NCBI RefSeq assembly: GCF_000420245.1
Contig: NZ_ATUO01000004.1
Coordinates: forward strand, 1-53,756
DNA length: 53,756 bases
Reading direction: 5' to 3'
Source: Psychromonas hadalis ATCC BAA-638
GTDB lineage: Bacteria > Pseudomonadota > Gammaproteobacteria > Enterobacterales > Psychromonadaceae
In this document: positions 1-53,756 of the stretch, piece by piece
Position numbering within the stretch: the stretch's first letter is position 1
Layout of the letters: each line of letters starts with the position of its first letter
Program-made: the position numbers and the translations under genes
Notes under the pieces: generated by a model
What the model saw: the letters and a program-made list of their open reading frames with translations, nothing else
What the model was told of the DNA's origin: nothing
Database searches by the model: none

Positions 1-1
1 T

Positions 2-121
2 GCACCAACTGTTACGCCAACAGCTGCACCAACTGTTACGCCAACCGCTGCACCAACTGTTACGCCAACCGCTGCACCGACTGTTACGCCAACCGTTGCA
101 CCGACTGTTACGCCAACGCCA
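2..121 (+). repeat. Five in-frame 24-bp repeats coding a Pro/Thr linker
   Basis: Five tandem 24-base units begin at 2, 26, 50, 74 and 98. Each codes for about eight residues of the form APTVTPTA, with only a few base changes between units. The array continues to the left window edge, so the real copy number is unknown. Such Thr/Pro linkers commonly join catalytic and carbohydrate-binding modules in secreted enzymes. The near-identity of the units suggests recent expansion by slippage. Confidence 0.9.
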
Positions 122-2392
122 ATAATTACACCAGATGGCCTATGTGCTGATTTCAATGTTTACCCAAATTGGACTAAAGAGACACATGCAACCACTGGCG
201 ATATAATGGTTGTTGGAAATATTGCTTACTCTGCGAAGTACTATACAAGTACAGTGCCTGGTAGTGATGATACTTGGGTACATCATCTAAATTGTGATGG
301 TACTGCACCAGGTACAGCTGCGCTTCTCTCTTTACCAAGTGCTAAAGATCCTGTGAGTTTGAAAGTTAACGGTTGGCCAAGTGATTTTGTTGTTGCTAGC
401 CCATCTTCAGATGCACCAATCACGATTGTGATTAATGCAATTAACAGTGCTGATCTATCTAACTATATTAAATTAACCAGTGCTTTTGAAGCGTTGATTC
501 TTGTCGCTGAGCAAGCGGGTACTTCATCTGTGATCATCAATAGTGATGTACTTGATAATATTACGGCAGATAAAGGCGCATCTTTGGGCGTAATTGCTGT
601 TAAGCAAGCGTTAACAGAAGCAGTAACACTCACTGGTGCAAACATTACTGATAGCGAAATCAGCGCATTAAGTGATGATGCAAAAGGTTGGGCTCAGGCT
701 CAAAACTTAATCATGTCTGATGTTGCGACTAACGCTACCTTTGGTTGGTCTTTAAGTATTGGCGACTTTGCTTATGCAACGCATTCGGGTAAAAAATCAG
801 TATGGAACGCCGCATCAAAAGCAACGGCTGATTTACTTGATAAATTAGCGCTGTATAAAGGTGTATCAAAAGCAGATTTCGTTACGTTTACTAAGTCTGG
901 TGCTTCTGCTAGTTTATCAAGCGATCAATGGCATAACGCGTTAGAATACGTTAAACAAGTGACTGACTTTGTTCAGACTCCTGCCATGTTATCTTCTATT
1001 TCAACGGCACAAGCAACAACTTACTTCATGGGTAATACTGCTGGTGAAAGTCATGTACGTAAAGCTGCTGCCAATAACATTTTTGCTATTTTATTCGATG
1101 CTGATAGTGAACTGTTAACCAGTAAAATTGCGAGTTACCAAAATAGTAAAGTACCATTGTACTATACAGGTGCTGGCGCTGCCGACACGCCATTAACACG
1201 CATTACTTCTCTAAACAGTGAATTAGCTGCCATTGAAAGTGTCATGAATAATGAAGTTTTCCTTTACGAACTAGCGACAGGCAATGCTTGGGCTCCATCT
1301 ACTATCTATAAGTGGAATGACTTTTTAACGGGCTTAAACTCAATGCACAATGTGGGTGTGGCGGGCGATAAATTCTGGTTAATTGATGAAACTGCTAATG
1401 ATGCAACCAATGCAAAATACGCTAAAGTTGCGATGGCTGCTTTCTTATCACAAAGTATGCAAGAAACAATTCGTTACGATGCTTGTGATGAGAACAACTG
1501 GTCAGAAGTTAAATATGGCGCAGCTGTAGATTACCCAATGACAGCAAGTTGTGGCCAGTTAGGTCAGAAATATGCTGATTACGGAACGAATCCTACATCA
1601 GGTAAAGATCACCCTTACTCTTGTCCGCGTGACAATAAGATGGAACAAACTGCAAGTACTCATGCTAAATGGTACGGTGCACCAGCGCCAATCTTTGTAG
1701 CACCAGATGCTGTACTTGAAGAGCAAGGTTTACTGGTTAACGGTAAAACAGGTCGTTGGACGAATGCAGGCCACTGTAATACGGTACCCACTGCGATAGA
1801 TACTTCTAAGCAAGTATTTGAACGTGATAACTGTAAAATCTATGAAGGTCAAAAAGCAGGTAGCTTTATATGGGACGGTAGTGATGGTAGTGTTGAAGGT
1901 TGTGGCTGGTGGGGTCGAGGTGTTATTCAAACCACAGGTCGCCAAAACTTCGGTACACTTAATCACTTTATAGGCCGTTCACACGTTGATCCTGAGACTA
2001 TTGGACAAACGATTGATGGCACAACAGTTGTAGCTGCACCTGAAAGTCCGTTGTACTCTGATTTAGATTTATGTTCGAACCCTGGGCTTGTTTGTAGTTC
2101 TGAAGAGCATAAAGAGCTTAAGTGGATTGCTGGTTTATTCTTTTGGGTTAACTCAGTGCAAGCATATAGCGATGAGGGTGGCGAATACGCTGACTGGAAT
2201 TACTACACTGAGCTTAAAGCTTATGTAGATGGTGGCATGAAAGGGACTGCATTTGTTGATGCTGTATCAGGTATTGTAAACCGTGGTTGTCCAGATGATA
2301 CTTGTCCAGTAAGTGGTGACGTTCATGCAATTAACGAACGTCGTGCAAACTTTAAATTAGTATTAGAAAAACTAGGTCTTAACCCTCAATAA
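2..2392 (+). CDS. GH19-like secreted chitinase, 5' end outside window
   Basis: The frame is open from the window edge; the ATG at 206 is internal. About 796 residues are visible. In order: a Pro/Thr repeat linker (1-45); a chitin-binding CBM5/12-like module (about 46-98) with YPNW, an aromatic YSAKYY stretch and a terminal Trp; a long region I cannot assign (about 100-470); then a GH19-like catalytic region. The stretch AAFLSQSMQET near residue 480-490 matches the family segment that carries the catalytic Glu (AAFxAQTSHET). WWGRGVIQTTGRQNFG near 637 matches the family YYGRGPIQL motif. It would hydrolyse chitin outside the cell. The second catalytic acid is not certain. A strong terminator follows, so the gene is probably last in its transcript. 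Confidence 0.75.
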   Translation, partial: APTVTPTAAPTVTPTAAPTVTPTAAPTVTPTVAPTVTPTPIITPDGLCADFNVYPNWTKETHATTGDIMVVGNIAYSAKYYTSTVPGSDDTWVHHLNCDGTAPGTAALLSLPSAKDPVSLKVNGWPSDFVVASPSSDAPITIVINAINSADLSNYIKLTSAFEALILVAEQAGTSSVIINSDVLDNITADKGASLGVIAVKQALTEAVTLTGANITDSEISALSDDAKGWAQAQNLIMSDVATNATFGWSLSIGDFAYATHSGKKSVWNAASKATADLLDKLALYKGVSKADFVTFTKSGASASLSSDQWHNALEYVKQVTDFVQTPAMLSSISTAQATTYFMGNTAGESHVRKAAANNIFAILFDADSELLTSKIASYQNSKVPLYYTGAGAADTPLTRITSLNSELAAIESVMNNEVFLYELATGNAWAPSTIYKWNDFLTGLNSMHNVGVAGDKFWLIDETANDATNAKYAKVAMAAFLSQSMQETIRYDACDENNWSEVKYGAAVDYPMTASCGQLGQKYADYGTNPTSGKDHPYSCPRDNKMEQTASTHAKWYGAPAPIFVAPDAVLEEQGLLVNGKTGRWTNAGHCNTVPTAIDTSKQVFERDNCKIYEGQKAGSFIWDGSDGSVEGCGWWGRGVIQTTGRQNFGTLNHFIGRSHVDPETIGQTIDGTTVVAAPESPLYSDLDLCSNPGLVCSSEEHKELKWIAGLFFWVNSVQAYSDEGGEYADWNYYTELKAYVDGGMKGTAFVDAVSGIVNRGCPDDTCPVSGDVHAINERRANFKLVLEKLGLNPQ

Positions 2393-2420
2393 AACAATCG
2401 TTTATATTGAAGCCTTGTCA

Positions 2421-2456
2421 ATGCCAGTCGGTGCTTAACCGACTGGCATTTTTTTG
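2421..2456 (+). terminator. Rho-independent terminator after chitinase gene
   Basis: A perfect 12-bp stem (2421-2432 with 2438-2449) has a 5-base loop and is followed by a run of seven T. It lies 29 bases after the chitinase stop codon. Confidence 0.92.
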
Positions 2457-2537
2457 TTTTAAAAATGGTTAATTTCTTTATTTGTTCTAGCTTTAGAGTT
2501 ATTGTCTAAAAAGAAAACCATGAATAAGGTGAATCGT

Positions 2538-5500
2538 ATGACGTCTATTCTTAACCAGAAAAATGATATTTTAGAGCAAATATTTACCCAATTAAAAAGC
2601 CACTTCTCAGAGAAAGAACAAAAAACCTTACAGCTATTTATCAATAGTGTTTATCGTGATGTTTCAATCACCGACCTGACTCAAATTAACCAAGAAGATC
2701 TCAATGGTTTAACCGTTTCATTATGGCGTGAGTTATTAGTTTGGAAGGGGGAGTTTGCTAAGGTTAAAGTATTTAACCCTGATGTTGAGCAGGATGAGTG
2801 GCAATCTTCACATACTGTTATTAGTGTATTATGTCGTAATATCCCTTTTGTGATTGATACCTTAAAATTGGTCGTTAACGAATTAAATATCAAATTACAT
2901 CGAATCTTTTACAGTGAGATAGCCAGCCAACGTACTAAATCAGGAAAATTAACTGCGTTAGATGCAGACCATGCGGATGAGTTACTGCTCTATTTTGAGA
3001 TAGACCAAACGAGTGCAGTCATTGAGCGTGAGCAGATAAAAACGAGAATAGAAAGTGCATTATTAGATGTTAGTTTAGTAGTTGATGATTTTAAACACTT
3101 AACAAAAAATGTAAAAACTGCACTCAAACAGAGTGAAAATGATAGCTTTAGTGATCAGATTAATGATATCGCAGAGCAACAAACCTTTTTGACTTGGTTA
3201 TTAGATGATCATTTTACCTTTATCGGTTGTGATCAATTTACCGTTACAGAGGGAGTCGTTTACTCTGTTGAGGGCAGTCAACTTGGTTTATTAAAACGTG
3301 ATGATTTTCTGCAAGAACCACTACCTTTTGAGTTATTTGATACTTTAAAAAAACAGTCAATTATCCATTTCAGTAAAGCCTCACAGCGCGCTATGGTGCA
3401 TCGCCGTGCTTATCCTGATGTTGTCTATATAAAGCGCTTTAATGATAAGGGCGATCTTATCTCTGGTTACCGATTTATTGGTTTATATACCTCGGCGGTG
3501 TATAGCGGTACACCTAAAGATATCCCTATCGTGCGCCATAAAATTAGTAACGTATTAGCACAATCTGGCTATAGCGCCGGTAGCCACTACTTTAAAGAGT
3601 TATCACAAATTCTTTATACCTTCCCCGTGGAAGATCTACTGCTTTGTAATGAGCAAACGTTGCTGAAAAATGTGGTTGAAGTATTACATGCGCAGGAGCG
3701 TAAAGAGCTAAAGCTATTTATGCGTTGTGCAGGTAATAAACAGTTTGTGATTGCCACATTGTATGTGCCTCGTGATATCTACAGTACTAAAGTGAGGCTT
3801 ACCTTTGAAGAGTTAATCTGCCGCACTTTAGAGGTGGAAGATATTGACTTTCAAACCTATCTTAGTGAATCTAATTTAGCGCGTTTGCGCGTGGTTTTAC
3901 GTCTTAAATTTCCACTTGATCAAGTATTAGAAGAGCAAGCAATTCAAGATCGTATGAAGCAGCTTACCAAGCGCTGGGACGATGAGTTACATGATACGTT
4001 AGTGGAACAAAGAGGAGAAGAAACGGGTATAAAGTTGACTAAAAAATACCTAAATGCCTTTCCGAGCAGTTATCAAGATAGCTTTAGTTCGCGTGTTGCA
4101 GTGGCAGATATTGATCGTATTGAATCTTTGTATGCTGATGAACATCGCTCTATGACATTGCGTTTTTATCGCTCTATCGAGCCTAATAGCAGTGAGCTAA
4201 AACTGAAACTTTTCCATCAAGATGGTGCATTACTGCTTTCTGATTTAATCCCTGTTTTAGAAAATATGGGCTTGAAAGTAGCAGAAGAGTATCCTTACAA
4301 AGTAACCCCTGTGGGTGAGAGATCTTTCTGGTTATACGATTTTACTCTACTTTATTCACAGGTGAAAAATTTTAATCCTGATACCTATCGTGATCACTTT
4401 GCTGATGCATTCCTGTCAGTTTGGTATGCAAAAACAGATAATGATCCTTTTAACAAGTTAATTTTAGGGGCGGGATTAGCTTGGCGTGATATCAGCATGT
4501 TACGTGCTTACGCTAAATATTTAAAACAGTTACGTTTTGGTTTCAGCCATTCTTGTATTGCGAAAACACTATTAGATCATAACAAGTTAGTGAAAGAGAT
4601 CGTGACGCTGTTTAACTTGCGTTTTGATCCTAAAAAATCGGCCGATATTAATAAACAGGAAAAACTACAAGAGAAGATTTTAACGGCATTGAATGATGTC
4701 ACTAACCTCAATGAGGATAGAGTATTACGTAAATACGTAGAGCTGATTATGGCAACACAGCGTACTAACTATTTTCAGAAAGAGGCAGGTAAAAACCACG
4801 ATTATATTAGTTTCAAATTTGATCATAACCTGATCACTGAAATCCCATTACCACGCTTGAATTATGAGATATTTGTATACTCTCCGCGTATTGAGGGAGT
4901 GCATCTTCGTGGTGGTAAAGTGGCGCGTGGCGGTTTGCGTTGGTCAGACAGAAGTGAAGATTACCGCACCGAGGTATTGGGGCTGGTAAAAGCGCAACAG
5001 GTTAAAAACTCAGTGATTGTGCCCGTCGGTGCGAAAGGAGGATTTGTTGCTAAAAAATTGAATCCAAGCATGGACAGAGAAGCATTTATGGCAGAGGGCA
5101 TTAGCTGCTATAAAATATTTATTAGCGCATTACTCGGCATTACCGATAACTTAGATAAAGGCAAGATTATCCCGCCGATTGATGTGCAACGTTACGATGG
5201 TGATGATCCTTATCTGGTGGTCGCTGCCGATAAAGGCACGGCTACTTTTTCTGATATTGCTAATAAATTAGCAACCGATAGAGATTTTTGGCTCGATGAT
5301 GCTTTTGCTTCGGGTGGTAGTAATGGATATGATCATAAAAAAATGGGTATTACTGCGCGTGGTGCGTGGATAAGTGTACAGCGTCATTTTCGTGAATTAG
5401 GCATTGATGTGCAAAGCAAACCTATCAGCGTCATTGGTATTGGCGACATGGCGGGTGATGTTTTTGGTAATGGTATGTTGAGTTCTAAATATATTTCATT

Positions 5501-7325
5501 GTTGGCCGCATTTAACCATCTACATATCTTTATAGACCCTTCGCCTGTTGATAATGATGTAAGTTTTAATGAGCGTTTACGTCTTTTTGAAACACCACGT
5601 ACAGGTTGGAATGATTACGATAAAACCCTTATCTCCAAAGGGGGGGGGGTTTTTGAACGCTCTGCTAAATCAATCAAAGTTAGCCCTGAAATGGCAAAAC
5701 GTTTTGATATTTACCAAAAGCAGGTAACACCTGCCGAACTAATTACCATTTTATTAAAAGCGCAGGTAGATTTGTTATGGAATGGTGGTATCGGAACTTA
5801 TGTGAAAGGCAACACAGAAACCCACGCTGATGTGGGTGATAAAGCCAACGATATTTTACGTATTAATGGTGGCGAGTTACGTTGTCGCGTGGTGGGAGAA
5901 GGTGGGAACTTAGGTTTCACACAACGTGCACGTATTGAATACGCACTCACTGGCGGGCACTGTTTTACCGATGCGATTGATAACGCTGCCGGTGTTAACT
6001 GCTCAGATTTAGAGGTAAATATTAAGATATTGCTTGATAAGTTAGTCTCTAAAGGAGATCTCACCGTGAAGCAACGTAATGTTTGGCTGGTTAATATGAC
6101 CGAGGAGGTGGGGAAAATTGTCTTAGCCAATAACTATCGCCAAGCGCAATCGATTAGCCTTTCATACATTGAAAGTTACAAACGTATTGAGGAGTTTCGT
6201 CGTTTAATTATCGATTTGGAAGATAAAGGTAAGTTAAACCGTGCGCTAGAGTTTATTCCCACTGATGATGTGTTAAATGAATACAAAAGTACTCAGAAAG
6301 GGCTAACACGCCCAAGTATTTCGGTGATGCTCTCTTATGCAAAAAATGAATTAAAAGAGGCGTTAGCGAATGAGAAAGTAGCAGATGATCCTTATCTATT
6401 AAAAGAAGCGGAAAAAGTATTCCCCGCTTCATTGGTTAAGCAGTATCAAAAAGAGGTACATCAACATCCATTGGTCAATGAAATTGTTGCTACACAGGTA
6501 AGTAACGATCTGTTTAACAGCATGGGGCCTACATTTGCCCATCGTATTATGGCCAGTGCAGGTTGCTCTTTTTTAGATGTGTGTAAAGCATGGGTGGCTG
6601 CCCGCGATATTTTCTCTATGAGTGAAACGTTAGTCGCGATTGAAGCACTCGATAATATTGTGACTACCGATGTGCAAAGCGTACTCATTGAACGCTTAAA
6701 ACGCATGGTACGCCATGCAACACGTTGGTTGGTGCGTAATCATCGCAATGATTTAGATACCGGTAGTTTGGTGAAAGCTTATCAAGCACCACTGAAAAAA
6801 CTGGTGACACAGTTTGATAAAATCTTAATTGGTAGCTCTATTAGCCATCGTCAAACCGTCATTGATTGTTTTGTGGCTGACAAGGTTCCACATGACTTAG
6901 CCGCCTCACTGGCAAGTAGCGATCAAATTTATGCTATGTTAGGTGTTATCTCTATCGCTAAAAAAGTGGCGGTAAAACCAGAGCAGGCATTGCAAGTTTA
7001 CTTCCACAGTGGTGAATCATTAAAACTGTTTGATATTAATAAACAGCTTAACCTTTTACCCGGGGATAGCCATTGGCAGTCACTTGCGCGCGAAGCGATG
7101 CGTGATGACTTAGAGTGGCAACAGCTACGCATCAGTAAAGGTATTTTAGAGAAAGTGAAAGAGGGCACCGATATTGGGGATGCATTTGTTGAGTGGCATA
7201 CTTCGCATCATATATTGTCAGAGCGATGGCAGCGCATGGCAGAAGCGATGCTCGCCGTCAGTAATCCCGAATTTAGTATGTGTCAGGTCGCATTACGTGA
7301 GTTATTAGACCTTTCACAAAGCTGA
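2538..7325 (+). CDS. gdhB: NAD-dependent glutamate dehydrogenase, L180 (180 kDa) class
   Basis: This large enzyme (1595 aa from this start) oxidatively deaminates glutamate to 2-oxoglutarate with NAD in the cytoplasm. The N-terminal half carries the ACT-like regulatory region of the class. The catalytic core lies near residues 790-1100: GGLRWSDR near 800, VPVGAKGGFV near 830, the dinucleotide-fold segment GIGDMAGDVFGNGM near 966, SKGGGVFERS near 1034 and NGGIGTYVKG. Length fits the usual 1590-1620 residues. The frame could start earlier at TTG 2502 or ATG 2520. I chose ATG 2538 because AAGGTGA precedes it at good spacing. A run of ten G at 5640-5649 codes the conserved SKGGG segment and leaves the frame intact. 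It stands alone between a terminator and pdhR. Confidence 0.95.
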   Translation: MTSILNQKNDILEQIFTQLKSHFSEKEQKTLQLFINSVYRDVSITDLTQINQEDLNGLTVSLWRELLVWKGEFAKVKVFNPDVEQDEWQSSHTVISVLCRNIPFVIDTLKLVVNELNIKLHRIFYSEIASQRTKSGKLTALDADHADELLLYFEIDQTSAVIEREQIKTRIESALLDVSLVVDDFKHLTKNVKTALKQSENDSFSDQINDIAEQQTFLTWLLDDHFTFIGCDQFTVTEGVVYSVEGSQLGLLKRDDFLQEPLPFELFDTLKKQSIIHFSKASQRAMVHRRAYPDVVYIKRFNDKGDLISGYRFIGLYTSAVYSGTPKDIPIVRHKISNVLAQSGYSAGSHYFKELSQILYTFPVEDLLLCNEQTLLKNVVEVLHAQERKELKLFMRCAGNKQFVIATLYVPRDIYSTKVRLTFEELICRTLEVEDIDFQTYLSESNLARLRVVLRLKFPLDQVLEEQAIQDRMKQLTKRWDDELHDTLVEQRGEETGIKLTKKYLNAFPSSYQDSFSSRVAVADIDRIESLYADEHRSMTLRFYRSIEPNSSELKLKLFHQDGALLLSDLIPVLENMGLKVAEEYPYKVTPVGERSFWLYDFTLLYSQVKNFNPDTYRDHFADAFLSVWYAKTDNDPFNKLILGAGLAWRDISMLRAYAKYLKQLRFGFSHSCIAKTLLDHNKLVKEIVTLFNLRFDPKKSADINKQEKLQEKILTALNDVTNLNEDRVLRKYVELIMATQRTNYFQKEAGKNHDYISFKFDHNLITEIPLPRLNYEIFVYSPRIEGVHLRGGKVARGGLRWSDRSEDYRTEVLGLVKAQQVKNSVIVPVGAKGGFVAKKLNPSMDREAFMAEGISCYKIFISALLGITDNLDKGKIIPPIDVQRYDGDDPYLVVAADKGTATFSDIANKLATDRDFWLDDAFASGGSNGYDHKKMGITARGAWISVQRHFRELGIDVQSKPISVIGIGDMAGDVFGNGMLSSKYISLLAAFNHLHIFIDPSPVDNDVSFNERLRLFETPRTGWNDYDKTLISKGGGVFERSAKSIKVSPEMAKRFDIYQKQVTPAELITILLKAQVDLLWNGGIGTYVKGNTETHADVGDKANDILRINGGELRCRVVGEGGNLGFTQRARIEYALTGGHCFTDAIDNAAGVNCSDLEVNIKILLDKLVSKGDLTVKQRNVWLVNMTEEVGKIVLANNYRQAQSISLSYIESYKRIEEFRRLIIDLEDKGKLNRALEFIPTDDVLNEYKSTQKGLTRPSISVMLSYAKNELKEALANEKVADDPYLLKEAEKVFPASLVKQYQKEVHQHPLVNEIVATQVSNDLFNSMGPTFAHRIMASAGCSFLDVCKAWVAARDIFSMSETLVAIEALDNIVTTDVQSVLIERLKRMVRHATRWLVRNHRNDLDTGSLVKAYQAPLKKLVTQFDKILIGSSISHRQTVIDCFVADKVPHDLAASLASSDQIYAMLGVISIAKKVAVKPEQALQVYFHSGESLKLFDINKQLNLLPGDSHWQSLAREAMRDDLEWQQLRISKGILEKVKEGTDIGDAFVEWHTSHHILSERWQRMAEAMLAVSNPEFSMCQVALRELLDLSQS

Positions 7326-7475
7326 TTGTTATTTTTTATTTGGAAGTGAAATTTTCGTTTCGCCGTTGTGCTTTTCTGAATAACGGTAGATCAGAAGTGT
7401 TACTTCCATTTCTGCTTTTATACTCCCCCCTTTTTTACCTGTTGTTTGCAATAACAACTTCTTAACAAAAAATAT
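7326..7475. other. Intergenic region after gdhB
   Basis: Together with the promoter region up to 7649 this is a 324-base gap. The first part holds two nested, weak inverted repeats (TGGAAGT near 7341 with ACTTCCA near 7403, and CCGTT with AACGG between them), but no clear T tract, so it is at best a poor terminator. The second part holds the two PdhR boxes listed separately. Confidence 0.4.
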
Positions 7476-7492
7476 AATTGGTCTTACCATTT
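7476..7492 (+). promoter_or_regulatory. PdhR operator 1
   Basis: The sequence AATTGGT-ctt-ACCATTT matches the PdhR operator AATTGGTnnnACCAATT at 15 of 17 positions, including the whole core. It lies 157 bases upstream of the pdhR start. Autoregulation of the pdhR-aceEF-lpd operon by PdhR, relieved by pyruvate, is known in E. coli. Confidence 0.85.
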
Positions 7493-7608
7493 AAAACCTT
7501 TCCTGATTATCTGTTAAAAAAAAGACAAAATGATGGGTTTTTACTTGCGGTAGATCAAACTTTACTAGACAGATGTTAAAAAAATTGTTAATTTCTCTGC
7601 ACAAAGTG

Positions 7609-7625
7609 AATTGGTAATACCATTT
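7609..7625 (+). promoter_or_regulatory. PdhR operator 2
   Basis: AATTGGT-aat-ACCATTT is a second PdhR box of the same quality, centred 33 bases upstream of the pdhR ATG. The two boxes are 133 bases apart (start to start) and probably flank or overlap the operon promoter. A looping or dual-block repression layout is possible, but this is inference. Confidence 0.85.
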
Positions 7626-7649
7626 TACAGGTTAACAAAAAAGGGCATC

Positions 7650-8399
7650 ATGGCTTACGCAAAAATCAAGCAGCCTAAACTGGCTGATGTGATAGAAGAT
7701 CGCATTGAAACGATGATTTTAGATGGTTCATTAGAGCTAGGTGAAAAGCTACCTTCTGAGCGTGAATTGGCGAAACAGTTTGATGTTTCTCGCCCTTCAT
7801 TACGTGAAGCAATTCAGCGTTTAGAATCAAAAGGATTACTCTCTCGTCGTCAAGGCGGTGGTACTTACGTCAAAGAGGCGTTACGTGAACAGCTTACCGA
7901 TCCCCTGTTTGAATTAATCAATTCCCATCCAGAGTCTCAATATGATCTGCTTGAATTTCGTCATGCCTTAGAAGGTTTTTCTGCCTATTACGCCGCTCTT
8001 CGCGGTACTGCGGATGATTTAGATGAAATTAAACGTTGTTTTGTTGCCATTGAAGATGCACAAAAACAGGATGATTTAGAGCTTGAGATTCAAAGTGTGG
8101 CACTTTTTTATTTAGCGGTGATTGAAGCCTCACGTAATGTGGTTTTCTTGCATTTAGCACGTGGTATCAAACCATTATTAGAAAAAAATATTTCAGACAA
8201 TGTCAAGCAACTTTATCGTTATCCCGAAGTGGCTAAAAAAATTCATCAACATCGTCTACAGTTGCTAGAAGCAATTCTTTCCAAACAGCCTTTGGAGGCA
8301 CAAAAAGCATCGGCTCAGCACCTTATCTACATTGAACAAACACGTTCTGTGATGTTACGTGAAGAGAGCTCTTTTAAACGTGAATTAGGGCGTTTTTAA
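7650..8399 (+). CDS. pdhR: Pyruvate-sensing GntR-family repressor of the PDH operon
   Basis: The 249-residue protein has an N-terminal GntR winged helix (about 1-75; PSERELAKQFDVSRPSLREAIQRLESKGLL) in line with E. coli PdhR, followed by an FCD ligand-binding domain (about 90-230) that would bind pyruvate. The frame extends upstream to TTG 7611, but that codon lies inside PdhR box 2. The E. coli-like MAYxKI start at 7650 is preferred. It is the first gene of pdhR-aceE-aceF-lpdA and has two PdhR operators before it. A degenerate copy of its last 45 or so bases lies downstream at 8456-8499. Confidence 0.96.
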   Translation: MAYAKIKQPKLADVIEDRIETMILDGSLELGEKLPSERELAKQFDVSRPSLREAIQRLESKGLLSRRQGGGTYVKEALREQLTDPLFELINSHPESQYDLLEFRHALEGFSAYYAALRGTADDLDEIKRCFVAIEDAQKQDDLELEIQSVALFYLAVIEASRNVVFLHLARGIKPLLEKNISDNVKQLYRYPEVAKKIHQHRLQLLEAILSKQPLEAQKASAQHLIYIEQTRSVMLREESSFKRELGRF

Positions 8400-8455
8400 C
8401 CTTTTGAAAATGACATCCCATTTTAAGGTGATCATTACTTTAATTATTTGTTATA

Positions 8456-8499
8456 TGAACAAACACGTTCTGTGATACGTGAAAAGAGTTGTTGTAAAC
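8456..8499 (+). repeat. Partial duplicate of the pdhR 3' end
   Basis: This segment repeats 8333-8379, inside the last codons of pdhR. The first 21 bases are identical, then three bases are missing and several are changed. The copy is non-coding and offset by about 120 bases. It looks like a decayed remnant of a tandem duplication of the gene end. Confidence 0.8.
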
Positions 8500-8517
8500 T
8501 TTTAAAATTACACTGGG

Positions 8518-8571
8518 TAATTATTTCAATTACGTATTACCCACATGGTAGTGGGTTAATTGAAATAGTTA
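8518..8571 (+). promoter_or_regulatory. Long stem-loop in the aceE leader
   Basis: An outer 15-bp stem (8518-8532 with 8557-8571, one G-U wobble) encloses a 6-base left bulge, then a 6-bp inner stem (8539-8544 with 8551-8556) with a 6-base loop. It ends 58 bases before the aceE ATG and has no T tract, so it is not an ordinary terminator. It could bind a protein, or act as an RNA structure in the pdhR-aceE intergenic transcript. Confidence 0.7.
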
Positions 8572-8629
8572 CAACATAAAAATACTTGGTTTAATCACTG
8601 AGATACTTATTATAAAGAAGGAAAGTGTC

Positions 8630-11293
8630 ATGACTGACATCTTAAACAGCGATATTGATGCACAAGAAACTTCAGAATGGCTTGACGCATTAGCCGATAT
8701 TCTTGAAGATGAGGGCGTAGAGCGCGCACAATTTATCCTTGAAAAAGTGATAGAAAAAGCGAAAGCAGATGGTGTTAACCTGCCACATGGTATTAATACC
8801 AATTATGTTAATACGATTCCACCTAGCCAAGAGCCGACTTACCCGGGCGACCTTAAAATTGAGCAACGTATTCGTTCTATCATTCGTTGGAATGCGATCA
8901 TGATTGTTATGCGAGCATCAAAGAAAGATTTAGACTTAGGTGGCCACATGGCTTCTTACCAGTCGGCAGCTGCCTTTTATGAAGTTTGTTTTAACCACTT
9001 TTTCCGTGCGCCTAATGCAATAGACGGCGGTGATTTAGTTTATTACCAAGGTCATATCTCACCCGGTATCTATGCACGTGCATTTGTTGAAGGGCGTTTA
9101 AGCGCGGCTCAACTCGATAACTTCCGTCAAGAAGTAGATGGTAAAGGTCTACCTTCATATCCGCATCCTAAACTATTACCAGAGTTCTGGCAGTTCCCAA
9201 CAGTTTCGATGGGTCTGGGTCCAATTACCTCTATTTACCAAGCGCGTTTCTTAAAATACCTAAATGGTCGTGGTCTTAAAGATACCACTGCGCAGCGTGT
9301 TTATGCTTTCCTTGGTGATGGTGAGATGGATGAGCCTGAATCTCGTGGTTCATTGTCGTTTGCAGCCCGTGAAAAATTAGATAACTTATGTTTCTTAGTA
9401 AACTGTAATCTACAGCGTTTAGATGGCCCTGTAATGGGTAACGGTAGCATTATTCAAGAGCTAGAAGGCCTATTTACAGGTGCTGGCTGGAATGTGGTTA
9501 AAGTTATTTGGGGAGGCAATTGGGATGCATTACTTGCCAAAGATACCTCAGGAAAATTATTACAATTGATGGATGAAACCGTTGATGGTGACTACCAAAC
9601 CTTTAAATCTAAAGATGGCGCATACGTGCGTGAACACTTCTTTGGAAAATACCCTGAAACAGTAGCCTTAGTTGCTGATATGACTGATGATGAGATATTT
9701 GCACTGAAACGTGGTGGCCATGATTCATCTAAACTGTTTGCTGCCTTTAAAAATGCAGAAGAAACAAAGGGTAAACCCACGGTTATTCTTGCTAAAACCG
9801 TGAAAGGTTACGGCATGGGCGCTGCCGCTGAGGGTAAAAATATTGCTCACGGCGTGAAGAAAATGAATGAATCGCACATTAATAGTTTACGTGACCGTTT
9901 AGGTTTACAAGAGTTATTAAGTGATAAGCAAACGGTTGAACTACCTTATCTGACATTAGAAGAGGGCAGTGAAGAGTACAAATACCTACATGCTCGCCGT
10001 GATGAATTACATGGTTACACACCACAACGTTCACCTCAGTTTAGTGGCAAGCTAGCAATACCGACATTGGAAAAATTTGCGCCTCTTTTACAAGAGCAAA
10101 AACGTGAAATTTCAACCACCATGGCTTACGTGCGTATCTTAAACGTATTATTAAAAGATAAAGGCATCGGTAAAAATATCGTGCCGATCATCTGTGATGA
10201 AGCACGTACTTTTGGCATGGAAGGTCTTTTCCGTCAAGTGGGTATTTATAACCCTGATGGTCAAGAATACACACCAGAAGACCGAGGTGTTGTCTCTTAT
10301 TATAAAGAAGCGGTTTCAGGTCAAGTATTACAAGAGGGTATCAATGAATTAGGTTCGATGTCTTCTTGGGTAGCAGCCGCAACTTCATACAGCACCAACG
10401 ACTTACCCATGATTCCGTTCTACATCTATTACTCTATGTTTGGTTTTCAACGTATTGGTGATATGGCATGGCTAGCGGGTGACCAACAAGCACGTGGTTT
10501 CCTATTAGGTGCTACGGCGGGTCGTACAACGCTAAATGGTGAAGGTCTACAGCATGAAGATGGTCACAGCCACATTCAAGCAAATACTATCCCTAACTGT
10601 ATCTCTTATGATCCCACCTTTGCGTATGAGCTTGCGGTTATCGTGCAGCACGGTATTGAACGTATGTATGGTGATAACCCAGAAAACGTTTTCTATTACT
10701 TAACGGTGATGAATGAAAACTACGCAATGCCAGCAATGCCAGAAGGTGCTGAAGAGGGTATTCGTAAAGGTATCTACAAACTTAAATCATATACAGGTGG
10801 CACTAAAGTTCAGTTATTGAGCTCTGGAACTATTATGAATGAAGTGATTAAAGCGGCTCAAATCTTAAGCGAAGAATACAATGTTGCGTCTGATATCTTC
10901 TCGGTTACCTCGTTTAACGAGTTAACACGTGAGGGTCAGAATATTGATCGTGAAAACATGTTAAACCCTGAAGCACCTGCAAAAATAGCCTACATCACCC
11001 AAGTATTAGGTGACGCGCCAACGATTGCTGCTACCGATTACATGAAAAACTATGCAGAGCAAGTACGTGCCTTTATCCCATCTAATACTTATAAAGTATT
11101 AGGTACTGATGGATTTGGTCGCTCTGATAGTCGCGCAAACCTACGTCGTCACTTTGAGGTAAATGCGGGTTACGTTGTTGTTGCTGCCCTTAGTGAGCTT
11201 GCAAAACGTGGCGATATTAACGCATCTGTGGTAACAGAAGCGATTGCTAAGTTTGATATTGATGTGAACAAAGTTAACCCATTATTTGCGTAA
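8630..11293 (+). CDS. aceE: Pyruvate dehydrogenase E1 component, homodimeric type
   Basis: The 887-residue enzyme decarboxylates pyruvate with thiamine diphosphate and passes the acetyl group to the lipoyl arms of AceF. The ThDP motif starts at GDGEMDEP near residue 229 and ends at NCNLQRLDGPV about 30 residues later. QHEDGHSH and related segments in the second half match E. coli AceE, and length equals the E. coli enzyme. GAAGGAAA is well placed before the ATG. It is the second gene of the PDH operon. The 260-base gap to aceF is filled by a double R1 repeat. Confidence 0.98.
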   Translation: MTDILNSDIDAQETSEWLDALADILEDEGVERAQFILEKVIEKAKADGVNLPHGINTNYVNTIPPSQEPTYPGDLKIEQRIRSIIRWNAIMIVMRASKKDLDLGGHMASYQSAAAFYEVCFNHFFRAPNAIDGGDLVYYQGHISPGIYARAFVEGRLSAAQLDNFRQEVDGKGLPSYPHPKLLPEFWQFPTVSMGLGPITSIYQARFLKYLNGRGLKDTTAQRVYAFLGDGEMDEPESRGSLSFAAREKLDNLCFLVNCNLQRLDGPVMGNGSIIQELEGLFTGAGWNVVKVIWGGNWDALLAKDTSGKLLQLMDETVDGDYQTFKSKDGAYVREHFFGKYPETVALVADMTDDEIFALKRGGHDSSKLFAAFKNAEETKGKPTVILAKTVKGYGMGAAAEGKNIAHGVKKMNESHINSLRDRLGLQELLSDKQTVELPYLTLEEGSEEYKYLHARRDELHGYTPQRSPQFSGKLAIPTLEKFAPLLQEQKREISTTMAYVRILNVLLKDKGIGKNIVPIICDEARTFGMEGLFRQVGIYNPDGQEYTPEDRGVVSYYKEAVSGQVLQEGINELGSMSSWVAAATSYSTNDLPMIPFYIYYSMFGFQRIGDMAWLAGDQQARGFLLGATAGRTTLNGEGLQHEDGHSHIQANTIPNCISYDPTFAYELAVIVQHGIERMYGDNPENVFYYLTVMNENYAMPAMPEGAEEGIRKGIYKLKSYTGGTKVQLLSSGTIMNEVIKAAQILSEEYNVASDIFSVTSFNELTREGQNIDRENMLNPEAPAKIAYITQVLGDAPTIAATDYMKNYAEQVRAFIPSNTYKVLGTDGFGRSDSRANLRRHFEVNAGYVVVAALSELAKRGDINASVVTEAIAKFDIDVNKVNPLFA

Positions 11294-11303
11294 ACAAACT
11301 TTT

Positions 11304-11326
11304 GGTTAACGATAAAGTCGTTAGCC
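11304..11326 (+). promoter_or_regulatory. Small hairpin just after aceE
   Basis: Nine base pairs (11304-11312 with 11318-11326, one wobble) close a 5-base loop, ending where the first R1 arm starts. There is no T tract. It could protect the upstream aceE message from 3' exonucleases; this is inference. Confidence 0.5.
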
Positions 11327-11534
11327 TTAGGAATCGTTACACAATAACTTGCGCTACATTGTTTTCAAAAAGCCTGAAGGGATTGTTACACAATAACTTG
11401 CCGATAAATTGTTTCCAAAAAGCCTTAAGTGACTGGCTATTTTAAAAACAAAATCGCAAGTAATGTTGAAGCCAATCCTAAATAACTGGCTATTTTGAAA
11501 ACAAAATCTCAAGTAATTTTGAAGCCGATCCTTA
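11326..11534. repeat. R1 palindromic repeat, double copy arranged A-A-B-B
   Basis: Two left arms (11326-11379 and 11380-11429) are followed by two right arms (11430-11480 and 11481-11534). A left arm is roughly the reverse complement of a right arm: shared blocks include ACTTGCG, TTGTTTTCAAAA and AGCC. The same element occurs once as A-B at 26799-26903. The order A-A-B-B is what is expected if one copy inserted at the centre of another. As RNA it would fold into a hairpin of about 200 bases between aceE and aceF. Confidence 0.88.
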
Positions 11535-11553
11535 ATTAATTAGGAAAATTATT

Positions 11554-13110
11554 ATGTCTGAATTAAAAGAATTTTTACTCCCTGATATTGGCGCAGATGC
11601 GGCTGATGTGACTGAAATATTAGTTTCTGTGGGCGATGTTATCGTTGAAGATCAAGATGTGATCTCAATCGAAGGTGATAAAGCGTCAATGGATGTACCT
11701 TCATCAGTTGCTGGTATCGTTAAAGAGATCAAGATGAACGTCGGTGATAGCGTTTCTGAAGGTCAAGTTGTACTGCTTATTGAAGTGGCTGGATCTGCTC
11801 CTGCTCCTGTAGCAGAAGATAACGTTGCACCTGTTGCTGAAGCCACGCCTGCTGCATCAACACAGCTTAAAGATGTTTGTGTGCCAGATATCGGTGGTGA
11901 TGAAGTTGAAGTCACAGAAGTATTAGTGTCTGTTGGTGATGCTATCGTTGCAGATCAAGATATCCTTTCTGTTGAAGGCGATAAAGCATCAATGGATGTT
12001 CCTGCCCCGTTTGCAGGCATTGTAAAAGAGATTAAAATTACTGCGGGCGATAAAGTGTCTGAAGGCACATTAATCCTCGTTGTTGAAGTACAAGTTGAAG
12101 CACAAGCTAGCGCGCAAGTTGCTCCTGCTAAAGCGGTTGAAACGCCTGCGCCAGTAAAAACGGCGCCTGTCGTTGCAAAACCTGCTGAGCCAGTTACAAC
12201 GGGTCCAATCAAAGCATCTCCTTCGGTACGTCGTTTAGCACGTGAGTTTGATCTTGATTTATCGCGACTTCCTGCAACGGGTCGTAAAGGTCGCACTACG
12301 AAAGAAGATGTGCAAACATTTATTAAAGCGCAACTTGCTATCGCTAAAAGTGGTGGCGGTGGTGGTCTACAAGTACTTCCTTATGCGGATATTGATTACT
12401 CGAAATTTGGTGAAATTGAGATTAAACCACTTTCACGTATTCAGAAGATCTCAGGTCCAGTATTGCACCGTAACTGGGTCACTATTCCACACGTAACGCA
12501 GTTTGATGAAGCGGATATCACCGATTTAGAAGCATTCCGTAAACAGCAAAATGCCATTGCAGCTAAACAAGATTTAGGTCTTAAAATTAGCCCGCTGGTG
12601 TTTATGATGAAAGCGGTTGCGAAAGCATTAAAAGAGTTTCCTAACTTTAATGCGGCCCTTTCAAATGATGGTGAAAGCGTCATTCTTAAGAAATACATTA
12701 ATATTGGTATCGCAGTCGACACGCCAAACGGTTTAGTTGTTCCTGTTGTTAAAGATGTAATCAACAAAGGTATCTACGATATTTCGCGTGAACTGGGTGA
12801 AATTTCTCAAAAAGCACGTAAAGGTAAATTAACAGCGAAAGATATGCAGGGTGGAAGCATGAGTATCTCAAGTCTGGGTGGCATCGGTGGTACTCAGTTT
12901 ACTCCTATCGTCAATGCGCCTGAGGTTGCTATTTTAGGTGTTTCAAAATCAGTGATGAAACCTGTTTGGAATGGCACTGAATTTAAACCTCGTTTAATGG
13001 TTCCACTGGCACTTTCATACGATCATCGTGTGATCGATGGTGCGGATGGTGCACGCTTCATTACAGCAATAAACAACTACTTATCTGATTTACGTACACT
13101 AATCCTATAA
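11554..13110 (+). CDS. aceF: Dihydrolipoyl acetyltransferase (PDH E2), two lipoyl domains
   Basis: The 518-residue core subunit transfers acetyl groups to CoA. Two N-terminal lipoyl domains each carry a GDKASMD lipoylation motif (Lys near 43 and 144), joined by Ala/Pro linkers. A peripheral subunit-binding domain (about 217-255; [15 protein letters not shown]) is followed by the acyltransferase domain with the catalytic DHRVIDG motif near 490. E. coli AceF has three lipoyl domains and about 630 residues, so this protein has one fewer; two-domain forms occur in relatives. TTAGGAAA precedes the ATG. It is the third gene of the operon, separated from aceE by R1 repeats. Confidence 0.97.
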
Positions 13111-13121
13111 TTATGTTAACG

Positions 13122-13146
13122 GGTCGGCATTTGTCGACCTTTTATT
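13122..13146 (+). terminator. Weak terminator-like hairpin between aceF and lpdA
   Basis: A 5-bp GC-rich stem (13122-13126 with 13135-13139) is followed by T-rich sequence interrupted by one A. It could partly terminate aceF transcripts; lpdA probably also has its own promoter in the rest of this 99-base gap. Confidence 0.45.
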
Positions 13147-13209
13147 TTGCATTTATTTAACATTTAAATAGAATCGAATTTTTATTTTAGATCAAACACA
13201 GAGGTCAAA

Positions 13210-14643
13210 ATGAGCAAAGAGATTAAAACACAAGTTGTAGTATTAGGATCAGGCCCTGCTGGTTATTCAGCAGCATTTCGCGCCGCCGATTTAGGTTTAG
13301 AAACCGTTTTAGTTGAAAAATATGAAACACTCGGTGGTGTTTGTCTTAATGTCGGTTGTATCCCGTCAAAGGCATTGCTTCATGTATCAAAAGTAATTGA
13401 AGAAGCAAAAGCACTTGCTGAGCACGGCGTACTTTTTGGTGAGCCAACAACCGATGTTGATAAAATCCGTATCTGGAAAGATAAAGTAGTTTCACAGTTA
13501 ACAGGTGGTCTTTTAGGCATGGCTAAAATGCGTAAAGTGAAAACCGTGACGGGTTGGGGGCGCTTTACGGGGGCAAATACCATTGAAGCCACTGATCGTG
13601 ACGGTGAAGTGACCACCATTACTTTCGATAATGCAATTATTGCCGCGGGTTCTCGCCCTGTTAAATTACCTTTTATTCCGCATGATGATCATCGTGTTTG
13701 GGATTCAACGGATGCGCTAGAGCTTCGTTGTGTACCAAAACGTCTACTTATTTTAGGTGGTGGTATTATCGGTCTTGAGATGGGAACAGTATACAAATCG
13801 CTAGGCTCTGAGGTTGATGTTGTTGAATTTGCAGACCAATTAGTACCTGCAGCTGATAAAGATATTGTGCAAATTTATACTAAAAAAGTTAAAAACAAAT
13901 TCAACATTATGTTATCAACAAAAGTAACTGCGGTTGATGCTAAAGAAGATGCGCTTTATGTTTCTTTTGAAGGTAAAAATGCCCCTGCAGAAGCAAAAGC
14001 ATACGATGCTGTTTTAGTGGCGGTGGGCCGTGTACCTAACGGTTTCTCAATTGACGCAGAAAAAGCAGGTATTGAAGTTTCTGAGCGTGGTTTCATTGAA
14101 GTTGATAAGCAGATGCACACTAACGTGCCACATATTCACGCTATTGGTGATGTTGTTGGTCAACCTATGCTTGCGCATAAAGGTGTGCATGAAGGTCATG
14201 TTGCAGCTGAAGTTATCGCGGGTAAGAAACATTACTTCGACCCTAAAACAATTCCATCAATTGCTTACACTGAGCCTGAAATGGCGTGGGTTGGTTTAAC
14301 TGAGCGTGAAGCAAAAGAGCAAGGCATCAATTTTGAGAAATCAGTCTTTCCTTGGGCAGCTTCTGGTCGCGCCATAGCATCGGATTGCTCTGAAGGTATG
14401 ACTAAGCTTATTTTTGATAAAGATACACACCGTATTCTTGGTGGCGCTGTTGTTGGGACTAATGCTGGCGAACTACTGGGTGAAATTGGCCTTGCAATTG
14501 AAATGGGTTGTGACGCTGAAGATATCGCACTGACTATTCACGCGCATCCAACACTGCATGAGTCTGTTGGTTTGGCTGCTGAAATTTACGAAGGTTCAAT
14601 TACTGATCTTCCTAATGCAAAAGCGGTTAAACGTAAAAAATAA
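13210..14643 (+). CDS. lpdA: Dihydrolipoyl dehydrogenase (E3)
   Basis: The 477-residue flavoprotein reoxidises dihydrolipoamide for the pyruvate and 2-oxoglutarate dehydrogenase complexes and the glycine cleavage system. Visible features are the FAD fold GSGPAGYSAA (residues 13-22), the redox pair in GGVCLNVGC (Cys45 and Cys50), an NAD-binding GGGIIGLEMG segment, and the C-terminal HAHPTLHES motif with the catalytic His. GAGG is placed before the ATG. It is the last gene of the PDH operon and is followed by a strong terminator. Confidence 0.97.
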   Translation: MSKEIKTQVVVLGSGPAGYSAAFRAADLGLETVLVEKYETLGGVCLNVGCIPSKALLHVSKVIEEAKALAEHGVLFGEPTTDVDKIRIWKDKVVSQLTGGLLGMAKMRKVKTVTGWGRFTGANTIEATDRDGEVTTITFDNAIIAAGSRPVKLPFIPHDDHRVWDSTDALELRCVPKRLLILGGGIIGLEMGTVYKSLGSEVDVVEFADQLVPAADKDIVQIYTKKVKNKFNIMLSTKVTAVDAKEDALYVSFEGKNAPAEAKAYDAVLVAVGRVPNGFSIDAEKAGIEVSERGFIEVDKQMHTNVPHIHAIGDVVGQPMLAHKGVHEGHVAAEVIAGKKHYFDPKTIPSIAYTEPEMAWVGLTEREAKEQGINFEKSVFPWAASGRAIASDCSEGMTKLIFDKDTHRILGGAVVGTNAGELLGEIGLAIEMGCDAEDIALTIHAHPTLHESVGLAAEIYEGSITDLPNAKAVKRKK

Positions 14644-14665
14644 TCATCGCATAGATTAGTTTTTG

Positions 14666-14701
14666 AAGGCTTGTTATTGTAAAGGTAACAAGCCTTTTTT
14701 A
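14666..14701 (+). terminator. Rho-independent terminator after lpdA
   Basis: A perfect 11-bp stem (14666-14676 with 14686-14696) with a 9-base loop runs into a T tract. Confidence 0.92.
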
Positions 14702-14747
14702 TGTTTTGTTTTTGTCTGTTTATCTGTTTTAAGCTATCTTATTGAAT

Positions 14748-14802
14748 AATAAAGGGGTAATAAAGGGGTAATAAAGGGGTAATAAAGGAATAATAAAGGA
14801 AT
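14748..14802 (+). repeat. Five 11-bp tandem repeats
   Basis: Three units of AATAAAGGGGT are followed by two of AATAAAGGAAT, with no spacing. The 11-base period is close to one helical turn. The last unit ends 15 bases before an ATG at 14818. The AAAGG cores resemble ribosome-binding sites, but the array may be simple slippage DNA. Confidence 0.9.
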
Positions 14803-14817
14803 AAAAGAGAGTCTGTT

Positions 14818-14965
14818 ATGTTTGAAGTGCATGGTGAATGGAAAATTATTTACAAGAAAAACAGGAATTGCAGACAAGGCCAAAACAGATGATGCTTTCA
14901 ATATATGGAAGTTGCTTAGATGCCTCTTATCCATGTTAACAAGGGGCAATTATTTGCCCCTTTTT
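14818..14965 (+). pseudogene. Possible small gene remnant
   Basis: ATG 14818 opens a 24-codon frame (MFEVHGEWKIIYKK...) ending in TGA. If one A is dropped from the A5 run near 14855, the frame continues as ...KKTGIADKAKTDDAFNIWKLLR, which reads like ordinary protein. A terminator follows. I do not recognise the product. It may be a decayed fragment of a larger gene, or chance. Confidence 0.25.
14941..14965 (+). terminator. Terminator between lpdA and torD
   Basis: A perfect 9-bp stem (14941-14949 with 14954-14962) with a 4-base loop and a run of five T on the plus strand. On the minus strand, where torD ends at 14973, the T tract is poor, so it may serve torD only partly. Confidence 0.75.
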
Positions 14966-14972
14966 AACTGCT

Positions 14973-15593
14973 TTATTGCTGTTTAAGCGCAGTAATATCT
15001 TGCTTAATAAACAGTAATAACAGCTGACAAACCCCTTGATAAAATCCTGAGTTATTCACGCGTTTGGTCGCCTCAACAAAGGGGGGTAACCACGATAACA
15101 GCTGGTTATTAATAAAATTAGTTTGTGCCTGACTATTATTCTCTCCCTCTTTTATAATCAGGTTACCTAAATAATCCAATTGAATAGCGATATGATCTGC
15201 TGGCTCTTTAAAGTTGGGATCAACCATCAATCCCTCTTTTTTGAATAGCTCAACCATTTCTTGGTGTGGTTTTTCAAACAATTGTCCCGATTTAGAAAGG
15301 TAAACGGATGCGTAGGGCGGAGCACCTTTCTTTGCATCGGTTAAAAACAGTTGGCTAAAGTCTGCTGCTAGCTCTAACGTTGGCTGTTTAATGGCCATGA
15401 TGATCACTAATGCTGATTTTATCTGTGTGACTGTTTCACTAAATAGTGACTCTTGTGCAAGTTGATTTAATAACTCAACACCCTCTCCTGAGAAATAGTG
15501 GGTTAGTTGCTCGGTGGTTAACTCTTTGCTGAGCAAGGTTGAAAACCACCAATAGAGGCTTGCGCGTTGCTCATTGTTTTCACTGTTTTTCAT
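14973..15593 (-). CDS. torD: TorD chaperone for TMAO reductase
   Basis: The 206-residue cytoplasmic protein belongs to the TorD/DmsD redox-enzyme maturation family. In the family it binds the TorA precursor, helps molybdenum cofactor insertion and proof-reads Tat export. It starts 16 bases after torA on the same strand and closes the torECAD operon. Length matches the usual 200-210 residues, and the all-helical, Leu- and Gln-rich composition is typical. Confidence 0.88.
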   Translation of the reverse strand: MKNSENNEQRASLYWWFSTLLSKELTTEQLTHYFSGEGVELLNQLAQESLFSETVTQIKSALVIIMAIKQPTLELAADFSQLFLTDAKKGAPPYASVYLSKSGQLFEKPHQEMVELFKKEGLMVDPNFKEPADHIAIQLDYLGNLIIKEGENNSQAQTNFINNQLLSWLPPFVEATKRVNNSGFYQGVCQLLLLFIKQDITALKQQ

Positions 15594-15609
15594 TGATTCA
15601 CTTACTCTC

Positions 15610-18075
15610 TTAGCTTATTTCAGTTGGGCCTGTAAATGCGGTTACAGCAGGCACTTTACCTTTAAATTTCTCATACTGCACCTGACAGGTATTTGCACTG
15701 GTCGCTTGTGCGAGTTCTGAGGTTGGAATATCTTGGGTTAAGGTATTTGGATCGCCATAGGTATCTAATGAGCCAATCGTCTCATCTATCGGTGCATACC
15801 ATGCTCCCTCTTCAATGCGCGCGACACCTGGAGCAAAGTTGCTAGAGACAACTGCACCCGCTAATAGTTGACCACGATCATTAAATACCCGCACTAAGTC
15901 GCCATCTTTAATGCCACGTTGTTTGGCATCTTGTGGATTCAAGTAGATTGGCTCACGCCCTTGTACGGTGTAAGTTTCACGGAACTGCTGCGAATCACAC
16001 ATCTGCGAATGCAGACGTTTATCTGGATGACAAGATTGTAACCAGATAGGGTGTTTATCTGAGCCTGGTCCACCATGTGAACGTTCTGATTTTTCAAACC
16101 ACATTGGGTGACCTTGACACTCTTTATAACCATATCTGTCTATTTTACGGCTAAAGATCTCGATGAAACCAGAAGGAGTGCCTAACGCATTGATTTCAGG
16201 ATCTTCTCTGAAGTCTGCTTGACGGGTCCAATCTTTACCCTTGCCAAAATCAACAAATCCCTCTTTCCAGAATGTTTTAAAGTCTGGCATGGTAAATTTA
16301 CCTTTGTTGGCATCAACACAACCATCATAAAGCTCTTTTACCCACTGCATTTCGCTTTTTCCACGCGTGTAATCTTGCTCTTGACCCAATTTACGCGCAA
16401 GCAGGGTAAATATTTCAAAGTCAGTTTTAGATTGGAACAGAGGATCAACCAATTTCTGCATAGCAATAATGCCACGCGCACTGTATGAGCCATACAGATC
16501 CAGATCGTTACGCTCCCATTGTGTGCAAGCGGGCAGTACGATATCTGAGAAACGACAGGTGGCGGTCCATGTAAAATCAATTGAAACAACGGTTTCTAAT
16601 TTATGAAACGCTTTTTTCATGTTGTTGCGATCTTGGTGATGATGCCACGGATTACACCCCGAAAATACCATCATTTTAATGTTGGGCAGGGTGATGGTTG
16701 CGCCATTCGCTTGGATTTTTTTACCCGGCTCTAAAATGCAATCTATCCAGCGAGCAACGGGAATAGTACTGCTGTATCCATTAAAATCTTTGTTTTTATG
16801 GATACGTTTTTCTGGTTTATCAGGATTACGCGGGAAACCACCAGGGCCTGCAGCACCTGTTGAAGAGACACCAACAGAGCTGTAATGATGTGCATAACTG
16901 ATACCACCACCGGGCAGACCAATTTGTCCTAGCATAGTCGCCAGTACGGCCGCCATCCAATAAGGTTGTTCACCATGTTGTTGGCGTTGAATACTCCAAC
17001 CAACCATAATTTGAGTGCGCTCTTTGACTAGCATACGCGCAAATTTACGGATGTTTTCTGCTTTAATACCGCAAATTGCTTCTGCCCACTCTGCGGTTTT
17101 TTCTTCTTTATCTTTTGTTTTACCTAGCAGATAAGGAACAAACTCTTCAAAGCCTAAGGCATAGGTATCGATGAATTTTTTATCGTATAAGTTCTCTTTA
17201 TAAAGCGTATGTGCAATGGCGAGCATAAACGGCACATCGGTTTGTGGGTTGATATATTGATGCTCTGACTTTAGATAATCTTGTGTTTTGGTGATCACCG
17301 GATCAACACTGATCACGCGGATCTCTTTGTTAGCAATTTTTTCTTTTAGTTGCTCAAGGTATTCAAATGATTCATGGGTTTCACAGTTCCAACCGACCTG
17401 TAAGTTTTTAACTAAATCATTACCCCAAAGTACAATGGTTTTGCTGTTTTTTAGGATCAATGGCCAAGAAGTACCTTGCGCGTAAACTTCGGTGCTACCT
17501 AGCACATAAGGCATGATAGTTTGGCCTGCACCTGTTGAATAATCGCCCACTTTGTTTACCGTGTATCCATGCATCGCAATGGCTCGTGCCATATGGTTAC
17601 CACAGGAATGAACCTGTCCTGTTGAGCGCCAGCCAGTACTACCTGCATGAATTGCCCAAGGGCCATACTGGGTTTGCATTCGCTCTAATTCATCATGGAA
17701 AAGGGTGATCGCTTCATCCCAAGTGACACGAATAAAGCGGTTGTCGCCACGTTTTGTGGTATCGCTTTTTTGACGATTTAAGTACCACTCATAACGCACC
17801 ATTGGGTAACGGATACGTGAGGGACTGTAAATGATACCTTTAATGCCATTAAGCATATCGGTTGGGTATTTATCTACCTCAAATGCTTTTATCTCTTGTA
17901 CTTTTCCCGCATAAACACGGGCGCGGAACGCACCCCAATGTGAGCCACTGACTTTCCATTGCCCTGTTTCTTCAATTGTTGCTGCATGTGCAACTTGCAA
18001 TAATCCGGGACCAATTAATACTGCACCGCTAGAAGCTAACAAACCTTTTAAAAAACTGCGTCTTGAAATTGACAT
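15610..18075 (-). CDS. torA: Trimethylamine-N-oxide reductase, Mo-bisMGD, Tat-exported
   Basis: The 821-residue periplasmic enzyme reduces TMAO as terminal electron acceptor. A twin-arginine signal is present (SRRSFLKG at residues 4-11, then a hydrophobic stretch ending AHAA). The segment GDYSTGAGQ near residue 150 carries the serine expected to ligate molybdenum in the DMSO/TMAO reductase family. No N-terminal Fe-S cysteines are seen, as expected. The frame extends nine codons upstream, but AGGAG lies six bases before the ATG at 18075. It begins 13 bases after torC, consistent with electron transfer from TorC. Confidence 0.96.
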
Positions 18076-18088
18076 TGTGAGCTCCTGA

Positions 18089-19270
18089 TTAATGTGCTTC
18101 ATCTGAAAAATCAGATGAGTGTTTTTGTAAATATTTAAGAACTAATGCTTGTGTATCGCCGTCTAAGTTAACAAACGATAACATGCCGTTAAACATACCT
18201 GGCCAAGTATTGGTATCAAAATGATTTTCAGCCGGTTGGGAATGACAAACACTGCAGCTAGTCCGGTAGGTTGATTTCGCAAATGTCCACAATGTATCAC
18301 GTGATTCGGTTAGCGAGCCATTACGCATCCACAGTGTTACTTCTACTTTTTGCCAAGGCAAGCCAGTGAGATCATCAATTTTAGATTCACCTTTTTGCAT
18401 ATATTGATCACTCTGTGCAACCTCTTTGGTGAGGAAACCATCATTAATATTCATGGCAAAGTCTTCAAACATCACGCGACCAAAACCTTTGGTTTTACGC
18501 CAGACATCAAGTTCAACTTGAATGGCATCACCTTCAACGGCTAGTACATTGACTTTAGTGGCCGCATTTAGTTGTCCCGCTTCTGTGCTTAAGCTTTCAT
18601 CAGTAAACAGGGGCAACTGGCGCACGCTATAATAACTCTTACCTGCTTGGTAACCTGATGTTGCCATCTCTTCAAGTTTTGCTAATGTACCTTCTCCTGA
18701 GTGCATATTATCAGGTAGTTTATGGGCGATGCCTTTATGACAATCAATACAACTTTGATCGCGTTCTGCTGCCATTTTCATTTGAACTTGTGCACGCTCT
18801 GACATGATATTGAAATCCATACTTTCATAGTTATGGCAATTTTTACACTCAAGAGAATTATTGGCAGTAAAGCGATCCCATTCATGTTGTGCTAGTTCAC
18901 CGCGTTTCTCTAAGAATTTTTCACGGGTATTAATGGTGCCGAAAATGGTGCCCCAAACCTCTTTTGAAGCTTGCATTTTACGTGCTATTTTATCACTCCA
19001 ATTGTGTGGTACATGACAATCTGGACAGGTTGCTCGCACTCCTGAGCGGTTTTGCCAATGTACGGTTTCTTGTAACTCGACATAAACATTGTCGGCCATC
19101 TCGTGGCAGCCGATACAAAACTCTTCGGTATTAGTCACTTCTAATGCAGTGTTAAAGCCACCCCAGAAGATAATACCCGCAAGAAACCCACCAATGGTAA
19201 GAAAACCAAAACTGAGGTGTACGCTTGGCTTGCTGATAATTTGCCAAAAGCGTTTAATTATTTTTTTCAT
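18089..19270 (-). CDS. torC: Pentahaem c-type cytochrome TorC
   Basis: The 393-residue membrane-anchored cytochrome belongs to the NapC/NirT group and passes electrons from the quinol pool to TorA. After an N-terminal anchor (about 18-40) there are four CxxCH haem sites at Cys52, Cys82, Cys142 and Cys174. A C-terminal domain has the fifth at Cys339. This 4+1 pattern is diagnostic for TorC as opposed to tetrahaem NapC. AAGG is placed before the ATG. It lies between torE and torA. Confidence 0.96.
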
Positions 19271-19301
19271 AATGAGACCTTAAGTTTGAAAGATGGGAAG
19301 A

Positions 19302-19472
19302 TTAATGACCAGGAGGGCCCATTAAAAACATCTGTAGAAACCAAATTCCAAATCCATAAGCACCAATTAAAGCGATACTGAGTGCAGGAAAAAGGCAGAT
19401 GGTGAGAAACAAAAATGTTTTCCACTCTGAAGATTTATTGTGCACTTCAGGCTCATTGTTTGTATTTGACAT
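19302..19472 (-). CDS. torE: Small membrane protein TorE (NapE/TorE family)
   Basis: The 56-residue protein has a polar N-terminus, one long hydrophobic segment (about 18-50) and a GPPGH end typical of TorE. Longer frames reach 19592, but the ATG at 19472 gives the family start and length and has a GGA upstream. In Shewanella torECAD it is the first gene of the operon; its function is poorly defined. Torr or TorST genes are not in the window. Confidence 0.85.
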   Translation of the reverse strand: MSNTNNEPEVHNKSSEWKTFLFLTICLFPALSIALIGAYGFGIWFLQMFLMGPPGH

Positions 19473-19726
19473 AAATATTCCAAATAGGGTAAATAGTAAA
19501 AGTATAAATAACGTGACTCTCTGCTTCCACAGAGTAGGTTTGAAAGGAGATAAACTCAAGTTTACAGACAAAATCAGAAAGTGTAAATGCATTGTATTTT
19601 ATGTGATGAAGTGTAATAAATGTGTTTTTGTTGATCTGTATTAGGGTTTGTTGTCGGGGCTGTGAATGTGGTTTTGTACGGCTTTATTCAAAATCTATAT
19701 GCATGTGATTTTATCGAATATTTTTT

Positions 19727-20060
19727 GTAACTACTCAGGTCGTTGCCATTCAGTCTATTTTTTCGTTGAAAAATGCTCATTTATACCAATCGGAATAAAT
19801 AGCTGATCTATTTTACTGGTTAAAATAACTTACTTTTTCGTTATAATTTTCGTAAATAGAACAACTACTTACGTCAACTTTCGCCTGAATTAAGCTGTTT
19901 TTCCTGCGTAAAATTTAGATCACATTCTTAATCCAATTGCTATTAAACCACTAAACTGCGATTTTTCGTATTGAACTAAGCATAAATGGCTTAATCCTGA
20001 GCAATTACAGTCTGTTTTTATAAAAACACCCCAAATTTGAAGGAGTACTGAGTAGTTACG
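19727..20060. repeat. R2 repeat, copy 1, interrupted by R3
   Basis: The ends are inverted repeats: GTAACTACTCAG at 19727 and CTGAGTAGTTAC at about 20048-20059. The interior shares AAAATGCTCATTTA, CACTAAACTGCG and CATAAATGGCTTA blocks with copies at 33970 and 44720 (reverse orientation). It is longer than the others because the R3 element sits in its middle. Confidence 0.85.
19784..19942. repeat. R3 MITE-like element inserted in R2
   Basis: The 159-base element begins TACCAATCGGAATAA and ends TTAATCCAATTGCTA. The ends are imperfect inverted repeats of about 28 bases sharing a CAAT-GGA-TAA pattern and TGATCTA. It is flanked by TTA on both sides (19781-19783 and 19943-19945). The uninterrupted R2 copies have a single TTA at this site, so a 3-bp target duplication is directly visible. 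There is no coding capacity. Confidence 0.85.
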
Positions 20061-20090
20061 ATTTTTTGTGTTGTTCTGTATTTTAAAGTT

Positions 20091-20149
20091 AAAAAAATGA
20101 GGGTGACCTGTTTTAGTTGATAGTCAGTTCAACCAAACAAGTAACCCTC
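20091..20149 (-). terminator. Terminator after acnB
   Basis: On the minus strand a stem of about 21 bp with a few mismatches (20129-20149 with 20099-20120) closes a short loop and is followed by seven T (20091-20097). It starts 27 bases after the acnB stop. Confidence 0.88.
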
Positions 20150-20175
20150 TTACTTTATGCTGATTTAGCGTTTAA

Positions 20176-22980
20176 TTACACGACTTTAATTGGTATCGCT
20201 ACTGTAGGCGCTGTTGTTAGTGCTTCAAGTGGTGGAGCAAAGTCAGTTAAGTTAATACCTTCAACTGCTTTTTTGTATTCATCTAAACTCGGTGTGCGAC
20301 CTAAGATAGTCGATAAAACAACGACAGGTGTAGAGGCAAGCAATGACTCTCCTTTCTTCTCGGCTGTGTCTTCCACTACACGGCCTTGAAATAAACGTGT
20401 TGAGGTGGCGAGTACAGTATCTCCTTTTTCAGCTTTTTCTTGGTTACCCATACATAAATTACAGCCAGGGCGTTCAAGGTACATTATATTTTCATATTTT
20501 GTACGTGCAGCTTCTTTGGGTTTACTGTCATCAAACTCAAAACCGCTGTATTTTTGCAGTAGTTCCCAATCACCTTCTGCCTTTAATTCGTCAACAATGT
20601 TATACGTTGGTGGTGCAATCACTAAAGGCGCTTTGAATTCAACCGAGCCATGTTGCTTTTCTATGTTTCTCAACATTTGCGCAATAATTTTCATATCACC
20701 TTTGTGAACCATGCATGAACCAACAAAACCGAGATCAACTTTTTTGCTGCCTTTATAGTATGAAATAGGTCGGATGGCATCGTGGGTATAGCGTTTTGAA
20801 ACATCTTCATTGTTAACGTCAGGATCGGCAATCATCGGTTCATCAATGGCATCAAGATCGACGATTAATTCTGCAAAATATTGTGCATTATTATCAGGCC
20901 TTAATGCTGGGATTTCACCTGATTTTATTTCAGAAATTCGCTTGTCTGCTTTTTTGATCAGTCCTTGAAGCACTTGGCCTTTATTGTCCATGCCTTTGTT
21001 GATCATTATTTGGATGCGACTTTTCGCTATTTCTAATGATTCAACTAAAGTGTCATCTTGAGAAATATTAATAGAGCCTTTAGCCTTCATTTCGGCAGTC
21101 CAATCAGTGAATGTGAAGGCTTGATCTGCGAGTAAAGTACCGATATGCACTTCGATGATTCTACCTTGGAAGATATTGTCGCCGAATTTTTTCAACATTT
21201 GTGCCTGTGTAGCATGTACTACATCGCGGAAATCCATGTAGCTTTTCATGTGGCCTTTGAAGGTCACTTTTACCGACTCTGGAATCGGCATCGTCGCTTC
21301 GCCTGTGGCAAGTGCAAGTGCAACCGTGCCTGAATCAGCACCGAAAGCGACCCCTTTAGACATTCTTGTATGAGAGTCACCACCAATAATAATGGCCCAT
21401 TCATCAATGGCAATATCGTTTAACACTTTATGAATAACATCTGTCATCGGCAGGTAAATATCTTCAGGATCACGCGCCGTGATAAGACCAAACTTATTCA
21501 TGAAGCTCATTAGTTTAGGAATATTAGCTTGTGCTTTTTTATCCCAGACTGAAGCCGTATGACAACCTGATTGATAAGCACCATCAACAATGGGAGAGAT
21601 AACCGTTGCCGCCATCGACTCTAATTCTTGAGAAGTCATTAACCCAGTCGTATCTTGAGAACCAACAATATTTACCGTGACGCGAACATCAGAGCCTGCG
21701 TGAAGATCTACTTTAGAAGTGACGCCTACTGCATTTTTGTTGAATATTTTTTCAACCGCCGTTAAACCTTGGCCTTCATGGGATATCTCTTTAGAAGCTG
21801 CAAAAACAGGCTCTATTGCAACGCCAAGTGTTTCAGAAGCAAAAGCCTGTAATTTTTTACCAAATACGATAGCGTAAGAGCCACCAGCTTTCATAAATTC
21901 AACGGATTGAGGCGTGAATGCTGAAGAGATATCAACTAACTCTTTATCACCGTTGTATAGTTTTTTAGATTTAGTATTAATGGTAAGCACTGTGCCTGTT
22001 GCAACAGAATAGGTTTGCTCAAGAACAGGGTCGCCACTTTCGTTAAGAACTATTTTCCCATTAGCATCAAGCTTTTTAACCCAGTTTTTAAGATCTAGAC
22101 CAATACCGCCAGTAACACCAACCGTGGTTAAAAAGATAGGCGATATGCCGTTAGTACCGGCAACAACAGGCGCAAAATTCACGAATGGAATATAAGGACT
22201 CGCTTGCTTACCCGCCCATAATGCCACGTTATTAACACCTGACATACGAGATGAACCTACGCCCATGGTGCCTTTTTCAGCGATTAACATCACTTTTTTA
22301 CCCGGGTATTGTTTTTGCAGTGCTTGAATCTCAGCTTGTGCTTCTGGAGAGATCAGACACTTACCGTGTAATTCACGATCACTGCGAGAGTGAGCTTGAT
22401 TACCAGGAGATAACAGGTCCGTAGAAATATCACCTTCACCTGCGATGTAGGTGACAACATCAATCTGTTCGTCTATTTCAGGAAGTTGGGTAAAGAAATC
22501 TGCTCGTGCATAACTTTTTAAGATATCTTTGGCAATTTTATTGCCTGCTTTAAACGCTGTTTCAAGTCGCTCTGTATCTGCGTCATAAAGAAACACTTGG
22601 GTCTTTAATACTTTGGCCGCTGGTTTTGCTACTGATGTATTATCAGAGAGTGCTAAATCAAGAAGTACCTTAACCGAAGGCCCCCCCTTCATATGAGATA
22701 ACAATTCAAAAGCAAAGGTTGGTGTAATTTCTGCAACGACAGATTCAGCGAGAATGATCTCTTTTAGGAAAGTTGCTTTTACACCAGCCGCACTGGTTGT
22801 GCCTGGTAGAGTATTATAAATGAAGAAATTAAGAGAATCCTCTCTATATTCATTTCCTAAATCTTTAATTTGAGCAATAATTTCCGACAACAAATCGGCA
22901 GAATCAATTGGCAGAGGGGCCAATCCTAGCTCATTTTTACGATTTTCAATTTCTTTGATGTACTCTAAATATAGACTCAT
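20176..22980 (-). CDS. acnB: Aconitate hydratase B / 2-methylisocitrate dehydratase, long form
   Basis: The enzyme interconverts citrate and isocitrate in the TCA cycle, and AcnB types often also act in the methylcitrate cycle. An N-terminal helical HEAT-like region is followed by the swivel and the [4Fe-4S] catalytic domains. Cluster cysteines are visible as GSCMVHKG and PGCNLCMGNQ near the C-terminus. GSQDTTG and GGDSHTR are AcnB hallmarks. At 934 residues it is about 70 longer than E. coli AcnB (865). From memory of the family its sequence resembles the 920-930-residue Bacteroidetes-type enzyme more than the enteric one. It is monocistronic, on the opposite strand to the PDH operon, with its own terminator. 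Confidence 0.93.
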   Translation of the reverse strand: MSLYLEYIKEIENRKNELGLAPLPIDSADLLSEIIAQIKDLGNEYREDSLNFFIYNTLPGTTSAAGVKATFLKEIILAESVVAEITPTFAFELLSHMKGGPSVKVLLDLALSDNTSVAKPAAKVLKTQVFLYDADTERLETAFKAGNKIAKDILKSYARADFFTQLPEIDEQIDVVTYIAGEGDISTDLLSPGNQAHSRSDRELHGKCLISPEAQAEIQALQKQYPGKKVMLIAEKGTMGVGSSRMSGVNNVALWAGKQASPYIPFVNFAPVVAGTNGISPIFLTTVGVTGGIGLDLKNWVKKLDANGKIVLNESGDPVLEQTYSVATGTVLTINTKSKKLYNGDKELVDISSAFTPQSVEFMKAGGSYAIVFGKKLQAFASETLGVAIEPVFAASKEISHEGQGLTAVEKIFNKNAVGVTSKVDLHAGSDVRVTVNIVGSQDTTGLMTSQELESMAATVISPIVDGAYQSGCHTASVWDKKAQANIPKLMSFMNKFGLITARDPEDIYLPMTDVIHKVLNDIAIDEWAIIIGGDSHTRMSKGVAFGADSGTVALALATGEATMPIPESVKVTFKGHMKSYMDFRDVVHATQAQMLKKFGDNIFQGRIIEVHIGTLLADQAFTFTDWTAEMKAKGSINISQDDTLVESLEIAKSRIQIMINKGMDNKGQVLQGLIKKADKRISEIKSGEIPALRPDNNAQYFAELIVDLDAIDEPMIADPDVNNEDVSKRYTHDAIRPISYYKGSKKVDLGFVGSCMVHKGDMKIIAQMLRNIEKQHGSVEFKAPLVIAPPTYNIVDELKAEGDWELLQKYSGFEFDDSKPKEAARTKYENIMYLERPGCNLCMGNQEKAEKGDTVLATSTRLFQGRVVEDTAEKKGESLLASTPVVVLSTILGRTPSLDEYKKAVEGINLTDFAPPLEALTTAPTVAIPIKVV

Positions 22981-23774
22981 TTAAAACTCTCTCTAGTTCT
23001 AATGTGCTGCACATGATCGTTTTTAGCACGGAAAAATTTTGCTTGTAGTTTACCTTATTTTCTAGCCACGACTAGGTTTTGGTCAAATTAACATTAAATT
23101 AACACTATTCATGTGATTTATGTCGGATAGAGGAAATAGTTAGTAGGATTAGTAGCACTTACAAATGCGATTGGTAAGGTTTAACTATATGTAATGATTT
23201 ATATTATATTATATTATATTATATTACATAACATAACTGCTTAAACCCTTTGGATACCTATTACCCTATAACGGCAATATTTAGTTATGAAGTATTCCAA
23301 AACATTAGATATAATAGCGGTGGAAACTTACTGTTATTTAAAAATCCTAAGTGACACTGACAAGGCTAATTCAGTAACAGTAATGTAAAGAAGGTTAATA
23401 TTTTACATTTTATATAAGTCTAATTTAGTTTGTTATATTTGACAAAAACACTATTTGTTATTGCCAGTAAATAAGCTTTTTTGTGCTTAAAAACCACACT
23501 TTAGTAATTTTTGATATAACTATGTCAAATCTAACTGTTTGATAAATAACAATCTAGATCAAACCAATATGACAAAAGTGTGAAAACGCTCAAATTAGCT
23601 TGTTTTTTCACCAAAAATTGATATTATCTTAAAGATGACAAAAAACAGAGACTGTCTAAACAGTCCGAAATAAGCAATTTAACGAATACTAATAGATATC
23701 GATGAGACGTTTACAAAATAGAAACATTATCTATTGGTATTTTCTATATTAAATAATTATAAGTGGGTGCTATT
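22981..23774. other. Long AT-rich gene-free region between acnB and the wHTH regulator
   Basis: These 794 bases must hold the divergent promoters of acnB and the regulator. Visible are a microsatellite of five ATATT units (23201-23225), a 6-bp hairpin (23650-23665), and a recurring TGACAAA motif at 23440, 23570 and 23636, with its reverse complement at 23523. No open frame of note and no clear -35/-10 pair can be supported. Confidence 0.5.
23201..23225. repeat. (ATATT)5 microsatellite
   Basis: Five exact tandem ATATT units lie in the acnB/regulator intergenic region. Length variation by slippage would be easy; no function is evident. Confidence 0.9.
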
Positions 23775-24608
23775 ATGTTAGAAAAAAGCTTAGTTGTGGG
23801 TGAATACCACATTGATACAAGTCAAAACAGTTTAATTCACGGAAGCCGTAAGGTTTACTTAGGTCCTTTACGTACATCACTACTGCATTTTTTATGTAAA
23901 AATGTAAATACAGTAGTAACACGTGAAGATCTTGCTCAACATGTATGGGGTCGTTTAGTGACGGATCATACGATTAATCAACATATCTCTCAATTACGTA
24001 AAAGTATTGGTACTTTAAGCCTACACGGTTTAAATATCTCTACTATTCCCAAACGTGGTTACATTGCGCGTATGGAAGGTGTTGGTATCTCTGAAAATAA
24101 TATTGCACCGATGACACAAGGTGAAAACTCAACAAATGTCATTACAGCGATGAAAGTACTTGTCGTTGAAGGTCAAGCAGCTGATCGTATTCAATTGATT
24201 GAATTGCTAGAAGGGTTAGATGTTGCTTATGTAGAAGGTGTTGCTACAACCATTGAAGCTGAGCGTAGTGTTGCACTACAAGACTTTGATTTAGTGATTG
24301 TTGATACATTGTTATCTGATAATTCTGGTATTGAGTTCATTAGAAATATTCGTACTGGTCAAACATCAGCGGCTGCTGATATCTGCCTATTAAGTTCACA
24401 CTTTGATGTACAACGTGAACTACTTGGTTTAAATAGCTTATTAGATGTACAAGGTCTGTTATTGAAACCTTTCGAGTCTAGCCGTTTAAAACAGATGTTA
24501 ATGGTTGCTACTAAATCAAATGTTGTTTTAAAACCACAAGCTGCTTATGAGCTTGTGCCAACAGATGTATTAGGCACTGCTGTTGCTGCGAAAGCGGTAA
24601 ATAGTTAA
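23775..24608 (+). CDS. Regulator with N-terminal winged helix and C-terminal receiver domain
   Basis: The 277-residue protein has an OmpR-type winged helix first (about 1-98; HVWGRLVTDHTINQHISQLRKSI and the wing TIPKRGYIARM), then a linker, then a receiver-like domain (about 126-243). In the receiver, Asp177 (VIVDTLL) fits the phosphoacceptor, Ser207/208 the switch Ser/Thr and Lys231 (LLKPF) the conserved lysine. The usual acidic pair after strand 1 is changed to VVEGQ. This order is the reverse of ordinary OmpR-family response regulators. ATG 23775 is preferred over GTG 23763. It is monocistronic, with a terminator after it and no adjacent kinase. Its targets are unknown; acnB and the tor operon are the nearest candidates. 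Confidence 0.85.
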   Translation: MLEKSLVVGEYHIDTSQNSLIHGSRKVYLGPLRTSLLHFLCKNVNTVVTREDLAQHVWGRLVTDHTINQHISQLRKSIGTLSLHGLNISTIPKRGYIARMEGVGISENNIAPMTQGENSTNVITAMKVLVVEGQAADRIQLIELLEGLDVAYVEGVATTIEAERSVALQDFDLVIVDTLLSDNSGIEFIRNIRTGQTSAAADICLLSSHFDVQRELLGLNSLLDVQGLLLKPFESSRLKQMLMVATKSNVVLKPQAAYELVPTDVLGTAVAAKAVNS

Positions 24609-24676
24609 TAAACTTTCCTCGTTATATATCCATGATATATCGAGATGCAAAAGCATCTTAAAGTAATATGGGTATA

Positions 24677-24709
24677 AAGGCTCTCATGGTGACATGAGGG
24701 CCTTTTTTA
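24677..24709 (+). terminator. Terminator after the wHTH-receiver gene
   Basis: A 12-bp stem with one wobble (24677-24688 with 24693-24704), a GTGA loop and a T6 tract. Confidence 0.92.
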
Positions 24710-24728
24710 TTTTAAGAGACCATAAAAT

Positions 24729-25094
24729 ATGGAATTCGAATTCAGAAAAGATTTTATTAGTGGACAAGCAACCATCAAAACAGAGATGGATCATGAAGCA
24801 TTCGCAACATGGCTTGAGATGGAGGGGCAATCCATTGACTGGATTGAGGTTTTACTTATAGAGATTGAATTATTACAACATCGAAAAGCAACAGAGTATA
24901 AGTTAGCAGGCAGTGAGTTTGATCTATTATTAACAAATGCAGAAGCACAAGTTACTAACCATCGTTTAATGGAAGAGAGGGAAGATGAAGAGCTAGATGA
25001 CAACTTATCTTTCTATAACGCTGAAATAGAAGCATGTTGTGGCCTAGAGGACTTTAAAAACCTAATTGAGTCATGGTTAGAGTTTATAAGCTAA
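24729..25094 (+). CDS. yacL: YacL family protein (UPF0231)
   Basis: The 121-residue acidic protein matches E. coli YacL along its length: MEFEFRKDF start, AGSEFDLLLTNAEAQV in the middle, and LSFYNAEIEACCGLEDF near the end. Its function is unknown. In E. coli yacL lies directly after acnB; here the regulator gene and a strand change separate them, so the neighbourhood is partly conserved. It starts 20 bases after the terminator of the gene upstream and has no strong ribosome-binding site. Confidence 0.88.
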   Translation: MEFEFRKDFISGQATIKTEMDHEAFATWLEMEGQSIDWIEVLLIEIELLQHRKATEYKLAGSEFDLLLTNAEAQVTNHRLMEEREDEELDDNLSFYNAEIEACCGLEDFKNLIESWLEFIS

Positions 25095-25130
25095 CAGCTA
25101 TTCATAATAGAGCAATGGTTGTATTTTACG

Positions 25131-26492
25131 TTAGCGTTGTAATACTAAGGTTGCCATCCCTAAAAATGAAAATAGCCCAACCACATCGGTAATGGTTGTT
25201 AATGCCATACCACCTGCAAGGGCTGGGTCTATTTTATATTTATGCATAATAAGTGGGATGCTAACACCTGCAATGCCTGCAATGGATAAATTAATAAACA
25301 TTGCGCCTGCAATAATTAACCCCACGGCAATATCACCTTTCCATAACACCACTGCCGTAGCCACTATGATTGCCCAAACCATGCCATTTAATACACCAAT
25401 GGCAGCTTCTTTACCAATTAACCAGCGGGTATTACTATTGCCGATATGGCCAACCGCGATCCCACGAATAACCAGTGCTAAGGTTTGATTCCCTGCAATG
25501 CCACCCATGCTGGGTACGATGGTCATTAAAACCGCTAAAGTTGCCATCTGCTCTAAGGTGGCTTCAAACATATTTGAAACGGAAGCTGCAATAAAAGCGG
25601 CAATTAAGTTGATCGATAACCACACTGTACGGCGCTTTGCACTGGGTAAAATAGGGGCAAAGGTATCTTCATCGTCATCCATACCCGCCATGCCCATCAT
25701 AGAATGTTCGGCATTTTCACGAATAATATCAACCACATCATCAATCGTGATACGGCCAAGTAGGTGGTTATTGTGATCAACAACAGGGGCTGAGATCCAA
25801 TCATGGCGTTCAAACAGTTTTGCTATCTCAAGCTCTGGCATTTCTGCTAATAAACTACCCGTTTGATTATTCATTACCTCTGCGATAGAGAGGGACGGAT
25901 CAACGGTTAATAGTGTTGAAAGTGGTACATCACCAATCAGGTGATCTTTTGAATCGACCACATACAATGTATCGGTTGCTTCTGGTAGTTCACCTTTAAG
26001 GCGCAGGTAGCGTAATACTACATCGATAGAAACATCTGGACGTAAGGTGATGGTATCGGTATTCATCATCGAACCCGCTGTGTCTTCTGGATAAGCAAGT
26101 GCTTGCTCTACACGATGCCTGTCTTGTGCATCCATCTGTCCTATCACTGCTTGATAAAGGCTATTTGGAATACCACGTAAAATATAAGCAAGATCGTCAG
26201 TATCCATCCCCTCTGTGACTGCAACTAAATTAGCTGCATCCATCAAGCTGATGATGCCATCTTTTGCATCTTCATTTAACTCTTCAAGGATCTCACCTTG
26301 TTGATCATGATCGGTTAGATTCCAGAGGATTTTACGATTTGCTGGGGGAGAAGATTCGAGCAGTAGTGCTACATCACAGGCATGCATTTTTTCTAAAATA
26401 CTTCGGACAAGTACAAACATGCCACTTTCGAGCGCTTTATTGATCTCTTGGAGCTGTTGCTGGGTATCTTTTAAGTCTGTTTTTTCCAGCAT
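25131..26492 (-). CDS. mgtE: Magnesium transporter MgtE
   Basis: The 453-residue inner-membrane Mg2+ channel has an N-terminal helical-repeat domain (about 1-130), a CBS pair (about 135-255, with PEDTAGSMM at its start) that senses cytoplasmic Mg2+, a connecting helix and five membrane segments in the last 150 residues. Length is typical. AGGAG precedes the ATG. It is the last gene of the rpoN-ptsN-rapZ-npr string, 15 bases after npr. I see no Mg2+ riboswitch, and none is expected inside an operon. Confidence 0.95.
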   Translation of the reverse strand: MLEKTDLKDTQQQLQEINKALESGMFVLVRSILEKMHACDVALLLESSPPANRKILWNLTDHDQQGEILEELNEDAKDGIISLMDAANLVAVTEGMDTDDLAYILRGIPNSLYQAVIGQMDAQDRHRVEQALAYPEDTAGSMMNTDTITLRPDVSIDVVLRYLRLKGELPEATDTLYVVDSKDHLIGDVPLSTLLTVDPSLSIAEVMNNQTGSLLAEMPELEIAKLFERHDWISAPVVDHNNHLLGRITIDDVVDIIRENAEHSMMGMAGMDDDEDTFAPILPSAKRRTVWLSINLIAAFIAASVSNMFEATLEQMATLAVLMTIVPSMGGIAGNQTLALVIRGIAVGHIGNSNTRWLIGKEAAIGVLNGMVWAIIVATAVVLWKGDIAVGLIIAGAMFINLSIAGIAGVSIPLIMHKYKIDPALAGGMALTTITDVVGLFSFLGMATLVLQR

Positions 26493-26507
26493 TGGTTTTC
26501 TCCTAAA

Positions 26508-26783
26508 TTATTGGTCTTCTAAAAACTTATTTTCTATTAGCTTAGTCACAGCAAACATGGCTTGTTTTGCCTCGGTGCCTGTTGCGATGATCTCTATCTC
26601 TTGCCCGTAACAGGTTTCTAATACCAGTAATCCTAATACACTATCGGCATCTGCTTGTTTATCATGATGTTTAATCGTAATAGTTGCATCAAAATTGTTA
26701 ACTAACTCAACCAGTTTGATGGTTGCACGAGTATGTAAACCTAGCTTATTTTGTATTGTAATAGTTTGTTTAATGATATCCAA
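26508..26783 (-). CDS. ptsO: Nitrogen PTS phosphocarrier NPr (HPr family)
   Basis: The 91-residue phosphocarrier relays phosphate from EI-Ntr to EIIA-Ntr (PtsN). The phosphorylated His17 lies in KLGLHTRAT. The frame begins at a TTG (26783), and this start gives MDIIKQT, aligned with the E. coli NPr start. An AAAGGT ribosome-binding site (26795-26800 on the minus strand) abuts the R1 repeat end. It lies after rapZ and before mgtE. Confidence 0.92.
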   Translation of the reverse strand: MDIIKQTITIQNKLGLHTRATIKLVELVNNFDATITIKHHDKQADADSVLGLLVLETCYGQEIEIIATGTEAKQAMFAVTKLIENKFLEDQ

Positions 26784-26798
26784 TTTTTTTTATTACCT

Positions 26799-26903
26799 TT
26801 AGGAATCGTTACACAATAACTTACGCTAAATTGTTTTCAAAAAACCTGAAATGACTGGTTATTTTGAAAACAAAAACGCAAGTAATTTTGAAGCCGATCC
26901 TTA
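26799..26903. repeat. R1 palindromic repeat, single copy, between rapZ and npr
   Basis: One left arm (26799-26850) and one right arm (26851-26903) closely match the arms in the aceE-aceF gap. The right end supplies the TAA stop codon of rapZ (26901-26903, minus strand) and the left end touches the npr ribosome-binding site. The element therefore fills the gene gap exactly. Confidence 0.88.
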
Positions 26904-27746
26904 CTGTGAGCGTAAGCACTTGTGTTCAATTTGTACCTGATATTTATTTTTAAAGCGACTGGCAATCTGTTCAGTTAAGTAAACAGAGCGGTGTTTTCCA
27001 CCGGTACAGCCAATGGCAATAGTGACATAATTACGATTGTTATTTTCAAGGTGTGGAAGCCATGATTGAAACAGATTCTCAATTTGGTTTACGGTTTGTT
27101 TAACCAGTGGAAAAGATTCAAGATAGTCAATAATAGGTTGGTCTTGGCCACTGAATTTTTGTAGTTTCTCTTCCCAATGTGGATTAGGCAAAAAGCGCAC
27201 ATCAAAAATATAATCAGCATCTTCAGGGTGGATATATTTAAAACCAAAAGATTGAAAAACAATTAATAACTTACTTTTACTAGAACCCTGCAGATAAATT
27301 TTAATGCGCTCATTGAGGTTATGAATAGAGAGTGTGGTGGTATCTATCTCTAGTGCTGCATTTTTTCTAATTGGTTTTAGTAGCTCTTTTTCTAAAGCAA
27401 GTGCTTGGGAAAGTGATAATTTTTGTTTTGACAGGGGATGTAATCGTCTGGTTTCACTATAACGACGAATAAGCTCGGTGCTGATAGCATCAATATAGAG
27501 GATCTCCATTGCCACTTTTGCTTTTAGTGTTAGTAATAATTGTTCTATTTCTGATGCTTCATGAGGGAGATTGCGAATATCTAAGGTGATCGCTATTTTA
27601 TTATTTTTTGGATCGACACTATCAAGAAGTTGCTCTAACAGTTGAAAAGGCACACCATCAATACAGTTATAACCCAGATCTTCAAGCACCCGCAGTGCAA
27701 TCGTTTTTCCTGAGCCAGAACGGCCACTAATGATAATTAACTTCAT
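26901..27746 (-). CDS. rapZ: RNase adapter protein RapZ
   Basis: The 281-residue nucleotide-binding protein has a Walker A motif GRSGSGKT at residues 8-15 and a C-terminal domain containing IGCTGGKHRSVY. In E. coli RapZ binds the sRNA GlmZ and targets it to RNase E, controlling glucosamine-6-phosphate synthesis. It lies between ptsN and npr as in E. coli, 15 bases from the ptsN stop. Its stop codon belongs to the R1 repeat, so the last residues (HKCLRSQ) may have been changed by that insertion. Confidence 0.96.
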   Translation of the reverse strand: MKLIIISGRSGSGKTIALRVLEDLGYNCIDGVPFQLLEQLLDSVDPKNNKIAITLDIRNLPHEASEIEQLLLTLKAKVAMEILYIDAISTELIRRYSETRRLHPLSKQKLSLSQALALEKELLKPIRKNAALEIDTTTLSIHNLNERIKIYLQGSSKSKLLIVFQSFGFKYIHPEDADYIFDVRFLPNPHWEEKLQKFSGQDQPIIDYLESFPLVKQTVNQIENLFQSWLPHLENNNRNYVTIAIGCTGGKHRSVYLTEQIASRFKNKYQVQIEHKCLRSQ

Positions 27747-27761
27747 TTTATTCTCGCTAAA

Positions 27762-28208
27762 TTAATCTACTTGCAATAATTGGTATAAGCTGTCGTTATC
27801 TTTTGCATTTCGGAGTTGACGTAAATAACGCTTATCGAGTAATTTTTTACTAATTTCAGAAAGGGCGACGAGATACTGCTTACAGCGATCTTCAGGCACA
27901 AAGATAGCAAATAAAATATCAACTTTATTGCCATCATAAGCATCGTAATCGATTGCTGTGCTACATTGCATAAAGATAGCTGTTGCAGGGTATGAGCTAT
28001 CAATTTTTACATGTGGTATAGCAATACCATGACCCACACCCGTTGAGCCTATCTTTTCTCGAGCAATAAGCGCATTAAATAACTGCTGCGCATCCATGCC
28101 TAATTTTTCTGCTGCGATATGACTTATTTTTTCTAAGGCGCATTTTTTACTGCTACAGTCAATTTGACTAAATACAGATTCTTTATCTAATAGGTCTGAA
28201 ATTTTCAT
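27762..28208 (-). CDS. ptsN: Nitrogen PTS protein EIIA-Ntr
   Basis: The 148-residue EIIA of the fructose/mannitol type takes phosphate from NPr at the His of GIAIPHVK (His66). It has regulatory roles in potassium and nitrogen balance in enterics. The frame extends to GTG 28229, but ATG 28208 gives the family start MKISDLL. In E. coli hpf lies between rpoN and ptsN; here only about 100 non-coding bases separate them. Confidence 0.94.
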   Translation of the reverse strand: MKISDLLDKESVFSQIDCSSKKCALEKISHIAAEKLGMDAQQLFNALIAREKIGSTGVGHGIAIPHVKIDSSYPATAIFMQCSTAIDYDAYDGNKVDILFAIFVPEDRCKQYLVALSEISKKLLDKRYLRQLRNAKDNDSLYQLLQVD

Positions 28209-28312
28209 AATAACTTTTTCTATTGGCACAATTGGCGCGATTTTATCAGGTTAAATAATAATGGCTATTAAGAAATCTATTTTCTTTCTGTTTTTGTTAA
28301 TATTAATCAATA

Positions 28313-29758
28313 TTACATTAGTTGTTTGCGTTGGTTGGAAGGGGGAATGGCTAAAGACTCTCTATATTTAGCAATAGTACGCCGAGCTATTTTAATCCCT
28401 TGCTCCTCTAATAACAGAGTGATTTTATTATCGCTGAGCGGTTTAGTGGTTAGTTCGGTACTGATCAATTTTTTAATCAGTGCGCGAATCGCCGTTGAGG
28501 AACACTCTCCACCACTTTCAGTTGCTACATGGCTTGAGAAGAAAAACTTTAATTCGTAGATACCACGCGGGGTATGCATAAATTTTTGTGTGGTCACTCG
28601 TGAGATAGTGGATTCATGCATCTCAACTTCAAAAGCGACATCATTTAATACCATCGGCTTCATTGCTTCATCACCATACTCAAAAAAAGCTTGTTGCTGT
28701 TGTACGATACAGTTAGAGACTTTTAATAGTGTTTCATTACGGCTTTCAAGACTTTTGATAAACCATTTTGCTTCTTGCAGGTTACCCTTGATAAATTGTG
28801 AATCTGTTTTGCTGATATTGCCTTTACATAGGTCTGCATATTGCTGATTAATTGAAAGGTTAGGATCACAATCTGGATTGAGCGATACTCGCCATTGACC
28901 CGCTATTTTCTTTACATAGACGTCAGGCACAATATATTGTGCTTGAGTATCTTCAAATTGGTTACCTGGGCGTGGCTCTAAGCTTTGAATTAGGCGCATT
29001 ATCTGTGCAAGCTCTGGCTCTTTTAATTTTGTTTTTCGTGCCAGCGTTCGGTAATCACGATTGCCTAGCAAATCCATATGGTGTTCAAGTACCATGATCG
29101 CTTCATCACGCCAAGGGGTATCACTGGCAAGATGACGAAGTTGTATCTGTAGGCAATCTTGTGTCGATTTTGCTGCGATGCCAATGGGGTCAAAGTGTTG
29201 AATACGTTTTAAAACGGCTTCTATCTCATCAAGTTCAAGTTCTTCAACTTCATTGATTAACCCCTCTAAAAGTGATTCAGTGCTACTGGTTAAGTAGCCA
29301 TACTCATCGATAGAGTCAATAATTGCCGTGGCAATAAGTAGGTCTGTGTCTGTAAAGGGGGTTAGTTGCATCTGCCAAACAAGATGATCTTGCAGTGAGA
29401 TTGATGATTCACCTTGGTAAACAGTGTCTTCACCCTCATAACTTGCTGATCCCGATGAAACAGAGGTAGTCGGAGGGGGGGTATAAGCTTCTTCCCAGTT
29501 GCTTTCATCGGGAATCTCTTGCGAAAACTCTTGTTGAGTGAGTGCTTCGCTGGTATCAAGTAGACTACTATCTTGCTCTTCGACGACCTCTTCAAGAGAG
29601 CTGTTATCCTCTTGCTCGAGCAGAGGATTTTCATCAAGCACATTTTGTATCTCTTGTTGAAGATCAAGGGTTGAGAGTTGTAATAATTTTATCGCTTGCT
29701 GTAATTGAGGGGTCATCGCAAGTTGCTGACCCATTCTCAATTGTAACCCTTGTTTCAT
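28313..29758 (-). CDS. rpoN: RNA polymerase sigma-54 factor
   Basis: The 481-residue sigma factor has the Gln/Leu-rich activator-interacting N-terminus ([21 protein letters not shown]), an acidic linker, the core-binding region, the HTH and the C-terminal RpoN box with [10 protein letters not shown] for -24 recognition. The frame also allows TTG 29761; ATG 29758 is preferred. It sits 42 bases after lptB, the usual order, and is followed by ptsN. Confidence 0.97.
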
Positions 29759-29800
29759 CAAAGTAGTTTATTCCTCGTATCGCTGAGTAGTTACTATAAC

Positions 29801-30526
29801 TTATAGTGTAAATTCTTCACCAAGATAGACGCGTTTTACATGATCATTTGCCAATATTTCGTCCTGTGTCCCAATTGCAATAATTTCACCGTGGCTAACA
29901 ATATAGGAATGTTGACATACATCTAATGTTTCACGCACGTTATGATCTGTGATTAAAACACCTAATCCTCTATCACGCAATTGACCAATAATATTTTTAA
30001 TATCAATAACGGAAATAGGATCAACGCCTGCAAAGGGTTCATCAAGCAGAATAAACTTAGGTTCGGTGGCCAGTGCGCGTGCAATTTCTACCCGACGGCG
30101 TTCACCCCCTGAGAGGCTCATGCCTTTATTATCACGGATATGGGTAATGTTAAACTCTTCAAGTAGCGTATTTAATTTCTCTACACGTTGTGCCTTGGTG
30201 AGCCCTTTACGTGTTTCTAAAATCCCCATAATATTTTCAGTCACCGTTAAACGGCGGAAAATAGAAGCTTCTTGGGGAAGGTAGCCAATCCCTTTTTGTG
30301 CGCGAATGTGCATCGGATAGTGAGAGATATCTTCATCATCAATAACGATGGTACCTTCATCCTGCTTCACCAGTCCGACCACCATGTAAAAAGAGGTGGT
30401 TTTACCGGCACCATTGGGGCCTAGCAAACCAACAATTTCACCTGTTTTTACGGTTAAGTTAACACCATTTACAACGGTTCGACCTTTGTAGCTTTTAACG
30501 AGACCCGTTGCGATTAATTCAGCCAT
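29801..30526 (-). CDS. lptB: LPS export ABC transporter ATPase LptB
   Basis: The 241-residue ATPase powers extraction of LPS from the inner membrane with LptFG. Walker [10 protein letters not shown], signature LSGGERRR and Walker [14 protein letters not shown] are intact. Its start codon overlaps the lptA stop (30526), suggesting translational coupling. Confidence 0.97.
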
Positions 30527-31080
30527 TATTTCTCTTCAGTTTGTTGTTTGTTTTTTGTTTCTGAGCGTTTTTCATCTTTATTTTTTTCAAACTGCACGGG
30601 TAAAAATACTGTTTTTACGCGCTCTTTACTATTTTTGTCACTTTCAACAATTAACTCTTCGGTATTAAGGAAATAGATAATCTTCGCCCCGTTAATTTGG
30701 CTATCAAGCTGCTTAACTTGGGCATTACCTGTGAGCGTGATTTTAGCATTGGCAACATCATAATGGATGGTGTCTGCTTCTGCATCAAAGGGCTTTCCAT
30801 CATCTTGAGTTTGATAGAAGGTGGCCACCTTGCCCTCGGCTATCATGATTTCATGATTTGCTGATTTACCGCGAATAACCGTGAGTTTATCACCTGTTAT
30901 TTTAATGGTGCCTTGGGTAAGTAATACATCTTCATTAAAAACAATGGTATTTGTTTTCATCTTTGCATGTTGACTGACAGAGCTTACATTGATGGGCTGA
31001 TCGAAATCAGACTCCAGTGCCACTGCTGAAAGTGAACAGAGCATTGTACCGAGGATTAAACCTGTTTTATTTAGTTTCAT
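30526..31080 (-). CDS. lptA: LPS transport periplasmic protein LptA
   Basis: The 184-residue protein forms the periplasmic bridge for LPS between LptC and LptD. A signal peptide (about 1-22, ending ALES) is followed by an OstA-type beta-jellyroll (for example [11 protein letters not shown]). The C-terminus is a charged tail rich in Lys and Glu. It overlaps lptC by 14 bases and lptB by one. Confidence 0.93.
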
Positions 31081-31630
31081 TTAGATATACCGCTTTTATC
31101 TGTTTTTTAATAATTAACTCTTCACTAATGAGCGATGCCCACATACCAATGCCCTGTTGTTTCATTTGTGGTCCTTCCCACTGCACAAAAAGGTCACTGC
31201 TGATCTCTTTCTCTGCTAATAAAATGGTCAGTTTTTCTGTGTGCATCGTTTGTATTAACTGATCTAGACTGAGATTTTTTACCCAGACATCATCGGATAA
31301 TACTAACTTATTATTACCTGACAGGAAGCCATTTTTACTGGTCACCTGCCATGTTGTTATACTGTTATCTTGTTCATTTTTTATATAGATAATGACTTTT
31401 GGATCTTCAAAAATAGTGGTTTCTTTATCACTGAAATTGGTGGTTTTAGAAGCAAAAATTTTATGAGCAATCTCACCTGTTTCATCAAAGTGGATATTAT
31501 CAAGATTGTAAGCGATATAACTGGGGTGATGCTCTGGTAAAGAGGGCAAGTTTTCCTGTGGTTTTAGGTATAACCAGATTAAAAAAACAATCAGCAGTGT
31601 TATATAAGGGATAGCTTGGCGTTTATTCAT
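31067..31630 (-). CDS. lptC: LPS export protein LptC
   Basis: The 187-residue bitopic inner-membrane protein has one N-terminal membrane helix (about 7-23) followed by a periplasmic LptC domain. It receives LPS from LptB2FG and hands it to LptA. It directly follows kdsC and overlaps lptA, the usual order. Confidence 0.92.
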   Translation of the reverse strand: MNKRQAIPYITLLIVFLIWLYLKPQENLPSLPEHHPSYIAYNLDNIHFDETGEIAHKIFASKTTNFSDKETTIFEDPKVIIYIKNEQDNSITTWQVTSKNGFLSGNNKLVLSDDVWVKNLSLDQLIQTMHTEKLTILLAEKEISSDLFVQWEGPQMKQQGIGMWASLISEELIIKKQIKAVYLNETK

Positions 31631-32179
31631 CTACTCGCTTTTGCCCTGTATCATCTCAAGTTTGTGATGGCATTGTAGGAAAAGGTCGCATACTTCACGT
31701 ACTGCGCCAAAGCCACCTTTTGTGGTGGTAATAAGATCCGCACCTTTTAATACCAGTGGGTGTGCATCAAAAACAGCAATACCTAAACCACAATCCAGAA
31801 TAACAGGCAGATCAACAACATCATCACCGATATAAGCGACGTCATGTTTGTTTAAATTCAGATCACTTAGTAGTGATTGGTACAGGTTAAATTTGTTTTC
31901 AATACCTTGGTAAATGTGAGTAACACCCAACGCTTTCATTCTATTTTCAACAATATTGGACTGGCGACCGGTAATAATTGCAATTTCAATCCCTGCTTGC
32001 ATAATTGCTTTCATGCCAAAGCCGTCTTTAGTGTGAAATGCTTTTAGTTCCTCACCTTGATTGCCTAAATAGATGCGCCCATCGGAAAATACACCATCTA
32101 CATCACAAATAAGCAGTTTTATCTGGGCAGCGCGCTGATAGTTTTCATTGCTAATAAGGCCGTAGGGGGTTGTGATCAT
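31631..32179 (-). CDS. kdsC: 3-deoxy-D-manno-octulosonate 8-phosphate phosphatase
   Basis: The 182-residue HAD phosphatase makes free Kdo for LPS core synthesis. The catalytic DVDGVFSDG motif has Asp26 and Asp28, and GDDVVDLPV is the motif III equivalent. It is the first gene of the minus-strand cluster. KdsD and the YrbG-type antiporter, which precede it in E. coli, are absent here; mlaF lies divergently instead. Confidence 0.95.
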   Translation of the reverse strand: MITTPYGLISNENYQRAAQIKLLICDVDGVFSDGRIYLGNQGEELKAFHTKDGFGMKAIMQAGIEIAIITGRQSNIVENRMKALGVTHIYQGIENKFNLYQSLLSDLNLNKHDVAYIGDDVVDLPVILDCGLGIAVFDAHPLVLKGADLITTTKGGFGAVREVCDLFLQCHHKLEMIQGKSE

Positions 32180-32376
32180 TTAGTTTTTATCCTAATAACT
32201 TTTCTAACAAACAAAATAGCAAAATGGTTGGTTCAAGGCGAGTAATGATTATCTGTTTAGCTTGATTTTGCACTTAAATAGTAAAATTACGCTGTTTAAG
32301 GTTTGAATCTCTACTTTTATCCCATAGACTAGCATCCTCTCTTATTATCAACATTATCAAATGAATATCATAATCA
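32180..32376. promoter_or_regulatory. Divergent promoter region of the lpt and mla clusters
   Basis: This AT-rich gap of 197 bases separates kdsC (minus) from mlaF (plus), so promoters of both envelope operons should lie here. A possible plus-strand pair is TTGAAT near 32313 and TAGACT about 16 bases later. This is weak, and I cannot identify a sigma-E type site. Confidence 0.4.
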
Positions 32377-33186
32377 ATGAAAACAGAAAATCATCTAGTG
32401 ATAAAACATCTCTCTTTTTCTCGTAATGAACGGTTACTGTTTGATAACTTAGATTTTGAGTTTGAACGCGGAAAAATTACCGCTATTTTAGGGCCAAGTG
32501 GTATAGGTAAAACAACACTGTTAAAACTGATTGGTGGACAACTACCTGTTGATAGTGGTGAGATACTCTTTAATGGTCAAGCGATTCACAATTGTAGTGA
32601 AAAAGTGCGTTATCAAGCGCGTCAAAAAATGGGCATGTTGTTTCAAAGTGGTGCACTGTTTAATGAGCTTTCTGTTTTTGAAAATGTAGCATTTCCACTG
32701 CGCGAACATTTTAAATTGGATGAAGCGTTACTTTCTACTTTAGTCTTAATGAAGCTAGAAGCGGTTGGTTTACGTGGCGCTAAAGATCTCAAACCTATTG
32801 AGCTTTCTGGGGGAATGGCGCGCAGAGTGGCACTCGCTCGCGCGATTGCACTTGATCCCGAATTAATCATGTACGATGAACCTTTCACGGGGCAAGACCC
32901 AATCTCGATGAATGTGTTATTAAAACTGGTCAAACAATTAAATACTACATTAGGGCTAACTTCAATAATTGTTTCTCACGATGTTAATGAAGTGCTCTCT
33001 ATTGCGGATAACGTTTATGTATTAGCAGAGCAAAAAATTATCGCTAGTGGCTCTGTTGATGATATTTTCAAACAAAAAGATAACGCACTACTGCAACAGT
33101 TTTTATTGGGTAAAAGTGAAGGTCCTGTGCCTTTTCATTTTAAAGCGCCTCATTTTGCAGATGATTTACAGCAGGTTAATCGATGA
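32377..33186 (+). CDS. mlaF: Phospholipid transport ABC ATPase MlaF
   Basis: The 269-residue ATPase energises the MlaFEDB complex, which moves phospholipids between the inner membrane and MlaC to keep outer-membrane lipid asymmetry. Walker A GPSGIGKTT, signature LSGGMARR and Walker B MYDEPFTGQDP are intact. It overlaps mlaE by four bases (ATGA) and opens the mlaFEDCB-ibaG-murA string. Confidence 0.96.
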   Translation: MKTENHLVIKHLSFSRNERLLFDNLDFEFERGKITAILGPSGIGKTTLLKLIGGQLPVDSGEILFNGQAIHNCSEKVRYQARQKMGMLFQSGALFNELSVFENVAFPLREHFKLDEALLSTLVLMKLEAVGLRGAKDLKPIELSGGMARRVALARAIALDPELIMYDEPFTGQDPISMNVLLKLVKQLNTTLGLTSIIVSHDVNEVLSIADNVYVLAEQKIIASGSVDDIFKQKDNALLQQFLLGKSEGPVPFHFKAPHFADDLQQVNR

Positions 33187-33962
33187 TAAGTACTTATATA
33201 AGTCGCGTTGGTCGTAGCAGTTTACTGTTTGTAGAAGCGATTGGTCGTGCCTGTTTAATGTTATGGTTTACGCTATTTGGTAAACCACACCGTAAATTGT
33301 TCACTCTTTTTATTCAGCAAGTATTCCAACTAGGCATCTTATCTTTGCCTATTATCTTAACCGCGGGTTTGTTTATCGGCATGGTACTCAGTTTACAAGG
33401 TTATTATGTGTTAGTTGATTATGCCGCCGAACAAAGTTTAGGCAGCATGGTTGCACTCTCTCTGTTGCGCGAGCTTGGTCCTGTGGTGGCTGCGTTATTG
33501 TTTGCAGGACGAGCAGGCTCTGCATTAACCGCTGAAATTGGTTTGATGCAAAGCACAGAGCAATTAGCGAGTATGGAGATGATGGCTGTTTCTCCCTATA
33601 AGCGTGTACTCGCACCTCGATTATTGGCGGGAATCGTTACGCTACCGATGTTAACGCTACTGTTTAATGTTGTTGCTATCTGGGGTGGATACCTGATTGG
33701 TGTTAGTTGGATGGGCATTGATGGTGGTGCATATTGGTCAGTGATGCAGGGCAGTGTTGACTACTTGCCTGATGTGATGAACGGTGTATTAAAAAGTGTT
33801 ATTTTTGCATTTATGATCACTTGGGTGGCTCTTTATAATGGTTATTATGTTGTACCCACGGCGCAAGGGATCAGCTCTTCAACCACAAAAACGGTTGTTG
33901 TTGCTTCGTTGCTGGTACTGGCAATGGACTTTTTATTAACTGTGTTAATGTTTGGCGGTTAG
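33183..33962 (+). CDS. mlaE: Phospholipid transport permease MlaE
   Basis: The 259-residue integral membrane protein has the MlaE/YrbE fold with about five hydrophobic segments and the conserved LRELGPVVAALLFAGRAGS region. It forms the transmembrane core of the MlaFEDB complex. It starts inside the mlaF stop (ATGA). The gap to mlaD is unusually long, 193 bases, and is filled by an R2 repeat. Confidence 0.96.
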   Translation: MISTYISRVGRSSLLFVEAIGRACLMLWFTLFGKPHRKLFTLFIQQVFQLGILSLPIILTAGLFIGMVLSLQGYYVLVDYAAEQSLGSMVALSLLRELGPVVAALLFAGRAGSALTAEIGLMQSTEQLASMEMMAVSPYKRVLAPRLLAGIVTLPMLTLLFNVVAIWGGYLIGVSWMGIDGGAYWSVMQGSVDYLPDVMNGVLKSVIFAFMITWVALYNGYYVVPTAQGISSSTTKTVVVASLLVLAMDFLLTVLMFGG

Positions 33963-33969
33963 CATTGAT

Positions 33970-34134
33970 GTAACGACTCAGGTCGTCGCCATTTAAGATT
34001 ATTTCATCGTTGAAAAATGCTCATTTAAACGACTAAACTGTGCTTTTTCGCCTTGAACTAACCATAAATGGCTTAGCCTTGAGCATTTACAGTCTATTTT
34101 GTATAAAGCACCTAACGTTGAATTAGGTGCTGAA
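33970..34134. repeat. R2 repeat, copy 2, between mlaE and mlaD
   Basis: It starts GTAACGACTCAGGTCG eight bases after the mlaE stop and shares the AAAATGCTCATTTA, GACTAAACTG, CATAAATGGCTTA and ACAGTCTATTTTGTA blocks with the other copies. This copy lacks the R3 insertion. The right end is diverged and includes a 7-bp hairpin (34108-34114 with 34124-34130). Confidence 0.82.
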
Positions 34135-34155
34135 TTGATAAAAATTGGAATGAGT

Positions 34156-34626
34156 ATGTCTGTGAAAAAAATTGAATTATGGGTCGGATTATTTGTTATT
34201 GGCGCAATGCTTGCGTTAGCAATACTTGTTTTTAGCGTGGCGGGACTCTCCTTTAAAGGAGAGGGGAGCAGTTACACGCTTCATGCAAGTTTTTCAAATG
34301 TTGGTGGTTTAAAAGTAAGAGCACCGGTTAAGCTTGGCGGTGTTGTGGTAGGGCGTGTTGAAGAGATAAGTTTAGATTTGCAAAGTTATATGCCTGTGGT
34401 GCGTTTATCGATGTTTGAAAATAAAGGTGTTTATCCAGAAACATCTTCTTTGTCAATATTAACGTCTGGCCTGTTAGGTGAGCAATATATTGGCATTACG
34501 CCGGGGTTTATTGATGAAGATATTGAGATGCTGGCTGATGGCGATACTATTGAAGATACTAAGTCAGCATTAATTCTAGAAGATCTAATCGGTCAATTTA
34601 TCTACTCAATAAATAAGGACGATTAA
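34156..34626 (+). CDS. mlaD: Outer-membrane asymmetry protein MlaD (MCE domain)
   Basis: The 156-residue protein has one N-terminal membrane helix (about 8-28) and an MCE domain (SFSNVGGLKVRAPVKLGGVVVGRV). It forms the hexameric channel of the MlaFEDB complex facing the periplasm. The frame extends upstream to 34099 within the R2 repeat, but the family start is MSVKKIELWVG at 34156. It is shorter than E. coli MlaD (183) because it lacks the long C-terminal tail. Its stop overlaps the mlaC start (TAATG). Confidence 0.94.
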   Translation: MSVKKIELWVGLFVIGAMLALAILVFSVAGLSFKGEGSSYTLHASFSNVGGLKVRAPVKLGGVVVGRVEEISLDLQSYMPVVRLSMFENKGVYPETSSLSILTSGLLGEQYIGITPGFIDEDIEMLADGDTIEDTKSALILEDLIGQFIYSINKDD

Positions 34627-35234
34627 TGCGTCTTATATTATGTATGCTTTTGGGGTTGTTATCTGTACAGGTTGCTGCAGATGAAAAGGATATGAGCGAT
34701 CCCAACCAAGTCATTCACTCCGTTTCTATTAATACATTCACCCGTATTAATGCAGAAAGAGACCGCTTAGCGGTTGAACCTGGTTTTATAAAAGTAATTA
34801 TTGAACAGGAGTTGATCCCCTATTTCGATTATAAATATGCGGCTTATAAAGTAATGGGACCTCATCTTAAAAAGACTAGCAAGGAGCAACGCACACGTTT
34901 TGTAGATGCTTTTAGAAGTTATTTAGTGAATGCTTATGGGCATATATTGTTTAAATATGACAATCAAGAGGTTGAAATAATAGATAATAACCATTTTAAG
35001 GATAAGAAAATCATCTCTATTGCTGTTAGAATTCACGACAGTAATGGCCAGGTAACTAAAATCGTTTTTAAGCTACGTAAGAATAAAAAAACCGGGCAAT
35101 GGAAGGTATTTGATGTGATTGCAGAAGGAATTAGTATGTTAAATACCAAGCAATCAGAATTAGGTGAACTTATTCGCAAAAAAGGGGTCGATCATGTGAT
35201 CGGACTTTTAGAGCAGAAAAATAACGAGTTTTAA
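34626..35234 (+). CDS. mlaC: Periplasmic phospholipid-binding protein MlaC
   Basis: The 202-residue shuttle carries phospholipids between the outer-membrane MlaA complex and MlaFEDB. A short signal peptide (about 1-19, ending VAADE) is followed by an MlaC/Ttg2D domain (PYFDYKYAAYKVMG and the FRSYLVNAYGHIL segment). It overlaps mlaD and mlaB by one base each, indicating coupled translation. Confidence 0.93.
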   Translation: MRLILCMLLGLLSVQVAADEKDMSDPNQVIHSVSINTFTRINAERDRLAVEPGFIKVIIEQELIPYFDYKYAAYKVMGPHLKKTSKEQRTRFVDAFRSYLVNAYGHILFKYDNQEVEIIDNNHFKDKKIISIAVRIHDSNGQVTKIVFKLRKNKKTGQWKVFDVIAEGISMLNTKQSELGELIRKKGVDHVIGLLEQKNNEF

Positions 35235-35512
35235 TGGTGAGACAACCAATGGCTGAACACAGAGAGCGACACAAAGAACTATTTGGAAATTTACTATTAA
35301 GTGAGTTGTCCAATCGCTGTTTCCCTCGGATAAAAAGTTACCAGAGCATAAAAACAATTGATTTACAGGGGGTAAAAAATATAGACTCTGCAGGCATTGC
35401 CTATTTGGCACAAATTAAAGCAACCTATTCAGCGATACAGTTTATCAACGGCACGGAAAAGATAGCTATCTTATCCGCATTATATGGGGTTGATTTTCTC
35501 TTTACAGAATGA
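35234..35512 (+). CDS. mlaB: STAS-domain protein MlaB
   Basis: The 92-residue cytoplasmic STAS protein binds MlaF and stabilises the ABC complex. The segment IDLQGVKNIDSAGIAYLAQI is the typical STAS helix with its Ser. Its start overlaps the mlaC stop, and its stop overlaps the first ATG of the next frame. Confidence 0.9.
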   Translation: MVRQPMAEHRERHKELFGNLLLSELSNRCFPRIKSYQSIKTIDLQGVKNIDSAGIAYLAQIKATYSAIQFINGTEKIAILSALYGVDFLFTE

Positions 35513-35520
35513 GGTTTTCA

Positions 35521-37048
<1,528 letters not shown>

Positions 37049-37060
37049 GCTTTTTCTACT

Positions 37061-37092
37061 AAAAAAAGGGAAGCGTTTGCTTCCTTTTTTTA
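37061..37092. terminator. Bidirectional terminator between murA and degS
   Basis: A stem of GGAAGC with GCTTCC and a GTTT loop is flanked by seven A on the left and seven T on the right. It can therefore stop transcripts from both convergent genes. Confidence 0.93.
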
Positions 37093-37094
37093 TT

Positions 37095-38156
37095 TTAAAT
37101 TTTCAATTCACCTATAATAACCGTGAGTTGAATCTCTTTCCCTTTTCTTAACAGTGTTAATGTTATTGTCGTACCGGGTTTTATCTCTGCTACCTCATCC
37201 ATCGCCATGATTAAGTTTTCAACTTTATTTTCATTGATTTTTAGCAAAATATCATTCACTTCGACACCTGCATTAAATGCGGGCCCACCTTTATTAATCG
37301 CTTTAATGATAATACTGTTTTGTGCTTTTAGGCCCCATAAACGGGCAAACAGTGGATCTAAGTTTTCTGCTACTAGTCCTAAAGAACCTCGAATAACACG
37401 GCCATCTTTGATAAGACTGTGCATGATACGCTGTGATAACTGATAAGGAATGGCAAAACTGATGCCACTGCTAATGTTTTTTGACGTTGCGTAAAACTCC
37501 GAAGTATTGATGCCTACAAGCTCTCCTCGGCTATTAATCAGTGCGCCACCTGAGTTTCCTTCATTGATGGCCGCATCCGTTTGTAAAAAATCCTGTCTGC
37601 CTAAGTTACTCATACCTGAGCGCCCTGTCGCACTAATTATTCCCTGAGTAATTGTTTGCCCTATGTTGTAAGGGTTACCGATAGCAAATACGATATCTCC
37701 TACCTGTGGGATATAATCAGCATTTTGTGGGATAACAGGTAGATTATTGCCCTCAATTTGTAATAGCGCTAAGTCACTAATAACATCACTACCCACAACA
37801 CTGGCACTGAATAAACGCCCATCTTGTAGTGCAATCAGTATTTGGTCGGCCTGTGCAACCACATGAAAGTTAGTCAGGATATAGCCTTTTTTATCAATAA
37901 TAATGCCTGAGCCAAGTCCTGTTGGTTGTAAATGTTGTTTATTATCAATGCTAGAGTCTACATATTGTTGCGAGTAGATATTCACGACTGCAGGAGATGC
38001 TTTTTTTATCGCTTCGCTATAACTTGCCACTGGTTTATTGTTAAATAAATTATCGATATTATTAACCAATTTTGTACCATACAAAACAACCAATGCGATG
38101 ATAAGTCCCCAGAAAATAGGCTTAAAGAAATAGAAAAATCGTGTTTTGAAATTCAT
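37095..38156 (-). CDS. degS: Site-1 periplasmic serine protease DegS
   Basis: The 353-residue protease is anchored by an N-terminal helix (about 13-30). The catalytic triad is visible as His98 (TNFHVV), Asp128 (SDLALL) and Ser202 (NEGNSGGAL), followed by one PDZ domain (about 255-345). In E. coli DegS cleaves RseA when its PDZ binds misfolded porin C-termini, starting the sigma-E envelope stress response. The single PDZ and membrane anchor distinguish it from DegP/DegQ. The degQ partner often found next to it is not here. Confidence 0.94.
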   Translation of the reverse strand: MNFKTRFFYFFKPIFWGLIIALVVLYGTKLVNNIDNLFNNKPVASYSEAIKKASPAVVNIYSQQYVDSSIDNKQHLQPTGLGSGIIIDKKGYILTNFHVVAQADQILIALQDGRLFSASVVGSDVISDLALLQIEGNNLPVIPQNADYIPQVGDIVFAIGNPYNIGQTITQGIISATGRSGMSNLGRQDFLQTDAAINEGNSGGALINSRGELVGINTSEFYATSKNISSGISFAIPYQLSQRIMHSLIKDGRVIRGSLGLVAENLDPLFARLWGLKAQNSIIIKAINKGGPAFNAGVEVNDILLKINENKVENLIMAMDEVAEIKPGTTITLTLLRKGKEIQLTVIIGELKI

Positions 38157-38275
38157 AGCCGAGTGCCAATTAATAAAGAGAAAAAACAGTATATATTAAG
38201 GTATCCATTTTAACCCTGTTTTTTTAAACTGGTATACACTCATCATTGTGCTATTAATTTTTAAAGGAGAAGCAG

Positions 38276-39394
38276 ATGTCTGAGAAAATACAGCTATTAA
38301 TTGTCGATGACGAACCATTAAATCTTGAATTGATGCAAGAAATTTTAGAAGATGACTATGTTGTTGATTGTGTTGCATCAGGGGTGGAATGTCTTACTTT
38401 TTTAGAAAATAATAACCCTGATATTTTATTGTTAGATGTGGCGATGGCGGGTATGGATGGCTATGAGGTATGCAAAACCATCAAACAAGATTCGAGCTTA
38501 ACGTTACCCATTATTTTTGTTTCTGCGCGTGGTGCACTAGAAGATAGATTGATGGGTTATGAAGCGGGTGGTGACGATTACCTTGTTAAGCCGTTTAATA
38601 GTCAGGAGCTCGTTGCGAAAGTGCAAAGTATGGTGAGTTTTATTCATAAGCAAGATGAGCTAAACACAGAGATTCAAAGTGCGACTGATCTTACTATGAT
38701 GGTGATCACTAGTAGTGGTGAGATCGGTTTATTAGTCAATTTTTTACGACAAACTTTTTCTTGTCATGACCTTCAATCATTAGCCACCCTTGTTTTTGAA
38801 ACCTTAGCGCAACTTGAACTTAAAAGCACAATACAGTTTAATGGTGATGGTGAGCGTATACAAACATTTGGCTGTAGTGGTAATTATAAGCCCGTTGAAG
38901 CGGAACTGCTAGAGTTAGCTAAAAGCAAAGGGCGTATTTTTCATTATAATCAACGCAGTATTTTTAATTTTAGTAATGCTTCGTTGTTAATTAAAAATAT
39001 GCCGAAGGAAGATCCTGAGGATGATTTAAGAGGACGTTATTTGGATCATCTGTGTATTTTAATGGAGGGTGTGGATGCAAGCGTGATCGCTATTTTGAAA
39101 GAGCAAAAAGTAGCGCAACATATTTTGCATAATAAAGCGCTTTTAACAAAGACCAAGCAGGGTATAGTCACCGTACAAGAAACACTACAAAAACAAAAAA
39201 TCCAAGCAATGTATATTAGTCAGAATTTGCTCCATCAGTTAGAGAGAGATCTTATTTCACTTGGTTTAGATGAAGATCAAGAACAACACTTAGTCACGCT
39301 AATAGAGAAAAGCACCAATCAATTAACCGACCTTTTTGATGAGCAGAAGGTGATTGAACGTTTCTTTGACGATACTATCAACTCGCTAAGTTAG
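38276..39394 (+). CDS. Response regulator with novel-looking C-terminal output region
   Basis: The 372-residue protein has a complete receiver domain (1-125): acidic pair DDE at 11-13, phosphoacceptor Asp54 (LLLDVAM), VSARG and Lys105 (LVKPF). The remaining 250 residues contain no DNA-binding or enzymatic motif that I recognise. The middle (about 140-260) may be GAF-like, and the end is coiled-coil-like and acidic. AAAGGAGAAG precedes the ATG. The stop overlaps the 3' end of the convergent kinase gene by nine bases, so the two are a likely but oddly oriented pair. Confidence 0.85.
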   Translation: MSEKIQLLIVDDEPLNLELMQEILEDDYVVDCVASGVECLTFLENNNPDILLLDVAMAGMDGYEVCKTIKQDSSLTLPIIFVSARGALEDRLMGYEAGGDDYLVKPFNSQELVAKVQSMVSFIHKQDELNTEIQSATDLTMMVITSSGEIGLLVNFLRQTFSCHDLQSLATLVFETLAQLELKSTIQFNGDGERIQTFGCSGNYKPVEAELLELAKSKGRIFHYNQRSIFNFSNASLLIKNMPKEDPEDDLRGRYLDHLCILMEGVDASVIAILKEQKVAQHILHNKALLTKTKQGIVTVQETLQKQKIQAMYISQNLLHQLERDLISLGLDEDQEQHLVTLIEKSTNQLTDLFDEQKVIERFFDDTINSLS

Positions 39395-40831
39395 TTGGCT
39401 TTTAGGTAGTACAAAAGCAAAGTATGCACCATGTGCGGGAGTCGCAATATTTCCTGCCCATATCGATGCATGGTGTGCTTTACAAATTTCCTTGCATATT
39501 GAAAGTCCTAAGCCTGTCCCTCCTGCCGCACTGCAGGTTTTACTTGATTGGGTAAATTTTGTGAAAATAGATTGGCATTCATCTTCGGGAATGCCAATCC
39601 CTTGATCAGAAATCATCATTTTAACGGTATTGTTACTCTCTTCCATTAAATTAATGGTAATTATTCCTCCTTTAGGGGAGTATTTAATCGCATTAGAAAG
39701 TAGATTGTAGATAAGCTGATGGATCTGGGTTTTATCAATGTCAGCTTCAAAATGGCGACCAATATACTCCTTCTTTATGTCAACTGAGGCACTACTGATA
39801 AGGCTACTTAGCTCAATTAAAACATCTTCTAGCACTTTATCAATAGGGTAGCGATGAAAATCAAACTCCATCTTGTCCGCTTCTAACTTAGAGAGGTCCA
39901 GTAAATTATTCAGTAGCAATAATAGGCGTGAACCACTGATATAAATTCGATCGAAATATTTGTATAATTTATCTTTGTCTGCACTCTCGAATTTTTTTAT
40001 ACCAAGTTCTGCGAAACCTAAAATACCTAACATGGGGGTTCTTAATTCATGGGATATATTCGCTAAGAAGGCGGACTTTGCGATATTGGCTTGTTTGGCT
40101 TGTTGTAGTGCGGTATTTAATTGCTTTTGTTTATCTTCTATCTCTGTGCGCATCTCTAAAAAAGACTTCACTAATAACTTTACTTCATCGCCTTTAATTT
40201 CATTTTGTATCACTTTTCCTTGGAATATTTCTATTTTTGCACGTAATAAGACAAGGGGTTTAATGATTAAATTGATACCGTACATGACCAAAAATAGAGT
40301 AACGACGAAGAAAATAACAGTGCTTAGTACCTCGAAATAAAATAACTTATGCAAGTTTTCATCTGCTTTCTGTTCGATAATATCAAAAGCGTTATTGATT
40401 GAATTAGCTAATTGTAGTTTGAAGCGCTCAACTTTGTTTTTTAACCGTTTTTTTTCCGTATTACTGAGATTATTGTTTGATTTTTTACTCGTTTTTACAT
40501 ATTGCACGCTGAATTTTACGATGTTATTCGCGACATCAAATTCAGCTCTTTCATCTTCTAAATCATCATTATTAATCACTAGTTTCTGATAATGGTTTGT
40601 GAGTTGTAAAAGTGCATTAAACTCACTTTCAATTCTGTGTGTGTGATGTTGATTTAGGTAATTTATTTGATGTTCGATCTGAATAAGCGCTTTGTAATCA
40701 TTAAAAACATCATTCTTCACTTGCATAAAAAGGCGGGAAAAAACAAAGAAGTAGGTAAGTGAAATAAAAGTTAAAATACAAAAAGTGATTAAAAATACTT
40801 TTGTCTTAATTGAAAAATTATCAATATTCAT
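39386..40831 (-). CDS. Membrane sensor histidine kinase
   Basis: The 481-residue kinase has an N-terminal helix (about 10-32), a largely helical sensory region of 130 residues, a second helix (about 165-190), a HAMP-like segment, and HisKA (FLANISHELRTPMLGILG; phospho-His near 263). Its HATPase domain carries the N box (YNLLSNAIKYSPKGG), G1 (DQGIGIPEDE) and G2 (GGTGLGLSICK). It has no receiver. The convergent gene at 38276 is the obvious partner. The signal is unknown. Confidence 0.92.
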   Translation of the reverse strand: MNIDNFSIKTKVFLITFCILTFISLTYFFVFSRLFMQVKNDVFNDYKALIQIEHQINYLNQHHTHRIESEFNALLQLTNHYQKLVINNDDLEDERAEFDVANNIVKFSVQYVKTSKKSNNNLSNTEKKRLKNKVERFKLQLANSINNAFDIIEQKADENLHKLFYFEVLSTVIFFVVTLFLVMYGINLIIKPLVLLRAKIEIFQGKVIQNEIKGDEVKLLVKSFLEMRTEIEDKQKQLNTALQQAKQANIAKSAFLANISHELRTPMLGILGFAELGIKKFESADKDKLYKYFDRIYISGSRLLLLLNNLLDLSKLEADKMEFDFHRYPIDKVLEDVLIELSSLISSASVDIKKEYIGRHFEADIDKTQIHQLIYNLLSNAIKYSPKGGIITINLMEESNNTVKMMISDQGIGIPEDECQSIFTKFTQSSKTCSAAGGTGLGLSICKEICKAHHASIWAGNIATPAHGAYFAFVLPKSQLT

Positions 40832-40978
40832 TTTATACTCTCAGAGAAGATTCGCTAAAGTATAAGAATGAATATTGATTTTGACAAAAAAATATCGATG
40901 ATTTATACAATACCTTTGCCAATTTTGATTTAAGTTTAAAATGGAGTTTCACACCAGTACAAATCAAACACTTACAAG

Positions 40979-41019
40979 TAAAAAGTTCGCCAAAATGGGT
41001 TAGTTTCCATTTTGGCGAA
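40979..41019 (-). terminator. Terminator after hemL
   Basis: A perfect 13-bp stem (40986-40998 with 41007-41019) with an 8-base loop, followed on the minus strand by CTTTTTAC. It begins 40 bases after the hemL stop. Confidence 0.88.
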
Positions 41020-41058
41020 GGTATTGTTTATAAGCTAATGTTACTTATTATTTCACCA

Positions 41059-42336
41059 TTACAGTTTTGCAAAAGCGCGCTTAGCCGCTTGTAGGGAGTC
41101 TTCAATATCTTTATCAGTGTGTGCTAAGGATAAAAATCCTGCTTCAAAAGCGGAAGGGGCAAGGTAAATCCCCTCTGCGAGCATCAAGTGAAAGAATTTC
41201 TTGAATTTATCAATATCACACTCACAGACGTCGCTAAAGTTAGTGACCTGTTTTGCCTCTGTGAAGAAGAAACCAAACATTCCTCCTACGTAGTTTACCA
41301 CGAGTGGTACACCAACCTCTTTCGCGACACGTTGTAAACCCAGAGCTAGCTTTTCTGTTTTCTGTGCCAGTTGTTTGTATTCAGGCGTGTCTAATGCGTT
41401 TAAAGCGGCAAGCCCAGCCGCCATTGCGATTGGATTGCCAGAAAGTGTGCCCGCTTGATAAACTGGGCCTGTTGGTGCAATGTGTTGCATTATCTCTTTT
41501 TTACCACCAAACGCACCCACTGGCATACCGCCACCAATTACTTTTCCTAATGTGGTTAAATCGGGCGTAATACCGTAATGTGCTTGTGCGCCACCGAGTG
41601 CAACACGAAAGCCGGTCATGACTTCATCTAAAATAAGTAGCGCACCGTGTTTATCACAAATGTCACGTAGTCCTTGCAAGAAACCTGCCGCGGGTGGAAT
41701 ACAGTTCATATTGCCGGCAACGGGCTCAACAATGATGCAAGAAATTTGTTCTGGATACTCTGAAAATAATGCTTCAACTGAATTTAAATCATTATAATCA
41801 GCGGTCAACGTGTGTTTTGCAAAATCTGCTGGAATACCCGGAGAGCTTGGTTGGCCTAATGTGAGTGCACCTGATCCCGCTTTTACTAATAGAGAATCGG
41901 CATGGCCATGGTAGCAACCTTCAAACTTCAATATTTTATCGCGATGGGTATAACCACGTGCAAGGCGAATTGCACTCATGGTTGCTTCTGTGCCGGAGCT
42001 TACCATACGAAGTTGTTCCATCGACGGGACGAAGCTTCTTACTTTTTCTGCCATGATAATTTCAAGTTCAGTGGGGGCACCAAAACTTAATCCATTTTCA
42101 GCCGCTTCTATGACTGCTTTTTTTATTGCTGGGTGATTATGGCCTAAAATCATGGGCCCCCACGAACCTACATAATCAATATACTGTTTTTTATCGGCAT
42201 CAAAAATATAAGCGCCTTGTGCACGTTCAATGAAGAGAGGACTTCCGCCCACACCATTAAAAGCACGAACAGGGGAGTTGACACCACCAGGTATGATATT
42301 TTGTGCACGTTGGAAAAGAGTCTCTGAATTGCTCAT
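41059..42336 (-). CDS. hemL: Glutamate-1-semialdehyde 2,1-aminomutase
   Basis: The 425-residue PLP enzyme makes 5-aminolevulinate for haem and sirohaem in the C5 pathway. The PLP-binding Lys265 lies in [17 protein letters not shown], and the [12 protein letters not shown] segment is typical of class III aminotransferases. It is monocistronic with its own terminator, divergent from clcA. Haem supply is relevant for the pentahaem TorC, though not physically linked. Confidence 0.97.
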
Positions 42337-42513
42337 ATTATGCCTATTTTAGTTGTTTTTTAGAAAACATAATAATAGCAGGTTCTCTGTATTGATAAAA
42401 ATAGCAATTATTTTTATATTCAGTGATTTATTTGAACTATATCAAGTTTCTATTCACTGTTTATTTTATATAATACTTTCATTCATCTTCTTTTTAGAGT
42501 TGCTTCCATTCCT

Positions 42514-43932
42514 ATGGCAAAAAAAGCTTCATCCTTTCTTATCAATAATCTGCGTCGTTTTGTGGATCGGTTCTTTACCCGAAAAAGCAGTGCGTTGCTT
42601 ATTTGGTTATCCGTCTTTATCGGTGTATTAGCGGGAGCAATGTCTGCACTCTTTGATCACGGTATTATCTGGATAGGCGAATTACGACTGTTATTTATTG
42701 AAACCTACAGTGGTTCCGATATTCCACTTTGGTTAGTGGCAATTCCTATTTCATCATTGATGGCAGGTCTTGCTTTTTACATTACGCATCGTTTTGCACC
42801 AGAAGCAGGAGGCAGTGGTATTCCTGAAATTGAAGGTGCAATGGAAGGGATGCGACCCGTGCGTTGGAAACGCGTGATCCCAGTTAAGTTTTTTGGTGGT
42901 TTGTTGGCATTAGGCAGTGGCATGGCTCTCGGGCGAGAGGGGCCCTCAGTGCAAATGGGTGCCAACCTAGGTCGTATGATTTCTGATCTCTTTAAAGTAA
43001 ATAAAATTGATGCTCAGGCATTGCTTGCCGCTGGTGCTGCAGGAGGGCTTGCCGCTGCCTTTAATGCCCCTTTGGCGGGCATCATGTTTGTCATTGAAGA
43101 GATGCGATCACAATTTAATTACAGCTTAACCTCCACTAAAAGTGTCTTTCTGAGTGCGGTAATGGCAACCATTGTGATGCGCTTAATTACCGATCAAAAT
43201 GCGGTTGTCACGGTGACACAATACTCTCACCCAGATCTGATGTCTTTGTGGTTATACCTTGTGTTAGGATTTTGTTTTGGAGTGATTGGTGTACTTTTTA
43301 ATAAAATGATCCTTGCCACTCAAGATATGTACCTGTTTATTCATAAAAATCAACGTTGGCGTTTTGTGACTATTGGGCTTTTTCTTGGTGCTGTTTTTGG
43401 AGCATTATCAATTGTTGAACCCGATATCGCATTTAGTGGTATTGAGCTTATTCCCGATGTGGAAGGGGGGCATTATTTGATGGGCGGATTACTGATGCTG
43501 TTCCTGTTTCGTACCATTACCACCCTGCTTAGTTTTGGATCGGGGGCGCCGGGTGGCGTTTTTGCGCCTACACTCGCGCTCGGTACACTGTTTGGCATGT
43601 TGTTTGGGTTAGCCGCGCAGCAACTGTTTCCTGATATCGTGAGTGATGCTGGCACATTTGCCATTGCAGGTATGGGCGGGCTATTTGCAGCCACGGTACG
43701 TGCACCAATAACAGGGATATTATTAGTGATTGAGATGACCAGTAATTATGAGATGATTTTACCTCTGATTGTAACTTGTTTGGGCGCTACGATGGTGGCA
43801 CAATCATTAGGTGGTCGTCCTATTTATACACAACTTTTAGAGCGCACTATGAAACTTTCTATGCGCCGTAAGCGGGAAGAAACAACACGTAAAGCGATGT
43901 CTCGTATTGCACCCACTGAGCCTAAGGAGTAG
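42514..43932 (+). CDS. clcA: ClC-type H+/Cl- exchanger
   Basis: The 472-residue antiporter matches E. coli ClcA in length and filter motifs: GSGIPE (100-105), GREGP with gating Glu142, the internal proton Glu196 in VIEEMRSQF, and GAPGGVFAP. It moves two Cl- against one H+ and supports extreme acid resistance in enterics. No strong ribosome-binding site precedes the ATG. It sits just before the DUF6776-like gene and is probably cotranscribed with it. Confidence 0.95.
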   Translation: MAKKASSFLINNLRRFVDRFFTRKSSALLIWLSVFIGVLAGAMSALFDHGIIWIGELRLLFIETYSGSDIPLWLVAIPISSLMAGLAFYITHRFAPEAGGSGIPEIEGAMEGMRPVRWKRVIPVKFFGGLLALGSGMALGREGPSVQMGANLGRMISDLFKVNKIDAQALLAAGAAGGLAAAFNAPLAGIMFVIEEMRSQFNYSLTSTKSVFLSAVMATIVMRLITDQNAVVTVTQYSHPDLMSLWLYLVLGFCFGVIGVLFNKMILATQDMYLFIHKNQRWRFVTIGLFLGAVFGALSIVEPDIAFSGIELIPDVEGGHYLMGGLLMLFLFRTITTLLSFGSGAPGGVFAPTLALGTLFGMLFGLAAQQLFPDIVSDAGTFAIAGMGGLFAATVRAPITGILLVIEMTSNYEMILPLIVTCLGATMVAQSLGGRPIYTQLLERTMKLSMRRKREETTRKAMSRIAPTEPKE

Positions 43933-43934
43933 TT

Positions 43935-44663
43935 TTGAAGCGTTTAAGAAATAGTGTTATAAAATGGTTTGTGGTTGCACTTATCTGTTTGTTATTAGGT
44001 TTTTTACTAGGGAAATTTAAGCAAGAATTATTAATTGATAAAATAGCGGTGATAACGACTGATTTAATCACCATCAAAGTCCGTAATGATCATTTGGAAA
44101 CAAACTTTTCTCGTTTGCAAATGAACTTAACCTCAAATCAGCAAACAGTTAAAAGCTTAATCGAGAGTAATAAGCAATTACAAGATGAATTAGCAATAGT
44201 TAATAATAAACTGTTTTTTTATGAGCGTGTTATTTCGCCTGAATTAGAGACAACAGGGGTTAAAGTTCACTCCTTTGAAATTACTAATAATAGCCAAACA
44301 GGATTTTGGGATTATGAACTGGTTTTAATGCAGTCACAAAAAGGTCGACGTTTTTTAAAGGGCAGATTTGAACTGTACTTGTCAATTTTTGAAGGTGAAG
44401 AGCTTAAAAAAATAGCATTGAGTGAGTTAACTGATGAGCTAACAAATAGCTTCAAATTTAAATATTTTCAAACCATCCAAGGATCTTTTTCTCTACCTGA
44501 AAAGATGACTGTTGATGAGGTGATTTTACAGTTAACTGTGGCTGGTAATCGTTGGTATAAAACACAAAATTTAGAAGAACGGTATGATTGGCGTGTACTT
44601 ACTACAAAAGACATTGGCGATTTGAGTGAATTTGACAGCAGTGAAAGTCGTGTTGTCCCATAG
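43935..44663 (+). CDS. DUF6776-like single-pass membrane protein
   Basis: The 242-residue protein has an N-terminal membrane helix (about 10-28), a coiled coil (about 40-110) and a C-terminal domain likely in the periplasm. The start is a TTG, two bases after the clcA stop, supported by AAGGAG at 43924-43929. Proteins of this kind sit next to erpA in other gammaproteobacteria. The function is unknown to me. The gene follows clcA closely, so the two are likely one transcript. Confidence 0.8.
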   Translation: MKRLRNSVIKWFVVALICLLLGFLLGKFKQELLIDKIAVITTDLITIKVRNDHLETNFSRLQMNLTSNQQTVKSLIESNKQLQDELAIVNNKLFFYERVISPELETTGVKVHSFEITNNSQTGFWDYELVLMQSQKGRRFLKGRFELYLSIFEGEELKKIALSELTDELTNSFKFKYFQTIQGSFSLPEKMTVDEVILQLTVAGNRWYKTQNLEERYDWRVLTTKDIGDLSEFDSSESRVVP

Positions 44664-44719
44664 AATAAATACTTGAACAAATTAGTCAAGTATTAGATAA
44701 TACCTCATTTAGAAAAGAT

Positions 44720-44920
44720 GCAACTATTCAGTAGCCTATAAAAATGAGTTTATTTATATACAAAATAGACAGTAATGCTCAGGGCTAAGCCATTTATGTC
44801 TAGTTCAAGGCGAAAATGCGCAGTTTAGTAGTTTAAATGATCATTTTTTACACGGTTATTGATAAACAACTGAAGTTTAACTTGAACAAATTTTAAATGG
44901 CAACGACCTGAGTAGTTACG
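44720..44920. repeat. R2 repeat, copy 3, reverse orientation, before erpA
   Basis: Read on the minus strand it runs from GTAACTACTCAGG (right end, 44908-44919) through the shared ACTAAACTGCGC and CATAAATGGCTTA blocks to an imperfect second end, GCAACTATTCAGTAG at 44720. It ends 29 bases before the erpA ATG, so it occupies the expected promoter region. It carries about 30 bases of extra sequence compared with copy 2. Confidence 0.82.
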
Positions 44921-44948
44921 AAAAGGTCACATCGAATTAGAGGTTAAC

Positions 44949-45296
44949 ATGACATCCGAAGTAGAAATGGCACTGCCCATTTATTTCAGCGATAGCGCTG
45001 CTAAGCAAGTAAAAGGGCTAATGGCCGACGAAGAGCCTAATATGAAGTTACGTGTGTATGTAACGGGTGGTGGTTGCTCTGGTTTTTCATATGGTTTTAC
45101 CTTTGATGAAAAAATCAATGAAGGTGATACGCAAATCGAAAAGGAGGGGGTGACCTTAATTGTTGATTCAATGAGCCTACAATATTTAGTCGGTGGTACC
45201 GTTGATTATACTAGTGGTCTTGATGGTTCACGTTTCTTTGTTGATAACCCTAATGCAACTGCAACGTGTGGCTGTGGTTCTTCATTTTCTATTTAG
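44949..45296 (+). CDS. erpA: Iron-sulfur cluster insertion protein ErpA
   Basis: The 115-residue A-type carrier delivers Fe-S clusters to apoproteins such as IspG/IspH. The three cluster cysteines are present: Cys43 in GGGCSGF, and Cys107 and Cys109 in the CGCGSSFSI terminus, which is identical to E. coli. GAGG is placed five bases before the ATG. It is monocistronic, between an R2 and an R4 repeat. Confidence 0.96.
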
Positions 45297-45343
45297 TTGT
45301 TTAACAGACAGCCCTACTTTATAAAGTGGTGAAGTTTTGATTT

Positions 45344-45578
45344 ATACCCATTATCATTCAAGGTGCAAAATTCAGTAAGCTGTGGGTCGCCAGCTCGAAA
45401 ACTAATTCAGGGCAGTATTTGATAAGGGCTAGCCATTTAATGATTAAAGTCTTTATTTTAATCATACCGATAGAGGATTAACGTCTTTTTGTTAATCTCT
45501 CGTAAGGTCATCATACTGCGCCTTGGCTTAGTATCCGAGCTGACGACTGAATAAAGCACTTTGATTGGTAACGGGTAT
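45344..45578. repeat. R4 MITE-like element after erpA
   Basis: The 235-base element has imperfect inverted ends of about 33 bases: ATACCCATTATCATTCAAGG on the left, and, reading inward from the right, ATACCCGTTACCAATCAAAG. Both continue with GTGC and ATTCAG. It is non-coding and fills most of the 411-base gap between erpA and the efflux genes. No clear target duplication is seen. Confidence 0.8.
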
Positions 45579-45707
45579 GCAATGCTTTGTCACTTTTTTT
45601 CTCAAAAACAGACTGTGAGTAACAGTAATCACTGTTTTATCTAGTATTAAAAACTAACCTCTATAATATTACGTCATTAAATTTTTTATTGTTTTTTGAG
45701 GTTTATT

Positions 45708-46787
45708 ATGTCTTTTACCACTGCCCGCCGTTTTCTATTACATCCCTACTCTTTAGCTTTATTGATCACAGGTTTGCTGTTTTTTTGGATGTTATCTTCA
45801 CCAGCGCAGAGCGGACTTGTTTCCACAGGAAAAGAGGTTAAGGCAGTACCTCTTCCTAAAGTGCAAACTACCCATTTTATCCCGCAACAGATGATTAAAA
45901 CATTGAGCTTATACGGTAAAAGTGAAGCGAATAGTCGTGCGATTGTTCGTGCTGAAGTCGCGGGTAAAATAATTAAAATATCTACCGCTAAGGGGCGTTA
46001 TGTTAAAGCCAATAAAAGCTTAGTTAATATTGAAAAAAGTGAACTACCAGAGCGGTTAGCACAAGCTAAGGCATTACTTGCTGAGCGTGAATTAAATTAT
46101 AAAGCGGTAAAATCGCTTAATGATAAAGGGTTGCAGGGGCGAGCACGTCTTGCTGAGATGAACAGTTTATATCTGGCCGCCAAAACAACGGTTAAACAAC
46201 TTAAGCTACAACTTAAACGTACTCATGTTGTTGCGCCATTTTCTGGCATATTACAGGAACAGTTTGCGGATAAAGGAGATTACTTACAGGTAGGAGATCC
46301 CATTTTTAGTATCGAAAATACCAACCCCATTGTCATTCGCGGAGATGCAACAGAGCATCACATCACACAGCTAAAACAGGGGCAGAAAGTAACGGCAACA
46401 CTACTCTCTGGTGAGGTGATCACGGGTAAATTGACCTTTATCGCTTCCATGGCTGACAGCAAAAGCAGTACCTTTCGTATTGAGGCTGAATTTGCCAACC
46501 CGAGTTTAAAAATATTCTCTGGTATTAGTGCGAAACTTAATATTCCTCTTTATCCTATTGACGCTATTTATATTTCACCTTCAGCATTAGCGATGGATGA
46601 ACTGGGAAATTTAGGGGTTAAGTTAGTAAAAGAGGGGCGGGTTGTCTTTAAAGCAATTAACCTTGTTGAAGCGGATAATAATGGCGCGTGGTTATCGGGT
46701 TTTGATGGGCCCGTTGATATTATTACCTTGGGGCAAGGCTTTGTGAAATCTGGTGCGCTGGTTGATGCAACGGCGAGCAAGGAGTAA
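45708..46787 (+). CDS. RND efflux periplasmic adaptor (membrane fusion protein)
   Basis: The 359-residue adaptor has an N-terminal anchor (about 14-33), a split lipoyl-like domain (AEVAGKIIKISTAKGRYVKAN and VVAPFSGILQEQFADKGDYLQVGDPI), a short helical hairpin and a beta-barrel. It would link the RND pump at 46790 to an outer-membrane channel, which is not encoded here. GAGG lies before ATG 45708. Only two bases separate it from the pump gene. The substrate is not predictable. Confidence 0.92.
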   Translation: MSFTTARRFLLHPYSLALLITGLLFFWMLSSPAQSGLVSTGKEVKAVPLPKVQTTHFIPQQMIKTLSLYGKSEANSRAIVRAEVAGKIIKISTAKGRYVKANKSLVNIEKSELPERLAQAKALLAERELNYKAVKSLNDKGLQGRARLAEMNSLYLAAKTTVKQLKLQLKRTHVVAPFSGILQEQFADKGDYLQVGDPIFSIENTNPIVIRGDATEHHITQLKQGQKVTATLLSGEVITGKLTFIASMADSKSSTFRIEAEFANPSLKIFSGISAKLNIPLYPIDAIYISPSALAMDELGNLGVKLVKEGRVVFKAINLVEADNNGAWLSGFDGPVDIITLGQGFVKSGALVDATASKE

Positions 46788-46789
46788 CC

Positions 46790-49700
46790 ATGAAAACAAT
46801 TATCGAAGGTTCATTGTCACGCAAACGTGCCGTATTGATGATGCTTGCTTTTTTGCTGGTGGCTGGGTTATCTGCTTATATTAATATTCCTAAAGAGTCT
46901 GATCCTGATATTCCAATCCCTTTTATCTACGTCTCTGTGGGTCATGAGGGGATCTCTCCTGAAGATGCAGAGCGGCAATTATTACGTCCTCTTGAGCAAG
47001 AGTTACGTAGTATCGAAGGTATTAAAGAGATGAAATCTACCGCAAACTCTGGTTATGTTTCAATAGTGATTGAGTTTTATATGGATACCGATATAAAAAA
47101 TGCGTTAATCGATGTACGCGAGCAAGTTAGCCAAGCGAAAAGTAAATTGCCACAGGACAGTGAAGAGCCCGTGGTTAAACAGGTTACTTTAGCCACTGAA
47201 AATCCAGCATTAACTATTTTGTTATCGGGTAGTGCACCTGAGCGTGCAATGATAACCCTTGCGCGTTTGATGCAAGATAAATTAGAAGGTTTTGCTGAAA
47301 TTCTTGAAGTCAGAATTGGTGGTGATCGTGAAGACATGTTGGAAATTTTAGTTGATCCACTACTGATGGAAAGTTATCAACTTAATATGGGGGATATCTA
47401 TAATCTGATCTCACGTAATAATCGCTTGGTGGCTGCAGGCGTCATGGATAATGGCAAAGGACGCTTTCCTATTAAAGTGCCTTCCGTTTTCTCATCGATT
47501 AAAGATGTGATGGAGATGCCGATTAAGGTGACGGGTGACAAGGTGATCACCTTTGCGGATGTTGCACAAATTCGTCGAACGTTTAAAGATCCATCCACGT
47601 ATGTGCGGGTAAACGGACAGCCTACTGTTTCGTTAGAAGTGATTAAACGCCCGGGTGAAAATATCATTGAAACGGTTGATAAAGTTAAAGCACTCATTGA
47701 TGAAAATCGTCAATATTGGCCGAATAATATTCAGGTAAGTTATGCGGGCGATAGCTCAAAAGATGTAAAACAGATGCTTAACGACCTACAAAATAATGTG
47801 ATTAGTGCTGTGCTATTAGTGGTGATTGTGATCATTGCTATTTTAGGCGTGCGTAGTGCAGGTTTAGTGAGCATTGCCATTCCAGGATCGTTTCTAACAG
47901 GTATTTTAGTACTCTGGATGGCGGGTATCACGGTTAATATTGTGGTGCTTTTTGCCCTTATTATGGCGGTGGGCATGTTGGTTGATGGCGCCATAGTGGT
48001 GATTGAGTTTGCAGATCGTGAAATGACAGCAGGTGTGCATCGACATCAAGCTTATTTGACCGCAGCAAAGCGAATGGCGTGGCCAATTATCGCTTCTACT
48101 GCAACCACACTGGCCGCTTTTGCACCCTTGCTTTTTTGGCCGGGTATCACTGGTGAGTTTATGAAATACTTACCATTAACTTTAATTGCGACATTGACGG
48201 CATCACTATTAATGGCACTGGTTTTTATTCCTGTATTAGGCAGTATTTTTGGCAAACCACGCGCTCTTTCTGAAAAAGAAAAAAGAGATGCCATTATTGC
48301 CGATAAAGGCGATCTACTGACATTAAGCGGTTTTACAGGTCTTTACGTAAAAACCTTACATAAAGCGATTAAAGCACCTTGGTTAGTGCTGTTAATGACC
48401 TCTCTTATTGCCGTTTTTGGCATTGCACTGTTTGCTAAATCAAACTTGGGTGTGGAATTTTTTCCTGATGTAGAGCCATCGGGCATTAATGTTAAAGTAC
48501 GCTCTTATGGTGATTTTTCCATTGATGAGCAAGATAAGATCATGGCAACCATTGAGCAAAAAATATTACCGTTACAAAATGAGATTGATACACTTTATGT
48601 AAAAACAGGCGACTCAACAGGTGAAACAGTAGGCTCGATGCGTATTAACCTACGAGACTGGCAAGATAGACGACCTGCAAGTGAGATCATTGCTGATATT
48701 AAAATGCGCACTAAAGATCTGCCCGGTGTGGAAATTGAGTTTAAAAAAGATCAAGCTGGGCCGCCAACAGGCAAGGCGTTACAGATAGAGCTAAGCTCGC
48801 GTTATCCTGAGTTGTTACAAGCTGCGGCGGATAAATTACATCATGCTTTAGCGGCTAAACCCTATTTTATTAACCTTGAAGATGATGGTGAAAAACCAGG
48901 TGTTGAATGGCAGTTTAAAATAAACCGTGCAGATGCAGCCCGTTATGGTGCGGATGCAACACTGCTTGGTAGTAGTGTGCAGTTTTTGACCAATGGTTTG
49001 ATGTTAGGCACTTATCGACCCGATGATGTGGATGATGAGCTCGATATTCGTGTGCGTTATCCAGAAAATGAGCGTAGTTTAAGCAAGCTTGCAGAGCTGC
49101 GTCTACAAACTGATTTTGGGCAAATTCCTGTTAGTCATTTTGTTACATTGACGCCAATGGCAAAACAGTCTGCCATTAAAAAGGTCGATGGACGCATTGT
49201 GATGACCGTGAGTGCAGATATGGCAGAAGGGTATAATTTAAGCCTTATTTTACCTGAGCTTGAAAAAGAGCTAGCTGAATTGGGACTTGACCCTCGCGTA
49301 AGTTTAAAACTGCGTGGTCAAAATGAAGATGAGCAGGAAGCAGCTGCTTTTCTACAAAATGCGTTTATGGTTGCACTGGCGGTAATGGCGCTGATTTTAG
49401 TGTTGCAGTTTAACTCCTTTTATCAGGCATTTTTGATATTAAGTGCGGTTATCTTCTCAACTGCAGGGGTATTTATAGGTCTATTTTTAACCCAAAGTGC
49501 TTTTGGTATTGTGATGTCGGGAATTGGTGTGATCGCCCTTGCGGGTATCGTGGTGAATAACAATATTGTATTGATTGATACCTACAACGTTTTTAAAGCG
49601 CGAGGCATGAATACCCACGATGCAATTTTGCGTACCGGTGCGCAGCGTATTCGCCCTGTGTTACTGACCACAATCACTACCATTTTAGGCTTAATGCCGA

Positions 49701-49933
49701 TGGTATTGAAAATGAATATCGATTTTGTTGCACGTACTATTGAGTTTGGCGCACCCTCAACACAATGGTGGGCGCAATTAGCAACAGCTATTGCTGGCGG
49801 GCTTACCTTTGCCACTGTGCTAACCTTAATATTAACGCCTTGTTTATTAATGATTGGTGTTAAAAGTTCAGATTGGTTTTCTCGATTATCAGAAAAACGC
49901 AATATAAAAAAAGAGGTGTTGAGCATTAACTAA
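46790..49933 (+). CDS. RND-family efflux permease
   Basis: The 1047-residue inner-membrane pump has the RND layout of twelve helices and two large periplasmic domains. In helix 4 the proton-relay motif reads GMLVDGAIVVIE, with the first Asp kept and the second (VDD in AcrB) replaced by Gly, as in many AcrB-distant RND pumps. AAGGAG precedes the ATG. It forms an operon with the adaptor upstream. I cannot assign the substrate, and no local TetR-type repressor is present. Confidence 0.93.
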   Translation: MKTIIEGSLSRKRAVLMMLAFLLVAGLSAYINIPKESDPDIPIPFIYVSVGHEGISPEDAERQLLRPLEQELRSIEGIKEMKSTANSGYVSIVIEFYMDTDIKNALIDVREQVSQAKSKLPQDSEEPVVKQVTLATENPALTILLSGSAPERAMITLARLMQDKLEGFAEILEVRIGGDREDMLEILVDPLLMESYQLNMGDIYNLISRNNRLVAAGVMDNGKGRFPIKVPSVFSSIKDVMEMPIKVTGDKVITFADVAQIRRTFKDPSTYVRVNGQPTVSLEVIKRPGENIIETVDKVKALIDENRQYWPNNIQVSYAGDSSKDVKQMLNDLQNNVISAVLLVVIVIIAILGVRSAGLVSIAIPGSFLTGILVLWMAGITVNIVVLFALIMAVGMLVDGAIVVIEFADREMTAGVHRHQAYLTAAKRMAWPIIASTATTLAAFAPLLFWPGITGEFMKYLPLTLIATLTASLLMALVFIPVLGSIFGKPRALSEKEKRDAIIADKGDLLTLSGFTGLYVKTLHKAIKAPWLVLLMTSLIAVFGIALFAKSNLGVEFFPDVEPSGINVKVRSYGDFSIDEQDKIMATIEQKILPLQNEIDTLYVKTGDSTGETVGSMRINLRDWQDRRPASEIIADIKMRTKDLPGVEIEFKKDQAGPPTGKALQIELSSRYPELLQAAADKLHHALAAKPYFINLEDDGEKPGVEWQFKINRADAARYGADATLLGSSVQFLTNGLMLGTYRPDDVDDELDIRVRYPENERSLSKLAELRLQTDFGQIPVSHFVTLTPMAKQSAIKKVDGRIVMTVSADMAEGYNLSLILPELEKELAELGLDPRVSLKLRGQNEDEQEAAAFLQNAFMVALAVMALILVLQFNSFYQAFLILSAVIFSTAGVFIGLFLTQSAFGIVMSGIGVIALAGIVVNNNIVLIDTYNVFKARGMNTHDAILRTGAQRIRPVLLTTITTILGLMPMVLKMNIDFVARTIEFGAPSTQWWAQLATAIAGGLTFATVLTLILTPCLLMIGVKSSDWFSRLSEKRNIKKEVLSIN

Positions 49934-49998
49934 CTTGCAACCTTAAGATTAGGTGGTTAACATTCATCACCTCATTAGTTTGCATGGAACGTGACAAA

Positions 49999-50625
49999 AT
50001 GCTTGAAAATTTTATCTATATCTCCGACATGATAGGCCTTATTGTGTTCGCTATCTCAGGGGTGTTAGTGGCTACTCGCTTACGTATGGACCCTTTTGGT
50101 ATTGCGGTTCTTGCTGGTGTGACTGGTATTGGAGGAGGGACGCTTCGAGATATGATGATGGGGGCTACCCCTGTTTTTTGGATTATCGATAATACTTATA
50201 TTTATGTGATTTTGATAACCGCTGCGGTTTCTGTTTTTTGGTTACACCGTATTCAGCGTTTTCCTGTTTATCTCCTGCCTATTTTAGATGCTTTTGGCCT
50301 CGCTATTTTTACTATTATTGGCGCGCAAAAATCGTTAGCGTTTGGTTTTAGTGGCCCTGTTGCTATTGTGATGGGCTGTGTAACAGGTGTCGTTGGTGGC
50401 ATGATACGCGATCTGCTCAGCGGGCAAATCCCTTTTGTTTTACAAAAAGAGATTTATGCAACAGCCTCTATTTTAGGGGCGACGCTTTATGTTATCTGTA
50501 ACTATCTAGAGTTTGGTGCCATTAGTGCGATGCTGATTGCAATGTTAGGCACGCTCTCTTTACGATTGTCTGCTATCTATTGGCACCTTTCTTTGCCTGT
50601 TTTTAGTGATGATAGGGAAGCGTAG
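49999..50625 (+). CDS. TRIC-type / UPF0126 membrane protein (YadS-like)
   Basis: The 208-residue protein has seven hydrophobic segments arranged as two TRIC-type repeats, each with a GGG/GGM-R-D motif (IGGGTLRD and VGGMIRD). It resembles E. coli YadS; related bacterial TRIC proteins are cation channels. The frame also allows ATG 49984; ATG 49999 matches the family start and follows GGAACG. Confidence 0.88.
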   Translation: MLENFIYISDMIGLIVFAISGVLVATRLRMDPFGIAVLAGVTGIGGGTLRDMMMGATPVFWIIDNTYIYVILITAAVSVFWLHRIQRFPVYLLPILDAFGLAIFTIIGAQKSLAFGFSGPVAIVMGCVTGVVGGMIRDLLSGQIPFVLQKEIYATASILGATLYVICNYLEFGAISAMLIAMLGTLSLRLSAIYWHLSLPVFSDDREA

Positions 50626-50690
50626 TTGATAGCAGTTATACAAGGAATAACTGCTATTTGTTATCGTAATCACTAGGTGGTGCTACCAAT

Positions 50691-50723
50691 CAAAAAGGGG
50701 CTAATAATAGTTATTAGCCCCTT
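50691..50723 (-). terminator. Terminator between the TRIC-like gene and the broken lipoprotein gene
   Basis: A perfect 13-bp stem (50695-50707 with 50711-50723) with a short loop. On the minus strand it is followed by a T5 run, so it mainly serves the minus-strand gene ending at 50758. On the plus strand the T tract is weak. Confidence 0.85.
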
Positions 50724-50757
50724 GAGTTTAAATTTAAGCATCGTTAATCTATTCTGT

Positions 50758-51112
50758 TTAGCGCTTTGTGAAAGTATTTAATATCACGTAATCAGCGCTA
50801 TCGTCTTGCCCTTCTGGGGTATATACGTCGATTAATGCCGTTTTACTTGGCATATCTGCATCGGCTTCCACCATGATAACTGACCAAAACCACTGGTCGC
50901 CAGAAGGATTATCTTCAGTACTAGGTTCATATTCAATAAAGTCTAATGACCCACCATCTGCAATCTCCCAAGTAAGGATTTGCGGTGTGTCATCACCTTC
51001 AAAAAGGATTATGCCTGTTCCACCTTTTTCAATGGTAACAGTAATTGGATTTTTGTCATCAAAGAGCATGTCATAAACACCTACAGCAGATTCTGTTTGG
51101 TAAACTCTCTCG
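50758..51112 (-). pseudogene. Out-of-frame C-terminal part of the lipoprotein gene
   Basis: The first ATG (51069) opens 103 residues, but the frame is open further upstream and reads ERVYQTESAVGVYDMLFDDKNP, which looks like authentic protein running on from the gene at 51081. The join lies at a GA dinucleotide run (51104-51110, CTCTCTC on the plus strand). Removing one GA unit would fuse the frames as ...DDTTETRVYQTES.... It ends in a C-terminal region of about 110 residues of unknown function, followed by a terminator. Confidence 0.7.
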
Positions 51113-52964
51113 TTTCAGTCGTATCGTCAATCGCTTTTAGTGTTTCAGTAAATGTATCACCAGCTAAATTATCTCTGTCTGCATTCGCTAAAATATACTC
51201 TGCTGCTATTGTATTAAATACATATTCACCGTCATCTCCAAAATCATCATCAGCGGATAACTTTCTTACATAACCCTCTACAACGGTCAAGTAGAGCGTA
51301 TTGCTATCTTCAAAGTCAGACCATGCGTTATTATCCATATTTACAACCGAAGCAGGGGCGTTTATCGCTCTTAGTGTTTTACCGTGAACCGTAATATCTT
51401 GCCAAGTTCCAGATGATAATTGTACCGTTGTGTCTGCCTCACTATTTCGATTATAGAAATGAACCACACCACCAGTGACAACTTCTGCGAATATGTGGCC
51501 ATTACTTACATTAATAACACGAAATGCTGAATCATTTATGTCATCAGATGAGTCGCTAACAATAAGGGACTCAAGATCCTGTACTGGGGTATTTGCGATC
51601 CATACACCATTACAATTATCTTCTGGGTTCGTTGATACTTTTGTATCACAGCTACCGTAAAAATTAAGCGAGTAGAGGGTACTCATCGTTTGTTCAAAAC
51701 TTAACTGGTAAGCGATAGACCCGTCAGGAAAGATTAGAGAACTATCAACTGTACCCGCCCATGACCCATCACCACCGGTATGCATTAATGCCGTTTTTAC
51801 ATTTAATCCGTCTAAAATTAGCTCTGTACCAGTCACTGTTTCATTTAGCGCCGTTGTTGTCATCACTAATGTGATTGACTGATCCGCATTAAGGGTAATA
51901 TTGGTAATAGTATCATCGCCGATAATCCAGCCTTCACTGGTTAATACAAGATCTGTTTCAGGGTCATATTCACGCTCTTCTGCAATTCCTTCCGCATTAA
52001 TTTCATATTCTATATCAGTAAAAACATCGTCACTATCTACGCTTAAATGGCCAAATCCTAATGCAACATAACCATCTTCTCGTTCGCTCCAAAACCAATT
52101 AATACCACCATTTTTTATAAGTTCAGCAAGGTTTGATGTAGTTGATGCGTTCTCTGCTTCATTTTGTGCAACTTGATCAACCAGTGTATCTTGTTCTATG
52201 GCGATTAATTCATCGTCAATCGTGGTTGCAATCGAATCTGCATCAAAGGTGATATTGTCATCCGCCTCTGCCAGTTTAACCTGAACTGTGATTTCATCAA
52301 GTGCATCAAAAATTTCATTAATAATTAATGAAATAAGATCATCAAGGTCGATATTTGCCGCATCTGCCGTCTCTTCCAGTAATGCAATGTTATTAGCGAT
52401 AATATTTGCAGTCACTTGTGCTATTTGATGTAGTTTTTTGAACTCATCTGCATCTTCCCCCGTTTCTGTCCCTGCAATGTAATCCTCATTAAGAGAGAGT
52501 GTCGTGCCTAGCTTGCCTTGTACTGCAACTTCCGCTTCGTTTACGCTACTGCCATTATCAACCTCATTTTGTACTAGGGTAGTTAGTGGGCTAACAAAGG
52601 TATAACCAGCGGGAGCACTGAGTGTATAACCTTGTGTTAAGACTACACCGGGCTCATCTTCATCGATTGTTTCACCTGCAATAATTTCAACCAATAATGG
52701 ATTCGCATCAATCTGTGCTCGTGTTACCCCTGTCAGTGTAAACGTACCCCCTTCTCCCGTAATCGTAGAAGGTTCGTCACTATCACACATTTTATTGCTA
52801 TTTAAATCAAGGCATACTTTGGCATTGCTAAGGTAACCATCAGCAGCTTTACCTGTAACAGAAGTAGTCAGAGCTGTATAAGTATCATCTGATGAATAAC
52901 TACCTCCACAGGCAGACAGTGCACCGATAACAAATAAAGAGAGTAAGGTGTGTTGAAGTTTCAT
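51081..52964 (-). CDS. Large lipoprotein of unknown function, probably frameshifted near its end
   Basis: The 627-residue product has a lipoprotein signal with lipobox LSAC (Cys19), then a Ser/Asp-rich spacer. Next comes a domain beginning GKAADGYLSNAKVCLDLNSNKMCDSDEP (about 40-90), a type often seen in Shewanella and Vibrio lipoproteins, with acidic Asp/Asn motifs. The rest is acidic and probably beta-rich. GGGGA precedes ATG 52964; the frame also allows 52976. It stops at 51081 a few codons after a GA run, while the continuation lies in another frame, so the full protein was probably about 740 residues. An R5 element lies 29 bases upstream of the start. Confidence 0.8.
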   Translation of the reverse strand: MKLQHTLLSLFVIGALSACGGSYSSDDTYTALTTSVTGKAADGYLSNAKVCLDLNSNKMCDSDEPSTITGEGGTFTLTGVTRAQIDANPLLVEIIAGETIDEDEPGVVLTQGYTLSAPAGYTFVSPLTTLVQNEVDNGSSVNEAEVAVQGKLGTTLSLNEDYIAGTETGEDADEFKKLHQIAQVTANIIANNIALLEETADAANIDLDDLISLIINEIFDALDEITVQVKLAEADDNITFDADSIATTIDDELIAIEQDTLVDQVAQNEAENASTTSNLAELIKNGGINWFWSEREDGYVALGFGHLSVDSDDVFTDIEYEINAEGIAEEREYDPETDLVLTSEGWIIGDDTITNITLNADQSITLVMTTTALNETVTGTELILDGLNVKTALMHTGGDGSWAGTVDSSLIFPDGSIAYQLSFEQTMSTLYSLNFYGSCDTKVSTNPEDNCNGVWIANTPVQDLESLIVSDSSDDINDSAFRVINVSNGHIFAEVVTGGVVHFYNRNSEADTTVQLSSGTWQDITVHGKTLRAINAPASVVNMDNNAWSDFEDSNTLYLTVVEGYVRKLSADDDFGDDGEYVFNTIAAEYILANADRDNLAGDTFTETLKAIDDTTETREFTKQNLL

Positions 52965-52992
52965 AAAATTCCCCATATATGAATATAAAAAA

Positions 52993-53135
52993 GGCTCTGT
53001 TCCATAACAATGTTGCTGGTTTTATTGTTTAATCTAACACCTTGTAAATGTTGAGATTACGTTAATTTGCTTTATCTATAACTCTTTGTAATTTAAGTGG
53101 TTGTAGTGGTGGCAACAGCAAAATGGAACAGAGCC
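52993..53135. mobile_element. R5 MITE-like element with 8-bp target duplication
   Basis: The 143-base element has inverted ends GGCTCTGTTCCAT on both sides, extending imperfectly to about 26 bases. It is flanked by ATAAAAAA on the left (52985-52992) and on the right (53136-53143), an 8-bp duplication as made by IS6- or IS1595-type transposases. The flank is A-rich, so chance match is possible. There is no coding capacity. It sits directly upstream of the lipoprotein gene. Confidence 0.82.
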
Positions 53136-53270
53136 ATAAAAAAATATAATTCTACTCACTGAAAATACCTATCAATGGGTAGATATTCGAATCAAAAGTC
53201 GAAAACAATAGAACCCAGCCCATGTTTAGTATTACTCTTCAGGTGCGAACCAACGAAGAGAGATAAAAAC
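53136..53270. other. Region between R5 and the transposase; possible IS left end
   Basis: An ACCCAGCCCATG sequence at 53213 fits the ACCC start of IS982-family terminal repeats and lies 58 bases before the transposase ATG. The other end is beyond the window, so this cannot be confirmed. Together with R5 and the lipoprotein leader it makes a gap of about 306 bases. Confidence 0.4.
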
Positions 53271-53756
53271 ATGAACTGGGAAGACAAATTAATATCATTA
53301 TATTTGATAATCTGCAATGAATATCAAGATATAATTCATTCACATGTTGAAAGGTTTACCAACGGGAAAAACATTTCATTTACGGATGAAGAAGTAATGG
53401 CAATATATTGTTACGGTATATTAAGAGGTTACCGAACAATCTCAGTTATACATCGTTATGCTCAAGAGCATCTTAGTGACCCGTTTCCAAAACTCTGTGG
53501 TTACGCAGCGTTCGTACATCGAGTTAACAAGTTGTCAAATGGATTTATTGCATTGATATCTTTTTTGCAAGCAAAAAAAAATATCGGCAGATGATGACCG
53601 TGTTTATCTTATTGATTCGTTTCCTATTACGCTTGCTAAGAATAACTATGCTTACACTGCTAAAGTAGCACCAGAGCGCGCAAGTAAAAGCTACAACTCA
53701 ACTCAGAAAATGTATTACTACTGCGTCAGAGCACATGTTGTAGCGCGTAAACGAGA
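53271..53756 (+). pseudogene. IS982-like transposase, frameshifted, cut by window end
   Basis: ATG 53271 (MNWEDKLISLYLIICNEYQ) opens a frame with the IS982 N-terminal pattern. After 107 codons, at a run of nine A (53573-53581), it ends quickly in TGA (53598-53600). In the +1 frame the sequence continues as ISADDDRVYLIDSFPITLAKNNYAY and on to KMYYYCVRAHVVARKR, which is the expected DDE-domain part (IDSFP motif) to the window edge. One fewer A would restore a single frame. It is either a decayed copy, a read error, or expressed by slippage on the A tract. Confidence 0.75.

Follow-up and report, generated by a model that had tools for sequence, protein, structure and literature searches.

A MITE-like repeat family in Psychromonas hadalis with a self-nested form at the aceE-aceF spacer

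The spacer between aceE and aceF of Psychromonas hadalis ATCC BAA-638 contains one copy of a mobile palindromic repeat inside another. It lies in a 53,756-nucleotide stretch of contig NZ_ATUO01000004.1, analysed here as a whole (the window). In structure, the repeats form a family of non-autonomous, MITE-like transposable elements, and the same nested arrangement is dispersed through the genome. We think it probable that this MITE nested within itself in a founder copy, that the composite was then re-amplified, and that one composite landed in the aceEF operon. On this reading it is a new MITE family that includes a self-nested and re-amplified form, not a new kind of system; open-access papers on Psychromonas MITEs and on nested bacterial MITEs gave no earlier account of the family.

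The repeat family and its target

The element is a 99 bp, non-coding sequence bounded by terminal inverted repeats (GGAATCG..CGATCC), with an imperfect palindrome spanning its full length and forming a long imperfect hairpin. Arm profiles of 52 (A, left) and 53 (B, right) positions were used, both including the duplicated triplets. Two end patterns marked ~113 repeat-bearing regions in the P. hadalis assembly, a draft of 3.98 Mb in 351 contigs where roughly every second copy is close to a contig end; nested repeats are hard to resolve with short reads. Architectures were counted as clusters, some contigs being repeats of one locus. The resolved ones are AB (50 clusters) and AABB (20 clusters, 18 distinct loci), so that the genome-wide search proposed in the initial annotation did recover centre-inserted copies. 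The remaining architectures include ABB, AAB and AABAB, some cut by contig ends and some nested otherwise. Only one of 39 classifiable copies lies within an ORF.

Of the 73 full-ended copies, 40 have TTA and 16 have TAA as the boundary triplet on both sides (56 exact pairs). Left and right triplets were identical in 56 of 68 cases, against a mean of 32.5 and a maximum of 46 for shuffled pairs. The middle base of the triplet changes in step on the left and the right, which makes the duplication one of 3 bp and not of TA. The target is a palindromic motif, V-Y-TWA-R-Y, found at 31 of 55 insertion sites compared with 168 of 1960 (8.6%) intergenic TWA sites (p 2e-18). The repeat thus has the structure of a prokaryotic MITE: it is short (<500 bp), multicopy and mostly intergenic, with inverted ends and a duplication of fixed length.

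A simple A-B copy of 99 bp occupies 26802-26900 on the forward strand, flanked by TTA at 26799-26801 and 26901-26903, and it too forms a long hairpin far better than shuffled sequence. The repeat had been described as left-right at 26799-26903 and left-left-right-right between aceE and aceF, which the sequence bears out apart from offsets of 1 to 3 bases. The right TTA of the simple copy is the stop codon of rapZ (26901-27746, reverse strand); the copy inserted at this TAA stop (26901-26903) and duplicated it. Several further copies abut the stop codons of neighbouring genes. Elsewhere, a tandem array of five A-B copies with a period of ~203-205 bp was seen in genome G019 (locus L036, 1299-2216), and an A-B copy at each of two loci (L116, 164-463, and L080) is split by ~300 bp of sequence whose ends resemble TATACCAAT..ATTGGTATTA and which appears to represent a separate small repeat family.

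A trans-acting, presumably DDE-type transposase would insert the element at VYTWARY and produce the 3-bp TWA duplication. At 30 loci of DDE_Tnp_1 (PF01609) in four genomes (P. hadalis, G014, G060 and G061), element-like ends were no better than in shuffled sequence; DDE_Tnp_4 (PF13359) had no match in P. hadalis, nor DDE_Tnp_1_2 (PF13586) in any of the four. In two Desulfobacterales genomes, the left ends with no right end close by belong either to truncated copies or to ordinary copies whose right end has diverged, and no autonomous partner was found among them. That none of the DDE families searched supplied a transposase with the element's ends counts against our explanation. Plasmid, phage and viral-contig carriers gave zero matches to the element.

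The composite between aceE and aceF

The genes aceE (pyruvate dehydrogenase E1; 8630-11293, forward strand; TIGR00759, 1475.7 bits, cut-off 859.9), aceF (dihydrolipoyl acetyltransferase E2; 11554-13110, forward strand; TIGR01348, 664.5 bits, cut-off 552.1) and lpd all lie downstream of pdhR. Positions 11327-11534 read TTA-[A1-A2-B1-B2]-TTA, a 202-bp palindrome within a palindrome that separates aceE from aceF. Arm models and subfamily comparison assign the outer left arm A1 (11330-11378, ending CCTGAA) and the outer right arm B2 (11482-11531, ending CGATCC) to subfamily I. Identities and diagnostic sites identify the unit between them, A2-B1 (11379-11478, 100 bp), as a complete subfamily II element at the apical loop of the outer one; all of these parts are on the forward strand. 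The right copy of the inner duplication is TAA (11479-11481) and the left copy is GAA (11376-11378). The outer duplications are TTA at 11327-11329, where sister species have the empty site, and TTA at 11532-11534.

The composite strand (226 nt) folds at -56 kcal/mol, while shuffles give -37.4 +/- 4.0 (z -4.6), which rules out a chance palindrome at 11327-11534 and agrees with the self-nested hairpin of about 200 bases that had been proposed for the PDH operon. Rfam covariance models returned nothing over the window at gathering threshold and only a chance-level microRNA match within 11290-11560; a known RNA family was rejected as the identity of the element, there being no curated match. Promoter and terminator signals in the spacer showed no excess over shuffles.

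The spacer could be read in 21 genus mates, none of which holds the element, and most of their spacers are 56-68 nt long. The P. hadalis spacer of 260 nt equals 202 + 3 + 55, leaving 55 nt once the element and one TTA are removed. It also has a native intercistronic hairpin outside the MITE, GGTTAACGA-TAAAG-TCGTTAGCC (together GGTTAACGATAAAGTCGTTAGCC; 11304-11326, forward strand), and 20 of the 21 genus mates (L151-L171) have a hairpin at the same place whose sequence differs and whose stem is kept. This hairpin may serve the PDH operon as a conserved intercistronic control element. The composite sits directly 3' of it, and the ribosome-binding region of aceF is intact.

The composite may influence the E1:E2 ratio, but any such influence would come on top of a structure already present, the native hairpin. 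Speculatively, and with the balance somewhat against it, the transcribed double hairpin could be cut by RNase III or could shift the relative stability of the aceE and aceF messages; Correia and ERIC elements provide precedents for effects on mRNA processing (PMC2229807, PMC10969869). A stronger reading, in which selection maintains the double hairpin as a functional intercistronic RNA element that sets the E1:E2 ratio through RNase III processing or stalling, could draw on these precedents, on the strong fold of the whole spacer (-68 kcal/mol, z -5.5), on stem covariation across two phyla (described below), and on the aceEF mRNA of E. coli, which RNase III targets in the pdhR-aceE region and not between aceE and aceF (PMC5371410). 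We judge it unlikely: every relative examined lacks the element at this position, the same composite is found at 14 other unrelated loci, the spacer is already filled by the native hairpin, and the covariation belongs to the whole family and may stem from quasi-palindrome correction or a need of transposition. The aceEF copy offers a natural test of a large intercistronic hairpin against E1:E2 stoichiometry.

Nesting and spread of the composite

A subfamily II unit inside a subfamily I unit is present at 15 unlinked loci. Over these loci, inner units share 95.0% identity with each other and outer units 93.5%, whereas inner and outer units share 87.0% both within and between loci. Subfamily II copies are free in 6 cases and nested in 16. 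Both outer ends could be read at 13 composite loci, and the outer TTA or TAA duplications are exact at 11 of them. A composite shared by 15 loci, mostly with its own duplication at each, therefore appears to have been amplified as a unit, with the aceEF copy as one such insertion. The simplest account would be a single nesting event, after which the composite transposed as a whole, and from the comparison of copies we infer a single founder and mobility as one unit. In that founder, a subfamily II copy would have inserted at the apex of a subfamily I element; with the outer ends intact and the terminal sequences the same, the 202-bp composite would have remained mobilisable and spread to at least 15 loci; and one composite would have come to lie at a TTA downstream of the native aceE-aceF hairpin and upstream of the ribosome-binding site of aceF.

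The initial annotation had inferred that one copy inserted at the symmetric centre of another. The insertion itself is upheld by an inner unit that is complete, of a different subfamily and located at an apical-loop target, but the nesting event did not take place at aceEF, since the same composite occurs at 15 loci. Differences between the arms had been taken to show that the event was not brand new; they are mostly differences between subfamilies and so have no dating value. Nor is AABB the common full-length form with AB as its deletion product, an outcome named there as fatal to the idea: AB is the commoner, and the subfamily difference between inner and outer units excludes both such a deletion and a tandem duplication.

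The AABB order could also arise inside one hairpin by replication slippage or template switching, with no insertion. Long palindromes are liable to template switching, and in most copies the inner duplication is not an exact pair. We consider this origin exceedingly improbable, as the inner unit is complete, differs in subfamily from the outer one (87%), and starts and stops at transposition ends beside TAA.

Nested copies were found at two positions of the element only: in the apical loop, and at a GCTAAAT inside the element (L024, L076, L019). VYTWARY occurs in the subfamily I consensus only at GCTAAAT, and in the subfamily II consensus only at the apical CCTTAAGTG (CCTTAAATG being the form at the apex). 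Because both nest positions are the element's only VYTWARY matches and there is no general attraction to hairpin tips, target choice alone suffices for nesting, and nesting by ordinary transposition is well supported. With its own target motif at the apex and at GCTAAAT, the element would occasionally insert copy into copy.

We also considered a preference of the element for the tips of hairpins and terminators, of which centre nesting would be one case. Terminator-like hairpins are split at four loci (L004, L008, L014, L060), which at a strict threshold is 4 of 66 sites against 20 of 1999. Insertion sites show no overall shift relative to background TWA sites (p 0.7), so hairpin-tip or terminator targeting is unsupported as a general rule; since VYTWARY alone explains both nest positions, we regard this reading as very unlikely.

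Some further centre nestings involve other inner types. A type III inner unit is found at L086 and L094 and, in sister species G008, at L196; subfamily II lies within subfamily II at L092, L103 and, in G014, L194; L078 and L195 are TTA-type, and L193 is a further case (L193-L196 come from two sister species). The inner duplication is a perfect TAA/TAA at L101, L115 and L092. In the main composite it is usually the imperfect pair GAA/TAA, which counts against our account, as does the single orientation of all centre nestings, unexpected for a near-palindromic target. Type III composites also have the GAA/TAA junction, and the outer arms of the two in P. hadalis fall in different clusters. They may derive from the main composite by conversion, and the number of independent nesting events is therefore three to five; gene conversion among copies, which blurs this count, weighs against our explanation.

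These cases bear on the alternative that A-B copies came first at each locus and subfamily II copies entered each apex later and independently. The apex is a real target, and several of the nestings with other inner types (L078, L092, L103, L193-L196) are independent. For the main composite, however, repeated local nesting needs ~15 separate hits by the same subfamily in the same orientation, from a pool with few free subfamily II copies, into an apical target that is usable in just 10 of 41 simple copies; the GAA/TAA junction common to the composites is a further point against it. Such independent origins seem improbable, and amplification of one founder composite is preferred.

Hosts, covariation and related systems

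A scan of GTDB genomes with a 21-base end pattern gave matches in Psychromonas antarctica, P. arctica and Psychromonas sp. Urea-02u-13, and, in another phylum, in the Desulfobacterales (Desulfocicer vacuolatum DSM 3385, a Desulfobacula MAG and Desulfobacterales MAG.124). Genus mate G005 has loci in common with P. antarctica (L035 and L123). Among 60 sampled relatives, 16 have the element, all in the same genus. Two Desulfobacterales MAGs hold ~46 and 36 left ends, with TWA duplications. Although two of the three Desulfobacterales hosts are MAGs, D. vacuolatum is an isolate, which upholds this part of the host range. In one Desulfobacterales MAG, two loci (L180, L181) belong to a sister family that has ends GGGATCG/GGGACAG..CGATCCC, is flanked by TWA and shares the apical CCCTTAAAACATTGGG; it lies nested within copies of the present family or directly against them.

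Over 28 diverse units, hairpin pairing is kept in 90.9% of cells, with 46 two-sided changes compared with 15.3 in shuffles, and sliding the stem partners destroys the signal. The covariation may reflect selection on the folded strand or templated quasi-palindrome correction, between which the data do not separate. A single family with conserved ends and compensatory stem changes in both Psychromonas and Desulfobacterales makes recognition of a folded strand testable against recognition of ends only.

Several known repeats resemble the element in part. Correia/NEMIS elements are likewise ~105 bp non-coding intergenic hairpins in many copies that can be co-transcribed with their neighbours, but they are confined to Neisseria and have 26-bp inverted ends and TA-type insertion; the present element has another sequence and duplicates a TWA triplet. 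RUP of pneumococcus (107 bp) is similar in size, copy number and AT-rich hairpin; it differs in its TA duplication and IS630-Spn1 ends, and the RUP text searched contained no re-amplified self-nested form. ERIC and YPAL of enterobacteria are also palindromic intergenic mobile repeats able to affect mRNA, but are 127 and 168 bp long with other ends; YPAL duplications range from 3 to 26 bp (PMC2229807). REPINs (REP doublets moved by RAYT) share the ~100-bp intergenic hairpin with two inverted halves. REPs carry GTAG/CGTC tags (PMC3733652), whereas the present element has no such tag at its ends and has a DDE-like 3-bp target duplication, which is not expected of the REPIN/RAYT system. The IS5-related and eukaryotic PIF/Harbinger MITEs, like the present element, duplicate 3 bp (TNA or TWA), the target being TWA for PIF/Harbinger and ANT for bacterial IS5 (PMC4482050); no IS5-type transposase with matching ends was found for the present element.

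Insertion of repeats into one another is already known from pneumococcus (PMC3049150), while the open-access papers searched held no self-nested form that later amplified. Descriptions of length classes among bacterial hairpin repeats usually give no account of how they arose. In this family each stage can be followed, from a target motif inside the element, through nesting at that motif, to the spread of the nested form. Tentatively, and rather doubtfully as a general rule, palindromic mobile elements might grow by jumping into their own apical target and re-amplify as longer nested hairpins, a route to length classes in which the hairpin itself, covarying over two phyla, would be part of what the mobilising enzyme recognises.

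The window contains two other kinds of repeat. A further dispersed family of ~100-300 bp occurs in both orientations at 19722-20030, 33993-34112 and 44774-44924, and 12-bp tandem repeats (TGCACCAACTGT / TACGCCAACNGC) occupy the start of the window at 1-120.
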